Positions 1 through 63,134 of a stretch of DNA of 63,134 nucleotides are shown piece after piece. Origin of the DNA: a virus; IMG/VR virus record IMGVR_UViG_3300032677_000031, positions 1 through 63,134 of that record. One strand, written 5' to 3'. How positions within the stretch are numbered: position 1 is the first letter of the stretch; every line of letters begins with the position of its first letter. The translations under genes were made by a program, and so were the position numbers. The notes under the pieces were generated by a model. It had not been told where the DNA came from. It saw only the letters and a list, made by a program, of their open reading frames with translations, and searched no databases.

Positions 1-127
1 TAACTTCAGATAACATACAAAAGAAACAATGGGTTTAAGTCAATGTTTACAGAGTAAATAATCATTAACGCCATTATTGCACTGGTCATTGATCATTAAA
101 CCCTACGTTATCAGACGTTAAATCAGC
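1..127. repeat. Direct terminal repeat, left copy
   Basis: The first 127 bases are identical to bases 63008-63134. The repeat contains the 3' end of terS (from 86) and the start codon of the small HNH remnant (14-16 here, 63021-63023 on the right). A length of 127 equals a common maximal assembler k-mer, so the simplest reading is a circular assembly graph of a permuted or terminally redundant genome with a unique length of 63,007 bp. A true 127-bp physical terminal repeat cannot be excluded from the sequence alone. Confidence 0.95.
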
Positions 128-637
128 GTTTTGGTCATTTTCGACCACCTCGCCGATAGGCTCCGGTTGCGTAAGTTCTCCCGCGGTCAGCGCCTCTTGC
201 GATACAGTCACAACCTCGGCGTCGATCACGTCTCGATGCGGCACGTTGAACAGCAGCTTTAAGTCGCTGGCCGAGTTGATCTGCAGCTTCTCAGGCGCGA
301 ACTCGCCGGCGATCTTGGCGTCAGCGAGAAGTGCGGCCAGTGCGTCAAACGTCTCGCCGGTCTCCTTGTTGTAAACTTTCGTCGGGATCATGCCCTCTGC
401 CATCTGCCTTAACACCTCGCGCTTTCTCGACAGGTCCATGACGGCGCGGAGCGCCACCTCTTCTCTGAACTCCTCGATCCGTTCCTTCACGCCAGCCGTC
501 TTGTTCAGTAGGTTATAGCCAGACTGGTTGGGGGCAGAGTTGTTCGGGTACAGGATGCGATAGGCTTCTGTGTACGTTTTGCCGGCTGCGATCAGATGAC
601 AAAATTTTTCGTGACGAGCGTTGGAGAGAGCGGGCAT
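86..637 (-). CDS. terS: Terminase small subunit
   Basis: 183 residues. The N-terminus LSNARHEKFCHLIAAGKT followed by YTEAYRILYP is the typical helix-turn-helix opening of Terminase_2-type small subunits, which recognise phage DNA and hand it to the large subunit for packaging. The middle is a charged helical segment suited to oligomerisation, and the last 50 residues are acidic and low in complexity. On the closed circle it lies immediately upstream of the HNH remnant and terL on the same strand. A good promoter with an internal dyad lies at 680-709. The start is the only ATG that keeps the full helix-turn-helix; no Shine-Dalgarno sequence is visible. Family assignment rests on pattern recognition plus gene order. 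Confidence 0.85.
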   Translation of the reverse strand: MPALSNARHEKFCHLIAAGKTYTEAYRILYPNNSAPNQSGYNLLNKTAGVKERIEEFREEVALRAVMDLSRKREVLRQMAEGMIPTKVYNKETGETFDALAALLADAKIAGEFAPEKLQINSASDLKLLFNVPHRDVIDAEVVTVSQEALTAGELTQPEPIGEVVENDQNADLTSDNVGFNDQ

Positions 638-679
638 GAATGCGTGGTTGGTTTACAGAGTAGAGCCAGAGATGTGGGA

Positions 680-709
680 CAAATAGTCTCTACAGAGACA
701 CATTGTCAA
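680..709 (-). promoter_or_regulatory. Promoter of terS with operator-like dyad
   Basis: On the minus strand a perfect -35 TTGACA (709-704) is separated by 18 bp from TATTTG (685-680). The spacer holds the perfect palindrome GTCTCT-AC-AGAGAC (686-699), and an outer dyad GACAA/TTGTC (678-682, 703-707) covers both hexamers. Transcription would start about 35 nt upstream of the terS ATG. A dyad between the hexamers suggests control by a dimeric repressor or activator; this is inference. Confidence 0.55.
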
Positions 710-722
710 CCACAAATCTGTT

Positions 723-745
723 TTATTTAGAATCATTCTAAATAA
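723..745. repeat. Perfect 23-bp palindrome (operator-like)
   Basis: Perfect 11-1-11 dyad (left arm TTATTTAGAAT, centre C, right arm ATTCTAAATAA), placed just upstream of the terS promoter. It is AT-rich and has the size of a dimeric repressor site. It faintly resembles a Fur box, but not closely enough to name it. Confidence 0.6.
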
Positions 746-766
746 GAACTTCCGCTGAGAATTTTC

Positions 767-877
767 TTATGACACACGAACCCCTTGCCAACTCATCAGC
801 AATACTGAATAGTTCACCACGTCGCCCCTGTCTCCGCAGTGCTTGGCGGTGTTCTCTGCAAAGCCCTCGGCCAGCAT
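767..877 (-). pseudogene. Small ORF or frameshifted gene remnant
   Basis: A 36-residue reading frame starting MLAEGFAENTAKHCGDRGD and ending GVRVS looks protein-like in composition, whereas the longer frame through the same DNA (738-980) becomes an Arg/Gln-rich shadow. In the protein-like frame the codons can be followed upstream only to a TGA near 909, giving KTPDQRIR before the Met. An upstream start (MGGRCVVPHLNGN, at 980) exists in the other frame, so an old frameshift could have split a gene of about 75 residues. No function is recognised; it may be non-coding. Confidence 0.25.
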
Positions 878-903
878 CCTGATGCGCTGGTCGGGGGTTT
901 TGT

Positions 904-918
904 GTTTCTGTCAGAAAC
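904..918. repeat. Perfect 15-bp dyad plus degenerate second copy
   Basis: GTTTCTGTCAGAAAC is a perfect 7-1-7 inverted repeat. A related half-conserved copy, TTTCTGACAAA, follows at 930-940, about one and a half helical turns away. Two similar sites at this spacing look like a tandem operator. No promoter hexamers are obvious on either strand. Confidence 0.45.
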
Positions 919-1308
919 TTTGTACGTTTTTTCTGACAAAAGTTACCATTCAAATGTGGTACAACGCATCTACCTCCCATAGGTGGTAATGATCACGATC
1001 GAGCACATCCAATAAAAGTTCACGAGCGGAAACAATAACTATACCCGCTCGGTAACAATCGCCACCGAAACGACTCAAAGGTACCCGATCGGGGTTACAA
1101 AACCTTGCCCTTTGTGCAAAGATGTGTAGGGTTTGTAACGCCTGACCAGTCTACGGCCAATGGACGTAGAAGCGAGGGCTTTGCAAAATCGGGGGAGGCA
1201 GTGAGGGGTCTTGCGTACGCGGGCAAACCACCGTTGTGTTAGGCAAATGCCGAAGAGATAGCGACCTGACCCTCCCCCGACCTTTGTAGTAGTTCACAGA
1301 CATATCTC

Positions 1309-1368
1309 CGTTCATGGTAGCGTGAACGCTACACTTATCATGAACGATACATTCAGCAAGTGTATCGT
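1309..1368. repeat. Nested inverted repeats
   Basis: Outer arms CGTTCATG (1309-1316) and CATGAACG (1339-1346) flank the perfect hairpin GTAGCGT-GA-ACGCTAC (1317-1332). The right outer arm overlaps a second hairpin, ACGATACA/TGTATCGT (1344-1351, 1361-1368). These structures share bases and so are mutually exclusive, as in a switch or a multi-site binding region. A minus-strand reading frame starts inside this cluster but is not convincing as a gene. Confidence 0.55.
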
Positions 1369-1387
1369 GCATTTTAAGCGTATAGCC

Positions 1388-1443
1388 TAATCAAGCTCAC
1401 GATTGTTTAGATTATAATAAAAAGATGAAGCGTGGCTTGATTA
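1388..1443. repeat. 9-bp inverted repeat around an AT-rich segment
   Basis: TAATCAAGC (1388-1396) and GCTTGATTA (1435-1443) are perfect reverse complements flanking an AT-rich segment that contains TATAAT at 1413-1418. The TATAAT could be a rightward -10 element, but no good -35 sits 17 bp upstream. The arrangement could be a looped operator around a promoter. Confidence 0.45.
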
Positions 1444-1584
1444 ACTCGCGCAGAAATAATCACCCATGGGGGGAATTTTAGTACAAACTCTAATCTCGAC
1501 TCCCAACCCAAAACCCCTTACCTTCTCACCCGTAGGAACCGACCCACCGACAAGTTACCACAACCAAGTCGGCTTCCCTACCCC

Positions 1585-1625
1585 ACAGCCCTCAGCGATC
1601 AACGCTGGGGGCTGTCTGTTTTTTG
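1585..1625 (+). terminator. Intrinsic terminator with no gene upstream
   Basis: ACAGCC-CTCAGCG (1585-1597), loop ATCAA, CGCTGGG-GGCTGT (1603-1615) forms a 13-bp stem with a single G-U pair, followed by a T-rich tail at 1617-1624. This is the strongest rho-independent terminator seen in the window. No rightward coding gene lies upstream, so it either ends a short non-coding transcript from about 1420 or insulates the early region. Confidence 0.8.
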
Positions 1626-1668
1626 GGCGATTTCAAGGCCTTTTGGTAAGCGCAAATAGAAACAGATT

Positions 1669-1899
1669 GAAAAGTACCCCCTATTTGTATTTCTCTAAAA
1701 GAGATATCTTTCAATTATCTGTCCAAGAATAGTAATAATAATAAAACCTAGAAATATGATAAAAAAGGCCTTTATGGGGTACTATGGTACCCCAATAGCG
1801 ATTTACTGGTTGGTTTGTCAGGATAATTCAAATTGGCATTCTTGGACAGCTAATTGATACTTTCCTCTTTTACCGATTGTGCAAATAGGGGCACTTTTC
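1669..1899. repeat. 231-bp concentric interrupted palindrome
   Basis: Four pairs of blocks are reverse complements about one centre (1784). Outer: GAAAAGTACCCCCTATTTG (1669-1687) against CAAATAGGGGCACTTTTC (1882-1899), with one substitution and one indel. Then AAAAGAG (1697-1703) against CTCTTTT (1865-1871). Inner: TCAATTATCTGTCCAAGAAT (1711-1730) against ATTCTTGGACAGCTAATTGA (1838-1857), with one mismatch. Core: GGGGTAC-TATG-GTACCCC (1776-1793), perfect. The 8-bp gaps between the AAAAGAG and inner blocks are equal on both sides. GCAAATAG also recurs directly at 1652 and 1881. It ends 57 bp before the first early gene. Candidate roles are a replication origin or a symmetric multi-protein binding site. 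Confidence 0.85.
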
Positions 1900-1956
1900 T
1901 ATGTGTTCTAATTCGCGCTTGACATAGTTCTTGGGCCGTGCAATCTTCCCCATCCT

Positions 1957-2985
1957 ATGAAAACAGCCTTCATCCGCCTACCGATCCCCCGACTACTCGC
2001 CTCCGCCATCGAGCGTTCTCACAAGGAAATCCCGCTGGCCGGCGTCCTCTACCAACCCGAGTCCGACGCGATTCTCCTATTCGCAAAGGACCCGGAGACC
2101 CAGATCGAAGACCTCGAAAACCTCACCTCCTACTGGCCTTGGTCTTTCCTGTGCGTTCAGGTACTCTCCCAAGTCGCCGTCCACAACCCCTCTTCCCAGC
2201 GCCTCGTGCTGATCGTGTGGCTGTCTGGCAAGATACCCGCAGCCGACGGCTTCACCCTAGCCTTCCGCTACTGCCCGCCGACGGGAATCTTCTTGCCTAC
2301 CTCTCGGCTCTCCAACCTCACTGTAAGGCCTGAGAAAAAAACCTTTGACTTGGCGCTCCCGGCGCACAAGGTATCCGAACCCCTACCTTCAAAAAACAAC
2401 AAGCCCAAGCTTGCGGCCCTACGCAGGAAACAAAACGTGGCCTTGAAGCTCGCTCTCTCCCTGCGGTTCCCAAACGTGGTGAGCGTTGTCCAAGACCCGC
2501 GCAACGGAGTCGGCACGCTTTCCATCACCAACACTAGCCTACGCACCCTGCTCATCCACAAGCAGTGGATACTTGACGCGGTCGCTGAAACTGGCATTGA
2601 CCTTGTGGCCAAGGAATGGGAGGTGAAAAAATATCGTTCCAAGGTCCGCGGCGTCCACTATATCGTCAAGTTCCCGATCGACGAGAGTGACGAAAAAAGC
2701 GTGACCTCGCGCTTCCTGCTTGAGCGCGAGAAGAAGATTCTCGCAAGAGACTTCTCGACCCTCGGCCAAGAGATCCGTTCGCTCACTGAGGACCCGGCAT
2801 TCTTGAAGCAGGTTCACATCAAGCGGTTCAAGAAACGCGCAGAGCACTTCAACGAGAAGACCTCGGGACGCCGCGGTCGCCCGCACAAACTTGCAGTGTA
2901 TGGCCCGGTCGCTGCCAAGCTGGAACGACAGGCGCGAGAAAAAGACTTGCCAAGTAACTACGCACCTGCTACATCTCAACCATGA
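1957..2985 (+). CDS. Early protein with AT-hook-like motif, unknown
   Basis: 342 residues, no family recognised. The N-terminal 110 residues are hydrophobic and proline-containing (alternating strands such as AILLFAKDP and RLVLIVWLSG). The C-terminal half is strongly basic with a helical stretch, and residues about 304-310 read RRGRPHK, matching the RGRP core of AT-hooks, which bind the minor groove of AT-rich DNA. It is the first rightward gene and starts 57 bp from the concentric palindrome, so a role as origin-binding or early regulatory protein is plausible but unproven. TTGACA at 1919-1924 could be a -35 element that would give an almost leaderless mRNA. The stop overlaps the next ATG (ATGA), starting a long chain of translationally coupled genes. 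Confidence 0.75.
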   Translation: MKTAFIRLPIPRLLASAIERSHKEIPLAGVLYQPESDAILLFAKDPETQIEDLENLTSYWPWSFLCVQVLSQVAVHNPSSQRLVLIVWLSGKIPAADGFTLAFRYCPPTGIFLPTSRLSNLTVRPEKKTFDLALPAHKVSEPLPSKNNKPKLAALRRKQNVALKLALSLRFPNVVSVVQDPRNGVGTLSITNTSLRTLLIHKQWILDAVAETGIDLVAKEWEVKKYRSKVRGVHYIVKFPIDESDEKSVTSRFLLEREKKILARDFSTLGQEIRSLTEDPAFLKQVHIKRFKKRAEHFNEKTSGRRGRPHKLAVYGPVAAKLERQAREKDLPSNYAPATSQP

Positions 2986-3212
2986 ATAAATACAAACGCG
3001 GAGACCGGAGTCCTTGTGGGACAAAGAGGTTTCTCCAATACCAGACATACGTCAGCAAGAAGACCGGCCAGCGCTGCGAGCGGTGGGTACCCATCGACCA
3101 GTACGAGCGCACCATCAAAGACATCGACAGCAAGCGAGAACTCTACGCAGCCCGCAGAGAGTTCCACCTTGCCCAGAAAACCAAACCCAGCAAAACCCAT
3201 ACATCCAAATGA
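2982..3212 (+). CDS. Free-standing copy of the nuclease N-terminal module
   Basis: 76 residues, basic. RGDRSPCGTKRFLQY followed by GQRCERWVPIDQYE matches, in order and spacing, the module that begins the HNH and endonuclease VII-like genes of this genome (for example GEVNPDGKVFWEY then WLSREKF). Here no nuclease domain follows; a charged helix (residues 45-68) completes the protein. Known function of the module: none that I can name; inference: a small DNA- or RNA-contacting domain. It overlaps its neighbours by ATGA at both ends. It could be an ancestral cellular or phage protein captured by the nucleases, or a nuclease that lost its catalytic part. Confidence 0.7.
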   Translation: MNKYKRGDRSPCGTKRFLQYQTYVSKKTGQRCERWVPIDQYERTIKDIDSKRELYAARREFHLAQKTKPSKTHTSK

Positions 3213-3445
3213 ACCCCGACACCCCACGCCGACCACTACGGCCCGAAGAATTATTCGATGAAGCTTTGAAGCTCAAGGATCGTGCCGAGAAAGCCGAATC
3301 TGAAGTTAAGAGAATCAAAGAGCTGCTGGAAAAAGTCCTTTTTGAGCTAGAGAAAGTTCCATTCCAGAACCCAAAGCTGACCGCCTTCACAGCTCACAGA
3401 CTGGCCGATAGGTATCGCGAACAACTCAACCAACAAACCAAATGA
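3209..3445 (+). CDS. Small coiled-coil protein, unknown
   Basis: 78 residues. Starting at ATG 3209, which overlaps the previous stop as ATGA, the protein is almost wholly helical; residues 12-50 form a charged heptad-like segment (EELFDEALKLKDRAEKAESE onward). A longer frame extends upstream but only inside the previous gene, so the coupled start is preferred. No family recognised. It ends in another ATGA overlap with the next gene. Confidence 0.6.
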   Translation: MNPDTPRRPLRPEELFDEALKLKDRAEKAESEVKRIKELLEKVLFELEKVPFQNPKLTAFTAHRLADRYREQLNQQTK

Positions 3446-4227
3446 ACCAACACACACCCGACAACGAGGTCGCAAGGCTCCGTGAGGCTCTTGAGCTTAT
3501 CGCTTCACCCATGCGGCCTGATGGAACATACAACAGAGACAGGAGAGCTTGCGAGCTACTTGCCAAGGAAGCACTCGCCACCGCGCCAGAGGAACCCAAA
3601 ACCTCTGCACATATTGATAAGTGCATAGGAAATGTAACGAAATTCACCCATGAGGGGAATCTCAATACAAAGTTCAAACAACTGCATGAGGTCGCTTCAA
3701 TCATAGTCGAATACATCGAAGATCCAGACCGCAGAAGTTACTACAGGTCGCAGATTCAGCAACTCACCCCAACGACAGAGGAAACTTCTGAAAAGGACAC
3801 ATCCACCGAAACCAGTCCTTCTCAAAAGGACACTGAATGGCGAGAGCTTGGCCCTGACGAGATGATCTGCGAGAACGACGAACTTTTTTACGAGCCTAAT
3901 GGAAGATCGTGGGAAAGGTGTGGAGAGACTTATTCGGGGCTGAAACCAAGAAAGTTAACGAACTACCGCTTCCGCACCCGCCGACCGTTGCCGAACACTT
4001 CGGAATCTCCGAAGAGTTCAAAGCAGGTGGAGATGCCGCTGGAAGATGAGCTAGACTACCTTACCCGCGAAGCATCAAGGGCATCCGACATTCACAACCA
4101 TGTTTTGATCGTGGACTGTCTCCGCTACCTCCGCGACGAGATCCAGAAGATCCACGAACGTCAGGAAGATTACCGCAAGGCACTCGACCTGTTCTGCAAG
4201 CAACTCGTAGACTTCAAAACCAAATGA
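3442..4227 (+). CDS. Phage hypothetical protein, 261 aa
   Basis: 261 residues, hydrophilic. An N-terminal helical region (residues 8-50) is followed by a Ser/Thr/Glu-rich linker (about 110-130), then a small module around residues 131-180, EWRELGPDEMI then NYRFRTRRPLP, a pattern common in short phage early proteins (typically W-R-x-L-x-x-x-E then RxRTRRPLP). The C-terminal 60 residues form a long amphipathic helix. Overlaps both neighbours by ATGA. The function of this motif is unknown to me; the fused arrangement suggests a linker joining two interaction domains. Confidence 0.65.
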   Translation: MNQHTPDNEVARLREALELIASPMRPDGTYNRDRRACELLAKEALATAPEEPKTSAHIDKCIGNVTKFTHEGNLNTKFKQLHEVASIIVEYIEDPDRRSYYRSQIQQLTPTTEETSEKDTSTETSPSQKDTEWRELGPDEMICENDELFYEPNGRSWERCGETYSGLKPRKLTNYRFRTRRPLPNTSESPKSSKQVEMPLEDELDYLTREASRASDIHNHVLIVDCLRYLRDEIQKIHERQEDYRKALDLFCKQLVDFKTK

Positions 4228-4310
4228 CCTTCCTCGACTGGATAATTTTCGGCGCCGCAACCGGCTTCTGGATCAGCTTCATCACCGAGTTGTGGAGGAG
4301 CCGCAAATGA
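4224..4310 (+). CDS. 28-aa single-span membrane protein
   Basis: MTFLDWIIFGAATGFWISFI begins a 28-residue peptide that is a single hydrophobic helix with a basic tail (LWRSRK). ATGA overlaps at both ends (start at 4224 inside the previous stop, stop inside the next ATG) argue that this tiny frame is genuinely translated. Orientation would be N-out or N-in with the positive tail in the cytoplasm. Function unknown. Confidence 0.5.
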   Translation: MTFLDWIIFGAATGFWISFITELWRSRK

Positions 4311-4597
4311 ACCCTCATTCCACCAACGAAGAAATAAAGCTCCTCGACCGAAACAAAAGGTTGTGTGAGTTCTGCGGATGGCATGGGAAAATAGCCCAAG
4401 TCCTTACTGCGCCAAACCCCTTTGACCCCGAATACATTATCTTCGGATGTCCGATATGCTTCGAGATCAATACTACCCAACAAGTTTGCGACGAACCCGA
4501 CTGCTGGGAGCTTCCTCATTGCGGAACGCCATCACCTGATAAAGACCCAACGAAGTATCGAATCACCTGCAGCAAACACGTGCCTAAATACAAATGA
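4307..4597 (+). CDS. Cys-rich zinc-binding protein
   Basis: 96 residues from ATG 4307; the ATG at 4292 is less likely because 4307 gives the ATGA coupling seen throughout this block. CEFCGWHG (residues 20-27) and CPICFEIN (49-56), then CDEPDCWE, form two to three CxxC or CxxxxC knuckles consistent with treble-clef or zinc-ribbon metal binding. It is the first of three adjacent zinc-ribbon-like genes. Likely a small regulatory or adaptor protein; no named family. Confidence 0.6.
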   Translation: MNPHSTNEEIKLLDRNKRLCEFCGWHGKIAQVLTAPNPFDPEYIIFGCPICFEINTTQQVCDEPDCWELPHCGTPSPDKDPTKYRITCSKHVPKYK

Positions 4598-4836
4598 ACA
4601 TCTTTGACAAGCTCAAAGGCTTTGCTGAGTCCGCGCACACGTGGATCCTCGCCGGCATGCCTGTCGTGGACCAAGCAACCTACGACCGCAGGTTCTACAT
4701 CTGCCAAACGTGCCCCGACCTCATCGACGGCGCCTGCAGGCACTGCGGCTGCAACATGCGCGTCAAATGCTGGCTCGCCACCGAGGGCTGCGCCCGTCCA
4801 ACCAATCCCTACTGGGACGCGGAGGAAAAGGAATGA
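4594..4836 (+). CDS. Zinc-ribbon phage protein
   Basis: 80 residues. RRFYICQTCPDLIDGACRHC then GCNMRVKCWL, C-x2-C-x8-C-x2-C-x-C, is a recurrent phage zinc-ribbon arrangement similar to DUF6171-type proteins. The N-terminal 30 residues are an amphipathic helix. It overlaps both neighbours by 3-4 bp. A related Cys pattern occurs in the protein encoded at 59693-60295 near the portal gene. Function unknown; metal binding is inferred from the cysteines. Confidence 0.6.
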   Translation: MNIFDKLKGFAESAHTWILAGMPVVDQATYDRRFYICQTCPDLIDGACRHCGCNMRVKCWLATEGCARPTNPYWDAEEKE

Positions 4837-5033
4837 TCGACAAATACGAATACGAGCTGCACCCGGCTGTGGCAAAGGCCGCGGGAGAATCACTACCGAG
4901 CCGGCGCTACACCTGCATTGCCTGCGGGCGCAAAGGCAGGCGCAATAACTCCCGAGAAGCCAGACTCATCGAGCCCATCTGTTCGGCGTGCCGGTACAAG
5001 AAACGCTGCCCCAACTGCGATTGCTACGTATGA
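4833..5033 (+). CDS. Small zinc-ribbon protein
   Basis: 66 residues from ATG 4833. Four CxxC-type elements: CIACGRKG, CSACRYKK, CPNCDC. The basic residues between the knuckles suggest nucleic-acid contact. Third consecutive zinc-binding gene. The upstream longer frame overlaps the previous gene completely and is rejected in favour of the coupled ATG. Confidence 0.55.
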   Translation: MIDKYEYELHPAVAKAAGESLPSRRYTCIACGRKGRRNNSREARLIEPICSACRYKKRCPNCDCYV

Positions 5034-5179
5034 ACCTAGTCTCCCAACTCCAGTGCAAGAAAGACTTTGCAGTATTCTGTAAAACGCACAGGATTCCTGT
5101 ACATGCGAGCCCAACCTACTGGGGTCGAGTGTACGCACATTTTGCCTCGTGCTGGGCCAGACGGCGCGGTCTGAAGTAA
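5030..5179 (+). CDS. 49-aa basic protein
   Basis: MNLVSQLQCKKDFAVFCKTH starts a 49-residue, basic peptide ending ARRRGLK. Its start overlaps the previous stop (ATGA). It is the last gene of the first coupled block; a 134-bp gap with a promoter follows. The segment TYWGRVYAHFASCW may form a helix. No family recognised. Confidence 0.45.
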   Translation: MNLVSQLQCKKDFAVFCKTHRIPVHASPTYWGRVYAHFASCWARRRGLK

Positions 5180-5189
5180 TACAAATTGA

Positions 5190-5212
5190 CCGCGGAGCTA
5201 GTGTTTATGCGG
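5190..5212. repeat. 23-bp element, copy 1 (inverted relative to copy 2)
   Basis: Reading on the plus strand CCGCGGAGCTAGTG then TTTATGCGG. Its reverse complement recurs at 14673-14695 with one substitution. Both copies sit about 25-30 bp upstream of the two related promoters P1 and P2, in opposite orientation. The ends CCGC/GCGG are themselves complementary. It could be an activator site or part of a bidirectional terminator hairpin (an A-rich tail follows here). Confidence 0.55.
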
Positions 5213-5236
5213 CTAAAAAATAATTAAAAAAAGTTG

Positions 5237-5265
5237 TTGATCTCCCAAGCAACTTGGCATATTTT
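5237..5265 (+). promoter_or_regulatory. Promoter P1 with dyad in the spacer
   Basis: TTGATC (5237-5242), 17-bp spacer, TATTTT (5260-5265). The spacer contains the perfect dyad CCAAG-CAA-CTTGG (5245-5257). About 45 bp around it match P2 at 14723 (shared AAAAAAGTT upstream, TCCCAAGCA and GGCATA in the middle, CAGACAGTC downstream). It would transcribe the gene at 5314 and those following, after the first coupled block. Confidence 0.7.
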
Positions 5266-5313
5266 CGTTTCAGACAGTCGAAACCACACCCACACATATA
5301 ACCCATAAATACA

Positions 5314-5598
5314 ATGAGCAAGAACATCATCAACGGCGCAAAAATCCTCAAGAAGGGCGTGCGCGACATCGCAACCGGAGCCTACACTCCTTGCTGGTAC
5401 AATTTCGGCAGCCGCATCCGCCCCGACGGCAGCACGTACGAAGCAGTCACCATCTACGCCCGTGACTACAAGCCCCTGCCCGCCGGCCTCCAACCCATCA
5501 ACGACAGCGACAGCCGCACCGATTACTTCGAGCAGGACCGCGCTGTGTTCCTCAAGGACACTCCCGAGTACAACATCATTCAATCAATCGCAGCCTAA
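5314..5598 (+). CDS. Phage hypothetical protein, 94 aa
   Basis: 94 residues, first gene after promoter P1, preceded by the leader CCATAAATACA rather than a Shine-Dalgarno. N-terminal basic helix (residues 1-20), then an aromatic strand-rich part (CWYNFGSRIRPDGSTYEAVT). GC-rich codon choice is typical of the early block. No family recognised. Confidence 0.6.
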   Translation: MSKNIINGAKILKKGVRDIATGAYTPCWYNFGSRIRPDGSTYEAVTIYARDYKPLPAGLQPINDSDSRTDYFEQDRAVFLKDTPEYNIIQSIAA

Positions 5599-5616
5599 CC
5601 CACAACCCATACATAC

Positions 5617-5865
5617 ATGAACACCAAAACCATCCAGAACCTGACCATCGCCGCAATCATCTTCAGCATCGGCGCCATCGACAGCATCGCAACCAGCCTC
5701 TACTGGCAGCACGTTGCAATCACCCACCACGCCGCTCACTTCGAGGTGAACAGCTGGGGCATCACCAGCTACCACTGGAACGACGAGTACGCACAGACCC
5801 CTCTGCAGCCGGTCGCTGACCCCGTCAAAGATTCACTCATCCCACCGCCAATCAAGACCAAGTAA
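5617..5865 (+). CDS. Single-span membrane protein, 82 aa
   Basis: Residues 8-30 (NLTIAAIIFSIGAIDSIATS) form one hydrophobic helix; the remaining 50 residues are hydrophilic with several His and Pro. Leader CCATACATAC precedes the ATG. Likely an inner-membrane early protein; function unknown. Confidence 0.55.
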   Translation: MNTKTIQNLTIAAIIFSIGAIDSIATSLYWQHVAITHHAAHFEVNSWGITSYHWNDEYAQTPLQPVADPVKDSLIPPPIKTK

Positions 5866-5866
5866 C

Positions 5867-6013
5867 ATGAAGGACACAAAATTTTTATTACTCTGCCTAG
5901 CAGGCATTGCATTCACTGCCACAACAGGCGTATTGCTTTACCGGCACGACTTAGGCCAGCTTGATATACACACCTGCCAATCAGCCATCAACCTATTCAG
6001 ACTATTCCTATGA
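5867..6013 (+). CDS. 48-aa membrane or secreted peptide
   Basis: MKDTKFLLLCLAGIAFTATT begins a 48-residue peptide with a Lys-flanked hydrophobic helix resembling a signal anchor, followed by a short polar tail with one Cys. Starts one base after the previous stop and overlaps the next ATG (ATGA), which supports translation. Function unknown. Confidence 0.5.
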   Translation: MKDTKFLLLCLAGIAFTATTGVLLYRHDLGQLDIHTCQSAINLFRLFL

Positions 6014-6486
6014 GCCGCTCCGTATTAACACACCGTAACGCAATCGCAACCGTCTACCTGTACGCACCTGAGTACCTCGAAGATGAGTACGATTACTCGC
6101 TTGAGAAACAAATCTGGCTTGAGTTCATCGACGACATCCGCAACGTCTTGACAGGCATGTTCGGCGTTGACTCAAGGCTGCTCGTAAACGGCAAACCCTT
6201 CACCGGGTTCGACGGATACGAGTGGTCAGATGATCCTCGCCACAACGAGGTCACCGTGATTCTTCTTGGCGAGCTCACCGAGATCAGCATCAGCGAGTAC
6301 GCCGGCATCGCTGCCGTCTGCCTCGCGCCTATTGACCCGGAGGATCCAACCCATCGCCACGCATGCGAGCACGCAGCGCCATACTTCAATGAGCTCCTGC
6401 GTCAAGCATTTCCTGACTCGTTTCTTCGCAAGGTCGGAACCTTCAGCAACGGAGAGTCAGTATACGAACGCATACAAGCCGCTTGA
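6010..6486 (+). CDS. Phage hypothetical protein, 158 aa
   Basis: 158 residues, acidic. Helical segments alternate with strands (EVTVILLGELTEISI near residue 80, IAAVCLAPIDP near 100). The segment HRHACEHAAPYF could bind metal but no pattern is established. Coupled to the preceding membrane peptide by ATGA. No family recognised. Confidence 0.6.
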   Translation: MSRSVLTHRNAIATVYLYAPEYLEDEYDYSLEKQIWLEFIDDIRNVLTGMFGVDSRLLVNGKPFTGFDGYEWSDDPRHNEVTVILLGELTEISISEYAGIAAVCLAPIDPEDPTHRHACEHAAPYFNELLRQAFPDSFLRKVGTFSNGESVYERIQAA

Positions 6487-6520
6487 CACATTCCCAAGTA
6501 CCTACGTAACCTACCAACCT

Positions 6521-6745
6521 ATGAATACATCAATCAAATCCATCCTATTCAATTCACTCGAGCCACTCCTCTATGTCTGCTTGAAGCAGGCTGACCGGCA
6601 CGGCCTCAGTGAGATCCGTATCAGCACAGCCCGCGTTCGCGAGATCCATCGTGAGATCGTGATCGCCCGCAAGTCACTGGAGAAGCCTACACCCAAGGTT
6701 CCTCCATTCCACAGCCGCCTAGACGCCATCCACAACATCCTATAA
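6521..6745 (+). CDS. Small helical protein, 74 aa
   Basis: 74 residues from ATG 6521, preceded by CCAACCT rather than a ribosome-binding site; an in-frame upstream extension overlaps the 6010 gene and is rejected. Largely helical and basic (LSEIRISTARVREIHREIVI). No family recognised. Confidence 0.55.
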   Translation: MNTSIKSILFNSLEPLLYVCLKQADRHGLSEIRISTARVREIHREIVIARKSLEKPTPKVPPFHSRLDAIHNIL

Positions 6746-6747
6746 CA

Positions 6748-7134
6748 ATGAGCAACAATAAACACATCGGTATCCCATTCCACAACGTTCGCAGCTGGTA
6801 CTTCAAACGTACTTTCCACGGCCCAGACCACTGGGATGTCATCTGCGAGTGCATCCGGACACTCATCAATCGTGAGCTCGAATACTTTGAGCCCGCGGAC
6901 TACTGGTTTGAGATCAGTAACGATCAGGTGGCAAACGTAATCAGCGTCGTGCGTACCTCGAAGGTGCCCTCGCTTGAGCTCAGCCTCAACCGCAAAGACG
7001 ATCTGTTCTGCCTCAGCTTGAGCGTTGCAGACTTTTACAGCGCCGAGCAGCACGAGCTGGCAGACCACGCAGCCGATCACCTTGACCCCTACGTCCGCGA
7101 GATACTCGAGGATGTCTACAGCAATCCCTTTTAA
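6748..7134 (+). CDS. Phage hypothetical protein, 128 aa
   Basis: 128 residues starting 2 bp after the previous stop. Aromatic N-terminus (WYFKRTFHGPDHWD), a predicted mixed alpha/beta fold and an acidic C-terminal helix (EILEDVYSNPF). No family recognised. Same codon style as neighbouring genes. Confidence 0.6.
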   Translation: MSNNKHIGIPFHNVRSWYFKRTFHGPDHWDVICECIRTLINRELEYFEPADYWFEISNDQVANVISVVRTSKVPSLELSLNRKDDLFCLSLSVADFYSAEQHELADHAADHLDPYVREILEDVYSNPF

Positions 7135-7145
7135 CCCCAACACAC

Positions 7146-7457
7146 ATGAAAAAGAAAACCACCGCCAAAACCAAAAAACCCACTGACCTCAAGCCGAAGC
7201 CACCGATCAAGAAACCGGTAAAGCAAAAGCTTAATCAGAAAGACCCAACAAGAAAAGAGCTTGCACTGAGCGCCATTGACGGCCTGCGTAAGGTTGCAAT
7301 CCCTACTCTGTCTGCCAAGTTGACAGCAAAGCTGCAGAACCTAGATGCCGTGATTCTTCCCATCGAGCTTGTTGACCACATCCTCGACATCCTCGGGGCT
7401 GCTGAGAACGACATCATCCGGAACTACGGCCTCGAAGAATACTTCAGCGAAGAATAA
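7146..7457 (+). CDS. Lys-rich tail plus helical domain, 103 aa
   Basis: The first 40 residues are almost only Lys, Pro and Thr (MKKKTTAKTKKPTDL and on), like histone-like tails; residues 45-103 are helical and acidic (AIDGLRKVAIPTL, LPIELVDHILDIL). This polarity suggests a nucleic-acid-binding tail on a dimerising domain. Function not known. Confidence 0.55.
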   Translation: MKKKTTAKTKKPTDLKPKPPIKKPVKQKLNQKDPTRKELALSAIDGLRKVAIPTLSAKLTAKLQNLDAVILPIELVDHILDILGAAENDIIRNYGLEEYFSEE

Positions 7458-7475
7458 CCTATAACGTTACGCGTT

Positions 7476-7715
7476 ATGACATATAAATACAGAATAGAAA
7501 CCAAACGCCTGTTCCGCGGGCATCCAGTATCGACCCACAAGCCAGTGGAGATCGAGATCGGTGAGCATACACACTTGCGTACGATCATCAGCAGCGCCAA
7601 AAAAGCGCTGGGATGGGACAACGTCAAGACGACTAGCAAAGATCTCGGAAACGTGATCCTGCTCAAACCACAAGGCAATCCCAACCTCCAGCTATCAATC
7701 ACCTTTTGTAACTAA
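7476..7715 (+). CDS. Phage hypothetical protein, 79 aa
   Basis: 79 residues with a beta-rich N-terminus (TYKYRIETKRLF) and a central helix (LRTIISSAKKALGW). ATG 7476 follows GCGTT without a ribosome-binding site. It is the last gene before the structured RNA at 7722-7808. No family recognised. Confidence 0.5.
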   Translation: MTYKYRIETKRLFRGHPVSTHKPVEIEIGEHTHLRTIISSAKKALGWDNVKTTSKDLGNVILLKPQGNPNLQLSITFCN

Positions 7716-7721
7716 CCACTT

Positions 7722-7808
7722 TGTTCTCGGCTCGTGGCCTCGAGTGAGGTCAGCCCTGTGTCGGTTATGACGACTGGGGAAAAGCATAGGGCAAGCGGGC
7801 CGAGGACA
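7722..7808 (+). ncRNA. Three-way-junction structured RNA element
   Basis: P1: TGTTCTCGGC (7722-7731) pairs with GCCGAGGACA (7799-7808), 10 bp with one G-U. P2: TGGCCTC-GAGT-GAGGTCA (7735-7752), 7 bp with a GAGT tetraloop. P3: GCCCTGTGT (7753-7761) pairs with GCATAGGGC (7784-7792), 9 bp, closing a 22-nt loop. Linkers are 3, 0 and 6 nt. All stems work best on the plus strand because their G-U pairs become mismatches on the other. It ends 12 nt before the next ATG, so a cis-regulatory leader or a processed small RNA is likely. No known riboswitch or ribozyme signature recognised. Confidence 0.7.
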
Positions 7809-7820
7809 CTCCATAAATAT

Positions 7821-8027
7821 ATGAACGCACAAGAATACTGGGACAAAGAAGGAGCTCGACTTCTACTTGATTACGACAATCACATTCCTTCAATTGAAGA
7901 ACGCGTGAAGTCCGCCTACAACGCCGGCGCTACCGACGCTTACGAAAAGCTATTACAGCTCGAACGTGAGATGGAGCGTACCCGCAGAGACAATTTCTTC
8001 CGCAACCACCTGAACCAAACAACATGA
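7821..8027 (+). CDS. Small helical protein, 68 aa
   Basis: 68 residues starting MNAQEYWDKEGARLLLDYDN after CCATAAATAT, 12 nt downstream of the structured RNA. A GTG start at 7734 would read through the RNA element with unlikely composition and is rejected. Long amphipathic helix at residues 28-60. ATGA overlap with the next gene. Confidence 0.6.
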   Translation: MNAQEYWDKEGARLLLDYDNHIPSIEERVKSAYNAGATDAYEKLLQLEREMERTRRDNFFRNHLNQTT

Positions 8028-8203
8028 AACACGACCTACTCGACCTGATTGATTACCACGAAAGACAAGCAAGGCTTACCAAGAATTGGTCCACCGCCAA
8101 TGATGGCGATGTCACCAAGGACAAACATTTCTTTCATACTCGCTCGGTCATCCTGCTCAGCGACATCCTGAAAAGCTACGAGGAAAGCATCAATGAAGCT
8201 TGA
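8024..8203 (+). CDS. Small protein, 59 aa
   Basis: MKHDLLDLIDYHERQARLTK opens a 59-residue, His-containing, helical protein. The start overlaps the previous stop (ATGA) and the end overlaps the next gene by 11 bp. No family recognised; support comes from coupling and composition. Confidence 0.5.
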   Translation: MKHDLLDLIDYHERQARLTKNWSTANDGDVTKDKHFFHTRSVILLSDILKSYEESINEA

Positions 8204-8522
8204 AGACCCTACCGAGTGGACTCCGCACAAGTCCAACCAGCGCCTCATCGCCCACAGCCCTTCGGCATGTGCCGGTGATCCCTGCCCCGTTCACAACGTG
8301 AGCGATCACCACATGCGCGACTGGCCCCAGCACTACCGCAACGACCGCGGCATCACCGAGCGGATTTGCCCCCACGGCATAGGCCATCCGGACCCGGACG
8401 ACCGTTGCTGCCGAACCCCCTACGGCGGCGTCCACGGTTGCGACGGCTGCTGCACGCCACCCGAGGAGAAAAGAAAGTCCGAAGAGCTCAAGGGCTACGT
8501 TCGTGACGAGAATACCCAGTGA
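8193..8522 (+). CDS. Cys/His-rich phage protein
   Basis: 109 residues. RICPHGIGHPDPDDRCC (residues 57-73) followed by GVHGCDGCC (79-87) is a pattern I know from small early proteins of many actinobacterial and other phages (CxHGxGHPDPD then GxHGCDGCC). The N-terminal part carries two more metal-ligand pairs. Probable zinc-binding protein of unknown role. Ends with a GTGA overlap. Confidence 0.6.
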   Translation: MKLEDPTEWTPHKSNQRLIAHSPSACAGDPCPVHNVSDHHMRDWPQHYRNDRGITERICPHGIGHPDPDDRCCRTPYGGVHGCDGCCTPPEEKRKSEELKGYVRDENTQ

Positions 8523-8752
8523 ACCTTGACCCTCTGCCGGGCGCTGTCTGGGTGGCCTCTGACGTCAATCTTGACATCAGCATCAAACCCGGATCGGTAC
8601 CGAAGACCTATGAAGAACTCGTCGATTTTTCAGAAGCCATCAATCATCACTTTGTATTACACGGTGCTGCTTGGGCTCGCTACCTTCTGTTTGACGAGAA
8701 GGCAAAACCAATTGTCGAACTCAAATACGAATTTATCAAAAATAATTCTTGA
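8519..8752 (+). CDS. Phage hypothetical protein, GTG start
   Basis: 77 residues. The GTG at 8519 overlaps the previous stop (GTGA) and no in-frame ATG gives a comparable length. Mixed alpha/beta composition (VWVASDVNLDISI, TYEELVDFSEAINHHF). Its 3' end runs into promoter P3. No family recognised. Confidence 0.5.
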   Translation: MNLDPLPGAVWVASDVNLDISIKPGSVPKTYEELVDFSEAINHHFVLHGAAWARYLLFDEKAKPIVELKYEFIKNNS

Positions 8753-8777
8753 CGCCCAAGGCGCTTGGGATTATTTC
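8749..8777 (+). promoter_or_regulatory. Promoter P3 with dyad in the spacer
   Basis: TTGACG (8749-8754), 17-bp spacer, TATTTC (8772-8777). The spacer begins CCCAAG-GCG-CTTGGG, so the dyad CCAAG-N3-CTTGG seen in P1 recurs within 1 bp of the same position. P3 lacks the flanking 23-bp element. It would drive the gene at 8831 and beyond from a 50-nt A/C-rich leader. Confidence 0.6.
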
Positions 8778-8830
8778 TCAACCCGTCCATAAAGGACATA
8801 CATACAACAACCAACCCAACACCCACTACC

Positions 8831-8959
8831 ATGAAAGACCTACACGGAATCGTAATCGGAAACTACACCACCAAGAAGCTTGCCACGAAGGCTGCGTCCA
8901 AGACACCCCAACAGGTAATCCAAGAGCGCATCAACGCAACCCGCGGAGTATCCAAATGA
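8831..8959 (+). CDS. Small basic protein, 42 aa
   Basis: MKDLHGIVIGNYTTKKLATK begins a 42-residue basic peptide, first gene downstream of promoter P3, with the leader CCCACTACC. ATGA overlap with the next gene supports expression. No family recognised. Confidence 0.5.
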   Translation: MKDLHGIVIGNYTTKKLATKAASKTPQQVIQERINATRGVSK

Positions 8960-9162
8960 ACCGCACCAGCGCTGCTTCCAAGGAGTACATCCAGACCGTT
9001 GCCCACCTCAAAGGTGGCGGCAAGCAAATCAACCAAAACTATCAGGACAACCAGCCCAAGGGGAAAGCCTCTGAGGCCGGCAAAAATGAGCAAGTCCAGA
9101 AGTGCTGCGATCACAAGAAACCCACAAAAAAAACTTTGGCACCAGAAAAAGATTGTCAGTAA
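8956..9162 (+). CDS. Small Lys/Gln-rich protein, 68 aa
   Basis: 68 residues from the coupled ATG at 8956. Polar throughout (GGGKQINQNYQDNQPKGKAS), with CCDHKK near the C-terminus; probably disordered and basic. No family recognised. The upstream extension of this frame lies in the promoter region and is rejected. Confidence 0.45.
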   Translation: MNRTSAASKEYIQTVAHLKGGGKQINQNYQDNQPKGKASEAGKNEQVQKCCDHKKPTKKTLAPEKDCQ

Positions 9163-9170
9163 TGGGTGAA

Positions 9171-9202
9171 GCGGGGGTCGGGAGCTCATGCTCGGCCCCC
9201 GC
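9171..9202 (+). other. GC-rich hairpin before gene 9223
   Basis: GCGGGGGTCG pairs with CGGCCCCCGC, continued by AGC/GCT after a 2-nt bulge, closing a TCAT loop. There is no T-run after it, so it is not a standard intrinsic terminator. It lies 20 nt upstream of the next start, like the RNA structures at 7722-7808 and 10983-11015. Possible RNase processing site or 5' stabiliser. Confidence 0.55.
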
Positions 9203-9222
9203 ACATTCATCATAAATACATA

Positions 9223-9393
9223 ATGAACGCACGAAATTATTACGGAGATCGGCCACTTGTCTGGTGGCCTTTGTTCTTGACCAAGCTTTTCCCAGACAAT
9301 TCATACTTTATTGATAAAGCTCCAAAATTCCATAGCACGGTAAAACCTAGTGCACCTTTTTCTAAAACATCTAAACGCCATGCCCACAAATAA
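9223..9393 (+). CDS. Small protein, 56 aa
   Basis: MNARNYYGDRPLVWWPLFLT starts a 56-residue protein with a short aromatic-hydrophobic stretch (residues 11-22) and a basic tail. ATG follows CATAAATACATA. It overlaps the next gene by 14 bp in another frame. No family recognised. Confidence 0.45.
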   Translation: MNARNYYGDRPLVWWPLFLTKLFPDNSYFIDKAPKFHSTVKPSAPFSKTSKRHAHK

Positions 9394-9619
9394 AACCATC
9401 AAAGACCACCCTGCATTCCCGGTAACCCCTCACCCCGGGGACCAGATCAACAAAGCTGTGCGCGGTAACTCAGGCATGTCCATGCTTGATTTCTTTGCCG
9501 GTGTCGCAACCGTAGGCTTATCACAATCCGAAATACCACCGCATCAAGTTGCTGAGGAAGCCTACGACATCGCCGAGCACCTCATGCAGGAGCGCTTGGA
9601 GCGCTACGCCAATAAATGA
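9380..9619 (+). CDS. Conserved phage protein (GMSMLDFFAG type)
   Basis: 79 residues from ATG 9380. GMSMLDFFAGVATVGL (residues 33-48) followed by VAEEAYDIAEHLMQER (61-76) is a pairing found in many tailed phages (G-[MLI]-[ST]-x-R/L-D-[YF]-FA then AYxIAdxML). Function unknown. It overlaps the resolvase gene by ATGA, suggesting linked expression. An ATG at 9350 would add ten poorly matching residues. Confidence 0.6.
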   Translation: MPTNKTIKDHPAFPVTPHPGDQINKAVRGNSGMSMLDFFAGVATVGLSQSEIPPHQVAEEAYDIAEHLMQERLERYANK

Positions 9620-10170
9620 AAACCATTTCGGAACAGCCTAAGCCAAAATTTAAGCTCGTCCCGAAAGCACCCAAAACCACCAACGTTATGTACGTATACG
9701 GAATTGACCCCGGCAAGTCTGGAGCGATCGTCCTGATCGACAGCAAGGCCAAGCTCAAGGAAGTCGTCAAGATGCCTGAGGCCGATGAAGATTTGGCCGC
9801 GGAGCTCAGCATGATTGTTGACAACAAAAGCCGCAGCGAAGTCTGGATTGAGAGGATCCCCAAGTTTGCCGGAAAGAATCAGTCCGGTGCCAGCGTAGCT
9901 ACGTTGTTCGCCAATTACCGGTATATCGTGGGATACCTCGAAGGCCGCGGGGTTACCGTGCATCAGGTAGTGCCTCAGGTCTGGATGAAGCCATATCGTC
10001 TTCTTGCCAAAGACTGGCAGGTGATGACCTACAACACCCGCAAGAAATATCTCCACGCAATGGCGATGTCTGAATTTTTCTCCGACAAAAAAACCCTGCC
10101 ACGTTGGGCAGCCGATGCAGCGCTTATCGCCCTGCACGGAGCCACGATTGGCGAAATCCTTGTAAAATAA
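9616..10170 (+). CDS. RuvC-like Holliday junction resolvase
   Basis: 184 residues, RNase H fold. YGIDPGKSGAIVLID (residues 28-42) carries the first catalytic Asp, VWIERIPKF (76-84) the catalytic Glu, and AADAALIALHGAT (165-177) the final Asp motif, the order seen in RuvC/poxvirus A22-type resolvases. It would cut branched DNA made during replication and recombination before packaging. The first 26 residues are a basic extension; translation may start at the in-frame ATG for MYVYGIDPG. TAATG overlap with the next gene. Confidence 0.8.
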   Translation: MKTISEQPKPKFKLVPKAPKTTNVMYVYGIDPGKSGAIVLIDSKAKLKEVVKMPEADEDLAAELSMIVDNKSRSEVWIERIPKFAGKNQSGASVATLFANYRYIVGYLEGRGVTVHQVVPQVWMKPYRLLAKDWQVMTYNTRKKYLHAMAMSEFFSDKKTLPRWAADAALIALHGATIGEILVK

Positions 10171-10367
10171 TGCACCCACTACTCGCCGTAACGTTTTTTC
10201 TGAACATTATTTTTTCGACGAAAGAATTTTTTGATGTCTGGGATTACCTCACTTTGGCCAAACTTAAAGGAGAAAAGCCCAAGCCCGAGGATTATATAGA
10301 ACTTTGGTTTTCCGCTTCGCTATCCGTTTTCACTTTGGTTGCCTTTACCATCTATTGCTTCCGTTAG
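10170..10367 (+). CDS. Two-span membrane protein, 65 aa
   Basis: 65 residues from ATG 10170, which shares its A with the resolvase stop. Hydrophobic helices at residues 3-17 (PLLAVTFFLNIIF) and 45-64 (LWFSASLSVFTLVAFTIYCF) flank a Lys/Pro-rich cytoplasmic loop. Unknown function; an early membrane protein and not in the lysis cassette. Confidence 0.5.
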   Translation: MHPLLAVTFFLNIIFSTKEFFDVWDYLTLAKLKGEKPKPEDYIELWFSASLSVFTLVAFTIYCFR

Positions 10368-10390
10368 TAAACCACCAACAACACAACACC

Positions 10391-10933
10391 ATGCCAGACG
10401 ACGATACAACACAAACAACCTCAGAAACATCAACAGTGGCTGCAACTTCGGCACCGGAGAACGTAGTCCCTTTTACGCCAGCCTCGGAGACGACGCCAGC
10501 AGCCCCCGCAGCCGAGGCATCTTCAGCTACCGCGCCCGACCCACAGGCTGCTTCTACGGATGCGTCAGCGACCCCTGCTGCCGAACCCACAGGGTTGCCC
10601 ACCATCAACAACATTCAGGATGCGGTGAACCATGTGATAAGCAACGTTGACATCAACACCGTCAGCCATCACGACATCGTTCACGAGCTCTTTCAGAACA
10701 CGCAGGAGTACGCTTTCAAGCTGCTTCTCTCTGCCAAGCTGTTTGAGCAGATGATCATCCGCGACTCCTTTGGTCTCAAGGGTGAAGCATTTGATTTCCT
10801 TCGCTACGCCGACGAGGCCGTGACCAACGAAGTGCATGCCATCCTCAAGGCTAAGGTTGTAATCCCCGCCCCCGAAGCTCCCGCCCCCGAAGCTCCCGAG
10901 CCCGCTGCCTCGAGCGATCAGGCAGTCAGCTAA
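10391..10933 (+). CDS. Ala/Pro/Thr-rich protein with helical core
   Basis: 180 residues. Residues 1-72 are acidic, disordered and rich in Ala, Thr, Pro and Ser; 73-160 are helical (NIQDAVNHVISNVDINTVSH to DEAVTNEVHAILKAKV); the end has the repeats APEAPAPEAPEPAA. The leader AACACC precedes the ATG. No family recognised; scaffold- or adaptor-like architecture, but located in the early block. Confidence 0.6.
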   Translation: MPDDDTTQTTSETSTVAATSAPENVVPFTPASETTPAAPAAEASSATAPDPQAASTDASATPAAEPTGLPTINNIQDAVNHVISNVDINTVSHHDIVHELFQNTQEYAFKLLLSAKLFEQMIIRDSFGLKGEAFDFLRYADEAVTNEVHAILKAKVVIPAPEAPAPEAPEPAASSDQAVS

Positions 10934-10982
10934 TTGGTCCCAAACCATCGCCAACACAAACATACGCCCCTCGTAAACCTAA

Positions 10983-11015
10983 CCCCGGTAGAGGACATTG
11001 ACCCCTCTGCCGGGG
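10983..11015 (+). other. 12-bp GC-rich hairpin in a 5' leader
   Basis: CCCCGGTAGAGG (10983-10994) pairs with CCTCTGCCGGGG (11004-11015) with one U-G wobble, loop ACATTGACC. The wobble becomes a C-A mismatch on the opposite strand, so the plus-strand RNA is favoured. No T-run follows. It stands 19 nt upstream of the next ATG. Confidence 0.6.
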
Positions 11016-11034
11016 GACGGTAACTTAAAGCCCT

Positions 11035-11220
11035 ATGAAAATTCCTGTACATCTTAAAAGCATGATCACCCCGAACCCTGAAGCGCACCACGTAAAGGGA
11101 CCGCGGAAACACCACGGGAAAAAAGCTCCTAAAGGTGCCAGCGAAGAGACCGGGGGGGTCGAAAAGAAAATTAAGAAATGGATCCCGAAACGCGACACGC
11201 TTGCAAAGCCAAATCTTTGA
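11035..11220 (+). CDS. Small highly basic protein, 61 aa
   Basis: 61 residues with many Lys, His and Pro (GPRKHHGKKAPKGASEE, VEKKIKKWIPKR). Composition suggests nucleic-acid binding. Its stop shares bases with the next ATG (TGATG). No family recognised. Confidence 0.5.
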   Translation: MKIPVHLKSMITPNPEAHHVKGPRKHHGKKAPKGASEETGGVEKKIKKWIPKRDTLAKPNL

Positions 11221-11741
11221 TGAAGCTGATCGCCTTTGCAGGTAAAGCCGGCTCGGGTAAGAGCACGCTGTCAAAGTACCTCGTGGATAATCACGGGTAC
11301 ACGCTTGTGAAGTTTGCGGATGTCATCAAGGACATGCTTCGTGTGCTCGGACTTACCGATCATGAAATCGAAGGTGAAGGCAAAGAAAAGCCCTGCTATC
11401 TTCTTGGAGGAAAGACTCCACGGTACGCCATGCAGACGCTGGGAACCGAGTGGGGTAGGGAGACGATGTACCCGCTGATCTGGATTGACGCTTGGTACCG
11501 CCGCACAAACGCTGTGCTGCAATCCGGAGGCAAAGTCGTATGCGATGACATACGTTTTGGTAATGAGGTTGAGGCAATCTGGAAGCTCAATGGGTACGTA
11601 TTTGAAGTCTTCAGGCCGCAACAAAATCAAATTTCGGAGAGCTCACACACCTCCGAGATAATTGACTTTTCCTGCGATGCAACGCTATTGAACAACGAGA
11701 CCATCACCGAACTCTGCGAGAAATTAGAAACTTTTTTATGA
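11220..11741 (+). CDS. Deoxynucleoside monophosphate kinase-like
   Basis: 173 residues. P-loop GKAGSGKST (residues 8-16), then FADVIKDMLRVLGL and the lid/substrate region RYAMQTLGTEWGRE (67-80), WIDAWYRR and VCDDIRFGNEVEAI (107-120), the layout of T4 gp1-type dNMP kinases that phosphorylate dNMPs for viral DNA synthesis. The start at 11220 places the P-loop 8 residues in, as in the family; an upstream ATG at 11178 overlaps the previous gene. Ends with an ATGA overlap. The dNMP specificity is inferred. Confidence 0.75.
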   Translation: MKLIAFAGKAGSGKSTLSKYLVDNHGYTLVKFADVIKDMLRVLGLTDHEIEGEGKEKPCYLLGGKTPRYAMQTLGTEWGRETMYPLIWIDAWYRRTNAVLQSGGKVVCDDIRFGNEVEAIWKLNGYVFEVFRPQQNQISESSHTSEIIDFSCDATLLNNETITELCEKLETFL

Positions 11742-11941
11742 GCACAAAACACACACCTGAATCACGAGCCAGCCGGCTCAAAGAAATAACCAAGGCCATG
11801 AAGTCAAAGGATCTCCACCCTACGGAGCGCCGCAAACTAGCCAGTGAGCTAGGGGGGCTGCGTGGGGCTGGATCCCTTGCACGCCGAATGGCAGCCATAA
11901 AAGGGAATCATGTACGACATGGAAAATCTTGGCTCGCTTAA
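11738..11941 (+). CDS. Small basic helical protein, 67 aa
   Basis: 67 residues, Arg/Lys-rich (ASRLKEITKAMKSKDLHP, ERRKLASELGGLRGAG). Coupled to the kinase by ATGA. Its 3' end is overlapped by the inserted HNH gene, so its C-terminus (KGNHVRHGKSWLA) may have been altered by the insertion. No family recognised. Confidence 0.5.
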   Translation: MSTKHTPESRASRLKEITKAMKSKDLHPTERRKLASELGGLRGAGSLARRMAAIKGNHVRHGKSWLA

Positions 11942-12521
11942 CCGTTTTTGGCAGGGGGAGGTTAACCCCGATGGAAAAGTTTTTTGGGAATACCAACGGG
12001 GAAAACCTGTTTGGCTATCCCGTGAAAAATTTTTAGACCGGCAAGACAAAAAAAGAAAACGTGCTCAAGCTAGGTTTACCGTTAGGTATGCTACGGATCA
12101 GGATTATCGAGCTCGAACTTTAGCAAAAAATTTAGCCGGGTATTACCGAAACAGGGCTGAGCGGGTTATTAAGGCGTCTAGGTATTCAACACTTCGCCGC
12201 AAGCAAAACCCCCTAGCAAAGCTATCTCACCAAATCGGTTCCTTGATAAGAACTTCTTTTGGCCGCAAAGGGCTTAAGAAGCGCAGCAAAACTGAAACGC
12301 TCTTGGGTTGCTCGATTTTCGATTTCCGAAAACATATAGAAAATCAATTCCTCCCCGGGATGACGTGGGAAAACCGTGAAGAATGGCACGTTGATCACAT
12401 CATTCCGATAGCGTCGGCCCGTACAGATGAAGAGCTTATGAAATTAAATCATTACACCAACCTACGCCCTCTTTGGGCAATAGATAACCTAAAGAAAGGA
12501 GCTAAAGTAAACCTTGTATGA
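11910..12521 (+). CDS. HNH homing-type endonuclease 1
   Basis: 203 residues. N-terminal module at 15-42 (QGEVNPDGKVFWEY, then PVWLSREKF), a long basic helical linker (45-130), then the HNH core: LPGMTWENREEWHVDHIIPI (about 148-167) and LNHYTNLRPLWAIDNLKKGA at the C-terminus. The HVDH pair and the N in YTNLRP supply the betabetaalpha-metal nuclease residues. Closely related to the gene at 14063 over the last 60 residues. The DNA is visibly more A+T-rich than its neighbours. It overlaps the ends of both flanking genes, as free-standing homing endonucleases often do. The start could also be ATG 11919. Confidence 0.85.
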   Translation: MYDMENLGSLNRFWQGEVNPDGKVFWEYQRGKPVWLSREKFLDRQDKKRKRAQARFTVRYATDQDYRARTLAKNLAGYYRNRAERVIKASRYSTLRRKQNPLAKLSHQIGSLIRTSFGRKGLKKRSKTETLLGCSIFDFRKHIENQFLPGMTWENREEWHVDHIIPIASARTDEELMKLNHYTNLRPLWAIDNLKKGAKVNLV

Positions 12522-12640
12522 TCTGGATCACCCTACGAATACTATTCGGCATCGTCATGCTCTGCAGCTTGGCAGCCGCGGCTTTTTTATTCATCTGCCT
12601 AATACCTGAAGACGATGCAAAAAAAGATCGACTCCAATAA
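12518..12640 (+). CDS. 40-aa single-span membrane protein
   Basis: MIWITLRILFGIVMLCSLAA begins a 40-residue peptide, one hydrophobic helix (residues 2-29) with a polar tail. ATGA overlap with the HNH gene. Function unknown. Confidence 0.5.
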   Translation: MIWITLRILFGIVMLCSLAAAAFLFICLIPEDDAKKDRLQ

Positions 12641-12812
12641 ATGGAAGGGCTCGTGGGGCGGAGGTAAAGGCTCCGACCCGCGCCCAATCAATAAATCAAC
12701 CTATGACAAAAATTTTGACGACATCGTCTGGAATCATCAATCTGCGACCGTATCAAACGGAGGCAGCGGGAAAGCTTGCGGACGCCCTGCAAAAGCACGG
12801 CGTAGCCGTTGA
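12615..12812 (+). CDS. Small phage protein (KGSDPRP type)
   Basis: 65 residues. KWKGSWGGGKGSDPRPINKS then TYDKNFDDIVW recalls short phage proteins with a GSDPRPxNxxxYxxNxDxI core. The last 36 residues overlap the helicase start in another frame and look less protein-like, so the true end may have been extended. Function unknown. Confidence 0.5.
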   Translation: MQKKIDSNKWKGSWGGGKGSDPRPINKSTYDKNFDDIVWNHQSATVSNGGSGKACGRPAKARRSR

Positions 12813-14073
12813 CCTGAGCGACACCGGACTGGGGAAAACGTTCCATGCCCTCGCAGCTGTTAAGAGCTTTGACGTGCCCTTCGTGGTCATCTGCCGCGCT
12901 TCGTCGCGCCATAAATGGGAACAGGCGGTGCGGGACTTCGATCTTCACCAGAACTGCTTGGCCGTGGATTCGTGGCAGCGGTTTACCAATGGACGTAATC
13001 ACCGGGAGATCGTCACAAGACAGGCGTCCGGTCGCTCCACGTCTTATTCGTGGAATCCTGCAGCCCCTACGGTTATTATTTTTGACGAGGTGCAGGACGC
13101 TGGTGGACAGACGTCGCTCAACAGCCAGCTGCTCATAGGCGTCGGTAGATCCAGCAAGACCTACGCTATATGTCTCTCTGCCACGGTCGCCGACAGCCCT
13201 TTGAAGCTCAAGGCCCTTGGCTTTCTGTGCGGCCTCCACAACCTGAGCAACTTCTACGGCTGGGCAATGGACCACGGCTGCGGCAAATCTCCGTTCGGAT
13301 ACAATCAGCTCTACTTCAAGCCGAATCAAAGCAAGTGGGTTATCCCGAAGCTGCGCGATGCTCTGGAGCCGTATGGTGTGAGAGTCTGCCGGGATACGGT
13401 GAGTGAATACCTGCCTCAAGAGACCGTAGAGATCGAGCTCTGGGACGTGGGATCTCCCACCAAGTTTGTCCGGGACGCGCTGGATCGCCTCGAGCATACC
13501 CGAGACGAAGACTTGCTGAAGCACGAGGACGGAACGCCCGGGGCGGTCGAGCAGATGCGTGACCGGCAGGAGGCCGAGCTGCGTAGGCTGGTGCCGCTGG
13601 TAGCTGAGATCAAAGCCGCGGTCGAGGGCGGGATGTATTGCCCGGTGTTCCTGAATTTCACGGCTTCGGTAGACACACTCAAAATCATGCTGCAGTCGGA
13701 AAAGATTTCCGTTGGCGTGTTTGACGGACGTGACAAGTGGAAGCGCGAGGTGGACCGGGAAGACTTTATGAAGGGCGAGCTGCGAGTGTTGATCCTGCAG
13801 AGCGCTGCCGGCAGCGCCAGTATTGATTTGCATGACATTGTCGGCGGTCGTCCCCGGATGACGTTTATTTCTCCCCACTATCAATCGGAGGTAATGTTGC
13901 AAATGCTTGGACGAGCTGTTAGATTTGGTGCCAAAACCCCCGTGATCCAGAGAATCTGTTTTGCTGAAGGAACAATCGAAGAAAAAGTTTTTCGCGTTGT
14001 TGAGCAGAAAGCTAGGAACGTGAATGCTTTGAATGACGGGGTTTGGGATGCTGCTTTTAGAAATGCAAACTAA
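12703..14073 (+). CDS. SF2 (SNF2-like) DNA helicase
   Basis: 456 residues. Q-like motif LRPYQTEAAGKL (residues 14-25), Walker A DTGLGKT (40-46), motif II IIFDEVQD (DEVQ, about 124-131), motif III LSATVADS (about 150-157), and in the second RecA domain QMLGRAVRFG (motif VI, about 399-408). Such SF2 proteins open DNA at phage origins or recombination intermediates. The usual DEAH is DEVQ here. Overlaps a small ORF at the start and the HNH gene at the end. Neighbours are all replication genes. Confidence 0.85.
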   Translation: MTKILTTSSGIINLRPYQTEAAGKLADALQKHGVAVDLSDTGLGKTFHALAAVKSFDVPFVVICRASSRHKWEQAVRDFDLHQNCLAVDSWQRFTNGRNHREIVTRQASGRSTSYSWNPAAPTVIIFDEVQDAGGQTSLNSQLLIGVGRSSKTYAICLSATVADSPLKLKALGFLCGLHNLSNFYGWAMDHGCGKSPFGYNQLYFKPNQSKWVIPKLRDALEPYGVRVCRDTVSEYLPQETVEIELWDVGSPTKFVRDALDRLEHTRDEDLLKHEDGTPGAVEQMRDRQEAELRRLVPLVAEIKAAVEGGMYCPVFLNFTASVDTLKIMLQSEKISVGVFDGRDKWKREVDREDFMKGELRVLILQSAAGSASIDLHDIVGGRPRMTFISPHYQSEVMLQMLGRAVRFGAKTPVIQRICFAEGTIEEKVFRVVEQKARNVNALNDGVWDAAFRNAN

Positions 14074-14680
14074 GCGTTACCGACAGGGGGAAATTCGGGG
14101 AGACGGTATGGTTTTTTGGTCTTACAACGAAGACTGCAAAAATGGCGAGTATTGGATTACTCCCGAAAGGTATCAAACCCGAAAAGAAAAACGTAGGATA
14201 GCCCAACGACGTTGGGTATTACAAAACCCAAGCTCTAGTAAGGAGACCTTGAGGAGATATAAAAATAAATTTCCTGAGAAAGTTGCAGGATGGAGAAAAG
14301 CATGGTACGCAGCAAACCGAGATAAAATAAATGCTGCCCGGAGGGAACAGGTAGCCCTCCGAAAGAAAAAAGATCCTGTGTTTTCCTTGGCTTCAGGTTT
14401 TAGAAGTCGGGTAGGGTTGGAGTTCCGAAAGAAAAATTTTACCAAAAGGTCTTCAGCTTTTAGGATATTGGGGTGTACGTTTGAACAGTTACAAAAACAC
14501 CTAGAAGCCCAATTCCTTCCCGGCATGACGTGGAAAAACCGCGGAGAGTGGCACATTGACCACATTGTCCCACTTGCCACGGCTAAAACCGAGGAGGACG
14601 TTGTTCGGCTCAACCACTACACAAATCTTCGCCCGTTGTGGGCTATAGACAATTTGAAAAAAGGCGCTAAGTCCGCATAA
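14063..14680 (+). CDS. HNH homing-type endonuclease 2
   Basis: 205 residues from ATG 14063 (a start at 14033 would overlap the helicase further). Module at residues 8-37 (QGEIRGDGMVFWSY, then YWITPERY), basic linker, then LPGMTWKNRGEWHIDHIVPL and LNHYTNLRPLWAIDNLKKGA, nearly the same as endonuclease 1. This marks a within-genome duplication 2 kb apart. More A+T-rich than the adjacent helicase and exonuclease genes. The stop lies inside the 23-bp element preceding promoter P2. Confidence 0.85.
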   Translation: MQTKRYRQGEIRGDGMVFWSYNEDCKNGEYWITPERYQTRKEKRRIAQRRWVLQNPSSSKETLRRYKNKFPEKVAGWRKAWYAANRDKINAARREQVALRKKKDPVFSLASGFRSRVGLEFRKKNFTKRSSAFRILGCTFEQLQKHLEAQFLPGMTWKNRGEWHIDHIVPLATAKTEEDVVRLNHYTNLRPLWAIDNLKKGAKSA

Positions 14681-14695
14681 ACACTGGCTCCGCGG
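14673..14695. repeat. 23-bp element, copy 2
   Basis: CCGCATAAACACTGG then CTCCGCGG. It is the reverse complement of 5190-5212 with one difference. It overlaps the stop of the HNH gene and sits 28 bp upstream of promoter P2. Confidence 0.55.
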
Positions 14696-14722
14696 GCGAT
14701 GAAAGATTTTTGAAAAAAGTTC

Positions 14723-14751
14723 TTGTACTCCCAAGCAGCTAGGCATAGATT
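14723..14751 (+). promoter_or_regulatory. Promoter P2 (copy of P1)
   Basis: TTGTAC (14723-14728), 17-bp spacer, TAGATT (14746-14751). The spacer TCCCAAGCAGCTAGGCA differs from that of P1 at two positions, making the dyad imperfect (CCAAG-CAG-CTAGG). Homology to P1 extends from AAAAAAGTT upstream to CAGACAGTC downstream. It drives the replication gene set starting at 14783. Confidence 0.7.
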
Positions 14752-14782
14752 CATCCCAGACAGTCAAACAACGCATACATCT

Positions 14783-15202
14783 ATGAGCAACACCCTACTC
14801 GAAAAAACTCTTAAGAGCCCTACGTGGGTCATATTTACCGCGGAGAACCCGGACAACAAGCACCTCACCGAGGTTGAGAATGCCTGCCTCCGCATCCAGC
14901 TCAAGCGCAACCTGACCATCCACGGCTGCGACTTCGAGGAAGTCTTTGGCAAGTACGACGGCAAGCAGGAGAACGGCGTCATCCTCTATCCCAAGGCCGA
15001 AGTGACCCGCCAGCTAGCAGCACAGATTGCCCGTCACTACGGGCAGGAGTGCGTGCTGACCCACGAGGGCCTCGTTTATCAAGACGGATCTTGCCACCCG
15101 ATCGTTGACTGGAGCTTCCCGCTTACCGAGCCTGACGACAATTTCACTCTGCGCGGCAGCACCTACTTCCGCGCCAACATCGACTTCGAGAAAAAGATCT
15201 AA
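14783..15202 (+). CDS. DUF3293-like protein
   Basis: 139 residues from ATG 14783. WVIFTAENPDNKHLTEVENA (residues 15-34), then a later GQECVLTHEGLVYQDG segment (about 93-108) resemble DUF3293 (a start of the form ITAxNP with a conserved Asn, and a C-terminal Gln-containing strand pair). Biochemical role unknown. First gene after promoter P2; TAATG overlap with the next gene. The assignment is by eye and tentative. Confidence 0.5.
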   Translation: MSNTLLEKTLKSPTWVIFTAENPDNKHLTEVENACLRIQLKRNLTIHGCDFEEVFGKYDGKQENGVILYPKAEVTRQLAAQIARHYGQECVLTHEGLVYQDGSCHPIVDWSFPLTEPDDNFTLRGSTYFRANIDFEKKI

Positions 15203-15390
15203 TGAGCTCACTAATCAACAAAGCCGCCGTAAAGAAGTATTTGCTTGAACGAGCCAAAGCACTTCGGCCAAGCCACCCCTTCACCCGCGTATCCGCGGAG
15301 TCGTTGAAAAACCTAGACCTATCCATACGCAATCTTTGCGATAGCCACATTCGGCAGCATCCCGCTTGCGGTCAGACATTAAAATTCTAA
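15202..15390 (+). CDS. Small conserved phage protein, 62 aa
   Basis: 62 residues, basic helices: INKAAVKKYLLERAKALRPS, FTRVSAESLKNLDLSIRNLC and a terminal HPACGQTLKF. The pattern FTRVS...IR....HP..GKTL recurs in small phage proteins adjacent to recombination genes and resembles histone-fold-like DNA-binding peptides. Coupled on both sides by TAATG. DNA binding is inferred. Confidence 0.55.
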   Translation: MSSLINKAAVKKYLLERAKALRPSHPFTRVSAESLKNLDLSIRNLCDSHIRQHPACGQTLKF

Positions 15391-16589
15391 TGGAAACAGC
15401 ACACGCCAAATACGGCCCCTCTGGGGCAAAGAACCGGCGCATCTGCCGCGGTCACCGCGGTATGCCCGGAAGCAGCGAAGCCAGCGAGCAGGGAGACCGC
15501 CTGCACGCTGTATGCGAGCACGACGGTGATGAGGAGGCAGCAGCAGCCTCATACCTCAAGAACAAGGGCAAGCAGTGGGTAGACCTGACCCCTGAGGAGT
15601 GGGAGTGGGTTAACACCGCGCTCGAGTATGTCCGCAACATTCCTTCAAGCGCACAGCTGACCGAGTACAAAGTCAACTTGACTCCGCTAGGTTTCGAGGG
15701 CATGGACTTTGGTACCGCCGATCTGATCAAGATCCAGAGCTCCGATACCATACACATGGTTGACTACAAGTTTGGCTGGGGTGCGATTGACGACGTCGAA
15801 GGCAATGATCAGTTCATCATCTACGCCCTCGGTCTCTTCGCCAACATGCCCGATGTCCAGACGATCAACGTCCACATGGTGCAGCCTAAGCTCAACGTCG
15901 TTGACCAGCACACCTTCACCCGCGCTGACGTACCCTTCCTGCACGAGTCCATCAAGCAGGTGCACGATGAGGTTGTTGCCTTCGAGCGCACCAAAGACCT
16001 GAGCCTGCTCAACGTTGACCCCATCAACTGCGAGCGCTGCCGCCATCAAGGCAGCTGCCCCAAGTGGCATGAGCTCGGAATCGCTACCGCCGAGGTAGTC
16101 AACGAGAACAGCCTCACCAAGTACGAGGAGCCTAAGAACCAGCTGATCCCCGGGATGATTCCCGACCTGATCAACCAGAGCTGGGACGTAACAAGCGCTG
16201 ACCCTGTCCGCGTCGCACAGTTTTTAGCCTGTGTGCCGGCCTTCGAGGCATTCCTCTCCAAGTTTAAGAAGTTCGCCCTCGAGGTTAACAACCAAGTAGG
16301 CGAGCTACCCGGATTTTCAGTCGTATCCACGGCTGGGAAAAGCGAGCTCATCAGCCCCGTTGATGTCGTCAAGGTTGTGTCGGAGAAATTCGACCTGACC
16401 CCTAACGAGATCATCGGGACGATGAAGCCGTCATTAACTGAGCTCAAGACGCTGGTGTCTTCCAAGGCGCCGCGAGGTGACAAGGCCAAACATGCGGAGG
16501 CAGTCGTAGAGGCTCTCTCCGACAGCGGCCTGATCCTCCGGCAGGAAGGCGGCAGCTACTTGAAGCGCAAGGCAACAAAAACAAAGTAG
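15390..16589 (+). CDS. DUF2800-type PD-(D/E)XK exonuclease
   Basis: 399 residues from ATG 15390 (TAATG overlap). The catalytic segment is FGTADLIKI (about 111-119) and MVDYKFGWG (about 128-136), i.e. G-T-x-D then D-x-K, with the upstream SEASEQGDRLHAVCEH helix supplying the usual E/H. C-terminal to the nuclease is CERCRHQGSC (about 218-227), which in Cas4/RecB relatives binds an Fe-S cluster or zinc. It is expected to resect DNA ends for recombination together with the next protein. Family call (DUF2800) from recognised motifs. Confidence 0.75.
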   Translation: METAHAKYGPSGAKNRRICRGHRGMPGSSEASEQGDRLHAVCEHDGDEEAAAASYLKNKGKQWVDLTPEEWEWVNTALEYVRNIPSSAQLTEYKVNLTPLGFEGMDFGTADLIKIQSSDTIHMVDYKFGWGAIDDVEGNDQFIIYALGLFANMPDVQTINVHMVQPKLNVVDQHTFTRADVPFLHESIKQVHDEVVAFERTKDLSLLNVDPINCERCRHQGSCPKWHELGIATAEVVNENSLTKYEEPKNQLIPGMIPDLINQSWDVTSADPVRVAQFLACVPAFEAFLSKFKKFALEVNNQVGELPGFSVVSTAGKSELISPVDVVKVVSEKFDLTPNEIIGTMKPSLTELKTLVSSKAPRGDKAKHAEAVVEALSDSGLILRQEGGSYLKRKATKTK

Positions 16590-16610
16590 AACCTAAACAA
16601 ACATAGTAAT

Positions 16611-17549
16611 ATGGCACGTACAGAACTAAAACCACTGGGCAAGCCCCAGACCCCTGCAGCCTCCACCGAGGCAGCACCCGCACCCCGCAAGTTGGGGGAA
16701 GTCAAGCCCGTCGCTAAAACTGGCCTCCAGCCCTTGGGAGCCCCTCTCAAGAAGTCACCCGAACCACTTGTAGAAGCTGAGATCATTGTCAATGACATCG
16801 AGGCCGTCACCGAGGATGGCGAGAAGATTCAGGTAGCCGAGGCAATCATCCCTGCCGGCACTGAGCTCGTAATCCGCGAGGAAGCCCCGCTAGTCGTAGC
16901 CTCTGCAGCTGCCCCCGCTTTTGTGCTAGGTCAGGTGTCCGGTCCGATCGACCAGAGCGACATCTACCGCCCACGCCTCGAGCTCTCACAGTCTGTGGGA
17001 CCGCTCATGGAAGCAGGCTTTGCCCCCGGTCAGATCGTTCTGGCCAAGGAGCACGCCATCTGGGCTGACGGATACGATCCCCTCAAGATCACCCTGCTCG
17101 CCTCGCGCAAGCAGTTCATCGAGGACGTACCCTACGGCAGCGGTCAGGAGCAGCGCATCTTCAACTCTCCTCAGGAAGTGAAGGCCGCCGGTCTCCACAC
17201 CGAGTGGTACGACAACACCCCGCCTCCAGTCTTCCCACGCTTGACCTGTGTGGCTCTGATCCAGAAGCCAGACTACGTCGAGGGATGCGAAGCCTTTGGT
17301 CTCGAGGTGCAGGGCAACCTGTACGCGATCGCCGAGTTACGCTGGGATGGCGCTGCCTACAGCCGCGCTGCCAAGACCGTCCTAACGGCGGCCTCAGGCA
17401 TCCTCGGCAAGGGTCTGCACCGCGGTGTGTGGAACTACTCCTGCGAGCGTGCAAAGCTCAAGGTGAACACCGTGACGGTTCCCGTCATCAAGTTCGCCGG
17501 CATGCATTCCGAGGAGTTTGTCAAGGCCGTCAGCGACCTCGCTTGGTAA
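16611..17549 (+). CDS. Putative ssDNA-binding protein
   Basis: 312 residues. An Ala/Pro-rich N-terminal 110 residues is followed by a folded C-terminal domain: PRLELSQSVGPLMEAGFAPG, QIVLAKEHAIWADG, and later GLEVQGNLYAIAELRWDG. It sits between a DUF2800 nuclease and Pol A, where many phages encode an ssDNA-binding or annealing protein, but no OB-fold signature is certain. The C-terminus is not the acidic tail of typical SSB. Function inferred mainly from position. Confidence 0.45.
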   Translation: MARTELKPLGKPQTPAASTEAAPAPRKLGEVKPVAKTGLQPLGAPLKKSPEPLVEAEIIVNDIEAVTEDGEKIQVAEAIIPAGTELVIREEAPLVVASAAAPAFVLGQVSGPIDQSDIYRPRLELSQSVGPLMEAGFAPGQIVLAKEHAIWADGYDPLKITLLASRKQFIEDVPYGSGQEQRIFNSPQEVKAAGLHTEWYDNTPPPVFPRLTCVALIQKPDYVEGCEAFGLEVQGNLYAIAELRWDGAAYSRAAKTVLTAASGILGKGLHRGVWNYSCERAKLKVNTVTVPVIKFAGMHSEEFVKAVSDLAW

Positions 17550-17550
17550 A

Positions 17551-18093
17551 ATGGAAGTCTCCCTCACACATCTATCAGCGGTGCGTGGGGAGGTGAGAGG
17601 CTATTGGGAGTGCCGGGTCCTATCCCCGGCGCTCCTCTGGGCCTTTCCCGCCCTATCTCGAGCTCGCTGCCAGATTGACTATACCCACGAAGAGCTAAAC
17701 ACTGATCGGCCATCATTTTGGCCTGCTGGTGTCAAGGATGCCCCTCTGGATGTCGAGATGCCCACTCATTCTGATCATCCCGGGCTACGCAGCCTGCGGG
17801 ACGAAGCCGATCGCTGTTGGGACATGGCGTTCGAGCAAATGAAGGACCGTGGTGAGTGGCTGCGCCTCATGGGTGCCGCCCCTTGCATGGCCAACACACT
17901 CCTGATGCCATTTCAGGAGATAGAATTTGTCCTACGATTTGAAAACACAGAACAGAAATTTGAAGAATTATTGAACGAACTTTGTAACCAAAATGGATAC
18001 CCGGAAACTAGGCTACTAGGCTACTCGCTATGCAATCAGACAATCTACCAACCCAAGACCCCGGCACCGGAATGGGTGCTCAAACGACTATAA
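17551..18093 (+). CDS. Unknown protein, faint ThyX resemblance
   Basis: 180 residues from ATG 17551, one base after the previous stop. The order of elements, SRARCQIDYTHEELNTDRPS then FWPAG (residues 36-60), helix CWDMAFEQMKDRGEWLRLMG, and MANTLLMPFQEIEFVLRF, recalls flavin-dependent thymidylate synthase, but the ThyX signature RHRxxSxNExSxRY is not conserved. Either a diverged relative without activity or an unrelated fold. It lies between the ssDNA-binding candidate and DNA polymerase, overlapping the latter by 22 bp. Confidence 0.5.
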   Translation: MEVSLTHLSAVRGEVRGYWECRVLSPALLWAFPALSRARCQIDYTHEELNTDRPSFWPAGVKDAPLDVEMPTHSDHPGLRSLRDEADRCWDMAFEQMKDRGEWLRLMGAAPCMANTLLMPFQEIEFVLRFENTEQKFEELLNELCNQNGYPETRLLGYSLCNQTIYQPKTPAPEWVLKRL

Positions 18094-19853
18094 AATATGC
18101 TGCAATCGACTTTGAAACTACATACCACAAAGGCCAAGTTGACATTGGTTCACTGGGAGTATGGCATTACCTACGCCATCCTCGCTGCACCATTTACATG
18201 GTCTCTGTTTTTACGGAAGCTGGAACTTTTGTGGGTCACCCTGCTGATTTTGATTTTGAAAGCATACGTGATTGCGAGTGGATTTCCCACAATGCAGCTT
18301 TCGATCAAGAAGTCTACATCCGGCTTCAAGAACTTGAGTTAGCCCCTGACTGGATGCCACGCAAGTGGCATTGCAGCGCCAACATGACGGCGTTCTTTGG
18401 TGCCAGCGAGCGCAATCTCGCTGACGCTGCCCGCGTGCACTTGGGTCTCGACCTGAGCAAGGACGTGCGTGATGCCATGAACAAGAAGACATGGGACGAC
18501 ATCCGCAGGGACGAAGCTTTCCACGAAGAGGTGAAGAGCTATGCCCTGCGTGACGCCGAGGTCTGCTATGCCCTCTGGATGGCGAAGAAAGACCAGTGGC
18601 CAGCCCGGGAGCAGGAACTAAGTGCCTTGACCATGTACCAAGTCCGCCGCGGCCTTCCTTGCGATCAGGATTATCTGAACGCGAGCATTCAAAACCTGTC
18701 GGTGGCTGCATTTGAGGCCGTGCACCGGTTACCTTGGGCAGATGGGGATGAGGAAAAGGCATTATCGGACATCTTGTTTGCCGCAGAGTGCCGCAAGCTT
18801 GGCATTGAACCCCCGCGCAGTAAGGCCAAGGGAAGCCTCGAGGCACTTGACTGGGAAGAGCAGCACCCGGAAATTAACTGGATTGCTGACCGCCGCACCT
18901 ACCTGCGGGCAAATCTCCTGCGTACCAAGCTGCTGACCATGAAGGATCGTATACGCGACGATGGCCGGATCCATTTTGGCGTCAAATACTTTGGCGCTCA
19001 CACCGGTCGCTGGTCTGGGGATACGAAACTCAACGTTCAGGGGTTGACCAAGGAGACCCTTCACGGTGCTAATCAGCGCCGAGTCATCTGCGTGCAGGAC
19101 CCCTCGAAAAAGCTCATCATCGCCGATCTTAGCCAGATCGAGCCACGGGTACTTGCTTGGGTTGTAGGCGACTGGCCGTTCCTCGAGATCTGCCGTACGC
19201 AATCCGTATACGAGGCACACGCACGTCTTACGCTTGGGTGGAAAGGCGGTGTTCTCAAGAAAGAGAACCCCGACATGTACGCCCTTGCAAAGGCACGTGT
19301 TCTGGGTCTCGGGTATGGCTCCGGACCTACGACCTTCCGCGAGTTTGCTAAAATCTATGGCGTAAATCTTACACCTCAGGAGGCCAAGAAGACTGTCAAT
19401 GATTTTCGTACAAAAGAATATCGAGTCGTTGATTTCTGGAATCAGCTCGACGAAGACCTCAAGCTCAGTGCCCGCAGGGAAGAGGATTACGTTGTACCTC
19501 TCCCCTCCGGTCGAGACTTGGTTTACCGCGACTGCCATTATGCAAAGACCTCGACAGGAAAGACTAACGTCAAAGCCCGCATGAGCGGAGGCCGCTGGGG
19601 TTTTACGTGGGGCTCCAAGATTGCCGAGAATGTCATTCAGGCTATTGCCCGGGACGTTTTCTGCGAGTGTCTTTTAAGACTTGAAGCCGCCGGCCTACAA
19701 AGTATCTTTACCGTCCACGACGAGGTGATCCTCGAGGTGGATAGATCCGTTACAACCCATGAAGTTCAAGACATCATCAAAATAAATCCAGACTGGATGC
19801 CAGACGTTCCGCTCGATAGCGAAGCCGAAGAATCCGATTACTATAAAAAATAA
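18072..19853 (+). CDS. DNA polymerase, family A
   Basis: 593 residues from ATG 18072. 3'-5' exonuclease: AAIDFETT (Exo I), SHNAAFDQEV (Exo II), YALRDAEVCYALW (Exo III). Polymerase: motif A IIADLSQIEPRVLAW, motif B LAKARVLGLGYGSG, motif C FTVHDEVILEV. No 5'-3' exonuclease domain; length matches compact T7-like replicases. An ATG at 18030 would lengthen the overlap with the previous gene. The replicative partner is the primase-helicase 4 bp downstream. Confidence in the family is high; the start is less certain. Confidence 0.92.
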   Translation: MGAQTTIKYAAIDFETTYHKGQVDIGSLGVWHYLRHPRCTIYMVSVFTEAGTFVGHPADFDFESIRDCEWISHNAAFDQEVYIRLQELELAPDWMPRKWHCSANMTAFFGASERNLADAARVHLGLDLSKDVRDAMNKKTWDDIRRDEAFHEEVKSYALRDAEVCYALWMAKKDQWPAREQELSALTMYQVRRGLPCDQDYLNASIQNLSVAAFEAVHRLPWADGDEEKALSDILFAAECRKLGIEPPRSKAKGSLEALDWEEQHPEINWIADRRTYLRANLLRTKLLTMKDRIRDDGRIHFGVKYFGAHTGRWSGDTKLNVQGLTKETLHGANQRRVICVQDPSKKLIIADLSQIEPRVLAWVVGDWPFLEICRTQSVYEAHARLTLGWKGGVLKKENPDMYALAKARVLGLGYGSGPTTFREFAKIYGVNLTPQEAKKTVNDFRTKEYRVVDFWNQLDEDLKLSARREEDYVVPLPSGRDLVYRDCHYAKTSTGKTNVKARMSGGRWGFTWGSKIAENVIQAIARDVFCECLLRLEAAGLQSIFTVHDEVILEVDRSVTTHEVQDIIKINPDWMPDVPLDSEAEESDYYKK

Positions 19854-19857
19854 ACCG

Positions 19858-21969
19858 ATGAACGCAGTCCTTTTTCCCTGCCTCAAGAACCTAGCTCAGA
19901 CCGACACGCATGAAGAATGCCCTTGGCTTTATCAAGCAAACCCTTTCTCAACAGCAAATGCCAATGCCTACAAAACATGGCGCAAGCAGCCCAATACCGA
20001 GCACCTGTTCTACAGCGGAATCGTCGGACAGGCGCCTACTATTAGGGTCTCTGAGAATAACCCACCCCGCGAGATTCGTGCCATCATTGCCGACTACGAC
20101 GCGCCGATCAGCGACGAAGGGCTGACCGAAGGTCTCAAGCAGGCGAGCAAGTATTACACTCCGACAATCGTTCACCGGACACCTACCTCCGGGGGTTTCC
20201 GTTTGATCTGGCTGCTTGAGAGACCTCTCCTGCTACCCAATTATGACGTAGCCAAGCGGTTCTTAAAAGCTGCTGCAAAGTATCTCCACGCAAAGAGCCT
20301 ACTTGCCGGATATGACGATCAGGCATTCGAGAACCCTAATCTCTATTACGATGTCGGTCACTCGTGGCTCGAAGCCGGAGGCGATCCGATACCTTGGGTC
20401 GATGCCTGCGGCTGGCTTGTCAAGGTCTCCGAGAAAGCCAAGTGGTCAGGCGATACCGTACCTATCGAGATCCTTGCCGCCGAGGTAGCCGACCGGTTCC
20501 CCGGGCGCTGGCAGGGAGAGTTTGTCGAGGGTGCCCGCGGCTGCAGGTTCTGGGACCCAACCGGTGACAATCCGACGGCTGCCATCGTACGCCCGACCGG
20601 AATGCAGTGCTTTACAGGGCTCGAGCCATTTGTCCCGTGGTCTGCAATCTTTGGCCGCGGGTTTGTCGAGAAGGTATCTTCCCGCAAGCTCGGGGAGATG
20701 CTCGAGGGCATTTATTACGACGGCGACAACTATTGGATCCAAAGCCCTACGGGCAAGTGGGAGCCGCATGCCGAGCGAGAGATGTCGCGTCACCTCAAGG
20801 TATTTAACGGCCTCTCCGCCGACCGTATCGAGGGCAAGACCTTTAGCGAGGTGGACGAGGCTCTGCACCTGATTGGTCAAAATTGCAGAGTCGGAGGGGC
20901 AGCACCGTTTATCTTCCAGCCACCCGGCCCCATCGACTTCATGGGCGAGAGGATTCTCAACATCTCGAACGTCAAGGTACTTCCTGCCGCGGATGAGGCC
21001 GGTGAGTGGGGTGAGAATTTCCCTTGGGTCGGTAATTTCCTAACGCAACTATTTGAGCCGGATGGTCAGCTTGAATTTATGCTCGCTTGGCTCAAGCGTT
21101 TCTATTGCAGCGCCCGCGATGGAAAGCTGCTGCAGGGTCAAGCGGTATTCCTTGCCGGCGATACAGGCCGCGGAAAGACGTTCTTCTCCAACCGTATTGT
21201 CGGGGCTCTGGTCGGCGGGCATGCCGATGCCTCGCAGTATTTGATGGGCAAGACCAACTTCAACAAGGATCTCTTCCACAAGCCATTCTGGACGGTGGAC
21301 GATGCCTTGCCGGGCGACAATAACCAAGATCACAAGGCATTCGGTACAATGATCAAGCGGGTTACCGCAAACAACATGTTTGAGTTCCACGCCAAGTTCC
21401 GCGACGCCTGTCAGGTGGCTTGGAGTGGCCGAGTCATGGTCACCGGTAACCTCGATGCGGACTCCCTGCGTATCATCCCTGATCTCGATACCTCGATCCT
21501 CGACAAGCTGCTCCTATTCAAGGCAGCCCCTCGGGTCTCGCACTTCCCAGAAAAGCACGAGCTGGAAGCAATCGTACGCCGGGAGCTTCCACACCTTGCC
21601 GCCTATCTGGTGTCCTACAGCCCTCCTGAGCGTGTACTGGATCCAGACCCACGTTATGGAGTCGCCCGCTATCATCACCCGTTCCTCAAGCAGGCCGCCG
21701 GTGAGTCTCAGGATGCGTCTACGGTACGCGAGATCATCCAGAAATTCCTTGTGGATCATCCCCGCGACTTTGAGGGCACTGCGGTTGAACTATTGCAGCA
21801 GCTCTACATCGAGGACACCAACAAGCTACTCCTCGGGGGTGCCGGCAGCAACCGTGCCCGCTGGATGAGCATTCAGCTCGGAAAGCTCGAGGCCAAGGGC
21901 GACGGGTTTGTACAGACCATCAACTACCGCAACCGAAACAAGATTTGGAGGATCAAAAAGAACCCTTAA
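19858..21969 (+). CDS. Primase-polymerase/SF3 helicase fusion
   Basis: 703 residues. The N-terminal region has AIIADYDAP (residues 80-88) and TPTSGGFRLIWLLE (108-121), as in archaeo-eukaryotic primase-polymerase domains. The C-terminal region has Walker A GDTGRGKTFFSNRI (about 436-449), Walker B-like FWTVDDALPG (about 478-487) and a sensor MVTGNLDADS, as in DUF5906/SF3 replicative helicases. It is predicted to unwind the fork and make primers for the adjacent Pol A. Ends at the strand switch, with its stop interlocked with that of the convergent minus-strand gene. Confidence 0.8.
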   Translation: MNAVLFPCLKNLAQTDTHEECPWLYQANPFSTANANAYKTWRKQPNTEHLFYSGIVGQAPTIRVSENNPPREIRAIIADYDAPISDEGLTEGLKQASKYYTPTIVHRTPTSGGFRLIWLLERPLLLPNYDVAKRFLKAAAKYLHAKSLLAGYDDQAFENPNLYYDVGHSWLEAGGDPIPWVDACGWLVKVSEKAKWSGDTVPIEILAAEVADRFPGRWQGEFVEGARGCRFWDPTGDNPTAAIVRPTGMQCFTGLEPFVPWSAIFGRGFVEKVSSRKLGEMLEGIYYDGDNYWIQSPTGKWEPHAEREMSRHLKVFNGLSADRIEGKTFSEVDEALHLIGQNCRVGGAAPFIFQPPGPIDFMGERILNISNVKVLPAADEAGEWGENFPWVGNFLTQLFEPDGQLEFMLAWLKRFYCSARDGKLLQGQAVFLAGDTGRGKTFFSNRIVGALVGGHADASQYLMGKTNFNKDLFHKPFWTVDDALPGDNNQDHKAFGTMIKRVTANNMFEFHAKFRDACQVAWSGRVMVTGNLDADSLRIIPDLDTSILDKLLLFKAAPRVSHFPEKHELEAIVRRELPHLAAYLVSYSPPERVLDPDPRYGVARYHHPFLKQAAGESQDASTVREIIQKFLVDHPRDFEGTAVELLQQLYIEDTNKLLLGGAGSNRARWMSIQLGKLEAKGDGFVQTINYRNRNKIWRIKKNP

Positions 21970-22268
21970 GAAGCGCTGGAACCAGCGTGATCCGAGTTCA
22001 GATAAGTAACGCCCACGGGGTAATGGTTTGCAGCACGCGAAAGATACGTGACTACGTCAACTACGAGTTGGGCATACTTGGAGTAGCCACGCTCAATGCG
22101 ACCTAGCTCGTCGGTGAAGAAGCAATACTTCTTGGCCAGCGTGTCTTGGTAGACCTGAACCCCATTGACAATGGAGTAAGGCTGCAGGATGCGCTTTTGG
22201 AGGCGATACTGAGTGTCGGGGGAGAAAAATGAGTCGTGGCGGTAGCGCATGGTTGAAACGTAAGACAA
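21966..22268 (-). CDS. Phage hypothetical protein, 100 aa
   Basis: 100 residues, probably starting at MSYVSTMRYRHDSF or at the inner Met. Contains SPDTQYRLQKRILQPYSIVN and a C-terminal GYSKYAQLVVDVVTYLSRAA helix. It is the last gene of the late strand. Its TAA and the TAA of the primase-helicase are both drawn from the same TTAA (21966-21969), so convergent transcripts must overlap. No terminator is visible between them. Confidence 0.55.
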   Translation of the reverse strand: MSYVSTMRYRHDSFFSPDTQYRLQKRILQPYSIVNGVQVYQDTLAKKYCFFTDELGRIERGYSKYAQLVVDVVTYLSRAANHYPVGVTYLNSDHAGSSAS

Positions 22269-22282
22269 CCGAGGCTATCTCG

Positions 22283-22675
22283 TCAATCAGAAAGTGCTTC
22301 CTCTACCGCATCTCCGGATGCCTGTACCCAATCATTGTGATCATCCCAATCGTGGTTCAGGGCCTCAGCAACTATCCTTTCTACCTGAGTGGCAATGAGA
22401 TGCTGCTTGTGGTAAGGGGCATCTGGATGGTCGCCGGGCTCCTCGAGGCTTGGGTTGTCAATATCCCACTGGGATACGGCCTCCTCCTCGATGCCGGCCT
22501 CTTTGCAGAGAAAGGCTTCGACCATCTCGTGCAGGGCAACTAGGAAGGCACTGCGGTCGTTCTTTTCATGCTCCGCCACCGTCACGTGGAGATGGCCGTC
22601 CTCGTTGAACAGCCAATCTCCACAGGTGGGGTACCGCAAGCACTCAGGTGCTTGGGTCTTGAGGGTGATTTTCAT
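22283..22675 (-). CDS. Conserved phage protein with HExxE motif
   Basis: 130 residues. GDWLFNEDGHLHVTVAEH, then FLVALHEMVEAFLCKEAGIE (HEMVE at about 49-53), HPDAPYHKQHLIATQVERIV and a final DWDDHNDWV. This set is recurrent in phage genomes (H-E-[LM]-[VI]-E with DPDAPYRxQH). The HExxE plus later His/Glu suggest metal binding, but enzymatic activity is not established. Overlaps the HNH gene by 4 bp. Confidence 0.6.
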   Translation of the reverse strand: MKITLKTQAPECLRYPTCGDWLFNEDGHLHVTVAEHEKNDRSAFLVALHEMVEAFLCKEAGIEEEAVSQWDIDNPSLEEPGDHPDAPYHKQHLIATQVERIVAEALNHDWDDHNDWVQASGDAVEEALSD

Positions 22676-23337
22676 AGAGGCTGGAGTTCGTGTGGGAGTT
22701 TGTCGGATTTTGAACGGTTTATCCGCATGGGTATTATCTGCATATTGGTATGGATATGATACCCTCCCCTAGAGATAGGTACAATGTGATCTACTTCATG
22801 GGGGATATTTAAGCAATCGGAAACCCTGCGACTACAATCGTATATCGTAGTTATGATGTTTTCCTGACCCCGATGAAGCATTAAAATGGCGTTTCTTTTT
22901 CTGCTTCGGCGTTTAGCAGCAAGCTTGTTGGTTTGGTCAGGGTTAGCCAACCTCCATTTTGTTTTTATTGCTCGACTTTTTTCCCGATTGTTTTCTTGCC
23001 ACTTTCGAGAATACTCAATCCTCCTAGCGCTGCACCTAGTGTCGGAAGCTTTTTTCCGTTTTCTGTGCTCTTCAGGATTCTCTAATCTGAATTGATTTGC
23101 CCTTTTTTTAGCTGCTTCTAATTGATTACTGAAAACCTTGGGGGATGCCCAAATTTCTCGCATGACGTATTCCCCCTTACGCTTTCGGTATTGCTTTACA
23201 TAAGTAGAAAACAAAAAACCATCTGAGATACGAATGTCGCCACGAAGATATTTTCTTACTGTACCGTCAGGAAAAAGTTCCCCCCGTTTTTGACGGGGGT
23301 TCCCTTTGCTCGGTAGGTAGTCTAACTCTTCCGCCAC
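22672..23337 (-). CDS. HNH homing-type endonuclease 3
   Basis: 221 residues. An expanded N-terminal module, RGELFPDGTVRKYLRGDIRI then EIWASPKVF (residues 18-70), is followed by a very basic helical linker (72-150) and the HNH core PHEVDHIVPISRGGYHIHTN then MQIIPMRINRSKSDKL. The nuclease core belongs to a different subgroup from endonucleases 1 and 2, so the same N-terminal module is joined to a different core. A+T-rich compared with the adjacent genes. Confidence 0.8.
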   Translation of the reverse strand: MAEELDYLPSKGNPRQKRGELFPDGTVRKYLRGDIRISDGFLFSTYVKQYRKRKGEYVMREIWASPKVFSNQLEAAKKRANQFRLENPEEHRKRKKASDTRCSARRIEYSRKWQENNREKSRAIKTKWRLANPDQTNKLAAKRRSRKRNAILMLHRGQENIITTIYDCSRRVSDCLNIPHEVDHIVPISRGGYHIHTNMQIIPMRINRSKSDKLPHELQPL

Positions 23338-23350
23338 TGAATTAAAATAG

Positions 23351-24652
23351 CTAGTCTTTGAAATAATTCAATCCTAGCTCATCAAGCTTTTTGATTTGTT
23401 CAAGGGCGGTTTCTGTGGATGCCTTGGGAATGTCAATATAATACCCACTGACCCCTTCAGCATTGGCAAAAGCTTGTTCAATGGCGTCCTCAATAGACTC
23501 ATCTGAAAGCCCAACAACGGCCCCAATTTCAGGTAGCTCTCCTTGGATGGGTGAAATATACTCCCGATCCCCAAATTTCATGGAGTTGCGGAGTTTAACA
23601 AATTCCCGAACCTCGGGATCAATGTTGACTGGTTGCCAATTTCCCGGAGCCCAAGAACTATGGATTAGAATTTCTGCCCCATAAGTTGCAGCGGGTTCTG
23701 GATCCACCACAATACCGTGAGCACCATAATATATAATTTCGGAGAAATTTTTGTAAATTAACTGCCAGCATTCATTTGGTGGAGAAGGACTTCTGGTGCA
23801 GGCATCAATCATAAATGGAGATAAATCCTTACCAATTCTGACTTCAGATGACATCCATCCGCGATATTCCCATGCTTTAAAAACGGGTTCCATTCGGTCG
23901 TTGAAACGACGAACAGGTTCTGGAAGATCCTTGTATTTCAAAAATTTTCCGACATAGCAAAGGTCTTTAACCTCAATACCTGCCATGAGCTGAGAAGGTT
24001 GCTTTCCGTCAATTACAAACCCATCAGTTCCAACCTCAACACGGTCAGCAAGCTCTTCTTCAACCGTAAATTCAATGACATCTTTGAGGGGCCCAATCTT
24101 GTGCTCAATCTGATTGATTTTTGGTTCAACGTCCCGGTAATGTTTGCAGGCAAACGTCTCAAAGGTTCCCCTCCACCGGCTCACCTTGCAGTAAAAGGTT
24201 TTCCCGTCATTTTCTTGCAAGAAGACCCTAAGGTTGTCCAAACCTACGATGTGCGTAAATTTACCAACCGGAAGGTCAAGTGCTTTAAGGATAAGCTTCA
24301 TTCCTTCCCGATCCAATTCAGCGCATTCTCCGGTTTTGCATCCCCAAACGGCTTTCCCTTGATCTGCTAGGTATTGCTGGAGAGGTCCGTGGTTTACGTC
24401 AGGGAACACCCAAACGTCAACCTCATCCATATAAGGAAAGGGGCTCAGGACAACTTCAATCTCATCATATCCCGTGCCAATCAAAGACGTCATATTTGGA
24501 AACCCAGATTCCCAAGGCGTGTAAACATAGACTTTCTTGAAATCCTGAGCTAATCGCAAGGCTTGGGAAATAAAAAGCCCGTGGTCTACAAACATGCAGA
24601 CCGCATCGCTGATGTCTTTCAGGTCTTCTTTACGAGGTATTTCTTTTGTCAT
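23351..24652 (-). CDS. ATP-grasp family protein
   Basis: 433 residues. Residues about 105-300 resemble an ATP-grasp ligase of the PurD/carbamoyl-phosphate synthetase type: ELDREGMKLILKALDLPVGK, GKTFYCKVSRWRGTFET (ATP-binding Lys), DVIEFTVEEEL and later SSEVRIGKDLSPFMIDACTR with acidic and Arg residues for Mg-ATP. The N-terminal domain (KKVYVYTPWESGFPNM) is Rossmann-like. Such enzymes join a carboxylate to an amine or thiol; the substrate is unknown. Standing at the far end of the late operon, it may modify a virion peptide, a cell-wall precursor or a nucleotide. Codon use is A+T-richer than the early block. Confidence 0.6.
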   Translation of the reverse strand: MTKEIPRKEDLKDISDAVCMFVDHGLFISQALRLAQDFKKVYVYTPWESGFPNMTSLIGTGYDEIEVVLSPFPYMDEVDVWVFPDVNHGPLQQYLADQGKAVWGCKTGECAELDREGMKLILKALDLPVGKFTHIVGLDNLRVFLQENDGKTFYCKVSRWRGTFETFACKHYRDVEPKINQIEHKIGPLKDVIEFTVEEELADRVEVGTDGFVIDGKQPSQLMAGIEVKDLCYVGKFLKYKDLPEPVRRFNDRMEPVFKAWEYRGWMSSEVRIGKDLSPFMIDACTRSPSPPNECWQLIYKNFSEIIYYGAHGIVVDPEPAATYGAEILIHSSWAPGNWQPVNIDPEVREFVKLRNSMKFGDREYISPIQGELPEIGAVVGLSDESIEDAIEQAFANAEGVSGYYIDIPKASTETALEQIKKLDELGLNYFKD

Positions 24653-24657
24653 AAATC

Positions 24658-24813
24658 TTACTTTTTCTTTCCGCGCATGCCGTGTAGCATGTTTGCTTTG
24701 CGTTTCTGTGCGTAGGCAATAGCTACGGCTTGTTTTGGGGGTTTACCGGCAGCGATCTCAGTCTTTATGTTTGACTTGAAAGCTTCCTTCGACGTCGATG
24801 TTTTGAGAGGCAT
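24658..24813 (-). CDS. Small basic phage protein, 51 aa
   Basis: [20 protein letters not shown] then [18 protein letters not shown], 51 residues. The MPLK...I..NI..E...[10 protein letters not shown] pattern is common in phage structural operons. Positively charged, possibly a DNA-associated virion or head protein. Five bp upstream of the ATP-grasp gene. Function unknown. Confidence 0.65.
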
Positions 24814-24854
24814 GGGCGGAAATGTAGGTTATTTTACCTTGTGTGACAAGTGAT

Positions 24855-27800
24855 TTAGCGATATGTGACGACCGGCGGTAGATCAGCTAGGGCTTTCTTT
24901 AGGTTGTCCAGCTCAGGGAGAGCCCTCTGGAGAGGCCATGCAAGGCTGGTAGACTTCTGGATGCCTTCGTGCGTGGTCAGACCCTTGACATGGTAAATGT
25001 CCTTCAAAAATCCGATCGGCTTTCCGGCAACGCTCCAAGGATAAGAATAGTGGGTGTTGTCCTGAGTTGGACGGGTGCCTTTTTTCACCTCGAACAAGCC
25101 GACGACCGTGTCGTTTGGCAGGTCAAAGATCCAATCGGTGGATAGGTCGCGGGCGATATCGTGGGGCAAAAGACCCATTGCTGCCAGCTCTTTGGAGCTG
25201 ATCGGGAGCTTGCTTCGCTGCATTTGACCGAGGAATGGCTCCATGTCACCGAAGTTAAGCTTCTTGCCGCGGACAGCGTCTGCGAATTTGCTGAAAGAAG
25301 TGATTTGCTTCCATTTAGCCCGGACGTTTTCGTCCATGTCTTTCTTTGTGCTATTTACAATGGCACTGGACATCTCTTTGATCTGGGCATCCAGCTGTTT
25401 CTGGGTGACATGCTTGGTGTCGCGGGCTTGCTCCATAGCCTCCACGTATCCGAGCTGACCGGTGGGGTTCTTTAGGTGATTGATCGGGCTCTGCAGGGTG
25501 ACGGCGACCAGTACGCTGTCGGTGCCATGCTTTTCAGCCAGCTTGTTGACGCGGTTGACAAAGGTAGAGGCAGGTCCATCGTTGGTAAATGCCCAGACGC
25601 CATTGTTGAGCAAGGTCATGTGCTCAGGGCCGCCCTGTGCCTCTACGCTCAGCTTTTTCTTGTCACCTGTCGGCCCTACATACTTGGTTCCTACGCCCAT
25701 GCGGTCGGCGGGCAAGGCAAACATCGGTCTGTCGGCATAATCCTCGAGATTTATTCGCTGTGAGGCCGGCAGGAAGTTGACAAGAATCTTAGGCTTAGCG
25801 ACAAAGTCGGCCTCCGGGTTGGTGACAACAACATGTCCATCCAGCCTGACCCGTGGCTGCTCTTCCTTGGCCTTCGTAGGCACAATCGTCGAGTCGATCA
25901 CGTAGGGGAACTCGTGGCCGTTCTCGTCCTCGAGCATGACGGCGTTCATGCCGTGGAGATCCTTGATCTTGATACCGAGATCGTCGTTGACGTATTCCAT
26001 CGGCAGGGTGCGGCGGAAGCCAATTTCTTTCATCATTGCATCGGTCTCAGGAACGCTCAGGCCACGCTTGATCTTGAGGAACGGCTGCGACACCTCGGAG
26101 TAAAGTCCGGCAGGCCACTTGTTGCCATCAATGTCTACGCCACCGCTGCCCTCTACGTTCTGTAGGCCGCGGAAGGTCAGCGCAGCTTTAGGGAACAGCG
26201 TGTTGTGGATCTGCAGCGAGTCAAAATAGTCCGCCCACGTCGGGTAGTAAGGGTTCGGGGTGCGCTTTACGACGTCAGGCCCGGGAGGGAACGAAACTTG
26301 GTGCTCGCCACCGGCTTCAGAGCCATCGAGCTGCCATTGCTTGTGGAATGGCTCTGGATCCCGCATGAGCCCATTCTCTTCCGCATGCCTGCGGAGAGCG
26401 GTCTCTTCTACCTCTTTCCGAGAAGCGCTTCCCGAGGCTCCCTGTACACCTTCTGCACCTGAGCCTTGCGCTCCTCTGGCGACAGACGCGAACCCGCCGA
26501 GAAGTCGATTCCGGTCGTCTTGGCTTTGGCCTCCAGCTTGGATGCCAGCTCTTTCAGCTTGGGTGTCACTTTCAGTTTGTTGTTCATCAGTGGATAAAGA
26601 TTCGTTGGTTTGGGTTCCCTCGTCAACGCCTTTTTCTGCTGGCAGATAATTCACCCCAAAATACTTTGAGGTCTTGGGCGTCTTGAAGATCTCGCGACCC
26701 TGCTGTACTTCGGTGAGCTTGGTTTTCTTGAACATTGCCACGGCATCGAAGGCGCCGTTGTATGACTTGGGGCTGAAGTATCCGGCATAGCCAGCGTCCT
26801 CGATCATGTTGTCCATCTTCTCGCGGTTCAACATGCCGGCGACACCAAGAGGATCCTTTTCGAGGTCGTAGATGCTATTTCCGTCAACCTTGGCCACGTA
26901 CGGGGTACGACCGCGCATGATTCCCTCATAATTGCGGTCGTTGTTCAGGTAGAAGTAGGTCTTGGGGGCACCGCGGAGATCGCCCGGAGTGGCAGCGCCT
27001 TTGCCGAATTTGCTAGGATCTGCCGACTTGAGGCCGTGGGCACCGAAATGCACGAGATCGAGCTCTCCACCGACGCTGCCTTCTTTTTCCTTGGAAGGGT
27101 GCTGTACGGTAAGCTTTTTGGCTGGTAAGAAACTTGGTCCCGACTTAGTCCCGGCTTGAGCCTCTTTCTCGGCTGCGTCAATGAACTCCTGAGGAAGTGC
27201 TATGTTTTTCTGCTCAGCAAACGGACGTTCGGTGACAGGCACGTAACCTTTCTCGCCCTTCTTGGCGATGTTGCCCTCTTCGTCACGCAGGTGCGGACCA
27301 AAGTTGACCCAGCTGTTCTGCGCCAGAGTTTCTCCGGCCAGCGCCGGCTTGGCGGCATCTGAGAACATGCGGCTGTGCTCAAGATAGGCATTGAACTCAC
27401 CCCTCGGCCCAAACTCGTACCCATTTGCCCCGTGACCCACAATGTCGTGCACAACGCGGAACACGTCGTTGACCGGTACGTTCTCTGCACCGTTGAAATT
27501 GACCCCTGAGTCCTGCAGCATCGGGTTCTCGGCACGCATCTTGTCCGTTATGCCAGATTCTCCGTACCCTTCCTTGGTCTGGAAGTAATACAGGTGCTTA
27601 TTGTCCCGCACGTCCTTCATCATCTCAGCCGAGTTGGCGTATGGCTGACCTTCGCCAGTCCAAGGAGTGGCCGTATAGCCGGCCTTCTCGAATGCCTTCC
27701 ACTGATCGACAACTTCATTTGCAAGCGCCGTGTAAGCCTTCTTGACCTCAGGATGACTCGGATCGTTCTTGGCTTCCTCGTAATGATCGGCAATACGCTT

Positions 27801-30800
27801 GGCAAGCTCTTCGTTTACGGGGACAGCCTGACCATGCGGGCGGTATTCCATGCCGGCATTTTTTACGTAATCTTCGGAAATACGTTGGACGTCTTGGTTA
27901 GCGTTCTTTGCAGGCTGGGCATAGGGGGTGCGCTGATCGGGGGCGACATAGGTAGCCTTGACTGCATTCAGAGCCTTTAGAATCGGGTTATTTTCCTCAT
28001 TAGGCTCCTCGGTAGCTTTGCCTTCCCTTGCAGGCAAGAAGTTCATCAGCTGCTTGCCGTAGTCTACCGGAAGCGGCGGAGCTGTGCTCTCAAGCATGTC
28101 AGCAATCGAATCTGCACGCACCGACATGATCGTACGATCTGCGTATTTGCCCTTAGGATCGCCTTTCTTGCGCGGTATGACGGTACGATCAGGATTGGCG
28201 CTGCGAGCGTCATTATTTGTAAGATTAAGAAAATCATTGAAGATATTTTTCTTCTCCAGAGCAACTTTAGGGTCTGGATCTAGCCCAGTCTCGCCCGGCT
28301 TACCGGTCAAGTGATTCTGCAGATACTTTCCGGCAAACTCGCGGAAGAAAGCCTCACGATTACCGCCCCAAGGTGCCAGACGCCCGGGCAGACGATCCGC
28401 CCACAGGTCAAGCTTGTTGAGCAGACGAGTGACCGAGACCGTAGTGATCAAGAAGTTGCCATCCTTTGAGAAGTGCATGCCAATCGGCACGAGATCGTAG
28501 ATTTTAGGGCTAAAGGATACTGCCTTGCCGCGGTCATCAACACGGGCAGCGTAATCAATCAGCATGCGATTACCATCGCCGCGAGCCAGCAAATCATTGA
28601 ACCGGAGGATTGATTCCTTGACCTTAGCCGGCACAATTTGCTCGGGAAGGGCTCGTATAGCTGCAATCTGAGCAGGCGTAAAGGTACCGCGGTAGGACAG
28701 ACGATCTTCAGATACAGGACGGAACCCCTCGGGTTCCCCTTGATAGGCAGTATCCAGAGCATCACGAATCAAATCGGCACGAGTCTTAACAAGCTGCTTG
28801 ATTTCCTTAGGGGAAAGCATCTGCGGCGTTTCGCCGTCCGGACCCATGACAATTTCCCGGGAAACCTTGAGCGATCCGCCCTCAGGAACTTGCACCCCTG
28901 CCGGTGCTTCTCCGTATCCGCTGCGCTGATTTAGCGTACCGTTTTCGTTGCCCCAGAGACCTTCCTTTGCCATCGGATCGGTCAATACCGTTTGACCGAC
29001 TACGTTTCCGTTGGCATCAAATACGGTTGCGCGGAACTCGGTCTTAAATAGACCTGAGTCACGGCCATAGCGCTCACGGAGCGCCTTGTTACCAATCAGC
29101 TTGGCTTTGGTAATCATCGGTGCCACAGACTCCCCGGCAGTAGGAGTTGAAATCATTCCGTTCAGCTTCTGCAGCTGGCGGACGGCATTACGGTGAGCGG
29201 AAAGTACCTCAGGGGTAAATTGGGCACCGGTTGCGACCGAAGGGGTTGCGGCAAAGGGGTCACGACCGCCGTTGCCCATGTACTTATCTACGGCACGTGC
29301 GACAATGCTGTTCTGCCGGTTCAAAGTTGCCCAATCAAGTAGGTGCTGCTGCACAGAATCAAGGCTCTTGAGATTGTGTCCCGTGAACGAAGAGGCATTG
29401 AGATCGGCACGTACCTCTTTCTTCATGTAGTCAACGATAGCCTTTTCGTTAGGGCGATCGTTCACCGTATCCCAGAGCTGATTGCCCTTAGCCCACTGTT
29501 CTTTAGCGGCCTTGTCGCCTTCACCGGACAGATATTCGTTAAAGAACCGATCAACGAGATCCTTGTTGCTGAACAGTCCTTTGGTGCTTTGATAAACTTT
29601 GCCATCGAGACCTCGGTCTTCGAAGTCAAACAGAAGTTTGTCGGTCTGAGCATTGAGCTCACGGAACTCAGGAATGTCATCCAGTGCGTGACCGAACTCG
29701 TGCCGAAGAGCATCGGCAAAGGATACGTTTTGAGCCTTTGCAAAGTCAGCAACCTTGTCAATGTTGACAACCGCGGTTGGCTTCATCGGATCAAAGGTCA
29801 CACGTGTCATCGGAGCCTGCAGCGCTGTTGGAACAGACTCACCCGGCACAAACTCACGACCCCCCGTAGGGAAATACAATCCAGCTCCAGTCTCAGCAAT
29901 CTGCTGCAGCTCTGCAGGAGTCTTGTCGGGATTCTGGGCAACCATCCGGTCAACGATCTGAGGAGTGGAAAGGATTTCGACTCCGATATTCTTCTGACCT
30001 GCGCGGAACGGACCATTAGTCGTTTCGTGCATGGTATTGATCATCTTTCCAATTTCCCGAGCATACGCCTGACGGGTGGCAACGTCGGCATTTGCAAGCT
30101 CTGGGTGCGTGCGGACAACATTTGTCCAATCCTGCAGCTGGCGGATGTTTTCCTGCGTCTCCGGAGAAAGCTGCTGCATCGTCTTGTAAATGTCGGCATC
30201 GGTCTGGCGTATTTCACGCTGATGTGCTGAGGGATCTTGACGAAGAGCCCCGTGCAAAGCTTTAGCAAACACACCAAAGCCAATACCGCTTTTCAAGCTA
30301 TCGGCCAGCTCATCGGCATCCTGAGAATTGAGGGCTCCGGTTGCTACGCCCAAGGCTCCCATGTTTACGCCCTCGCGACCGTAATCTTTAATCAGGTTAC
30401 CCAGTTTGTCGTAGATTTTACCGTTCTTAAACAGGGTCTGGGTCAGCTGAGAGGCTTCCGGATTAGCTCCGGCAAGTTCAAACATTCCCTTGCGACCGCC
30501 GGCAGATACGGCTTTTGCTTCGGCAAGATCAGCCAGCGTACGTGGGATCTGCGTTACCGCTTCGAGTCCCTTGAGCTTACCCAGAGCGCCGAGAGCGGTA
30601 TGTTCTACGATTGCTCCCAGCAAAGCACCGCGCAGAGGGTGTTCTTTGTCTTCACCGTATCCGATAACGGCACCGGGCAAATCTTTCAAAGCTGCCGTAC
30701 CAACAGCTGCCAATATGGGTCGATTTTGTGCAAATTCAGCTGCTGCCTGCTGCAATCCTTCGGTCGTATCCGCAAACTTTTTAGCCGCCGACCCTAGCAA

Positions 30801-31886
30801 TCCAATTTTGCTTGCTTTCTCTACGCGAGCCGCGGTGGCTGCCTGTTCGAGGGCTTGCTGGGCAGCCTTTGACATGCTGAGTCCGCGTACAAGACCCGGA
30901 ATGCCGGCACCTGCACCAATTACATTACCCGCAAATCCCATCTCGCCAAAACCAAGACCCGCGGGGCTTAGCCAGCTTCCTGCGGTCTTGATGTCTTCGT
31001 CGATGGGTGCCTGAGACTTAGCGACATCCTGAGCAACTTCCTGTGCCCCTTTGTAGGCGGTCTCGTCGTCAATCCCCGGGGCATTCAGCTTAATCAGGCT
31101 CTTCAATCCCTCCTGCACGTAGGGATGAAACAACATTTTGGAATACACCGTAGGGCTGGTGCGGTTAAGCAAAGCATTTGCGGTATCAACCGACTCTCTT
31201 GCTTGGTACCGGCGGAAAGAATCCTCTGGGGTAGAAAACCCATATTTTTCGCTCAGCTGATCCGTGTACTTGGTTCCCCCTAGCCCTATTTTAGCAGCGG
31301 TAGTGGCAAGTTCCCCCGGCAGCTCCATCACGGGGGCATTGAAAGACTTCAGGGCATTGAGGGTATTTACGGCGTGCGCCTTGATGTCTTCCTCAGACGC
31401 ATCCTCTGCAGGCTCTTCAAACATTTGACCTGCAAACTTTCCGGCACCACGTAACAGGCGCTTTGTTTCATCCCAGAGACTGCCGCCCGATTGCTCTTTC
31501 TTAATCAACCCTGCACGCTCGGCATCAAATACTTCGCGCTGTTTGTCGGCAGGGATTGGGTAATCAGGACGAATCTTTTTGAAGTCGTGCCACTCTTGGG
31601 GAGACCAAGTGCTCATCATCCCCAGATAATCTTTGTCGAAATTCTCCGGCTCTAATCCTTGCGTTGCGGTGGCAAACTGATCGACTGCGCTGACAGGCTT
31701 TTCTTGTTCCTGAGGCTTTGGGGTCAGCGAATCAAAAAATGCAGACGGATCCTCGGTCACCGAAGGTGCCTTGGTTTCCTCTTTCTTTTCCTCTGGCTGT
31801 TCGACTTTTTTCTCGGGAGCTTTAGGCTCCGGAGCTTTTGTCAAATTGTCGAAAAAGGAATTGGGATCATCCGTAATTGAATCCAT
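24855..31886 (-). CDS. Giant polyvalent virion protein
   Basis: 2343 residues. Residues 1-95 are disordered and carry two copies of a DPxxFFDxLT motif. About 300-420 are Gly/Ala-rich hydrophobic segments that could cross a membrane during ejection. About 727 holds HEFGH, a zinc metalloprotease motif. Around 1478 is VHDIVGHG then EFNAYLEHSRMF and QNSWVNFGP. About 1610-1740 contains LVHFGAHGL then YFYLNN, ADP-ribosyltransferase-like. Two further polyvalent-type domains lie at about 1870-2010 and 2060-2343. NFLPA or close variants occur near 1281, 1584, 1745 and 2035, between domains. By analogy with phage polyvalent proteins it is packaged in the virion and injected. Domain names are by eye. 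Confidence 0.75.
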   Translation of the reverse strand: MDSITDDPNSFFDNLTKAPEPKAPEKKVEQPEEKKEETKAPSVTEDPSAFFDSLTPKPQEQEKPVSAVDQFATATQGLEPENFDKDYLGMMSTWSPQEWHDFKKIRPDYPIPADKQREVFDAERAGLIKKEQSGGSLWDETKRLLRGAGKFAGQMFEEPAEDASEEDIKAHAVNTLNALKSFNAPVMELPGELATTAAKIGLGGTKYTDQLSEKYGFSTPEDSFRRYQARESVDTANALLNRTSPTVYSKMLFHPYVQEGLKSLIKLNAPGIDDETAYKGAQEVAQDVAKSQAPIDEDIKTAGSWLSPAGLGFGEMGFAGNVIGAGAGIPGLVRGLSMSKAAQQALEQAATAARVEKASKIGLLGSAAKKFADTTEGLQQAAAEFAQNRPILAAVGTAALKDLPGAVIGYGEDKEHPLRGALLGAIVEHTALGALGKLKGLEAVTQIPRTLADLAEAKAVSAGGRKGMFELAGANPEASQLTQTLFKNGKIYDKLGNLIKDYGREGVNMGALGVATGALNSQDADELADSLKSGIGFGVFAKALHGALRQDPSAHQREIRQTDADIYKTMQQLSPETQENIRQLQDWTNVVRTHPELANADVATRQAYAREIGKMINTMHETTNGPFRAGQKNIGVEILSTPQIVDRMVAQNPDKTPAELQQIAETGAGLYFPTGGREFVPGESVPTALQAPMTRVTFDPMKPTAVVNIDKVADFAKAQNVSFADALRHEFGHALDDIPEFRELNAQTDKLLFDFEDRGLDGKVYQSTKGLFSNKDLVDRFFNEYLSGEGDKAAKEQWAKGNQLWDTVNDRPNEKAIVDYMKKEVRADLNASSFTGHNLKSLDSVQQHLLDWATLNRQNSIVARAVDKYMGNGGRDPFAATPSVATGAQFTPEVLSAHRNAVRQLQKLNGMISTPTAGESVAPMITKAKLIGNKALRERYGRDSGLFKTEFRATVFDANGNVVGQTVLTDPMAKEGLWGNENGTLNQRSGYGEAPAGVQVPEGGSLKVSREIVMGPDGETPQMLSPKEIKQLVKTRADLIRDALDTAYQGEPEGFRPVSEDRLSYRGTFTPAQIAAIRALPEQIVPAKVKESILRFNDLLARGDGNRMLIDYAARVDDRGKAVSFSPKIYDLVPIGMHFSKDGNFLITTVSVTRLLNKLDLWADRLPGRLAPWGGNREAFFREFAGKYLQNHLTGKPGETGLDPDPKVALEKKNIFNDFLNLTNNDARSANPDRTVIPRKKGDPKGKYADRTIMSVRADSIADMLESTAPPLPVDYGKQLMNFLPAREGKATEEPNEENNPILKALNAVKATYVAPDQRTPYAQPAKNANQDVQRISEDYVKNAGMEYRPHGQAVPVNEELAKRIADHYEEAKNDPSHPEVKKAYTALANEVVDQWKAFEKAGYTATPWTGEGQPYANSAEMMKDVRDNKHLYYFQTKEGYGESGITDKMRAENPMLQDSGVNFNGAENVPVNDVFRVVHDIVGHGANGYEFGPRGEFNAYLEHSRMFSDAAKPALAGETLAQNSWVNFGPHLRDEEGNIAKKGEKGYVPVTERPFAEQKNIALPQEFIDAAEKEAQAGTKSGPSFLPAKKLTVQHPSKEKEGSVGGELDLVHFGAHGLKSADPSKFGKGAATPGDLRGAPKTYFYLNNDRNYEGIMRGRTPYVAKVDGNSIYDLEKDPLGVAGMLNREKMDNMIEDAGYAGYFSPKSYNGAFDAVAMFKKTKLTEVQQGREIFKTPKTSKYFGVNYLPAEKGVDEGTQTNESLSTDEQQTESDTQAERAGIQAGGQSQDDRNRLLGGFASVARGAQGSGAEGVQGASGSASRKEVEETALRRHAEENGLMRDPEPFHKQWQLDGSEAGGEHQVSFPPGPDVVKRTPNPYYPTWADYFDSLQIHNTLFPKAALTFRGLQNVEGSGGVDIDGNKWPAGLYSEVSQPFLKIKRGLSVPETDAMMKEIGFRRTLPMEYVNDDLGIKIKDLHGMNAVMLEDENGHEFPYVIDSTIVPTKAKEEQPRVRLDGHVVVTNPEADFVAKPKILVNFLPASQRINLEDYADRPMFALPADRMGVGTKYVGPTGDKKKLSVEAQGGPEHMTLLNNGVWAFTNDGPASTFVNRVNKLAEKHGTDSVLVAVTLQSPINHLKNPTGQLGYVEAMEQARDTKHVTQKQLDAQIKEMSSAIVNSTKKDMDENVRAKWKQITSFSKFADAVRGKKLNFGDMEPFLGQMQRSKLPISSKELAAMGLLPHDIARDLSTDWIFDLPNDTVVGLFEVKKGTRPTQDNTHYSYPWSVAGKPIGFLKDIYHVKGLTTHEGIQKSTSLAWPLQRALPELDNLKKALADLPPVVTYR

Positions 31887-31892
31887 TGGGAA

Positions 31893-33755
31893 TTATTGCG
31901 CTGCGGGAGCCGTAGGGATACTCATCATCGCGCCACCTCCCCAACCTTGGGGCATGTTTTCTATTTCGTCCATGTTGATAATTGTTCCTTTAGCGGCGTG
32001 TAATTTACCGCTGAGATCTTTGGCTTGTTTACCCAAATCTTCAAGCTTTGACGTCAATTCAGAGACAGATTTTTCATCGCCTTTCTGAGCCGCCGCATCT
32101 TTCTGGGCTTTGATTTTAAGTGCCTCTGAGCGCATCTCGTTGAGATTTGCCATCGCATCTTCTTTTGATACGGGGGTGATGAAATACTGAGGGAGGTCTT
32201 CCTCGTTGGTGATACCTTGTTTGCCCAACTTGTTGCGATAGAAAGTAACCGCTTGGTTGGCAATCTTTGCCTGTGCAGCATGATCCTCTGAGATAACCCG
32301 CAGCATCTGATCGCGCTGATTTTGAGTCAAACGGGCACCGCCCTGAAGCTTTTGTAACAAGAGCTCGGGTTTGTCTCGGATACCGGCAGATTGCAATGCC
32401 AGCGCTGCCTGACCTTCCGTAATACGACCGCCACCTTCGGCGCGACCAAACATGTCAAGAAGTCCGATGTCGGAGATACCCGAAGCCTCTGGGTTTTTGC
32501 GGATGGCCTCGTAATCTTTGACAAATCGGGCAAAGGATTGCTGCATGCCGTTGGGTGCCGTAAAGGCTTTGACGGCAGGGTGCTGATAGAATTTAGAACC
32601 CTCGGAGTCGAGAAGACGTTGACGAGTGAGACCGATTCTCTCTTCGGCCTGTTGCTTGCGGTTTGCCTGAGACTCAATGGTCTCTTGCTTCAAGGCAGGG
32701 CGTTCGACTACGTAACCTCCGATTGTGTGGTCGTATTTGATTGTTCCATTGGGCTCGTAACCGTTGTAGCTCTTGGAAGCTTCGGCTTGTGCAGAGGCCA
32801 AGGATTTGAAAGGCCCGGGCATTGGTCCGGAAGAAATAGCCGCGGATTCTTGCTCACTAGGTAATGCGGCCAATTGCTTTTCCACGGCATATTGCTCAGG
32901 AATACTTTCAGCACCAAATCCCTTAGCTTTTTGAAGCATCGCTGAGGTAGCGCTGAGTGGGGGAATACCGGCAAGGGGAGACGTAGGAGCGGCGCCACCG
33001 GCGGAGAGATAGGTTGCAGAAACGCTGCTTAGGTCTGGGATCGCAACGGCAGGTCCGAGGGCATTCATGGCCGTTGGGCTCACCGGAGCGGATAAATTGC
33101 TCAACGGAGAGGGTTGGGCTTCAAGTTTTCCTGCGGGTACGCCAATATCCATCGGCTTATCCGGAGAGTTCAGAGGCTGTGTAATATCAGGTTCTTCCCC
33201 GGGAACGGGGCGCATTGAAGGGAATTGACGATAGACTTCTTCATCTAAATCTGAGGATCCGCTATCTGAAGTAGGTGCAGTAATTCCGGAAAGCGGAGGA
33301 GTCGTTTGCGTAGGCGCATCTACGAACGGAGTACCTTTGTTACCACCAGCTTCTTTGACCCTAAGCAAACCTTCTCGGTAAGCTTTTTCGTCCTGAGCTT
33401 TTTGAGCTTCAATACCCAAACGCGATTGCTCCATACCAAGTCTGGATTGCTCCATACCAAGGGTAGCTTGTCGCTGAGCCTGTGTGGCAGCGATTTCTTG
33501 CTGTTTGAGTGCCTGTTCAGCTTTGAACCGCTCGTCTTCCCGTTTGCTTTGGTAAGCGGCAGTAATACCTTTGCCCAGAGCCCCGAGCCCTACGGCGATT
33601 CCCTCAGCTACGGCTGAACTTGGGGTCTTGATCTCAGCGGGCTTCCAAGCAAGTCCCGGTGCACCGATATTTAATGGCGCTAGGTTTGCCAGCGAGGGCG
33701 TCACTATCGGCGCCTGAGGCACCGTTAGGTTGAATCCGGAAGTGTCAAAGGCCAT
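31893..33755 (-). CDS. Internal virion protein, coiled coil
   Basis: 620 residues. An N-terminal Pro/Ala-rich segment is followed by a long Gln/Ala/Glu coiled coil (residues about 75-135, with a tandem LGMEQSR repeat), a Pro/Ser-rich linker (140-300) and a C-terminal helical part (about 380-600). Upstream neighbour of the polyvalent protein and similar in style to T7 gp14/gp15-like internal core proteins, though no sequence family is recognised. Likely ejected with DNA. Confidence 0.5.
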   Translation of the reverse strand: MAFDTSGFNLTVPQAPIVTPSLANLAPLNIGAPGLAWKPAEIKTPSSAVAEGIAVGLGALGKGITAAYQSKREDERFKAEQALKQQEIAATQAQRQATLGMEQSRLGMEQSRLGIEAQKAQDEKAYREGLLRVKEAGGNKGTPFVDAPTQTTPPLSGITAPTSDSGSSDLDEEVYRQFPSMRPVPGEEPDITQPLNSPDKPMDIGVPAGKLEAQPSPLSNLSAPVSPTAMNALGPAVAIPDLSSVSATYLSAGGAAPTSPLAGIPPLSATSAMLQKAKGFGAESIPEQYAVEKQLAALPSEQESAAISSGPMPGPFKSLASAQAEASKSYNGYEPNGTIKYDHTIGGYVVERPALKQETIESQANRKQQAEERIGLTRQRLLDSEGSKFYQHPAVKAFTAPNGMQQSFARFVKDYEAIRKNPEASGISDIGLLDMFGRAEGGGRITEGQAALALQSAGIRDKPELLLQKLQGGARLTQNQRDQMLRVISEDHAAQAKIANQAVTFYRNKLGKQGITNEEDLPQYFITPVSKEDAMANLNEMRSEALKIKAQKDAAAQKGDEKSVSELTSKLEDLGKQAKDLSGKLHAAKGTIINMDEIENMPQGWGGGAMMSIPTAPAAQ

Positions 33756-33768
33756 CTACTTTCGGGGT

Positions 33769-34305
33769 TTAGTAGCCTCCGAAAGTGATTCCCTGCGTCG
33801 AAGGCATGTACTGATTGGTACCGGAGGTCGTCTTGTTGAGAGCTGAAGCCGCGGTTGTATTTGCAGGGTTCATGCTTGAGCCTGCAGCTCCGGGGACAAC
33901 ATTCGATCCGGTGCTTGGCAGTCCGTAAGCTGCACCAAGGTTCGAGGCTGCCTGCTGCTTGGCGCCGGCTAGATTAAATCCACCTGCCGCGGCGTTTCCA
34001 CCAGAGGTAGCGGCCTGAGAGGCGGCCTGTGCGGCTGCGAGATCCTTGGCAGCTTGTACCTGTGACTGCTGGGCGAGAGATTGCTGAGCGGCGGTATTTC
34101 CGGCAGTGGATTGCTGTTGGGCAGTGTTGGATTGTGCGGTAGCAGCGGCATCACGCTGAGCTTGGAGAGCAGCGGCCTGTTGGGCAGCAATGGCAGCATT
34201 CTGTTGCTGAATCATTGCCATAAGAGCTTGGTCGGTAGAGCTCTGCCCTCCGCCTTGCACTCCTTGAAATGCGTTGAATACGCCTCCTGATCCGATTCCG
34301 CCCAT
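33769..34305 (-). CDS. Gln/Ala-rich virion protein, 178 aa
   Basis: Starts MGGIGSGGVFNAFQGVQGGG and continues with about 90 residues of Gln/Ala-rich helix (IQQQNAAIAAQQAAALQAQR), then a Ser/Gly/Asn-rich tail. Composition is typical of internal core proteins. It follows a late promoter at 34352-34380. No family recognised. Confidence 0.5.
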   Translation of the reverse strand: MGGIGSGGVFNAFQGVQGGGQSSTDQALMAMIQQQNAAIAAQQAAALQAQRDAAATAQSNTAQQQSTAGNTAAQQSLAQQSQVQAAKDLAAAQAASQAATSGGNAAAGGFNLAGAKQQAASNLGAAYGLPSTGSNVVPGAAGSSMNPANTTAASALNKTTSGTNQYMPSTQGITFGGY

Positions 34306-34351
34306 AAGTTTAGTGTGTTAAAGTTTGGTTTGTTGGTTAAAGTTGTGTGGA

Positions 34352-34380
34352 CTTGTAAGGTAAAAAATTTTGTTTATCAA
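34352..34380 (-). promoter_or_regulatory. Late promoter upstream of 34305
   Basis: On the minus strand TTGATA (34380-34375), 17-bp AT-rich spacer, TACAAG (34357-34352). The -10 TACAAG is identical to that upstream of the capsid gene (51967-51972). It gives an mRNA leader of about 40 nt to the internal virion gene set. Confidence 0.55.
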
Positions 34381-34388
34381 GAGTAAAA

Positions 34389-35243
34389 TTACCTGAACAA
34401 GCTGCCCACGAGTCCTCCCAGAGAGGATCCTACTGCCGTACCGGCAGGGCCTCCGAAGCTGCCGAGCAACCCACCGCCTAAGGCACCCAGTCCGGAATAC
34501 AGTGCTCCGGCATTCTGAGCGTTGTAAGCTTGGTTAGCATTTTGGGCTGCAAGTTGGTTCGCCTGAATCGTTTGTGCGTCCTGACCCATCGTATTGTAGA
34601 GATTATTTGCCCCCTGCTCAACGCTCTGCTGCAGGTTGTTTGCTTCACCAAAAATTCCCTGCAGGAAGGCATTTCCTTGCGCCGCGGCCTGAGCACCAGC
34701 TTGCATCGGGATGGAGGCAGCCATCCCGGGGCTAATTCCGGTCTGTGGCAAGTTTTGGTAAGGCTGACCGAGCTGAGCCAAAGATTGCTGAAGCTGAAGG
34801 CCGGCAAGCGTATTCTTGTCAAATAGGGCACTTCCGTAAATCGTGCTGCTGGGGTTGAGCCCAGTTCCGTACATTCCGGGAAGCGTGCGCTGAGCAAATT
34901 CTTGCTGAGAGGCTTTCTTTAACGTCTCAGGATCCGTGAGGTTGGCCGTCATCTGCTCAGTGTTCTGACGGATCTGTGCACCGAGGGGATCGACCTGTTG
35001 CTGCAGAATCTTCGAGTTCTGGGCGTTCAGATAGGCGGTATCCTTTGCAGTATTGTAGGCGCCGGCCTGCCCCCAGATGTCAGGGGAATACGTGTATGGC
35101 GTAATAGCCGCCATGTTTTTTAGCATCTCAGCCCTAGCCTGCTCGGCATTACCGATGGCTTGGGTCTGTCCCTCCAATCCCGCAATCATCGGCAACGGAC
35201 TAGGTGCTTGTACTTGTGCTGGTTGAGGTGCTGATCCGCCCAT
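34389..35243 (-). CDS. Internal virion/tail protein, 284 aa
   Basis: From the ATG at 35243 (MGGSAPQPAQVQAPSP); a longer frame runs into the preceding gene. Ala/Gln-rich helices through the middle (EQARAEMLKNMAAI, NSKILQQQVDPLGAQI), and a C-terminal Gly-rich hydrophobic segment (GALYSGLGALGGGLLGSFGG) suited to membrane insertion. Shares the MGG start with the genes at 34305 and 57247. A role in the ejection apparatus is inferred. Confidence 0.5.
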   Translation of the reverse strand: MGGSAPQPAQVQAPSPLPMIAGLEGQTQAIGNAEQARAEMLKNMAAITPYTYSPDIWGQAGAYNTAKDTAYLNAQNSKILQQQVDPLGAQIRQNTEQMTANLTDPETLKKASQQEFAQRTLPGMYGTGLNPSSTIYGSALFDKNTLAGLQLQQSLAQLGQPYQNLPQTGISPGMAASIPMQAGAQAAAQGNAFLQGIFGEANNLQQSVEQGANNLYNTMGQDAQTIQANQLAAQNANQAYNAQNAGALYSGLGALGGGLLGSFGGPAGTAVGSSLGGLVGSLFR

Positions 35244-35247
35244 AGAA

Positions 35248-35634
35248 TTAAGCCAACGTATACAGCTCTCTGTAATGTCTGGCAAGACCTAGTTTTTGCA
35301 TGATCTTGTCCGGGAAATTCTGCCGGTGGGGATTTGACTCGAGAGGCACGCCAATATACCCGGGTTTTCCGGATAATTGGCAATGGGCACGCCAGTCGTT
35401 CATTACCTGCAAAACATCCTGCGGCCTTGTGAGCGCGGGGTGAAAGGCTGGGTAGATTGTGGGCACAAAGACATGATCCGAGTACCCGAAGCAGGTATCG
35501 TCCCGATAGTGGGCATATACGTTGATACTCGGGTGTGCTTGGATTTTGTGGTCAAACGATTCCGCAAACGTCTGGAGTTGCTGGAACTCTTGTGTGTTTG
35601 GGGTGACGTATTTGTAGGTTATGGTTGGTTTCAT
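35248..35634 (-). CDS. Phage hypothetical protein, 128 aa
   Basis: 128 residues, mixed alpha/beta (VYAHYRDDTCFGYSDHVFVP, KPGYIGVPLESNPHR, KLGLARHYRELYTL). The layout faintly resembles a GNAT acetyltransferase with a C-terminal GxxxH-like turn, but no acetyl-CoA motif is sure. Sits between the Gly-rich adhesin and an internal virion gene. Confidence 0.5.
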   Translation of the reverse strand: MKPTITYKYVTPNTQEFQQLQTFAESFDHKIQAHPSINVYAHYRDDTCFGYSDHVFVPTIYPAFHPALTRPQDVLQVMNDWRAHCQLSGKPGYIGVPLESNPHRQNFPDKIMQKLGLARHYRELYTLA

Positions 35635-35645
35635 AAAATTTTACA

Positions 35646-36914
35646 TTATGCAGTGTAGGTTCCGGGTCCTGTAAATTTCAACTCAACATAAGTTCTATTC
35701 GTTAATTGGTCAACTATCGTGCTTTCTGTGACAGGCCCAGAAATTTGCCCTGTGTATAGTTCGATTGGTATTTGAAGATAAATGACACCATCTGCCCCCC
35801 AAACACTTTGGGTTTGATTTCCCGCTAACCCCCCAGCCCCGCTCCCAGAATTGTCCTCTGGGCAACATTGATTTGTTGCAGGGTGGACAGTTTTACAATC
35901 CGGAATAATAGGTTGACCTTGGTTGTTTAATATCTGTGTATTGCCGCTTCCTCCACCGCCTTTACCCCCTTTACCGTAGGTTAAGACAAATTTACTAGGC
36001 AAACCATAGTATGCTGATGCGTATGCGGAACCGCCCCCTCCACCCGCAAAATATCTATCTTTCATTAACGAGTAAAATCCATCTGACCCATCGCCACCTG
36101 TAATAAATCCTCCCGTGGCTGGATACGGAGGAGGAGGATAAAATCCGAGTGCACTTGTTGGGGTTGTACCACTAGCACCTACTCCACCTCCCCCACCCCC
36201 AATCGTATAGACGTAATAATTATTTGAACCAAAAAAAGAATTGCCTCCAGAATTTAATTCGACAAAGTTTCCATCAACAACAGTACCCCCAATACTTGGA
36301 CCATATTTAAGTGCCCCAGCTGTACCACCTCCTCCGTTATACGGGATAACTAAATTTGACGGACCGCATTGATTTGTTCCGGTAACAGAAATACAACCAG
36401 AGCTATTACCTCCGGCACAAACTATAGTTGGGGTCTTATTCAACTCGCCAAACGTACTAGCCTCCCCCGACATTATTGGTATCTGCTGTGGGGTATACCA
36501 ATTAAACCCACCCCTACCTACATAAGCCGAATAAGTTACTCCAGAAAATAACCCAAACGATAAATTTTCATAAACTTGTCCTCCCCCACCCCCACCTATG
36601 ATTAAAAAATCCCATCCGTTTGGATTGGTAGAAGCTCCCCCTCCGCCAACAACCAATAACCTAGCGGCCACGGGATAGTACGTCGCAACAGAAGTTTGTA
36701 TATTACCTTGAGAAGACTTAGGTTGTAAAGAATTAGGGACAACCTTTTGCCTATCTATAGAGTTACCACAAACAACACAAGGCAAACACCCAGCCACGGG
36801 GCTTTTAAGCGGAACCGAAGAATACAGCGGCACAATTTGATCATTTCCATACGGAGAAGAATACTCGTTTGGGTAATACGGAACTGAGATAGAAGCTGTG
36901 GATATGGATGGCAT
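35646..36914 (-). CDS. Glycine-rich tail adhesin
   Basis: 422 residues. Residues 1-66 (MPSISTASISVPYYPNEYSS, CLPCVVCGNS) duplicate the 79-residue protein encoded just upstream. From about 90 there are many poly-Gly blocks (LLVVGGGGAS, LIIGGGGGGQVY, YTIGGGGGGVGAS, FAGGGGGSAYAS, GKGGKGGGG) separated by variable loops, the composition of phage S16 gp38-type adhesins that pack polyglycine II helices and present host-binding loops. Two CC/CxxC pairs are present. A receptor-binding role is inferred. Confidence 0.6.
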   Translation of the reverse strand: MPSISTASISVPYYPNEYSSPYGNDQIVPLYSSVPLKSPVAGCLPCVVCGNSIDRQKVVPNSLQPKSSQGNIQTSVATYYPVAARLLVVGGGGASTNPNGWDFLIIGGGGGGQVYENLSFGLFSGVTYSAYVGRGGFNWYTPQQIPIMSGEASTFGELNKTPTIVCAGGNSSGCISVTGTNQCGPSNLVIPYNGGGGTAGALKYGPSIGGTVVDGNFVELNSGGNSFFGSNNYYVYTIGGGGGGVGASGTTPTSALGFYPPPPYPATGGFITGGDGSDGFYSLMKDRYFAGGGGGSAYASAYYGLPSKFVLTYGKGGKGGGGSGNTQILNNQGQPIIPDCKTVHPATNQCCPEDNSGSGAGGLAGNQTQSVWGADGVIYLQIPIELYTGQISGPVTESTIVDQLTNRTYVELKFTGPGTYTA

Positions 36915-36918
36915 GTGT

Positions 36919-37158
36919 TTAGGTAAGAATTATGACCGTTTTGCTTGCCATAAGCCCAAATTGAAGGTTGCTAGAATCTACAATTACTTGATTCCGTACA
37001 ATCGAATCACCGCATACAATACAATCAAGGCATCCCTCAACCGGGCTTTTCAAAGGCATCGACGAGTACAAAGGGGTAATCCCGTCATTTCCGTACGGGC
37101 TTACAAATTTGTTGGGGTAGTTTGTTACCGCAACACTGGCGTCCGCTATTGTAGGCAT
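36919..37158 (-). CDS. Short paralogue of the adhesin N-terminus
   Basis: 79 residues: MPTIADASVAVTNYPNKFVS, GNDGITPLYSSMPLKSPVEG, CLDCIVCGDSIVR match the first 65 residues of the 422-residue adhesin 4 bp downstream. The Gly-rich part is absent and the frame ends SKTVIILT. Either a remnant of an older adhesin or a competing capping subunit that uses the same virion anchor. The duplication is directly visible; its role is inferred. Confidence 0.65.
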   Translation of the reverse strand: MPTIADASVAVTNYPNKFVSPYGNDGITPLYSSMPLKSPVEGCLDCIVCGDSIVRNQVIVDSSNLQFGLMASKTVIILT

Positions 37159-37161
37159 AGC

Positions 37162-39297
37162 TTAACAAGGGTTAGCCTGACGATATTTCGTTACCGCAGC
37201 CGAAGCGGCTTGGCTAGCCAAAGTAGCTGCCTGCTCTTGGGCGTTAGCAAAAGAAACAAAGGATTGAGCAGAAGCTGTTGCGGTTGCGGACACATCAAAA
37301 ACGCTACTCCCAGCTCCGCAGGAACTGGTAATTGTCCTAGTTTCAGTGGCGTACCAAGATTGTTTATTATAGTCAGGCTGATCGTATGGGCTCGGGAGCA
37401 AATCAACAGAATCGCTACTGCCATCCTCAGCAATCACACAGGGTACTGTTTCGTTAGCCTCTGGCTTACCCGTTGACTTTTCTTGATACGGATCCATGAA
37501 GCAACGCACAGCTTCAATACCTAATTCTCCGCACCACTCAATTAGGAACCCAAACGCTTTGTCGATGTCGGGGGAATAAGTTGACTCGCACGAGGAAACG
37601 TTAGCTTTGCGTTGGATTTCTTCCGTGATCAATCGACGGTATTGGGTACGAAGTATTCCGTAATTTGAAATCTGCCCCGAGAGTGGGGTGTTTTCGTATT
37701 GATAGGCATCAGTAACCGCAAGCAGTCGGGTGTTTAGGATCTGTTGATATGCCCCTTTGCTTCCTTTGTAGGAAACACGGACGTCGCAAGTTCCGCCAAG
37801 CTGTGTGCATTCCACTTCGGCATACTTTAGCTGTTTGACGTCCATCCCATCTCCCAAAAGACCGGTCTCCGCTTGGCAATAAATCCTGCTATACTTTGTC
37901 GTTGTCGTGCCATCGGGGTTGATCTGCAAATAGCTATCAACGCGGTCAGGCAAGAAAGATTCCCACAGATGGTTAAAGGATCCGTCGTTGGTAGAGACAT
38001 AATCAACCGACAGGTGAAAAATTCGTGGCTGTTTATCAACGATCCCACTGATCCACTCGATCGGCCTTGTTCCGTTCCAGACGCCAGACCACGCCGGGAT
38101 TTGACCCTGTGAAAGTTCACTGGCAGGGGCATAATCGAGCACCATTGTGGCGCTTGGAATAGGCTCGAGATACGGAACAGAAACTAGCAGATAATTTTCA
38201 AAAGCAGCAGAACATACGCTAGTAAGATTACTAGGAGTAAAACGTTTGACTTTTGCCATTTCGACATCTTTATAAAGAACTTGGGATGAGAGATAAGAAG
38301 TAGCTGCTACGTTGGCATTTACTAAACCGCCTTGAGAGTACCACCACAATAGCCCCGCTTGAAAGGTAATTGATTTACCGGCAATGCACCCAACCGTTGG
38401 AAAAAAGGTATTTTGGAAATTGGAAGTAGAAATCCATTGCGCCCGGTCTAAAACTCCACTGGCAAGCGAGTAGGTAGCCCTATCCGAAAACACTACAAGG
38501 CGTGTGTCATTGTTCTGCCCTACATAATCTACCATGCCAGTCACAGGGCGGGGGAAGGTAAAATCTCCGCGGCCTGAGCCAGACTTTCTTTCGGACCACC
38601 CAAGAGGATTCCCAAGGTCAGAAGCGTATACAATGTTTCCACTTGATACCCAGAGCCGGTTTCCTGAGAAAGCCATCCAATAACCAATTGGCATGTCGGG
38701 GGATTGTCCTCCTAATTTGTCGCTTCCATCCCAATATCCCGGCTTGCTAACCCCATCTTGAACAACCAAAAGACGATTTGCTGGGGTGACCGTTACGTCC
38801 CCGCCAGCACTTAAAGAAGCCGTCTGAGTAGCAATTGTAAACACAACCTCGGAGGCACTAGGGTCTAACTGTATGCCGGAGAGCTTGTAATTTTCCCAAT
38901 TGTCGGGTTGGGTCAGCGGGAATGGGGCAAAATAAACAGAACCTCCGACAGCAAAAACAATATAGGGAAGCTCACTGGCAAAAGAAGGAGTCCCGTCGTA
39001 ATTGTAGATTGTGGCTTGGTTTGTGGAAGTACCCCCGGAAGTTACCGTAGTCGAAGAAGCTTTGTATTGACGGTTGGCAGAGAAAAAAATGCCGCCCTGC
39101 AGATTTCCCGGAGGCAAAGAAAGTTTCATTCCTTGACCGGGACGGGTCTGAACAATACCTCCTCGGATGGCTACGTTGACACCCCACTTGAGTTGCTCGG
39201 CAGGAAGATTCCAAGGGTTGCGTACCGAGTTTATCCCGTGTAGCCAACCCGCTGTAATTTTTTCTTGCCGTCCCGCAGTTATGTTGGGGGATTTCAT
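37162..39297 (-). CDS. Tail nozzle/tubular protein B-like
   Basis: 711 residues from ATG 39297 (MKSPNITAGRQEKITAGWLH). Beta-rich throughout with repeated WS/WxG blades (NRLLVVQDGVSKPGYWDG, GNRLWVSSGNIVYASDL, AWSGVWNGTRPIEWISGI), as in beta-propeller nozzle proteins of podovirus tails (T7 gp12-like). Residues about 250 (VTGMVDYVGQNNDTRLVVFS) support this. A C-terminal Ala-rich helix (about 670-711) is unusual and may contact the next tail component. It follows the adaptor gene by 2 bp, the standard order. Confidence 0.65.
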   Translation of the reverse strand: MKSPNITAGRQEKITAGWLHGINSVRNPWNLPAEQLKWGVNVAIRGGIVQTRPGQGMKLSLPPGNLQGGIFFSANRQYKASSTTVTSGGTSTNQATIYNYDGTPSFASELPYIVFAVGGSVYFAPFPLTQPDNWENYKLSGIQLDPSASEVVFTIATQTASLSAGGDVTVTPANRLLVVQDGVSKPGYWDGSDKLGGQSPDMPIGYWMAFSGNRLWVSSGNIVYASDLGNPLGWSERKSGSGRGDFTFPRPVTGMVDYVGQNNDTRLVVFSDRATYSLASGVLDRAQWISTSNFQNTFFPTVGCIAGKSITFQAGLLWWYSQGGLVNANVAATSYLSSQVLYKDVEMAKVKRFTPSNLTSVCSAAFENYLLVSVPYLEPIPSATMVLDYAPASELSQGQIPAWSGVWNGTRPIEWISGIVDKQPRIFHLSVDYVSTNDGSFNHLWESFLPDRVDSYLQINPDGTTTTKYSRIYCQAETGLLGDGMDVKQLKYAEVECTQLGGTCDVRVSYKGSKGAYQQILNTRLLAVTDAYQYENTPLSGQISNYGILRTQYRRLITEEIQRKANVSSCESTYSPDIDKAFGFLIEWCGELGIEAVRCFMDPYQEKSTGKPEANETVPCVIAEDGSSDSVDLLPSPYDQPDYNKQSWYATETRTITSSCGAGSSVFDVSATATASAQSFVSFANAQEQAATLASQAASAAVTKYRQANPC

Positions 39298-39299
39298 TC

Positions 39300-42200
39300 T
39301 TAATACGTATCGTAATAGTCGTAGGCTCCCCATCCAGACTCAATGACTGGGTCGGATTTGTCACCGTATACCAGATTATTTACCTGAATAGGCTCGATTG
39401 CGTGCCCGTCCATGCTGGTCTGCTGGTTACGCAGGTAACCAAAAGCCAGCTGCCAGTATTTCATGGCCTGATCGCTAAAATCTTTATCCTCGAGGTCGAT
39501 TGCGTGTACCGCTGCCAAAATTGCACGTTCCTGTTCGACGGGAATGTAGTCGTAAATACTAGTAATGGTCGGGTGTTTTACCCGGTAAATGATTCGAGCC
39601 CAAGCGCACTTTTGGCCGACGCGGATGCGGCGATACATAGGATTGGTTTCACTTGGGTGATATTGACCGATCAACGCCATGTCGTTGCTGCGACCGTAAT
39701 CGTACGCGTAAAGGCTGACATAACCTTGGGTGACGGGCTTATCCACGTGATAGACAGCTTTTACAAAAGTTGGGTCTTCAACCGCATCGAGAATGAAAGT
39801 GCTGGCGCTGGTATTTCCTACCGTCGTGAAGGTAATTAACCCCGTGTTGTTTGGTACGTGGTTTACGATATTGTTTGCGTGCGCCAACGTGTCAAACAAT
39901 TGGATTGTCTGAGGATCCAACAATCGAACGTAATATGTAGTACCGGCGGTTAAATTCGGATCAAGGATGTCTCCGGTAACGGGACGGGGCACAACGGCTG
40001 TTCCCGTTGAGAAAAATGCGTTTGTTAAGGTAATCGTATTCGGCGCCACTGGGGTAAACTGACGAATTACTTCCAAGGATAACTGCCCCACACCTAAACT
40101 AGTGAATGCCTGCAAGGTAGTCCCCGTGGAGTCATACACCTGAACATACGATCCGTTGATTTGAATTGTGTAATTTGTAGAAGCAGTGAGCGGAGCCGGT
40201 AATGTTCCCGTAGTAGTAAACTGAACCGTCTCCCCATTCTGCAGATATTGCAGAGAGCTCAAAGAAACTAAATTGTTGTAGCTTACAGCAGTGGCGCTTT
40301 CTTGGATCGCGTAATAAGATTGTCCCGTACCAAGCTGGCTAATGGTAACCAAAGTAGTCAAACCTGCGTCTGAATAAATTTGAGCCGTAGTATTGGTAAG
40401 AGGTTTGATATAAAATTCAGTAATACCGTTGTCGATCGTCGGGGAGGTAATAGGCAACAAATAATCGGTACCAAAATAAATTCCCGTTCCGCTGGATACC
40501 CCAAGAAAATCTCCTGCCCAAACGTTGGTAAATCCGATGTAGAAAGTACGGCTGATTGTAAGATAAAGCTGCCCGCTTCCTACGCTTGTTAAATTTATGG
40601 GGCTGTAATCATCATTAACCAACGTGAACGAGTTTGTTCCACTAGGCGCTTCTGCCCTATAAGTCACTCCATCCTGAAGGGGAGCGGGAAGAGTTCCTGT
40701 CGTAGAGAAAGAAACGAGAATACCTGTCGAAGGGGTTACCGTCACTACGGGAGCAACGTTGTATCCGGTTCCCTCGGAAACTATTGTAACCGAGCTGACT
40801 ACTCCATTTGCAATTGTGCAATACGCGGCGGCATTAGCTCCGCCTCCCCCAGCAAAGTTAACGGTTGGTGCCGAGGTATATCCAGAACCTCCATTTGTAA
40901 TATAAATTGCCGTAACAACTCCCCCAGAAACTGAGGCCGTTGCCGAAGCTCCGGTTCCACCTCCACCATTTGTGAAAGAAATTGTAGGGGCGGTTGTATA
41001 TCCGGTTCCACCGTTAGAAACGGTGATCTGGTTTACCGCTCCGTCAGAAATTCCCGTAGTGGCCACTGGAACGGTTTGGCCCGGGGATACGGTTGGGAAC
41101 GAAATCGAAGGGGGTACCGTATATCCGCTGCCTCCATTTACGATGTTGTACTGAGTTACAAAAGAAGTCGTAATGCTTGCGGTAGCCGCGGCATTAGAAC
41201 CTCCCCCACCTGAAAAAACTACCGTTGGGTTAGAAGTATACCCTTGCCCGGGCTGATCAAGAACTACTGCAATAACGGTCTGGTATTGAGAAGTACCAGA
41301 AACTGTTCCGACAATAGCATGTGCGGTTGCTCCGTAACCACCCCCACCGGTAATGGTAACCGAAGGGGCGGATGTGTAACCACTTCCAACATTGGAAATA
41401 GTTAAAGAAATAACCGGACCTGAGACAACGGCATTTATTGTAGCCCCCGAACCGGTAGCGGTAGGCAAAGAAAATCCGGGAGCTGTAATCTGGCTAGTCT
41501 TGCCGGTCTGTGCCGTTGCGGGGATTAACTTGTTAAGTGTATTCTGTCCAGAGCCCGAAGTGGTCAGGATAATTGGATTATTACCGCTGGTTGCATCGGC
41601 GGCTGAGGTATGCAAAACAATGGTCAGCGAGTCGATGACTTGCACGTAATAATTCTGAGCTTCTACCAAAGGCTGTGGGAGGGTTCCGCCGTTTGTGTAA
41701 GCCTGAACTACATCACCGGTCGCAAAAAGATGGGGTAGATTAAATTTAATTTCCGTAATTGGGGCGATTGTTTTACGCAGCTGTATGTTAAAAGTAGAGG
41801 TACTGCCCGTTAAATAAATTGGGTTGGTTTGGCTTTGAGCGTCTGCAACTGTTGAAAAAATTTGGAGATGTGTTGAGTCAAGAACGTTTGCAAAATACGT
41901 AACCCCGGATACTAAAGGCGATGGAAGTGGGCTCCCTGAGAAAACAACTTCGTTACCGGAGTTAAGCGTGATGGTAGGCGCCGAAGATAATTGAACCGCG
42001 GTTACCAAACTAGCGTTTCGCTGGTCGGTAAGGGTCAATGTCCCTGCGCCGGCAATGCTAATCAAATTGATTGGGTACTCCCCGCTCTGAGCGTACAGAG
42101 GATCGTTGTATAGCTGGATAGTGGTAGGGTTGACAACGCCGACGTAGTATTGATCAGAAACGGTAAGCCCCGTTGGCACCGTGCCGGTAGCCGAACTCAA

Positions 42201-42821
42201 GATCATTGCCTGACCAGAGCTCAATTTGTGAGCAGAGGAAGAAGAAAACTCGTTGAACGGGGTAATTGCTACGTCCCGGGTTACGATTGTGTTTCCGTCT
42301 GGAACGATTGTTCCGAGTTGGAAATCAGACTGGCTATGTACCTGAACAAGCAGACCATCAACACCGGTTCCATCTGGAAGCTGTGTACGAAGTTCTCGAT
42401 TGTTGTTATCCGTACCCACCAAACGAAGCGTCTTTCCTACGTCAGCGTCAGATTCTGCAACCGCAATAACCTGAGCTGGCTGGCGGATGTCCATCTGGGT
42501 GGCAACAAACCCGCGGTCGTCCCAGCACCATCCAACGGTGTTGTACATACCACCCTTGTTGACGTTGTATTGGAACAGACGTCCGCGGAAGTACAGGGGA
42601 GATCCGTCAATGTTGACGGCAAGAGGAACTTCGATTCCTCGAGGCAGAGTTATTGTGCAGCCGTCCCAGCCAGTGCAGACATCGACTTCAGCTTGGGTAT
42701 GAAACCAGTGACCAGACTCCATAAGAGCCTGTACTGCTTGCGTAAGCTTACGAAAAACCTTGCTCTGGTCAGTCGTCCCAAGGATTTCAGAAGCCTCGTC
42801 AAATATCTGCGAGACGAACAT
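39300..42821 (-). CDS. Tail adaptor with large repeat insertion
   Basis: 1173 residues. N-terminal 1-175 (EASEILGTTDQSKVFRKLTQ, WDGCTITLPRGIEVPLAVNI) and C-terminal about 1010-1173 (DEVED-like start, RRIRVGQKCAWARIIYRVKH, AILAAVHAIDLEDKDF) look like the two halves of a T7 gp11/P22 gp4-type adaptor. Between them is an insertion of about 830 residues with beta-sandwich-like units (GVTYFANVLDSTHLQIFS type, at least five) and six Gly-rich units of the form GGSGYTSAPTVxFxGGGG (about 470-695). Usual adaptors are 170-250 residues. The insertion may form a collar fibre around the connector. Confidence 0.7.
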   Translation of the reverse strand: MFVSQIFDEASEILGTTDQSKVFRKLTQAVQALMESGHWFHTQAEVDVCTGWDGCTITLPRGIEVPLAVNIDGSPLYFRGRLFQYNVNKGGMYNTVGWCWDDRGFVATQMDIRQPAQVIAVAESDADVGKTLRLVGTDNNNRELRTQLPDGTGVDGLLVQVHSQSDFQLGTIVPDGNTIVTRDVAITPFNEFSSSSAHKLSSGQAMILSSATGTVPTGLTVSDQYYVGVVNPTTIQLYNDPLYAQSGEYPINLISIAGAGTLTLTDQRNASLVTAVQLSSAPTITLNSGNEVVFSGSPLPSPLVSGVTYFANVLDSTHLQIFSTVADAQSQTNPIYLTGSTSTFNIQLRKTIAPITEIKFNLPHLFATGDVVQAYTNGGTLPQPLVEAQNYYVQVIDSLTIVLHTSAADATSGNNPIILTTSGSGQNTLNKLIPATAQTGKTSQITAPGFSLPTATGSGATINAVVSGPVISLTISNVGSGYTSAPSVTITGGGGYGATAHAIVGTVSGTSQYQTVIAVVLDQPGQGYTSNPTVVFSGGGGSNAAATASITTSFVTQYNIVNGGSGYTVPPSISFPTVSPGQTVPVATTGISDGAVNQITVSNGGTGYTTAPTISFTNGGGGTGASATASVSGGVVTAIYITNGGSGYTSAPTVNFAGGGGANAAAYCTIANGVVSSVTIVSEGTGYNVAPVVTVTPSTGILVSFSTTGTLPAPLQDGVTYRAEAPSGTNSFTLVNDDYSPINLTSVGSGQLYLTISRTFYIGFTNVWAGDFLGVSSGTGIYFGTDYLLPITSPTIDNGITEFYIKPLTNTTAQIYSDAGLTTLVTISQLGTGQSYYAIQESATAVSYNNLVSLSSLQYLQNGETVQFTTTGTLPAPLTASTNYTIQINGSYVQVYDSTGTTLQAFTSLGVGQLSLEVIRQFTPVAPNTITLTNAFFSTGTAVVPRPVTGDILDPNLTAGTTYYVRLLDPQTIQLFDTLAHANNIVNHVPNNTGLITFTTVGNTSASTFILDAVEDPTFVKAVYHVDKPVTQGYVSLYAYDYGRSNDMALIGQYHPSETNPMYRRIRVGQKCAWARIIYRVKHPTITSIYDYIPVEQERAILAAVHAIDLEDKDFSDQAMKYWQLAFGYLRNQQTSMDGHAIEPIQVNNLVYGDKSDPVIESGWGAYDYYDTY

Positions 42822-42830
42822 GAGGTGTTT

Positions 42831-43175
42831 TTACCTCTTATTTCCTTCCTCGGCAATACCTTTTAGGAAATCATCGTCGCTAGGACCCTCGGAAGCCTCA
42901 GGTGCTGCAGCGGGCGCTGCTGCAGGTGCAGGAGCGGCGCCCCCTTGAGCCTGAGCCTCGACACCTTGCTTGAGCTGGTCAAGACCTTGGGCGAGCTGAG
43001 TCACGAGCTGATGAATTGCGTCGAAGGCAGCCTTGGGCATGTTAACCATAACCGAACCGTCTTGTCCGCCGGCAGGGGCAGCAGGAGCGGCCATGTCAGG
43101 AGACATAGCGGGGCTGTTATCGGTAGGGGTGGTTGCAGCCCGCTCGGAAGGAGGCATGGTAGGGTCGTTTGCCAT
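42831..43175 (-). CDS. Ala/Pro-rich protein, 114 aa
   Basis: 114 residues, acidic and Ala/Pro/Gln-rich, with one helix (AAFDAIHQLVTQLAQGLDQL, residues 49-68) and the ending DDDFLKGIAEEGNKR. Located between the adaptor and the His-rich virion protein. Probably a small structural or assembly protein; no family recognised. Confidence 0.5.
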   Translation of the reverse strand: MANDPTMPPSERAATTPTDNSPAMSPDMAAPAAPAGGQDGSVMVNMPKAAFDAIHQLVTQLAQGLDQLKQGVEAQAQGGAAPAPAAAPAAAPEASEGPSDDDFLKGIAEEGNKR

Positions 43176-43179
43176 AAAA

Positions 43180-43614
43180 TTATGCTTTGTCTTCTGGGGT
43201 TTCGGATTCTGCGGCGAGAAGTCCCTTCTCGATTGAGTCTTCTGGGTTTTCCTTTGCCACGTCGCGGGTCATTTTCTCCTCGCTCTGTGCTTCAGTGATG
43301 GGCTTGATTCCGTGAATCTGAATGCCGACGCGGTGACGGGTCTCGTGCTTTCCATGACGGGTCTCGTGATGGGTGCTCTCAGAAACTTTCTTGAAGTGGA
43401 TGTGAGCGGTACCGTGCTTAGGGAGATGCTTGATCAAGTGCTCAGCGTGCTCGCCCTCGAAGTGAAGCTCAGGATAATAAACCTTAGGCTCTTCGTGATT
43501 CTTGTGAGCTGCAGCGGAAGCGTCAACGGCGTGCATTCCGTGCATTTTGTGCATGTCCTCGCCGAGGTGCGTAAAGCCCTCGGGAACTTCTTGATTTTCG
43601 GTTTCGTATCCCAT
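43180..43614 (-). CDS. His-rich virion-associated protein
   Basis: 144 residues with about 20 His. YYPELHFEGEHAEHLIKHLP, KHGTAHIHFKKVSES and HRVGIQIHGIKPI match a pattern seen in small phage proteins near capsid or connector genes (PELxxxG...LPxxGxAxIxxKxxS...VxLxIxxIxP). The His-rich pairs may bind metal. Role in the virion is inferred from context. Confidence 0.5.
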   Translation of the reverse strand: MGYETENQEVPEGFTHLGEDMHKMHGMHAVDASAAAHKNHEEPKVYYPELHFEGEHAEHLIKHLPKHGTAHIHFKKVSESTHHETRHGKHETRHRVGIQIHGIKPITEAQSEEKMTRDVAKENPEDSIEKGLLAAESETPEDKA

Positions 43615-43639
43615 AAGTGGCGGTAGTTGTAGTTGGTTT

Positions 43640-44662
43640 TTAGAAAATTACAATACTAAAAGGTTCTGCGGTTGCAGCGGATCCGCTGAACGTTCTAACC
43701 GTAATCGTGTTCGTCGTAGGAACCTCGGTAGCAGCATATCCGCTTGTCGTCGGACCCTGTGGGGTCACAAGAATAACGTTAGAAGCAGAAACTCCAGTGC
43801 AGGTCAGCGTGAAAACACCGCTTGAAGGAGATCCCCCGGTAATTGTAAGCCCGACGTTATTTGAAACGACGCCTGCGGCGGAAACGTTGGCAAAAGCTTT
43901 TGGTAAGATTGAAGCAAGTGCAGATCCTGCATAAGCCGCTGAGGCCGTAGCTGAATTACCAGAGCAAGCTGCTGCAGTTGTAGCAGTCGCTGCATTACCC
44001 GAGCAAGCTGCTGCAGTCGTGGCGGAGGAAGCATTGCCAGAAAGCGCAGCCGTAATGGTTCCGGCTGAGAAATTGCCCGATGCGTCTCTCAGCACAATCG
44101 TGGAAGCCGTATTAGCCGTTGCGGGGGCTCCGGCAAGGGCGGCATTTGAAACTGATCCGGTTGGTAGGGTAACCGTTCCGGTAGCCGTAAGGTTTGTGCC
44201 CGAAAGATTGCCTGTCGTCGTGATATTTCCGCTGGCGTCAATAGTTCCGCTTGGGAACGTAGTGATACCCGTAAGGGTAGGGGCAGTTAAAGTTTTGTTT
44301 GTCAGGGTCTGTGTACCTGTCAAAGTTACAAAAGTAGGAATCTGGGTTCCCTCGAGATAATTAAAGGCACGGATTAGGTAGCAAAGAAGACCTTCGCCCG
44401 TGTTTCTGGGTAACCCTGTAATCTGTGCAGTGTTGTTAGGATCGCAAGCGATATTCCAAACGATACGGCCATTGACAACAGTCTTGGTAATAAAACCGGT
44501 CTGAGTCGAGGGATTGTAAAACGCCCCATAGAGAGCAGTCGTCAGGTTGTCAATCAGCGAAGGAACAGACTCGTGGGATACCTGAGGGTATGGAACATCG
44601 GGGCAGCAAGCTCCGTAGTAAGCATTTCCGTCAGAGTAAGAGTTATTGCATCCGCAAGACAT
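43640..44662 (-). CDS. Tail fibre protein
   Basis: 340 residues. A Cys-rich N-terminus (MSCGCNNSYSDGNAYYGACC) and a small anchor domain (to about 115) precede TLTGTQTLTNKTLTAPTLTG and GTIDASGNITTTGNLSGTNL, typical shaft repeats of phage fibres. Near residues 206-245 is a 13-residue tandem repeat (SGNASSATTAAAC, SGNAATATTAAAC, SGNSATASAAYAG). The C-terminal about 80 residues form a beta-rich tip ending ATAEPFSIVIF. Expected to trimerise and bind receptor. Confidence 0.75.
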   Translation of the reverse strand: MSCGCNNSYSDGNAYYGACCPDVPYPQVSHESVPSLIDNLTTALYGAFYNPSTQTGFITKTVVNGRIVWNIACDPNNTAQITGLPRNTGEGLLCYLIRAFNYLEGTQIPTFVTLTGTQTLTNKTLTAPTLTGITTFPSGTIDASGNITTTGNLSGTNLTATGTVTLPTGSVSNAALAGAPATANTASTIVLRDASGNFSAGTITAALSGNASSATTAAACSGNAATATTAAACSGNSATASAAYAGSALASILPKAFANVSAAGVVSNNVGLTITGGSPSSGVFTLTCTGVSASNVILVTPQGPTTSGYAATEVPTTNTITVRTFSGSAATAEPFSIVIF

Positions 44663-44718
44663 AGGCAGTAAAAGTTTGGACTAAAGTGCTTTGTTTGTCA
44701 GCCGTTGTAAAGCAATTT

Positions 44719-45711
44719 CTACAACAGCTTCCCGTCGAGGATTCGTTTATTGTGTACATGGAAGCTTCCATCCCCAGAAAACTCAACCGCGGCTCCTCCG
44801 TGCGACCATTTATTCAGTCGGGCGTAGGCCGGGTGAAGCTCACAGAGGCACCCAAGTGACCAGCAGGTGATCATCTCCCCTGAGAGCGTGCTCTCGGTAT
44901 GCTCGGATACTTGGTGATGGTGATTGACAAGGGCTGTCTCCTTGGTGCGGAGGAACAAACCGCGGGCAGCATTGACCGGACCGAGCACAGGAGTTGGGTA
45001 TTCATGTCCGTGGATGACCGACAGACCGGATTTCCCGCCCAACTTAATGATCCGCTTGTCCTTCACAAGCTCGATACCAAAATTAGCAAGCTTGAAGATG
45101 CTTTCATACCCAAGCTCATCTAAGTCCAGCAGCTCTGGAGCTTTCAAGGCCAAATAGATGTCTTGACGCTCCTCGTGATTCCCCAATTTCCAGATAATCC
45201 GTGCTTTCGGGAACAGCTTGCGAAGAACTTTGAAGAACTCAATCGTAGCATTGCGCTCGCCGGCTAGGCTACGGGCTTTTGGGTCACGTACAAACCGGGA
45301 CAGACTATGGTAGTCAACGAGGTCTCCGTTGATGAGGATCAAATCGGGGTTACGCTTTTTGAGCCACTGAAAATAAGCCGTGCAGCCGGCAATGCTGTGA
45401 TAGGGAATGTGGACATCCCCGAAAATTCCAGCTGTGCCGGATCCTTCAATAATAAACGGCTCCCAGATAGACTCATCGCTTTCTGGAAGGCCAAGCGGAT
45501 TGTTTGGTTTTTGGTTCTCACGAGGGATCGTAGCTCTCTTTGCATGTTCTTTCCCACAAGCTCCGCGAACATATCGCACAACTGCTCGAGCGGACTCAAG
45601 AGTCATAAAGCTTTCGGGATGGTCGGAAAACAAACGCCTTGCAAGCGTGAGTGAGGGGCTGTTGGGGAATCTACGGATGAGGTCTTCTGCCAGTTGCTTT
45701 AGGTTTTTCAT
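44719..45711 (-). CDS. Calcineurin-like metallophosphoesterase
   Basis: 330 residues from ATG 45711. Motifs in order: GDVHIPYHS (about 98-106), INGDLVDYHSL, LGNHEERQ, IHGHEYP and VNHHHQVSEH, the complete D-x-H / GDxxD / GNHE / GH / GHxH set for a bimetal centre. N-terminal 90 residues are helical (LAEDLIRRFPNSPSLTLARR), of the kind seen in phage metallophosphoesterases with a DNA-binding front end. Substrate (nucleic acid, nucleotide or phosphoprotein) unknown. Located oddly between fibre and endolysin genes. Confidence 0.8.
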   Translation of the reverse strand: MKNLKQLAEDLIRRFPNSPSLTLARRLFSDHPESFMTLESARAVVRYVRGACGKEHAKRATIPRENQKPNNPLGLPESDESIWEPFIIEGSGTAGIFGDVHIPYHSIAGCTAYFQWLKKRNPDLILINGDLVDYHSLSRFVRDPKARSLAGERNATIEFFKVLRKLFPKARIIWKLGNHEERQDIYLALKAPELLDLDELGYESIFKLANFGIELVKDKRIIKLGGKSGLSVIHGHEYPTPVLGPVNAARGLFLRTKETALVNHHHQVSEHTESTLSGEMITCWSLGCLCELHPAYARLNKWSHGGAAVEFSGDGSFHVHNKRILDGKLL

Positions 45712-45715
45712 GGTT

Positions 45716-46207
45716 TTATGTGTTGAGGTTGATGCCGAAGAATCGCGCTTCATCTACAATACGATTAGTCCATCCGTCAAGATATATTTTCGAGGCAGGT
45801 CGTTTTTCTACAATTTTTTTGAATACGTTAATCTCGTCTTCCATGAATTGTTTTGCCCCGACAGTCCGGTGCCAGATCAAATTTGCCTGAGCCCTTCCGC
45901 TCATCGTAGCGCAATTAAAATAGCACTCCCCAACTTGTTTTGGCATGTTCTCGATCCCGTCAATTTGCCAGTGACGCCAATAGATGCTGACTGCTTGAGA
46001 CTTCGAGAGTTGATCAATCATGGCGTCGGTCATATTCCACGGGGCTTCGCGATGCTCTCCGAGATCAATTCCGTAACGTGTCGTACCGCCCGGATCATTC
46101 GGATCTCGTTCGGTCACAACATATCGGTCGTCGCCCCAGTGACCTTTTTTATAGGCCGTCTCATGGTTCAGGATGAACGGTATGAAAGCGTTAAAACGTG
46201 GAGTCAC
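45716..46207 (-). CDS. Endolysin (GH108-type)
   Basis: 163 residues from GTG 46207. FILNHETAYKKGHWGDDRYV then RDPNDPGGTTRYGIDL (residues 11-49) is the start of GH108 muramidases (N-terminal catalytic Glu, then DPxDPGGxTxxGI). SIYWRHWQIDGI and YFNCATMSGRAQANLIW match the middle of the family. The usual EGGY is NHETAY with a longer loop. It cuts peptidoglycan at lysis. The start is GTG because no ATG lies in frame near the family N-terminus; it overlaps the membrane-protein gene by 17 bp. Confidence 0.8.
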   Translation of the reverse strand: MTPRFNAFIPFILNHETAYKKGHWGDDRYVVTERDPNDPGGTTRYGIDLGEHREAPWNMTDAMIDQLSKSQAVSIYWRHWQIDGIENMPKQVGECYFNCATMSGRAQANLIWHRTVGAKQFMEDEINVFKKIVEKRPASKIYLDGWTNRIVDEARFFGINLNT

Positions 46208-46574
46208 GTAAAAAATCTTTTGGGCTCCTGCCGTGTGAAATATCTACTTCCCCTATTGGCTGATTGCTGTTCACGTCGTCGTGAGCATCCTCGCTAGAAT
46301 CCATGTGGCCCAGCACGCTCATTGCTTTCCAGTCCAGCGTACTTTGCCCGGTAATTAGCGTTGTGGCCAAAGCTCCGAAAAACAAAACCACAAGATTGGC
46401 CAGCTCAACGATGTCCTTGGAAACCTCCGAATGGAACAGGATCAAAACTGCGCTAACCGCAAAAACCAAAAGCACAGAAGCAGCCGCAACAAAGGCATAA
46501 AGAGCTTTTTTGCTGTCTTTTGGCTTCTGAGTAAGCTTTTCAGAAATCAGTTGAGTTTTTGTGGCGTTCAACAT
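46191..46574 (-). CDS. Two-span membrane protein (holin candidate)
   Basis: 127 residues. Hydrophobic helices at 26-47 (YAFVAAASVLLVFAVSAVLI) and 56-76 (VELANLVVLFFGALATTLIT) with a charged cytoplasmic C-terminal 45 residues. Immediately upstream of the endolysin, so a class II holin or an accessory lysis protein. Holins have no diagnostic motif; another small membrane protein at 47549-47710 competes for the role. Confidence 0.5.
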   Translation of the reverse strand: MLNATKTQLISEKLTQKPKDSKKALYAFVAAASVLLVFAVSAVLILFHSEVSKDIVELANLVVLFFGALATTLITGQSTLDWKAMSVLGHMDSSEDAHDDVNSNQPIGEVDISHGRSPKDFLRDSTF

Positions 46575-47079
46575 AATCAGAAGCCCTTTGCATAATCTGG
46601 GACGATTCTTTCAGATTAGCTATCCCAAGGTTGCAGTCAACACAAAGCAACCCTCGAACTTTTCCCGTTTTGTGGCAATGATCTACTGCTAAATTTTTTC
46701 CGGAAAAGCAAAGATTTTCGCAGATAGCGCAAACCCCTTTTTGAGAATCTAGAATTTCGTTATATTGAGCTAGGGTTAGTCCAAACCGACGCAGCAAATC
46801 TTTCTCTCTAAACTTTTCAGGAGCCGCACGGTATTGTGCTTTGACTCGGTTGATCTCCCGCTCTCGGTTATTGGCATAATAACGTTTATTCCGATCCTTA
46901 ATTTTTTCGGGGTTATTTTTAAGGTGGCGTCGGCAACTTTCCCTAGCCTTTTGTCGCATTTTTTCAAAATGCTCTTTAGAAACCCACCATTCCTTTCCCG
47001 TTTTTTTACGGGACCAAAAAACTAAGCCGTCTTCCCGAACGGTACCTTGTTTTACAGCAGATGACCTAGGGCGAACCAT
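46540..47079 (-). CDS. Endonuclease VII-like homing nuclease
   Basis: 179 residues. N-terminal module QGTVREDGLVFWS, then EWWVSKEHFE (residues 11-39); charged linker; then the recombination endonuclease VII domain: RRFGLTLAQYNEILDSQKGV, CAICENL, LAVDHCHKTGKVRGLLCVDC, NLGIANLKES. CxxC pairs bind zinc; DHCHKTG is the betabetaalpha catalytic element. Thus the same module as in the HNH genes is attached to a different nuclease family. It interrupts the lysis cassette between the spanin and membrane-protein genes, overlapping both. Confidence 0.85.
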   Translation of the reverse strand: MVRPRSSAVKQGTVREDGLVFWSRKKTGKEWWVSKEHFEKMRQKARESCRRHLKNNPEKIKDRNKRYYANNREREINRVKAQYRAAPEKFREKDLLRRFGLTLAQYNEILDSQKGVCAICENLCFSGKNLAVDHCHKTGKVRGLLCVDCNLGIANLKESSQIMQRASDYVERHKNSTDF

Positions 47080-47552
47080 GCAGAGGTAAAGGTGATGATT
47101 ACGATTCCGCCAGTTATCCAGGCTCCGTAAGGAATATTCTTGAACAATGCCCAGCCAATTCCTCCCGCAACAATAGAAATCAAGGCCGAGCAGAGAAAAA
47201 GTAGATGCTGGAGATGTTCCACTCGGTTTTCAAGCGAGGTAATCTTGATGTCTTTGTTTTGAGAATCGTTTTTCCACCAATCTCGCTGACCTTCTAGTTG
47301 TTTTGAAGCAGTTTCCTGAACGATCAGCTTTTCTTGGGTCTCAACAACTTCTTTTTTAGCCTCAACAAGCGCCGGTTTGGCAGTTTGGAGGTCTTTTGAA
47401 GCAATTGCTTTGTCCAAAAATCTGTTGATCTCCTGAACTTCAGCGATTGCCGGGGAAAGATCCACCTCGGCAGGTTTATGGGCAGTAGCACAACCGTTTA
47501 AAATTAACAAAATTGATCCTAGCAAAGGCAACAATGCTTCTAATTTTTTCAT
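47052..47552 (-). CDS. Unimolecular spanin-like lipoprotein
   Basis: 166 residues from ATG 47552 (overlapping the previous stop as ATGA). Residues 1-24 (MKKLEALLPLLGSILLILNG) then C: a lipoprotein signal with lipobox LNGC. Residues 35-105 are charged and coiled-coil-like (AIAEVQEINRFLDKAIAS, VVETQEKLIVQETASKQ); two hydrophobic helices follow at about 113-165. An outer-membrane lipid anchor plus a C-terminal membrane anchor is the architecture of u-spanins that fuse inner and outer membranes at lysis, which would imply a diderm host. Confidence 0.55.
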   Translation of the reverse strand: MKKLEALLPLLGSILLILNGCATAHKPAEVDLSPAIAEVQEINRFLDKAIASKDLQTAKPALVEAKKEVVETQEKLIVQETASKQLEGQRDWWKNDSQNKDIKITSLENRVEHLQHLLFLCSALISIVAGGIGWALFKNIPYGAWITGGIVIITFTSAWFALGHLL

Positions 47553-47710
47553 TTTTTTGAGTTTTTTATGATGGTGAGGATTGAGGCGGCAGCGGAAAGA
47601 AGCAAACAAATCCATTGAGCCGCTGGGGGGACTTCTGGCACTAGCGAAGCCAAAAAAAGCACAAAACTAGTAGCAGATCCAAAAAAAAGATTGCCTGGTT
47701 GTGAGTGCAT
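47549..47710 (-). CDS. 53-aa holin candidate
   Basis: MHSQPGNLFFGSATSFVLFL, then ASLVPEVPPAAQWICLLLSA and AASILTIIKNSKK: two hydrophobic helices (about 8-24 and 31-47) joined by a Pro turn and a basic C-terminus, the layout of small class II holins. ATGA-coupled to the spanin-like gene, and its start abuts the preceding tail gene. This is the first gene of the lysis cassette. Confidence 0.55.
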   Translation of the reverse strand: MHSQPGNLFFGSATSFVLFLASLVPEVPPAAQWICLLLSAAASILTIIKNSKK

Positions 47711-47988
47711 TATGTTGTAGTAGCAACTTGGGTTGTAGTTTCAACGAACTTTGGCTTATCCGCTTCAATAGCCGCTTTCCAAATAGCCTGATCCACAACA
47801 TATTGAGAAATCAAATCGGTAGGCCATTTACTAGGTACTGCCACATATACATCCCCATCAGCATTAACTGGCTTATTAGGTATCAAAGAAGTTGGCACAA
47901 ATTCCGAAGGATACCCCAATTCTGCGTCAAGAGATGCACGAAGCGGCTCATAATTAGCTTGCGGAATTTTAAGATAAATTAAGCCCAT
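47710..47988 (-). CDS. Small tail-associated protein, 92 aa
   Basis: 92 residues, MGLIYLKIPQANYEPLRASL then YPSEFVPTSLIPNKPVNADG and VYVAVPSKWPTD. Lies between the lectin-like virion protein (10-bp overlap) and the lysis genes, where fibre-assembly factors often sit. No family recognised. Confidence 0.5.
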   Translation of the reverse strand: MGLIYLKIPQANYEPLRASLDAELGYPSEFVPTSLIPNKPVNADGDVYVAVPSKWPTDLISQYVVDQAIWKAAIEADKPKFVETTTQVATTT

Positions 47989-48923
47989 TTTGTTGAAAGG
48001 TAGGATTGCAATGCAGTAATTTGTGCCGATGTAGGTGCGGCATTATACATAATTACCTCGCCTATTGGGGGGCTTGAATTTGCAAAATAAGAACTGGGGT
48101 TATTTGAAATTCCAACGCTAAATGACGTTAAAGTATGTGCATCATTATGTGCTGCTGTTGAGGAAGTAACACTTGCGTTTGAACCATTTGATAAATTAAG
48201 CGTTGAGGTATATGAACTGCCATAATTTAGCGTACCAGTCAAAACGTAACCTTTTTGTGCGCTTGAATTTCTTGCTGAAGTGCTATTGTCATTCCATCCT
48301 CCTCCAGTAGTTCCATAGGTAAAAGCTCCTGTTCCAAGTTGTATGGAAGATCCAATGTTTTGCGCTTCATCTAAGGTTACAGCATAATTGCCAGAATATT
48401 CCCCACTTTGTAGATTATGAGTATATCCAAAAGTAACTTGTGAAGCCCCAAATTGGGACATTCCATAACAAGTAGCCGCAACAAAAATCCATAAAGATTG
48501 AGGAGTCCAACCTGAAGAAACCAATCCTTGCGGCGATCCCGATGATGTATAAATTCCGTATTGTGAGCCTAAATAATAATCCCCGTTAGGGCTATTAAGG
48601 GATGTTTGGGATGCCCACTCATACTGAACTCCTGTTCCATTTCTTGGATCTGCCAAAGTTGGCATTGAAACGCCAGAAACAGTATTAAGATCACCAAGCG
48701 TTCCTGTGCCAGCATATCGGTTTTTCCATTTAGCTATATTGCCGTCAAAAGATCCGCTTGTGGCATTGTTGCCATTATCGTCAATAATGTTTGCCAAGGA
48801 ACTCGCATCGTACCAAGCAACCAAGTTTGGGACTTGAGATGGGTCAAATGGAACAGAAGATGATGGCTTTTGATAAGCCCCAAACTTCCTATTTAAAATC
48901 TGACTTGCGTAGGCAAGGCTCAT
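47979..48923 (-). CDS. Lectin-like virion protein
   Basis: 314 residues. After a 30-residue anchor, VPNLVAWYDASSLANI (32-47), SGSFDGNIAKWKNRYAGTG and the final IGEVIMYNAAPTSAQITALQ plus YLSTKW form the frame of a concanavalin/LamG-like jelly-roll domain common in environmental and phage surface proteins. Ser/Asn/Gly-rich strands fill the middle. It probably binds surface glycans; late strand, upstream of the lysis cassette. Confidence 0.65.
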   Translation of the reverse strand: MSLAYASQILNRKFGAYQKPSSSVPFDPSQVPNLVAWYDASSLANIIDDNGNNATSGSFDGNIAKWKNRYAGTGTLGDLNTVSGVSMPTLADPRNGTGVQYEWASQTSLNSPNGDYYLGSQYGIYTSSGSPQGLVSSGWTPQSLWIFVAATCYGMSQFGASQVTFGYTHNLQSGEYSGNYAVTLDEAQNIGSSIQLGTGAFTYGTTGGGWNDNSTSARNSSAQKGYVLTGTLNYGSSYTSTLNLSNGSNASVTSSTAAHNDAHTLTSFSVGISNNPSSYFANSSPPIGEVIMYNAAPTSAQITALQSYLSTKWA

Positions 48924-48925
48924 CG

Positions 48926-49756
48926 TCAGCTTCCGATAAACGAAACGGTGGAGGATCCTCCGGAACCATTCAAGATATAGATTGAATTGGTATTGGAGAC
49001 CACAAGCCCGACTGAAGCGCCGGCAGCAAGCGAATACCCGTTTCCGGAAGTCAACCCGCTATTCCCAATATAAACGGCGTTAGTTGCCCCAGTATTAGTG
49101 ACAATTACACCCGTGGTCACCGTGTTAGAAGGAAGCGCCGCGGCAGAAGAAGTGGTTGCTTGCTGCCCGTTAATAGGACCGCTAGGTGCGGCAATGTAGG
49201 GAAGCGTTGAGGAAGGATCAACGCCAACCGTCACAATACTAGTATCCGGGGCGCTGCTAACCACGGTTGTGATCGTCAAAGTCCCAGAACTGATGCTACT
49301 AGCAAGGCGTGAACGATAGGCAGGGAATCCAGCAACAGGAATCTGATAACCTTTGTTGAAATTAGCTCCCAGCGTAGAAGTTGAGGTTGTTGTGTAATCG
49401 CTAACAGAAGCAGCTTTGACCGGAATCCAAGCAGCCCCATCATATACTTCAAAGGCAACCGTGCCACCACTATGAGACCCCTGGGTGACCAAGGTTACGA
49501 CAACTGTGTCCATGCCAGAAGTAGAAACCTGCGTTGCAGTATTCTGCGGAGTAGCTGAAGTCCAAGTAGCCACAATTGGGTTGGTGTATGCATCAACAAT
49601 TGGAAGCCCAAAAGTTGCTGAGACCGGAGACCCTCCGACCGAAAGGCTTAACCCAGCGGGGTTTGGCCCCTGCCCGGACAGGGCATACAGAGCTTGCAGC
49701 GCAAGCTGATAATATTGATTAGTTGCTACGATTGAAGGAATTGCAGGGAGGGCCAT
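48926..49756 (-). CDS. Beta-rich virion protein, 276 aa
   Basis: 276 residues. A short helix (YYQLALQALYALSGQGP) is followed by Thr/Ser/Val-rich strands: GMDTVVVTLVTQGSHSGGTV, FEVYDGAAWIPVKAAS, and a C-terminal TNAVYIGNSGLTSGNGYSLA. The first domain looks like a small beta-sandwich; the second resembles phage structural proteins that read GNxxVTxxNGxxLxAG. Decoration or tail-collar role inferred from position. Confidence 0.55.
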   Translation of the reverse strand: MALPAIPSIVATNQYYQLALQALYALSGQGPNPAGLSLSVGGSPVSATFGLPIVDAYTNPIVATWTSATPQNTATQVSTSGMDTVVVTLVTQGSHSGGTVAFEVYDGAAWIPVKAASVSDYTTTSTSTLGANFNKGYQIPVAGFPAYRSRLASSISSGTLTITTVVSSAPDTSIVTVGVDPSSTLPYIAAPSGPINGQQATTSSAAALPSNTVTTGVIVTNTGATNAVYIGNSGLTSGNGYSLAAGASVGLVVSNTNSIYILNGSGGSSTVSFIGS

Positions 49757-49762
49757 AGGATT

Positions 49763-50320
49763 TTAGTTTAGCTGAGCGATTGTTACGTTTGCGGAAGGAG
49801 ATGCAGGTCGGGTTGGATTAGTGCCGGCTGAAGTTGGCAAAAGTTCCATGTAGGTATTTTGAGACCACCAAAAGAACTGAATATAATCCCCAGGATTAAA
49901 AGTATAGACCGTTTCAACGTTTGCCAACACTTGATTGTTAACCCCTGAAGTGGTGAACGTATAAGAAGAATTAGGTACAATATTGCCATTTACGGCATAC
50001 CAAACCTCAACTAGATAATTGCTACCACCTCCAGTGGTAACAAACTGACCAAGAAAATTTACAAGATAGCTACCCCCGTTTGTAAAAGTAATCTGGCTTC
50101 CGTTTTGTACAGATATTCCGTTAGTAACCCCTTGGTTCCCAAACTTTACAAGGTTTGAGCTAGTTGCCCCTGCATTTGTCTGAGTAGTCAGATCGTAAAA
50201 AGCTCCGTAGTTGCTAATGTTTACAATCTGAGGATTATTGATTAACGAAACCGCATAATTCTTCCACGTGGCGCATCCCTGCACCAGACGGGTTAAAAGA
50301 GTGTATTCTTGTGGGGTCAT
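49763..50320 (-). CDS. C1q-like jelly-roll virion protein
   Basis: 185 residues. GAFYDLTTQTNAGATSSNLV, GISVQNGSQITFTNGGSYLV, NFLGQF, VEVWYAVNGN and FNPGDYIQFFWWSQN follow the strand order of bacterial and phage C1q/TNF-like domains (G-x-Y... then F...G.Y.i.... then L..GD.i...). Such domains trimerise and often decorate capsids or fibres. Immediately downstream of the capsid gene after a hairpin. Confidence 0.6.
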   Translation of the reverse strand: MTPQEYTLLTRLVQGCATWKNYAVSLINNPQIVNISNYGAFYDLTTQTNAGATSSNLVKFGNQGVTNGISVQNGSQITFTNGGSYLVNFLGQFVTTGGGSNYLVEVWYAVNGNIVPNSSYTFTTSGVNNQVLANVETVYTFNPGDYIQFFWWSQNTYMELLPTSAGTNPTRPASPSANVTIAQLN

Positions 50321-50339
50321 GTTGATGTGGTCTGACTGA

Positions 50340-50368
50340 GTGGGGCTAGGCTATTCACCTAACCCCAC
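50340..50368 (-). terminator. Hairpin after the capsid gene (attenuator-like)
   Basis: On the minus strand GTGGGGTTAGG, loop TGAATAG, CCTAGCCCCAC forms an 11-bp stem with one U-G pair; on the plus strand that pair is a C-A mismatch. There is no U-tract, so it may act as a partial terminator, RNase processing site or 3' stabiliser that sets capsid mRNA levels above downstream genes. Confidence 0.55.
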
Positions 50369-50385
50369 CTGTGTCAAACTACTTC

Positions 50386-51753
50386 TTACAGACCGGTTGT
50401 GCTGGTCGCGCAAGCGAGCGCGAGACCGTCAAACGGGCAGCGCTTGTAGAGAACCGCGCAGACGTTCTGAGGACGAATCGGCTGGAATGCACGGCTAATC
50501 TGGTAGATGTGCTGTCCATAATCACCGAATTGGTTCTCATAGTTGTCGCGGTAGTAGGTCCACTCGAGTTCGCCCATAGCAAGCTGAGGAGCGAAACGGA
50601 AGGTGCCTTCTCCGACGTAGGTCTCGGGGACCAAACGCTTGAAGCTCTCGCCGGCCATGACGAAGAGAACTTCGTAGTTGGCGTTAACCCAAGCTGGATT
50701 GCGGCGCTGGCCGTAACCGTTGGTGACTGCCTGAGCAACGATCGGCTCGATCGGGGTGATCGTACCATCAACGTTGACACCGGCGGTGCGGATAGGCTGC
50801 TGGTCGATACCGAAGGCGAAGCCGCGGTAGCCCATGAACTGATAGCCAGTGATGCTGTCCTCACCGAGCTTGAAGCTTCCGGCGGTGAGATAGAGGAGGT
50901 CTTCCTTGACGTCAGCGTCGTTACGGAAGACTTCGATCTGATCAGCGGAGGCGAGAACTTGGAAGAACTCTCCGTCCTTGCTGGCGAAAGGCTCGGCAAG
51001 CATCTCCTCGCGGAGGAAGGTACCGATCTTGTACAGCGTCTTGAAGTTCATCGGAGAATCAGGATTGATCACCGCGAACTTGGTGTTGATCTGCTGCATG
51101 TCACCAGTCAGGTTGGCCGTGAAGCTCTGGGTGCTGTTGGAGACATACTTGATACCGGACTGAACGAGCAGCTGATAGCGGATGTCCGAGTTGATGATCT
51201 GGAGGATCGTCTTCTCGAGAGCCACTTGAGCTTGCAGGTAGCTGCCCTTGAAGGCGGCACGTGCGGTCTTGACGTTAACGCGAGGACCAGCACCGCGGAG
51301 GGTCTGGAGCTGATAGAGGTACTCAGTCGTACCAACGCGGTCACCGGTGATTGCGGTGGAACCGAGAGGGAACACTGTGCTCTGGCTGTAGGATCCGCCA
51401 CCAACGGAGTTGGGGGTCGTTCCCTGATAAGGATCAGAAGGAACGTTAGGATCCGTGACAGGGTTGGCTTGGCCCCAAACTGGGGTGTTAGCGTTGCCCC
51501 AGCTGGAGGACGCGAGGAAGCTCAGGTCGCTGTCGTTAACGAAAGCGGGAGCTGCAAGCGAAGCGCGGGGAACGGCCATTTCCTCAACGATCGAACGAAC
51601 GACGTCCGAGCTGTTGGGGAGGGTACCGCCGTCGATTGAGTTGATGAACGGGCTCTTACGAGCCAGAACGCGGGCGATCTGCCCAATGATACGGTTTACA
51701 TCCTTCGAGGCGAAGTTTTGTACCGCATCCAAACTGACATTTGCTGTTGCCAT
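50386..51753 (-). CDS. Major capsid protein
   Basis: 455 residues, HK97-like podovirus type by composition and position. Features: N-terminal helix with RIIGQIARVLARKSPFINSI; the central LGSTAITGDRVGTTEYLYQL then GAGPRVNVKTARAAFKGSYL and ALEKTILQIINSDIRYQLL (spine-helix region); DGEFFQVLASADQIEVFRND; and TFRFAPQLAMGELEWTYYRD. It follows the scaffold gene with a morphogenesis cluster in between and has a dedicated promoter and a 200-nt leader. No long cleaved delta domain is evident. Codon choice is the most biased of the late genes, consistent with high expression. Confidence 0.8.
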   Translation of the reverse strand: MATANVSLDAVQNFASKDVNRIIGQIARVLARKSPFINSIDGGTLPNSSDVVRSIVEEMAVPRASLAAPAFVNDSDLSFLASSSWGNANTPVWGQANPVTDPNVPSDPYQGTTPNSVGGGSYSQSTVFPLGSTAITGDRVGTTEYLYQLQTLRGAGPRVNVKTARAAFKGSYLQAQVALEKTILQIINSDIRYQLLVQSGIKYVSNSTQSFTANLTGDMQQINTKFAVINPDSPMNFKTLYKIGTFLREEMLAEPFASKDGEFFQVLASADQIEVFRNDADVKEDLLYLTAGSFKLGEDSITGYQFMGYRGFAFGIDQQPIRTAGVNVDGTITPIEPIVAQAVTNGYGQRRNPAWVNANYEVLFVMAGESFKRLVPETYVGEGTFRFAPQLAMGELEWTYYRDNYENQFGDYGQHIYQISRAFQPIRPQNVCAVLYKRCPFDGLALACATSTTGL

Positions 51754-51799
51754 TGTAGTGGTTGTTTTTTCCTCAAGCCACCCCTCGTTTTGTTTGGTT

Positions 51800-51869
51800 A
51801 GAGTGACGACCCAAGGGTGTACGGCGACCGCGTGCGGTCACGATACGAAGGTTGGTTCTGTGTCACTCT
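51800..51869 (-). ncRNA. Structured leader RNA of the capsid gene
   Basis: Minus strand. An outer stem AGAGTGAC/GTCACTCT (51869-51862 with 51807-51800, 8 bp) encloses a second stem GTGACCG-CACG-CGGTCGC (51841-51824, 7 bp with one U-G) and a small ACC-CTTG-GGT hairpin (51818-51809). The wobble becomes a mismatch on the plus strand, supporting function in the capsid transcript. It lies about 47 nt upstream of the ATG. Role inferred: translation control or mRNA stability. Confidence 0.6.
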
Positions 51870-51966
51870 CCGGCACGCTGAGAGCTTTATTGCGGCCTGT
51901 TCAGTGAGTCTTTTTGGCTCTCACAAAGCCACCCTCATACGGAGAAGGCACGCCGAGTTATGAGCT

Positions 51967-51995
51967 CTTGTAGGACAAATTGACGCACTCGTCAA
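51967..51995 (-). promoter_or_regulatory. Capsid gene promoter
   Basis: Minus strand TTGACG (51995-51990), 17-bp spacer, TACAAG (51972-51967). The -35 lies in a perfect 8-bp dyad AATTGACG/CGTCAATT (51978-51997) that starts at the stop codon of the preceding gene and could also act as its terminator or as an operator. Predicted leader of about 200 nt, which contains the structured RNA. Confidence 0.6.
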
Positions 51996-52288
51996 TTCTT
52001 TTTTTCAATTATTTCTGCCTCGGCCATACAATTGCATTTGATTATGCCTTCAAGGATTGCCATCTCAGCTGCCTCGACAGCGTGCTCGTCCACGTCGGGA
52101 ATTGCGGCATGGATGCACTCGTGAATTATTGTGGCCGGCATCTCTGCGCCCGGGCGGATGTAAATCGTGTGCTCGTCAAAGTCACAGAGCCCAACCGCGT
52201 CAGGAGCGTTTGGGGGCGCCTTCCTCAATACTTTCCACCACCTACCGCGGATCTTCAGTTTGAAGTTTTTGAAGGAGGGCTTTCTCAT
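51992..52288 (-). CDS. Small HExxH zinc metalloprotease-like protein
   Basis: 98 residues from ATG 52288; a longer frame to 52402 overlaps the glycosyltransferase gene and is rejected. HTIYIRPGAEMPATIIHECI then HAAIPDVDEHAVEAAE gives HExxH with downstream Glu/His ligands, as in SprT/WLM-like mini-proteases. Similar short HExxH proteins are known to me next to capsid genes of other phages. A role in capsid maturation is possible, since no other prohead protease is seen, but activity is unproven. Confidence 0.6.
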   Translation of the reverse strand: MRKPSFKNFKLKIRGRWWKVLRKAPPNAPDAVGLCDFDEHTIYIRPGAEMPATIIHECIHAAIPDVDEHAVEAAEMAILEGIIKCNCMAEAEIIEKKN

Positions 52289-52907
52289 TGGCTTTGAATC
52301 TAGTAATCCATCCGGGTCTTGTCTGACAAGAATAATCAACGTCTTGCGGTATGTGATCGAGATAATCGCCGTAGCGATCGCCGGTAAAGTGTTTATGGAC
52401 ATGGGTATACGGCAAAATGCTGTCCATGCAGATTCCCGAATAGCTGTCGTAGATGACGTTTAGAAAATTCTTTGCGCTGTTGTATTGGTCTCTGCAGATA
52501 ACCTGAAGTGCCGATTCGTGTAGGTTATGCTGAGGAGCCCAGAAAGTGTGCCATCCTGACTCAATTGAGTTTACAAACTCAATGATCCGATCTGACAAGA
52601 GAAAGGCATCTGACTCGGCGTGGATAATCTTGTCAAACCCTTTGTCAAACCCGCTGAGAACCCCGTAGCTGAAGCTGCGATACCATCCCGGGTACACGTG
52701 GGCTGCCTGACGCCCAAGTCTATTCTCAAACCGATGATACTCATTCTCGCTGAGAAAATCAGGCCGCGTAGGGCTTGCGTCGTCAACAATCAACAAATTA
52801 TTCACCTTTAGGGAAGAGTTGAAGTAGTGCTGGTGCCAAGGGAGGTAACGGTTTTCCCAGACCTCCGGCGACTCAGCGTAAGCGGTGCAGAAAAGTAATG
52901 TCCTCAC
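52242..52907 (-). CDS. Glycosyltransferase-like protein D
   Basis: 221 residues. MRTLLFCTAYAESPEVWENR, NNLLIVDDASPTRPDF and FDKIIHAESDAFLLSDRIIE show a GT-A-like Rossmann start, a DDAS segment and an acidic ESD motif in place of DxD. The C-terminal DVDYSCQTRP is Cys-containing. Fourth gene of a glycosyltransferase cluster between scaffold and capsid genes, overlapping the preceding gene by 4 bp. Confidence 0.6.
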   Translation of the reverse strand: MRTLLFCTAYAESPEVWENRYLPWHQHYFNSSLKVNNLLIVDDASPTRPDFLSENEYHRFENRLGRQAAHVYPGWYRSFSYGVLSGFDKGFDKIIHAESDAFLLSDRIIEFVNSIESGWHTFWAPQHNLHESALQVICRDQYNSAKNFLNVIYDSYSGICMDSILPYTHVHKHFTGDRYGDYLDHIPQDVDYSCQTRPGWITRFKANEKALLQKLQTEDPR

Positions 52908-53617
52908 AGCTTTGAAAAATCAACCTGACCACCTACGGCATACTGTGCTCCTTCGTAGGGAACAATGCTATTGGTTACCACGCAGTCCACTTCCTGAAGC
53001 AAAGGCTTACGAAGCCCCGCGGCAATCCAGAAAGCGCTCGACTGATTGCCGACAAAGAAATCGGCGCCCTCAATTGCTTTGGCAACCGCTAAACAATCCG
53101 CAGTCTCGTAGCGTTCAATAGGTGCAACTTCTTTCTGATACAGCTCGTGTTCCTCAGGGGTTCCCACAAACAAAGCACGGTCTCCAAAGTGCGCTGCAAC
53201 TTTTTTCCAAGGGAATGCAAGGTTCCTGTAACGAGGGGTTCTGTTAAAAATAACACGCCCTTTTGTTAACGGATCCGCTTCAACCTTGAGCCAAGGCTTA
53301 TCAATCTTGAAATGCCCGGTGTGCCGGTCAACGATCCCCATGTATCTGGCCTGACAATCCGTCAAGGATATATGGTGCTGGTAACACTGCCTCCAGTCCC
53401 CCATGTCAATATGAATAGCCCCTCGGATACAGCCATTCATGAAGAACACCCGTATTCCCTGCGACTCCAAAAGCGGTTTCAGAGTATCATACTTGAATCC
53501 GCTCATCGGAGCCATACCGGGGTCGTCACGGATAAGCAAAGCCTCCCCACCTACATGCTTATACAGCGGCAGGAAGGCTATGATGTCTCCGATATGTCCG
53601 GTATGGACAATCTTCAT
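52904..53617 (-). CDS. Glycosyltransferase C (GT-B, GT9-like)
   Basis: 237 residues. MKIVHTGHIGDIIAFLPLYK matches the GxxGDxxxxxPxxxxL opening of family 9 (heptosyltransferase-like) enzymes. ALFVGTPEEHELYQKEV and ADFFVGNQSSAFWIAAGLRK are the C-terminal nucleotide-sugar site (VGxxSGxxHxAxALxxP-like). It would transfer a sugar from a nucleotide donor. ATGA overlaps on both sides place it in one coupled unit with its neighbours. Confidence 0.7.
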   Translation of the reverse strand: MKIVHTGHIGDIIAFLPLYKHVGGEALLIRDDPGMAPMSGFKYDTLKPLLESQGIRVFFMNGCIRGAIHIDMGDWRQCYQHHISLTDCQARYMGIVDRHTGHFKIDKPWLKVEADPLTKGRVIFNRTPRYRNLAFPWKKVAAHFGDRALFVGTPEEHELYQKEVAPIERYETADCLAVAKAIEGADFFVGNQSSAFWIAAGLRKPLLQEVDCVVTNSIVPYEGAQYAVGGQVDFSKL

Positions 53618-54270
53618 TTACCCTTGCGGTTGGACTTTTTCTTAGGTGCCACAACCGGAGCGGGCTTCATAAAATCAGAAAAGATTCTAGCCATCGCATC
53701 CGACTTAGCTTCCCCGTCCACGGTCTTGCCGACGTGAACCAAAGGAAGGTCGGTAAAGAAATCTTTTTCGATTTTCAGGATCTCACACTCAGGCAAAGTT
53801 TTTACCCAATCTGGCGGCACAAACATCTCGCCAAAGGTAAAGTCTCTCAAAGCGCCGGCAACCGCCTGTGCATTTGCGTAGACTATCCAAGCGGGTCCGT
53901 CTTTGGGCACAGCAATATCAGCTTCCTTCTCAATTTCCTCAGCCATTGCAGGAGTGAATCCGAGGTTGAGTACGTCGTAATCGGTAAGCCATCCTCCATT
54001 GCCAACGTGAAGACCGCCCCAGCGAACGAAACGGGCAATCATTTTCTCCAAGACCTCGTTGTCAATCCCAGCGTTAAACTGACGCAGCCCCATGATACGG
54101 GACATGATTGCGTTAGCCCAAGGTGAGATAGAGACGTGGCTTGTGTTGAGCATCACGCATTCCCAGCCGTGAAGCTCCCAGCTTTTTTTCCAGAGATTAG
54201 CCTGTGCAAATTCCTCTGCCTGAGGAACTGTCAGGATTGACCGGTAGAAGGCGTATACTTTTTTTCTCAT
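53614..54270 (-). CDS. Glycosyltransferase-like protein B
   Basis: 218 residues. KVYAFYRSILTVPQAEEFAQ, then an ARFVRWGGLHVGNGGWLTDY segment with DYDV corresponds to the sugar-binding DxD region of GT32/Gly_transf_sug-like enzymes (WGGxYxDxDV). The C-terminal 25 residues are Lys/Pro-rich (VVAPKKKSNRKGK). Adjacent to three further glycosyltransferase genes. Confidence 0.6.
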   Translation of the reverse strand: MRKKVYAFYRSILTVPQAEEFAQANLWKKSWELHGWECVMLNTSHVSISPWANAIMSRIMGLRQFNAGIDNEVLEKMIARFVRWGGLHVGNGGWLTDYDVLNLGFTPAMAEEIEKEADIAVPKDGPAWIVYANAQAVAGALRDFTFGEMFVPPDWVKTLPECEILKIEKDFFTDLPLVHVGKTVDGEAKSDAMARIFSDFMKPAPVVAPKKKSNRKGK

Positions 54271-54271
54271 A

Positions 54272-55315
54272 TCAATAAATTCCGTATCCCACGTGGAACA
54301 CGGGGAGACCTAAGTCAATGTGTGGCTGATGTCCAGCCTCTTTTGCCCTGCGGCAGAAAGAAACATCTTCTCCGCTGCCGTCATCTTTAGGCTGGAAGAA
54401 ATTGAAGGCGCCGTCTGGCTTGGTTGATTTGAGCTCTGGGTGCCTCTTCTGGATGTCTTCAAACACCGTGCGGTGAATGAGCATGCAGCCGGTTGCTACC
54501 CAATCTACAGGGATAATTGCATCCTCGTAAGCCTTTGCCCGCGGTGCCAACGAGAGATCGCTACACATGAGCGCTCCGTTTTCCTGACGGCCAAAGTATG
54601 CACCGCCGATCAAGCTCTTGCCGGATCCGATCAACCGGTGCAACACGTGGCGCTGCAGAGGTACGTCGGTCATTGTACGAGTCTTGGTCGGTACCCATGC
54701 ACGCATCCAGCCCGGGCGACCGATTGAAGGGATGATGTCGTCGTCAACCATGAGCAGCCACTTGGCGTCAGTCTCAAGGAACTGCTTGGCCAAACGGTTG
54801 CGGGAGTGATACACCATCGCGTCGCCGATTGACATCTCGTACCGGATCTTCTCGCGACCAAAGTCCAGAGCCATCGCAATCAAAGCAAATGCCGTGACTG
54901 GGTTGGTGGTCTTGTAGCAAGGGAAGCCGATCATAATGTCGCGCCCCTCAAACTCACAGCGGTAAGAGGGGAGTCCCTCCGGGCTGCGTGACTCGGTAAT
55001 CGGATTTGGTGCCTTCTCTTCCTTCTTAGCCTTGGGTGGCTTCAGAGTCTTGAGATTGCGAGTGGGCTTTGGTGCCTCCAAATCGTCTGTGGAACGCTGT
55101 GGAACATCACTTTTTGCTTCAGAATCGACATTTTCTGGAGTTAACGGGGCTTCTGAGGTCGGTTTAGCGGAGGTTTCGTCCCATTTTGCGTCGAACTTAC
55201 GGGCCTCCGGCTGCACCGGCACCCCATTACGCAGCATCTGAGTCGCGGGACCCTGAGCTGCAAACGGATTTGTGGACGCGGTGTAACGTACGGTATTTAC
55301 TTCATCTCTGTTCAT
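54272..55315 (-). CDS. Glycosyltransferase A (GT-A fold)
   Basis: 347 residues. Residues 1-120 are a disordered acidic/Pro-Lys extension. The catalytic part begins RDIMIGFPCYKTTNPVTAFA and has DAKWLLMVDDDIIPSIG (DDD, nucleotide-sugar/Mn), IGGAYFGR, VDWVATGCMLIHRTVFEDI and GEDVSFCRRAKEAGHQP, the standard GT-2-like sequence of motifs. First gene downstream of the scaffold gene. The long extension could target the enzyme to procapsids; this is inference. Confidence 0.75.
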   Translation of the reverse strand: MNRDEVNTVRYTASTNPFAAQGPATQMLRNGVPVQPEARKFDAKWDETSAKPTSEAPLTPENVDSEAKSDVPQRSTDDLEAPKPTRNLKTLKPPKAKKEEKAPNPITESRSPEGLPSYRCEFEGRDIMIGFPCYKTTNPVTAFALIAMALDFGREKIRYEMSIGDAMVYHSRNRLAKQFLETDAKWLLMVDDDIIPSIGRPGWMRAWVPTKTRTMTDVPLQRHVLHRLIGSGKSLIGGAYFGRQENGALMCSDLSLAPRAKAYEDAIIPVDWVATGCMLIHRTVFEDIQKRHPELKSTKPDGAFNFFQPKDDGSGEDVSFCRRAKEAGHQPHIDLGLPVFHVGYGIY

Positions 55316-55333
55316 AGACTGTATGGGTTAGGA

Positions 55334-56650
55334 TTAGACTCCAGCTTCGTCAAGACCCATGTCAATGGCGTCGCCGGCATTCATCTTCCAGCGGTCGTTG
55401 GTATTGGCATTAGTCTTTGAAGACGTTGAGTTTGCAGAAGCTTTAGGTGTACGTCCAGCCATCTTTAATTGGCTGTTCTCTGCCTCGAGCTGCTTGAGAC
55501 GGGCTTCCATCTGTGCTTTTGACGACTGCTCAAAGCGCAGCTGGTCAGCAAGTACGTGTGACAGCGTGGCCGCGGCAGCAATCTCAGTACGAGTCTTGGC
55601 GTCGTTAGGCCAAAGAGCGGAATTAAATTTCTGCTGCAGGTCTTGCACGCGGGCGTTGTGGGTCTGGATCTGCTTGATGTCTTCCTCGGAAGCGTTCTTT
55701 GGCACTTCCTTGTACCGAGCCCAAGGAACTTCTTTGGTCATCTCATCAAGTGCCTTGTATGCGGTCTCGTTCTCCTGCTTGAACCACTCGACTCGCTCGT
55801 TCTTCTTGGCCTCGAGGATTTCTTCCCCGCGGGTGGCAAGGTCATTGTATTCTTTCTCCTGCTGCTCACGCAGCTCGGCAACCTTTAGCAGGTTCTGCTC
55901 AACCTTTTTGGAGTCCAGAAGCTCTATCTTGTCGAGCACGTTCTGTTTCCACCAAGCACCGGAAACCTTGTCAGGTCCGCCGGCCTTGTCAATGGAAGCT
56001 ATAGTTTCCTCAGAGGCGCCATTCTTCTTGAGGATGGAATATATACTTTCCTTTGCCTCGGAGATCGGGGTCTCATACTTGCTCTTGAGATCAGGATCAT
56101 TTTTAAGATCAAAGATCTGCTTGAACTTGCGTAGCTCTTCGTAATCCGCAGGGGTCTGCGTCGGGCGCTGCTCAAGCTCTACCAGCCTTTGACGCAGCTG
56201 CTCCGCCTCGACTGCTTCTTTTTTGTACCGCGAAGCCGTCTCTTGTAATTTTTTCCAATTACTTTGATTCGATTCGCTGAGGTTGCGTGGCTGTTCGATA
56301 GCCGCAATCTCTGGGTCGATTTCTTCTGCGACTTGAACGGGTTGTTCAGGTTGTGGAGTTTGATCCCCCGGGGCAGAAGGATCCTCAGGAGGTGTTGCAG
56401 GAGTTTCATTTGTTTGGGTTTCGTTGAGATCTTGGTTTAGAAAATTTTCATCTTCAGATGGATCTACCGCAGGCTCTGGTTCAACCGGAGCTGCAAGGGT
56501 GGAGGCTTCCTCGGCAATAGCCGCGTCGTCGAGCTTATCAAACTCGTCCAAGAAGCTTGGGTTTACGGGATCTGGATCAAGACGTGGGGCATCAAAGCCT
56601 ACCACGCCGCTGTCTGGTACTATGTTTTCGTTGTCGATGTCGTTGTTCAT
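55334..56650 (-). CDS. Capsid scaffold protein
   Basis: 438 residues, highly acidic N-terminal 110 residues (EPEPAVDPSEDENFLNQDLN), a long helical coiled coil (NWKKLQETASRYKKEAVEAE to about residue 190; LRFEQSSKAQMEARLKQLEA near 380) and a terminal Ser/Asn-rich, basic segment ending GLDEAGV. Scaffold proteins characteristically have this layout and lie between portal and capsid genes, as here. Overlap or near contact with both neighbours. Confidence 0.7.
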   Translation of the reverse strand: MNNDIDNENIVPDSGVVGFDAPRLDPDPVNPSFLDEFDKLDDAAIAEEASTLAAPVEPEPAVDPSEDENFLNQDLNETQTNETPATPPEDPSAPGDQTPQPEQPVQVAEEIDPEIAAIEQPRNLSESNQSNWKKLQETASRYKKEAVEAEQLRQRLVELEQRPTQTPADYEELRKFKQIFDLKNDPDLKSKYETPISEAKESIYSILKKNGASEETIASIDKAGGPDKVSGAWWKQNVLDKIELLDSKKVEQNLLKVAELREQQEKEYNDLATRGEEILEAKKNERVEWFKQENETAYKALDEMTKEVPWARYKEVPKNASEEDIKQIQTHNARVQDLQQKFNSALWPNDAKTRTEIAAAATLSHVLADQLRFEQSSKAQMEARLKQLEAENSQLKMAGRTPKASANSTSSKTNANTNDRWKMNAGDAIDMGLDEAGV

Positions 56651-56653
56651 ATT

Positions 56654-56893
56654 TTACATGGTTGTGAATCCGGTACCGGATCCGTCTGTTTGTGTTTTTT
56701 GTTCCGCTAAAAGTTCATCAATAACGTTGATGATATATTCTGCCCCGGCTTTCTCTTTGGAAGAGAGTGCCACGGCTTCGATCGTGTCACCCCGTAGCTG
56801 GGGAACACGTGTCCTGAGGTAGGCACGGAGCCTACTGTTTGTTGACTGATCGTACTTCCGAAGATGTACGGAGTCCGTATTTGTCCATTCCAT
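56654..56893 (-). CDS. Small head protein, 79 aa
   Basis: 79 residues. Arg-rich middle (HLRKYDQSTNSRLRAYLRTR) and a helix (KAGAEYIINVIDELLAEQ). Located between portal and scaffold genes, where head-completion or portal-accessory proteins sit. No family recognised. Confidence 0.5.
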   Translation of the reverse strand: MEWTNTDSVHLRKYDQSTNSRLRAYLRTRVPQLRGDTIEAVALSSKEKAGAEYIINVIDELLAEQKTQTDGSGTGFTTM

Positions 56894-56917
56894 AAATTAT
56901 TTTATACCGACAAAAGA

Positions 56918-57247
56918 TTATTGGTTTTCTGCGGCAGTCAGGGCTTGTTCAATCTGATCCTCTGCAGACGCGGGCTTGCTGGCATCGCGCTTGTAGAAAT
57001 TACCCGTGCCAGAATTTTTGTTGGCAAAGGCCGTGGAAAACTGTTCTTGCTGCTGACCTTGGAACTGCTTCAAGCCACTCTCGACTTTGTCCTGCTGTGC
57101 TTTTGCCGTCTGTTGGTTTGCAAGCTCTTCGGCCTGATAGGCTTTCGTTGCCTCCGGAGAAAACTCAGCGAGGTTTCCTTTCTCATCCCGTAGAGCGGGA
57201 GAAGTTGGGATGGTAGGTTTAGCGATGTTGGTGGGAGATCCGCCCAT
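56918..57247 (-). CDS. Small Gln-rich head protein, 109 aa
   Basis: 109 residues starting MGGSPTNIAKPTIPTSPALR, then Glu/Ala/Gln-rich helices (AEELANQQTAKAQQDKVESG, AEDQIEQALTAAENQ). Directly downstream of the portal gene. Similar MGG starts occur in two internal virion proteins. Function unknown. Confidence 0.5.
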   Translation of the reverse strand: MGGSPTNIAKPTIPTSPALRDEKGNLAEFSPEATKAYQAEELANQQTAKAQQDKVESGLKQFQGQQQEQFSTAFANKNSGTGNFYKRDASKPASAEDQIEQALTAAENQ

Positions 57248-57255
57248 AGGTTTGG

Positions 57256-59688
57256 TTAATTTGCAGCCGTTGAAGGCTTAGGTGGGTTTGCTACGTTGGT
57301 GATGATATTCTCTTGTCCCGGGCTCTGCATCGCAGATCCAACAGCCTGCGCCGTCGGTGCGTGTGGTGCATGCGGAGCACGTCCGTGACCGCGTGGAGCT
57401 CCGTGTGGCTTCATAGCCGCAGCGGGTGCCACGTTGTCGGGAACCTTTGGGACGATTCCGCCTGAAAGATGTTTGACGGCTTCGTGCATGGCGTCGTAAT
57501 AAGGTGCCAGCATCTTGTGCGGCGTACCCTTCTGCTCCGCCTGCTTCAAGTGACCTGCAAAGTGCTTGATGGCCTCGGTCAGAGGCTGCACGAGCTCTGG
57601 GGTCAGAGAACCCTGAGGTGCCTTGGAAATCACAGGGAAGAGCTTCTGAGCCATCGTCTGGATATGAACGATGTCGTTGTCGCGTGGGCTGACAGGGACT
57701 TCCTGACCGGCCATGATCGACTGCAGCTCAATGACTTGCTGACGCGTAGCCTCGATCTGGATTGCCTCGACCTGATCCTTCGGCAGAATCAACGTGTTGG
57801 CGATCTCTTCTCCAAGCTTGCGGCTGATGTCCAGTTTCATCAGCTCATCTTGATTGACGTTCGGGTTGCCGGCGTAGCGCTGGATCGTGAGATCAAGCAT
57901 CTGGGCATCCTGAGCCGTCGTGTCAGGCATGAGCTCAACAGCGGAGCTGTAGGCAAGCAAGAGAATATCCGAGGGGGCAAGATTGCGCTCCAGCATGTTC
58001 AGGCAGCAGGAGATTGCATCCTCGTCCAAGTGAGGCGGAACCTCAAAGGGGATCATAAAGGAAGGCAGCGGCATGAAGCTGCGATCAAAGGCATCAACAA
58101 CCTCACGGCGTGCCCAGACAGCTTCTTGAATGCCCGATTGACGTGCCTGATCAAGCAGACCCTTGAGATCAGCTGCAGCCTTCACGTGCTCTGGGTGACA
58201 GATGCCGCGCTGAATGCGCTCGACACCGCGGGAGATTTGCTTGCTCCAGCGCATCAGAACTCCCTCGCGCAGCTGATTCTCAATCGCTGCAACGCGGTTG
58301 ACTTCAGAAGCCGTACGCTTGCCTTGCTTCTCACCGAGAGGCTCGCCGGGCAAGAACGTTCCGATCTGAATCTCAGCCAGTCCGCTGATGAATTGATCCA
58401 GTCTGAGGAAGTCATCGACGTCAGCTGGCAGCTGGGTCGGAATCACTTCGTAACCTTCGGAGACGTAGGCAACGGGGTGGGTGACGGTCAGGGGAGGGAC
58501 CCCGGGCTTGGCGTTCGGTCCCTTCTTGAGCAGCAGCATTCCCTTCAGGTAAACGTTGTCCACCACCAAGTTACGTGCTTTGTCAATCGCCACGTGCGTG
58601 TTGTATAGGTCACGACCGGCACCGCGGCTGGACATCAGCCCGCCGGATCCAACCTCAACGGCAAATAGTGCCAAGCACTCGTTCATGCTGTTAAAGCGAT
58701 CCAGCTGAGTGCAAATCTCATCGCCGGACTTGTCGTCAAACAGGAATCTAGAAACCTTGCCGTGAGGCTCGCGGATGAACAGCTCACCTAGCTCGACATA
58801 CTTTGCGTCGTTCTCGTAGCTGGCGCCGTAGCTTCCCTCGCGGAACCAATCCTCGTACCTTCTGGCGTCATCATCCGCGTCAAGCGTGCGTCCTGCAGGG
58901 ATCGCATTGTTGATCGACTTGACGAGATTGTTGATGTGCCAGCCAGCCGCTGCCGAGAGCGGTGGGTTCTCAAGCACTGGAAGCAGGTCTGCAATCTGAT
59001 AGCGCCTTTTGCGACCAAAGATCTGGGTCTGGCTTGTCTCCTGCGGCGTCTCAATTGAGAAGAACGTGTAATCCTGACGCATGAACTCAGGCTTCCAATC
59101 ACGCAGGTCGTCCCAAACCCAGCCGCAATAACCGAAGCAGGTATTCTCGTGCGTCGTCTGGGCAATCAAATCATCCCATCCCCTCCAAGAACGGACGGTG
59201 GAAGTAATCTCCTCACGGAAAACCTTGGTCTTGTTCTCCGCATCAACCGACTCAATCGGATATGCCGAGTAGGTCAGGTACGTCGCCTGCTCCACAACCT
59301 GACGGAAGGGAGGCTGGATACGGCTGACCATCGTTGAAAGGAATCCCGTCGGACGGTTGCTCCTCCAATCCTGACCCATGCTCTCAAGATACTTCGGCTT
59401 GTACGGGGTCTCGTTGTTGAGCTTGCGCTGGATGAGCTGATTTTTCTTGTTGCGCTCGACGTTCTGCTGCTTCAACCGGCGATAGGCAGCCCATGCACCA
59501 GAAGCATCCTTGAACGTACGGCGAACCTGAAGCGTGTCCTTATCAACCGTGTCAATGTCAGCGTTGGTAGGGTTGACGATGTCAAGCTGCAGCATCTGAG
59601 GACGATCATGCGCGTCCTTGATCTTCGGCGCCCGTGGAGCATAGGCGTCGCTGATCTTTGGATCTAAAGGCTTGAGTACGTCGGCCAT
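57256..59688 (-). CDS. Portal protein
   Basis: 810 residues, at the large end for podovirus portals. Basic N-terminal clip and wing region (RRTFKDASGAWAAYRRLKQQ, DWRSNRPTGFLSTMVSRIQP), central RGVERIQRGICHPEHVKAAA, and a C-terminal barrel/crown-like helical segment (LTEAIKHFAGHLKQAEQKGT), ending in a His/Pro/Ala-rich tail (HGAPRGHGRAPHAPHAPTAQ). Position between terL and scaffold supports the call. The extra C-terminal helices are typical of P22-like portals that form a barrel inside the capsid. Confidence 0.8.
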   Translation of the reverse strand: MADVLKPLDPKISDAYAPRAPKIKDAHDRPQMLQLDIVNPTNADIDTVDKDTLQVRRTFKDASGAWAAYRRLKQQNVERNKKNQLIQRKLNNETPYKPKYLESMGQDWRSNRPTGFLSTMVSRIQPPFRQVVEQATYLTYSAYPIESVDAENKTKVFREEITSTVRSWRGWDDLIAQTTHENTCFGYCGWVWDDLRDWKPEFMRQDYTFFSIETPQETSQTQIFGRKRRYQIADLLPVLENPPLSAAAGWHINNLVKSINNAIPAGRTLDADDDARRYEDWFREGSYGASYENDAKYVELGELFIREPHGKVSRFLFDDKSGDEICTQLDRFNSMNECLALFAVEVGSGGLMSSRGAGRDLYNTHVAIDKARNLVVDNVYLKGMLLLKKGPNAKPGVPPLTVTHPVAYVSEGYEVIPTQLPADVDDFLRLDQFISGLAEIQIGTFLPGEPLGEKQGKRTASEVNRVAAIENQLREGVLMRWSKQISRGVERIQRGICHPEHVKAAADLKGLLDQARQSGIQEAVWARREVVDAFDRSFMPLPSFMIPFEVPPHLDEDAISCCLNMLERNLAPSDILLLAYSSAVELMPDTTAQDAQMLDLTIQRYAGNPNVNQDELMKLDISRKLGEEIANTLILPKDQVEAIQIEATRQQVIELQSIMAGQEVPVSPRDNDIVHIQTMAQKLFPVISKAPQGSLTPELVQPLTEAIKHFAGHLKQAEQKGTPHKMLAPYYDAMHEAVKHLSGGIVPKVPDNVAPAAAMKPHGAPRGHGRAPHAPHAPTAQAVGSAMQSPGQENIITNVANPPKPSTAAN

Positions 59689-59692
59689 AAAA

Positions 59693-60295
59693 TTAGTTGT
59701 TTACCCAGCAGTGTTTTGGTGTGTCGGAAGATTGCGCCAAGTCCTCAGTGTTCAGGAACACTGCGGAACGGTTGTCGTGCCGAAGTATCGAACATCCTCC
59801 AAGAACTTTTGTCGAGTCTGTTTCTCTAGCCTGTCTTACGCTCGCTGACAAGCGATCAGTTGCCGTAATGCAAGATCCGCATCCCCCGCGCCAGTTAACA
59901 TTGTACACGCAGCCCCCGCAGATCTTTGCCCGTGCCTCTGCCAGCTCATCCCCAACCAGTGGGTGCTCGCGCTGAGCCGAGAGCAGATTCTTTGCCCATG
60001 TCTGGATGTCGCTCAGCAATTCTTGGATGTTCCAATTCGCCGGCACCCGGGTCACTACCACGTCTTCAACGTGATGGCAGAAGTCCGGCCACTGACCGCA
60101 AATGTAATCGGCTACGTCTTCCTTGGTCGCGGTATTAGGTATAGAATTTTCGGCACGGAAGTGCTCGACCTTTTTGTACAGGTCGTCAATCGTATCTGCA
60201 TTTATGCGGACGTCGCCTTGGTAGTAGTGGAAACCACTAGGCGGAACCATCCCTCTGATAGGTTTAGCCACGGAGGGGGAATATGTTATTTGCAT
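59693..60295 (-). CDS. Cys-rich head-region protein
   Basis: 200 residues from ATG 60295 (MQITYSPSVAKPIRGMVPPS). A longer frame to 60358 would run through the tRNA gene and is rejected. N-terminal aromatic strands (GFHYYQGDVRINADTIDDLY), then ARAKICGGCVYNVNWRGGCG and a later CSILRHDN plus CWVNN: a multi-Cys zinc-ribbon arrangement related in style to the early protein at 4594. Unknown role; located between the portal gene and the tRNA. Confidence 0.6.
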   Translation of the reverse strand: MQITYSPSVAKPIRGMVPPSGFHYYQGDVRINADTIDDLYKKVEHFRAENSIPNTATKEDVADYICGQWPDFCHHVEDVVVTRVPANWNIQELLSDIQTWAKNLLSAQREHPLVGDELAEARAKICGGCVYNVNWRGGCGSCITATDRLSASVRQARETDSTKVLGGCSILRHDNRSAVFLNTEDLAQSSDTPKHCWVNN

Positions 60296-60315
60296 GCCGT
60301 TGTCAACAGGTATTT

Positions 60316-60392
60316 TGGCTGCCGCGCTAGGACTTGAACCTAGAAAAGCCGCTTTCAAAGAGCGGTGAGTCTACCAATTCCTCCACACGGCA
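60316..60392 (-). tRNA. tRNA-Gln (anticodon TTG), CCA encoded
   Basis: Minus strand 60392-60316. Acceptor TGCCGTG pairs with CGCGGCA (one U-G); anticodon stem CCGCT/AGCGG with loop CTTTGAA gives anticodon TTG; T-arm CTAGG-TTCAAGT-CCTAG; discriminator G and encoded CCA at 60318-60316. The U1-A72 pair and G73 are glutamine identity features. The D-stem is short and the D-arm looks leucine-like, but the variable loop is short. It reads CAA (and CAG). Confidence 0.92.
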
Positions 60393-60400
60393 ATGAGTTT

Positions 60401-61027
60401 TCATTTCGGCAAAGCAAAATCTTTTTTGTTGTACTTCCGGCAATTCCAATATGCCGGAAGGATTTGAAGGTTCGTGTGATGGTGTTTGCCGTTTTTAGAA
60501 AGGGGAACGATATGGTCTACCTCCCAAGGATTCCCTAAACAACTTTCAAGCCGTCTGCAACATTCGGTGAGGCAGGTTTCAATCTTTATATCATGATTTG
60601 GGTCGATGGATTCTTTACGAAGGGATCTTCGATAACGGTTTTGTGACAGGACGACTGAATAATTCTTTCTTTTCCATGCCACAAGATTTTTCCTGACCTT
60701 CTCGGGATTTTTACTTTGCCAACGCTTAACCGATTGCAAGCTTTGGTTCTTTAGCTCTTCGTATTTTTCTGGAGATACCCACCATTCTCCATCCTTGCAG
60801 TTGGGCGCATACCTCCAAAAAATTTTTCCGCTTACTGGGTTGACTTCTCCCACTTTTCTTGGGGTTCGGTCACTAAACAAAATGCGTCGCCGTTGGGTTG
60901 TCTCTTTTAGCTTTTGCTTTTTGGCTAAAAATTTATCAGGCGTGAGCCACAGTTCTTTACCGTGGATGACCGCCCAAAAGATTTTCCCTGTTAGGGGGTC
61001 TATTGTTCCGTTTTTTAGTTTCATCAA
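60401..61027 (-). CDS. HNH homing-type endonuclease 4, tandem module
   Basis: 208 residues. Carries two copies of the N-terminal module: NGTIDPLTGKIFWAV then ELWLTPDKF (6-33) and VGEVNPVSGKIFWRYAP then EWWVSPEKYE (59-90). After a basic linker comes the HNH core NPWEVDHIVPLSKNGKHHHT and NLQILPAYWNCRKYNKKDF. ATGA overlap with the terL stop. Position directly downstream of terL fits the frequent association of HNH genes with terminases, but the module duplication points to a mobile element of this phage's own family. Confidence 0.85.
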   Translation of the reverse strand: MMKLKNGTIDPLTGKIFWAVIHGKELWLTPDKFLAKKQKLKETTQRRRILFSDRTPRKVGEVNPVSGKIFWRYAPNCKDGEWWVSPEKYEELKNQSLQSVKRWQSKNPEKVRKNLVAWKRKNYSVVLSQNRYRRSLRKESIDPNHDIKIETCLTECCRRLESCLGNPWEVDHIVPLSKNGKHHHTNLQILPAYWNCRKYNKKDFALPK

Positions 61028-62892
61028 TCTTGACTAAAATCTATAAACCCTGCTTTGTCAATTAAGGTTTGGGAAAACTGTTTACCTTGAAACTCCCGAG
61101 TTGGTTTGGGGGTCGTCATCGTCGGTACGCTTCCGCTGCGCTGGCGGAACAAGAACACGAGTAAGCTCAGTGAGTCAAGTGCATCCGGTGACGGCTGGCG
61201 TGTCCGCTTGCAATACTCGGCCTTGGCCTCGACGCGTACCAGCCCCCGACCCTTCTGCTTGTACCGGCGACCCGTCGCCTGCTTGACCAGCTCCTCGTGC
61301 CGGAAGCCCGGTGAGATCTTCAGGTAGCCGAACTCAATGAACTTGCCGAGTCCGAAGATCAGCTCGGTCACAACCCCGTTGTACATCTCGTTTGCCTTCT
61401 GCGTGTCGTCGCCCAGCACGTGCGTGTCGGTGGCGGCCTCCGAGTAGTTGACGCCCATGACCTCGGGGCCAAAGATGTTCTTCAGGTTGTCGTGCACGCC
61501 TGACCCGTTGCCGGTTCGATCCACGCATACCCAGCCCGCTCCGATCTTCATCTGGTTGCAGAACCGCATGATCGCCTGCGTCTGCTTTACGGTGTCGCCC
61601 TTCGGGAATGGCATCTGGCTGTCCACTTGCACGACGACCCGCGGCTTGTCGAATGCTTGGAACTTGCCGCTCAGTGGCGTCCATCCGTCGCTCAGACCGA
61701 ATCTTCCGTACGTGCACATGAGCTGGTCGTTGCCCTCGAGCGCCAAGTCAAAGCTGGCCAGCGGCACGACGTTGCCGACGAAGCGTACGATGCCGACCGC
61801 GTTGTCCATCATGGCCGGCGTTATGATCGCCATCGACACACCCTCCTGCGGGAACCATCCGCGTGCCATCGTGAAATACTCGCCGGTACGCCCGCGGCTC
61901 TCGTAGTTCATGAAGCCCTCGTAGGTCTGGAGACCGGGGTACACGACCCTCTTCTCCATCACGTTCTCCGATCGCGCCGCGTCCAGTCGCAGGACGTGCC
62001 ATCCGTCTCGGCTACGCCACTCGTAGTCCTCCTCGCAGTCGATCGAGCCCCAGCCCCGCTTCGGTTCGCACAGCCGGCCAAAGTGGCTGGTGCGGTCTTT
62101 CGGGTTGGATGCCGCGAAGACCTTGATGTGACCGGCGTTCTTAGTGTCTGCGGTTGAAAGCAAATTGTAACATCCTTCCCATACGCCGGCTGGGATTTCC
62201 TCCGCCTCGTCGAGGATGACGAAGTTCCGGGTCAACTTGCCGAATCGGTTGTGCGCTTTGCCATGACGAGGTGACGGGTGAAATCCGCGTAGCACGCCGA
62301 AACCTGACTCACCCTTGGGGATCGCCACAAGGTGGATGCCCTGCTTGCTGTCGCTATTCGCTTGGATGCTCTTCACCAGATCTTCTGAGTTATCCATCGG
62401 AGGTTTGACCAGTGCCGTGCGGTGGAAGTTCTTGATCGACGCAAAGATGTTGCGCTCCGCGTGCTCGGCCGTGAGCGAGATGACCTTGATCGACGTGTTG
62501 CACGGATCCTGCAGCCAGCTCAGGTAGAAAAAAGCTGCCGCACCAAACGACTTACCCATAGCGCCGGCTCCTTGCACCAGTAACTTGTCATGCTGAAACA
62601 AGCATCTCCACACCTCACGGGAGCTTTCTGGTCTCCAGTTGTAGGTTTCCCCTCCCCACAGGATCGTTGCAGCCGCCTCAAACTGGTCTCCCTGCAGGAG
62701 GGTGTCCACATACCCCCAAACCACGTTCCGAGCGATTTCTGGCCTAATCTCGAGCGATTGCGGGGGGTTTGCGGTGAGGTGCGTGAGGATCCAGTGGGCA
62801 GCGTACAGGATGCCCCGCTCCTCGTCCCGGTCGGCTTCGGCTCGAATTTTTTCTGCGATAGCAACAAGTTTTGCGACGGCCGGCTTTAGCAT
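61024..62892 (-). CDS. terL: Terminase large subunit
   Basis: 622 residues. ATPase: Walker A VQGAGAMGKSFGA (about 107-119), Walker B NFVILDEAEEIP (about 222-233). Nuclease (RNase H-like): ASFDLALEGND (first Asp, about 374-384), VCVDRTGNGSGVHDNL (about 444-459) and SPDALDSLSLLVF (C-terminal Asp). It packages DNA into the procapsid through the portal. Its ATG overlaps the stop of the HNH remnant by 7 bp, and its stop overlaps the next HNH gene. terS lies just upstream across the contig ends. Confidence 0.92.
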   Translation of the reverse strand: MLKPAVAKLVAIAEKIRAEADRDEERGILYAAHWILTHLTANPPQSLEIRPEIARNVVWGYVDTLLQGDQFEAAATILWGGETYNWRPESSREVWRCLFQHDKLLVQGAGAMGKSFGAAAFFYLSWLQDPCNTSIKVISLTAEHAERNIFASIKNFHRTALVKPPMDNSEDLVKSIQANSDSKQGIHLVAIPKGESGFGVLRGFHPSPRHGKAHNRFGKLTRNFVILDEAEEIPAGVWEGCYNLLSTADTKNAGHIKVFAASNPKDRTSHFGRLCEPKRGWGSIDCEEDYEWRSRDGWHVLRLDAARSENVMEKRVVYPGLQTYEGFMNYESRGRTGEYFTMARGWFPQEGVSMAIITPAMMDNAVGIVRFVGNVVPLASFDLALEGNDQLMCTYGRFGLSDGWTPLSGKFQAFDKPRVVVQVDSQMPFPKGDTVKQTQAIMRFCNQMKIGAGWVCVDRTGNGSGVHDNLKNIFGPEVMGVNYSEAATDTHVLGDDTQKANEMYNGVVTELIFGLGKFIEFGYLKISPGFRHEELVKQATGRRYKQKGRGLVRVEAKAEYCKRTRQPSPDALDSLSLLVFLFRQRSGSVPTMTTPKPTREFQGKQFSQTLIDKAGFIDFSQD

Positions 62893-63023
62893 AACTTACA
62901 CCCTTTTCTAAGGTTGATTGCGGCGGGCAACACCTGAAGGTTGGAACGTTTCACATACCCCCGGAAGCGCCAGCCGTCTTCGCGGGTCTCGCCGATTTTT
63001 CTTTTGGTAACTTCAGATAACAT
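62886..63023 (-). CDS. 45-aa core-deleted HNH remnant
   Basis: Starts inside the terminal repeat and ends over the terL start (ATGCTAA). IGETREDGWRFRGY (residues 10-23) matches the N-terminal module of this phage's nucleases and SNLQVLPAAINLRKGCK (27-43) matches their C-terminal NLQILPxxxN / NLRPLWAIDNLKKGAK segment; the linker and catalytic HNH between them are missing. Between terS and terL, a usual HNH site. Its intact frame and coupling to terL suggest it is still translated. Present only once on the circle. Confidence 0.65.
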   Translation of the reverse strand: MLSEVTKRKIGETREDGWRFRGYVKRSNLQVLPAAINLRKGCKLC

Positions 63024-63134
63024 ACAAAAGAAACAATGGGTTTAAGTCAATGTTTACAGAGTAAATAATCATTAACGCCATTATTGCACTGGTCATTGAT
63101 CATTAAACCCTACGTTATCAGACGTTAAATCAGC
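63008..63134. repeat. Direct terminal repeat, right copy
   Basis: Exact copy of bases 1-127. Positions 63093-63134 duplicate the last part of the terS coding region (86-127), so this is a duplicate of the terS 3' end and not a second gene. Joining the two copies places terS directly upstream of the terL operon on the minus strand. Confidence 0.95.

Follow-up and report, generated by a model that had tools for sequence, protein, structure and literature searches.

What does a long stretch of two-fold-symmetric DNA do beside the first early gene of a phage known from metagenomic sequence? The window, by which we mean the whole stretch analysed (63,134 nucleotides, IMG/VR record IMGVR_UViG_3300032677_000031), begins and ends with the same 127 bases (1-127 and 63008-63134), which indicates a complete circular assembly, so that the window represents a closed circle holding a complete phage genome and the record ends are not telomeres. 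Its minus strand carries the late genes, including those of TerS (86-637) and TerL (61024-62892), and its plus strand the early genes, among them an A-family DNA polymerase, a DUF5906 helicase-primase, a DUF2800 exonuclease, an SF2 helicase and a Holliday junction resolvase. A search of the phage genes found no tyrosine integrase or recombinase, and the window DNA, TerL and gp342, the product of the gene next to the symmetric element, had no matches in phage GenBank records. The element lies where the early and late units diverge, immediately 5' of gp342, and its right end is close to position 1957.

Mirror-image blocks about position 1784 had been pointed out in a first-pass annotation, and they are present at that place and with that centre (1669-1687/1882-1899, 1696-1703/1865-1872, 1712-1730/1838-1856 and 1776-1782/1787-1793). 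When all centres were scored within 140 bp, 1784.0 reached 84 of 140 mirror pairs, the runner-up in 63 kb being 63. The symmetry is indeed beyond chance, as that annotation held, with a z of 8.7 against local composition and a gapped left-versus-right arm score of 44.5, far above the 10.8 +/- 1.7 (maximum 17.5) of 300 dinucleotide shuffles. The limits first given, 1669-1899, enclose these blocks but proved too narrow: the arms reach 1648 and 1920, so that the element measures about 273 bp and not 231. It is the strongest palindrome of the genome and reads nearly the same on both strands. Its parts and immediate neighbours are the following.

1585 to 1628, plus strand: rightward intrinsic terminator, insulating the palindrome from upstream transcription
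1648 to 1730, plus strand: left arm of the palindrome, 79-83% complementary to 1838-1920 in two ungapped pieces
1731 to 1837, no strand: asymmetric core between the arms, 73% AT in the TerS-side half versus 60% in the gene-side half
1776 to 1793, no strand: short central dyad GGGGTAC-TATG-GTACCCC, read from the sequence
1838 to 1920, plus strand: right arm of the palindrome, with a mirror score far above shuffles
1919 to 1947, plus strand: possible early promoter TTGACA-17-AATCTT, found by eye; it overlaps the right arm at its outer end
1957 to 2985, plus strand: gp342, the proposed palindrome-binding protein and replication initiator, with homologues solely in eight palindrome loci

Elsewhere in the genome, the second-best mirror signal (centre 44057, 63/140, z 5.4) falls in a structural gene with tail-fibre-like matches. 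An Rfam scan over the palindrome gave no match at the gathering score; the highest-scoring family, CrcZ, reached 19.1 bits where 95 are required.

Relatives were gathered as 80 loci from TerL scans of IMG/VR, to which scans with the polymerase and the arm motif added contig G013; other contigs matching one arm motif, such as L034, were set aside as unrelated chance matches. Strong palindromes occupy the same place in L007, L010, L014, L032 (the same as G013), L059, L060 and L062. It had been asked whether relatives that retain the flanking gene lose the symmetry, and they do not: all eight gp342-bearing genomes keep a palindrome of different sequence, a count whose members are not independent, since the genomes are all metagenomic, several are fragments and they are interrelated. 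In this regard, a profile search located gp342 homologues in exactly the window and the seven palindrome loci, always immediately adjoining the palindrome, and found none in the remaining loci screened, nor in 23 additional relatives whose records were searched in full. Relatives that lack gp342 and are represented by complete or long sequences have a comparable palindrome nowhere in them. Among them, the complete genome G015, which carries distant counterparts of the window's replication genes, has neither gp342 nor palindrome, and its AT-rich part overlaps a coding region and holds no comparable array; the absence of both from G015 counts against an origin function. A mirror signal in another relative without gp342 (L126 10758, corresponding to G020 57845; 65/140, z 6.1) lies inside the TerL coding region and is regarded as unrelated to the palindrome.

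The palindrome and gp342 also vary together. Across 28 genome pairs, palindrome similarity correlated with gp342 identity (Spearman 0.69, Mantel p 0.015), with a partial correlation of 0.69 after correction for TerS, and the correlation with TerS was weaker (rho 0.44, Mantel p 0.057). Individual pairs illustrate the same trend: the window and L007 have TerS proteins 86% identical, gp342 proteins 18% identical and palindromes that cannot be aligned; the window and L059, whose gp342 proteins are 37% identical, have alignable palindromes; and L059 and L062, with TerS 88% identical, have palindromes that are weakly similar. The sequence of the palindrome thus follows gp342 and not the terminase or the replication genes. 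The comparison with G013 shows an exchange of the whole unit, as the two genomes share 92-95% DNA identity through most of the 5.2-22.7 kb interval, replication genes included (polymerase 97% identical), and nothing aligns over about 0.9-4.6 kb, where the early leader, the palindrome and gp342 are replaced. Palindrome and gp342 sit together in this one replaced block, and the replacement in G013 has its own symmetry. With every gp342-bearing relative having its own version of the palindrome, gene and palindrome have the look of a joint DNA-docking module.

A closer view of the arms reveals a recurrent motif, RCRAATWGAAA, at mirrored positions in seven of the eight palindromes, flanking the AT-rich asymmetric core of about 100 bp. 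Palindromes of the L007 type, found in five relatives, hold four copies at about -102(-), -60(+), +60(-) and +102(+), and in all five the outer-to-inner spacing is 42 bp, which corresponds to four helical turns. L059 and the window have instead tandem copies 9-10 bp apart, some with one or two mismatches, at -135 and -126 mirrored at +126 and +135 in L059, and at -127 and -117 mirrored at +117 and +127 in the window. The strong palindrome of L060 lacks the motif, which counts against the origin reading. The copies in the window are the following.

1652 to 1662, plus strand: motif copy GCAAATAGAAA, exact, the sole exact copy in the window
1662 to 1672, plus strand: motif copy ACAGATTGAAA, one mismatch
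1684 to 1694, minus strand: weaker motif copy AGAAATACAAA, two mismatches
1896 to 1906, minus strand: mirror motif copy ACACATAGAAA, one mismatch
1906 to 1916, minus strand: mirror motif copy GCGAATTAGAA, two mismatches

The motif was defined on these same sequences, the clade of the window serving as a partly held-out test; with a matrix built from the L007 clade only, 4 of the 14 best sites in the window genome (>=10 bits) fell inside the 273-bp element, where about 0.06 were expected. Moreover, the seven other records, about 161 kb in total, contain 15 exact copies, every one of them inside a palindrome, and a motif so confined does not look like that of a regulon. The arms do co-vary, in line with a check proposed in the first annotation: within a five-member clade, 16 of 78 mirrored pairs had changed on both sides, and pairing between the arms reached 73.8% at register 0, collapsing at a one-base slide to stay at or below 46% when slid. 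These copies are probably sites recognised by a protein.

The gene product next to the array is a likely candidate for such a protein. The AT-hook-like motif ascribed to it earlier is GRRGRPHK at the C-terminus of the window protein, with GKRSPGRPRK in the closest homologue, that of L059. Such tails are missing from the other gp342 clade; in these two proteins they agree with gp342 as the binder. The gp342 family matched nothing in Pfam, PHROGs, NCBIfam, PADLOC or PDB and showed no recognised initiator domain, no RepA_N match was obtained in Pfam among the family members scanned, and protein scans of genome contigs gave no gp342 relatives. Structure models reached a pLDDT of 57.5 in the first and 73.2 in the second, and a Foldseek search of PDB and BFVD returned no hit with E<=0.001 and no confident fold. 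A LAGLIDADG or TBP-like fold was considered for the resemblance in the order of helices and strands and is not put forward.

Altogether, a motif that recurs at mirrored, helically phased positions and persists as its surroundings change points to a protein-binding array, and the co-inheritance of gp342 with the palindrome makes this protein the likely binder. We estimate a probability of roughly 0.8 that gp342 binds the adjacent palindrome, whose motif copies would form a two-fold-symmetric array of sites for it. A number of gp342 molecules would occupy the mirrored motif copies of the left and right arms and pair with one another across the centre of the palindrome. A further step, on which the odds appear about even, is that this pair constitutes the replication origin of the phage and its initiator. 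According to such a mechanism, gp342 would help to open the AT-rich half of the core, where the phage helicase-primase and the A-family polymerase would then be loaded. The origin is suggested by the AT-rich core, by the restriction of the array to a single locus and by the analogy with the RepA/origin pair of PLE and with SaPI and SCCmec. The core spans about 80-110 bases between the arms, mostly unmatched and asymmetric, and its AT bias points toward TerS in all eight genomes, with 58-85% AT in the TerS-side half; in the three long genomes that have a palindrome (the window, G005 and G013) this is also the most AT-rich 250 bp of the genome. An AT-rich region adjoining the motif sites, as expected of an iteron-type origin, is therefore present. 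On the other hand, GC skew, proposed earlier as a check for an origin, and AT skew do turn near the palindrome but track gene orientation, and because the turn coincides with the change in orientation, it lends the origin no independent support. The original proposal of an origin or a symmetric nucleoprotein switch accordingly still fits best, on the strength of the conserved symmetry and the co-varying arms, but has to stand without the skew.

The main rival to an origin keeps gp342 on the arms and removes its role in starting replication: gp342 would loop the DNA and thereby control transcription from its own promoter and perhaps that of the divergent late unit. Transcription control is possible since the array abuts the probable gp342 promoter, which lies where the right arm ends on its outer side, and the position of the element at the early/late divergence, directly 5' of gp342, would suit it. 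The -10 of that promoter falls under the scanner threshold, so that it is absent from the scanner list, and the promoter scan detected no conserved sigma-70-like promoter in the palindrome core. An operator-like motif, CACCCATGRGGGGAAT, is also repeated in the region, at 1461-1476 and 3645-3660 (two copies versus 0.04 expected), and L007, L014 and L032 likewise have it upstream of their palindromes. Exact copies of the arm motif, however, are not found elsewhere in the relatives, as noted, and an element of some 270 bp that includes a conserved AT-rich core exceeds what simple autoregulation would usually require. Apart from this core and the size, a switch accounts for the observations almost as well as an origin does, and we regard it as the less likely of the two, if the most serious of the alternatives.

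Pairing of the arms with each other, as a long hairpin of RNA (for instance transcribed as bottom-strand RNA) or of single-stranded DNA, is considerably less probable. The arms can fold strongly, the paired changes and the dependence on register described above are what a stem would leave behind, and mismatches lean toward G-U on the bottom strand (50 versus 21, pooled p 0.005), a bias that is nevertheless partly compositional, absent in the window and drawn from interrelated sequences. A pairing stem is disfavoured because it would need neither a repeated motif nor equal-length unmatched spacers, and the symmetry is concentrated in blocks that hold one motif repeated in both orientations, with just such spacers between them. 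In addition, an arm is often closer to the same arm of a relative than to its own opposite arm, and the 'loop' would be about 80-110 nt long.

The remaining readings are disfavoured. A packaging site (cos or pac) of the nearby terminase is very improbable: TerS lies about 1 kb from the palindrome in all eight genomes, but the palindrome does not track TerS, as the pairs of window with L007 and of L059 with L062 make clear, and relatives with TerS but without gp342 have no palindrome. A telomere-resolution site of a linear-plasmid prophage is largely refuted. Large concentric inverted repeats beside an early gene do resemble the telRL regions of N15- and PY54-like phages (PMC10612081), but no protelomerase (PF16684) was found in the window and the seven relatives by a search that was positive in a control genome, no tyrosine recombinase was found, and the central ~100 bp are not palindromic. 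A transposon remnant with inverted ends, a reading for which the long imperfect inverted repeat might speak, is barely credible: the sequence is single-copy in the genome, holds one and the same position in eight phages whose versions mostly cannot be aligned, and shows no target duplication.

If the gp342-palindrome pair acts as an origin, its closest parallels are replicons in which the initiator gene and its binding sites are neighbours. Iteron-type theta origins such as those of lambda O, P1 and F combine repeated binding sites with an AT-rich stretch, located within the initiator gene or next to it, and the phage element too has repeated sites and an AT-rich stretch. The iterons of lambda O, P1 and F are mainly direct repeats, whereas the motif copies of the phage stand in strict two-fold symmetry. 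In SaPI origins, oppositely oriented repeats flank an AT-rich stretch. The SaPI replication gene adjoins a series of short repeats to which its product binds, and both SaPI and SCCmec origins sit beside their replication genes (PMC7581432). The SaPI Rep is itself a helicase, whereas gp342 shows no such domain, and the SaPI array lies 3' of its gene, whereas the phage palindrome is 5' of gp342. In PLE, a phage satellite of Vibrio cholerae, the initiator gene makes up a unit with its noncoding origin, as gp342 and the palindrome appear to do, and the DNA-binding part of the initiator varies in step with the origin and is exchanged together with it (PMC8263062, PMC7145576). The PLE RepA, however, is a RepA_N protein acting on three ~30-bp semi-palindromic iterons, whereas gp342 has no RepA_N match and the phage array is one ~270-bp dyad as a whole.

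It may be proposed, more tentatively than the origin itself, that the pair defines a new class of phage replicon, in which an orphan initiator family and a fully two-fold-symmetric origin of ~270 bp are exchanged as a unit between nearly identical genomes. An uncultured phage group provides a small exchangeable module of DNA and protein with a testable recognition motif, whose eight natural versions are ready-made specificity tests. Were it an origin, strict two-fold symmetry together with an orphan initiator would amount to a new way to start phage DNA replication.

Other features of these genomes were recorded in passing. Three endonuclease VII/HNH-like proteins, possibly homing endonucleases, are encoded within or at the end of the early region (11910-12521, 14033-14680 and 22672-23337). 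A tRNA-Gln gene (TTG anticodon) lies at 60316-60392 on the minus strand, and a tRNA near TerL is also present in L007, L010 and L014. Upstream of the palindrome, a conserved structured-RNA candidate occupies 1189-1280 on the plus strand of the window, with counterparts on the minus strand of L007 (8480-8577), L014 (2155-2262) and L010 (1470-1570). It matched no Rfam family and consists of a stem formed by TCGGGGGAGG and CCTCCCCCGA plus a kink-turn-like AGTGAGG/CCTGACC part, with 15 consensus pairs, compensatory changes in three of them and, upstream of it in L007 and L014, an extra insert roughly 50 bases long.

Follow-up and report, generated by a model that had tools for sequence, protein, structure and literature searches.

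A protein-specific aromatic-x-proline motif separates the modules of a phage polyvalent protein and is a candidate polyprotein junction

The polyvalent proteins of phages and conjugative elements are long multi-domain chains of interchangeable modules that are predicted to be transferred together with the DNA (Iyer et al., 2017, PMC5512222). The release of their domains by an embedded peptidase has already been proposed for such proteins in general, with DdrB of P1 as a processed example, and the virion RNA polymerase of N4, which also carries such a domain, is packaged without being cut (PMC5512222), a point against cleavage. Processing at a short motif that is particular to the phage (AXE in SPN3US) is known from the ejection proteins of T4 and SPN3US (gp245) that are cut by the prohead protease (PMC10052503). 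By analogy only, the polyproteins of eukaryotic RNA viruses likewise combine one chain, a repeated protein-specific junction motif and an embedded protease-like domain. To our knowledge, polyvalent proteins had been considered as possible polyproteins without a processing signal in hand.

Here we describe a polyvalent protein encoded in a viral stretch of 63,134 nt (IMG/VR record IMGVR_UViG_3300032677_000031; hereafter the window), whose modules are separated by four copies of [NS][FY]LPA, termed joints. It resembles the proteins of Iyer et al. (2017) in its length and multi-domain build, its Kinase-PolyVal domain, its zincin-like HExxH, the ART and GNAT modules of its relatives, the interchangeability of its modules and the predicted co-transfer with DNA; it differs in its lineage-specific separator, and the joint motif was not found in that text by the terms searched. 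A short motif is also a feature of the ejection proteins of T4 and SPN3US, which are cut by a separate protease, mostly to remove N-terminal propeptides, whereas the motif here separates effector modules and would be a cleavage site. Unlike those of the RNA virus polyproteins, the modules here are exchangeable effectors rather than replication proteins, and their cleavage is a proposal. No description of the joint motif was found in the open-access papers searched; the joint code appears to be new, while the protein class and the idea of release by an embedded protease were already known. Such a code makes the polyprotein idea directly testable and the module borders readable from sequence alone, would permit expression of each effector as its natural fragment, and raises the evolutionary question of how a newly acquired module takes on the joint of its recipient.

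The separator motif and the module borders of the window protein

By domain content, the window protein is a polyvalent protein: it combines more than one catalytic or conflict domain, Kinase-PolyVal and phrog_3170/HDIVGH, in a single chain encoded by a mobile element (Table 1). Its operon of virion genes also includes the large terminase gene (61024-62892), structural protein genes and, at 37162-39333, a gene that weakly matches an internal virion protein; this position beside virion genes supports a predicted transfer of the protein into the host with the DNA, and the polyvalent protein with its N-terminal core (residues 1 to ~1281) is probably packaged in the virion. Close to the terminase gene, the cluster of virion genes contains a single tRNA gene, tRNA-Gln (TTG), at 60316-60392 on the minus strand. 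The HEFGH and HDIVGH sequences named in the initial annotation are present, and the Kinase-PolyVal domain, unnamed there, was added by Pfam. The ADP-ribosyltransferase label for residues 1590-1745 was dropped, as Pfam gave no confirmation of it and found no such domain in the window protein; additional ART-PolyVal and GNAT modules are carried by one relative (L005).

Table 1. Features of the polyvalent protein and their positions in the window
Feature	Residues	Position	Strand	Remarks
Polyvalent protein ORF	2343 aa	24855..31886	(-)	last gene of virion-structural operon
Tail motif copy 1, ITDDPNSFFDNLT	4-16	31839..31877	(-)	
Tail motif copy 2, VTEDPSAFFDSLT	43-55	31722..31760	(-)	
Conserved N-terminal core	560-1281	28044..30209	(-)	common to ~22 related polyvalent proteins; AF2 pLDDT 78.5, pTM 0.75
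HEFGH, zincin-like putative metalloprotease site	729-733	29688..29702	(-)	HExxE in L006/L010
Joint 1, NFLPA	1282-1286	28029..28043	(-)	directly after core; disordered in models
HDIVGH domain	1330-1580	27147..27899	(-)	phrog_3170-related; pLDDT ~90
Joint 2, SFLPA	1585-1589	27120..27134	(-)	extra modules here in relatives L005, L010
Module without Pfam match	1590-1745	26652..27119	(-)	
Joint 3, NYLPA	1746-1750	26637..26651	(-)	extra modules here in L005, L010
Kinase-PolyVal domain PF18762	1824-2001	25884..26417	(-)	E=1.9e-19 (Pfam)
Joint 4, NFLPA	2037-2041	25764..25778	(-)	
C-terminal module	2042-2343	24858..25763	(-)	relatives in L158, L164

The motif [NS][FY]LPA occurs exactly four times in the window protein against 0.006 copies expected, and none of 2,000 composition shuffles of this protein yielded more than one copy. 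The initial annotation had placed the four copies at about residues 1281, 1584, 1745 and 2035, and each was found one or two residues further on. A scan of the six-frame translation revealed the motif in no other plausible gene of the window, and the remaining [FYW]LPA matches lie in short frames of at most 128 codons without gene support. An FALPA at residue 2056 was considered as a further joint and rejected as part of the last module.

That the motif marks domain borders, as had been proposed from the single sequence, was borne out by alignment with three full-length relatives from IMG/VR (L005, 3,133 aa; L006, 2,541 aa; L010, 3,110 aa), in which whole modules are inserted or lost exactly between copies of [FY]LPA. 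At joint 2, the sequence GPSFLPA-KKLTVQH of the window corresponds in L005 to GPSFLPA, an L5_gp82-like module, SFLPA, a GNAT module, SYLPA and then KKLTVQH. At joint 3, an added ART-PolyVal module in L005 ends in NPESPDVR-YLPA, and two added modules in L010 each have YLPA at the end. Across 25 proteins, a joint-type motif lay no more than 6 residues away from 17.5% of homology-block ends and from 4.4% of random positions (1,000 simulations, highest 7.3%), where a shared motif can stretch block ends by ~3 residues, so that the clustering at 6-20 residues is the safer figure. Compared separately, the window protein and L006 were 96% identical over the aligned region of their effector halves (window residues 1290-2343) and ~35% identical in their cores, which suggests a recent swap of the whole effector cassette.

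The coincidence of motif and module boundary would also be expected if the motif were a by-product of module shuffling, that is, a short homology that guides recombination at the joints and is copied along with the modules. Within one gene, the joints are encoded by freely and synonymously differing codons (for example TTC TTG CCT GCA, TTC TTA CCA GCC, TAT CTG CCA GCA and TTC CTG CCG GCC) and share little DNA, which indicates selection on the protein rather than on DNA homology; since the same module, moreover, takes the motif of the recipient lineage (see below), we consider this explanation highly improbable. The motif is therefore a genuine protein-specific separator, a short linear motif at module borders that operates at the protein level.

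Predicted structures were used to locate the joints relative to folded domains. In the model of residues 1270-2343, the HDIVGH domain (~90 pLDDT) is flanked by joints 1 and 2 at ~30, and joint 1 also falls in the disordered tail of the core model (built for residues 560-1290 from 22 sequences; scores in Table 1), so both joints are predicted to lie in disordered linkers. The model of residues 1580-2343 has a pLDDT of ~30 around joints 3 and 4 and is too poor for judging either. The predicted disorder of joints 1 and 2 speaks against a purely structural role of FLPA, as a cap between one fold and the next that nothing reads, as do unrelated modules that end with the same motif and related ones that end with different motifs. 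In one joint class a strand would naturally end at the residue pair that follows DIR, in keeping with such a cap, which we nevertheless regard as very unlikely. The view that the motif is functional and probably recognised is strongly supported by the module insertions, the synonymous codons, the disorder at the modelled joints and a protein-specific homogenisation that was replicated in other families, as described below.

A joint code across polyvalent proteins

A survey for FLPA-like motifs in other polyvalent proteins had been suggested at the outset. FLPA itself was mostly absent from HDIVGH polyvalent proteins, and the signal emerged only once repeats were sought separately within each protein; in several, the repeat is of the aromatic-x-Pro form: FMPE is found five times in L018, YSPA four times in L012 and QFKP five times in L051, and QFQP, SFSPK and YSPS are repeated in still other members. 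With the end of the N-terminal core as the query, 26 loci were recovered, representing 22 non-redundant proteins. These ~22 core-sharing proteins carry the joint motif G-I-[NSQR]-[FY]-x-P-x, in which x hardly varies within a protein and changes from lineage to lineage, and fall into FMPE, FMPA, FLPA, YSPA and FLPR/K groups. The first copy directly follows the core, as in PVNYGFAKIN-FMPE and PVDYGKQLMN-FLPA; the pattern is weak in L171 and L172, and L152, L165 and L166 appear truncated. Over 96 unique sites the favoured context was G-I-[NSQR]-[FY]-[ML]-P-[AE], in which the M/L/S/K choice, the proline and the last residue are constrained by the search pattern, G-I is not, and homologous sites inflate the counts. 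No phage collection record encoded the core, and among the neighbouring ORFs examined the motif was seen in polyvalent proteins only.

Homologous modules were then compared between lineages. The DEAHAKAIESGD module follows YLPA, FMPA or YSPA, depending on the lineage, the YPTSExGFYS module follows FMPA, FMPE, YSPA or FSPE, and KNPVYGDxAN is found before FLPA or FMPE. Judged from these sequences, homologous modules take the joint of whichever protein contains them, that is, the motif of the recipient lineage; exceptions exist, e.g. one FLPA in several FMPE proteins. With lineages set by core identity, which replaced an earlier, partly circular comparison of lineages named by motif, residues 2 and 4 were common to 31% of non-homologous joint pairs within one protein and to 7% of joints between proteins with cores less than 50% identical. 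Homologous joints across such cores shared both residues in 30%, which is attributed largely to the exchange of near-identical cassettes among the window, L005, L006 and L010. Beside this, the sequence YQPPHLNS[HQ]FSPSDE occurs twice in L042 (residues 1514-1660), directly before joints, which suggests a duplicated module end.

Outside the core family, 53 polyvalent proteins analysed with the HDIVGH region masked displayed within-protein homogeneity of the aromatic-x-Pro motif (z=4.6, 0/400 permutations), and 13 control centre residues in the same proteins gave z of -1.3 to 1.0, none with an effect. Applied to 21 proteins derived from GTDB, the two-residue statistic was without effect and the one-residue statistic alone was positive (z=3.5), which implies that the code is absent from many polyvalent proteins. 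The last joint found was never at the C-terminus, lying at least 98 and usually more than 300 residues away. We consider the joint code almost certainly real.

Cleavage, docking and the embedded zincin-like site

The reading we prefer, held with about even confidence, is cleavage at the joints. The chain would be a phage polyprotein composed of an N-terminal core and four interchangeable modules, each preceded by its [NS][FY]LPA separator; a sequence-specific protease would recognise the separator and cut, most simply, beside the aromatic residue or after the fourth residue, and so, in the capsid or after ejection, release the core and each single effector. In most lineages this protease could be the zincin-like core domain, which is not required in all, and in lineages lacking an intact site another phage protease or a host protease would act. 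Cleavage is favoured because every joint lies between modules, the last joint is far from the C-terminus and release by an embedded protease has already been proposed. Against it stand the lack of recognition of the core as a peptidase by Pfam, the degenerate site in four motif-rich proteins and the absence of any recognised prohead protease in the genes scanned, and most of the same patterns would be given by a docking motif.

Docking is a serious, if somewhat unlikely, rival. Each joint would bind a phage protein, such as a scaffold, an internal virion protein or the ejection channel, and the multi-module chain would be packed and threaded out in order, uncut. An aromatic-x-Pro motif in a disordered linker, in a version particular to each protein, would be consistent with its having co-evolved with a phage protein that binds it, and a second, duplicated lineage-specific motif in the N-terminal tails looks docking-like; the placement of the motif between modules, with the last copy found never near the C-terminus, is harder to accommodate, as docking would not require the motif to keep away from the end.

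Which protease would cut under the cleavage reading was examined at the HEFGH site, to which the initial annotation had tentatively assigned the release. As in zincins, HEFGH lies in a predicted helix of the core model and is followed by a later helix that contains an invariant Glu (alignment position 265); HExxH is present in 20 of the 22 aligned core sequences, and alignment positions H170, E171 and E265 are invariant. Searches with the core gave no match to a known metallopeptidase: Foldseek returned no significant solved relative, PDB profiles no peptidase, and Pfam no family for the window core. The repeated protein-specific junction motif between units that a self-processing chain should carry is present, and an intact embedded protease does not accompany it everywhere: joints are kept beside HEAGE in L006 (residues 920-924), HEVGE in L010 (residues 921-925), HDAGH in L099 (near 615) and HDALH in L014 (near 563), in all of which the zincin-like site appears to have lost a ligand or the catalytic Glu. 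Furthermore, HExxH and joints are statistically unlinked (HExxH in 17/21 motif-rich and ~45/57 motif-poor proteins). Despite the precedent of P1 DdrB processing (PMC5512222), it is unlikely that the zincin-like domain of the same chain is the dedicated or sole cutter; cleavage still fits the motif best, and HEFGH as the cutter is doubtful.

Extended to tailed phages, the cleavage reading would describe a widespread polyprotein strategy in which virion-delivered effector modules are carried on a core and separated by a short [FY]-x-P-x junction code. This code would be fixed per protein, differ between lineages and be adopted by modules when they are acquired, and a cognate protease would read it and set the effectors free. 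We put this broader proposal forward tentatively, as somewhat less than evenly probable.

The N-terminal tails of the core family (window, L147-L172) contain a tandem duplicate of a motif of ~13 aa with lineage-specific sequence. The other plausible genes in the loci that were checked did not contain it, and in 21 of 24 proteins the self-similarity of the tail was matched by at most 5 of 100 shuffles. This tail motif may dock the protein in the virion.
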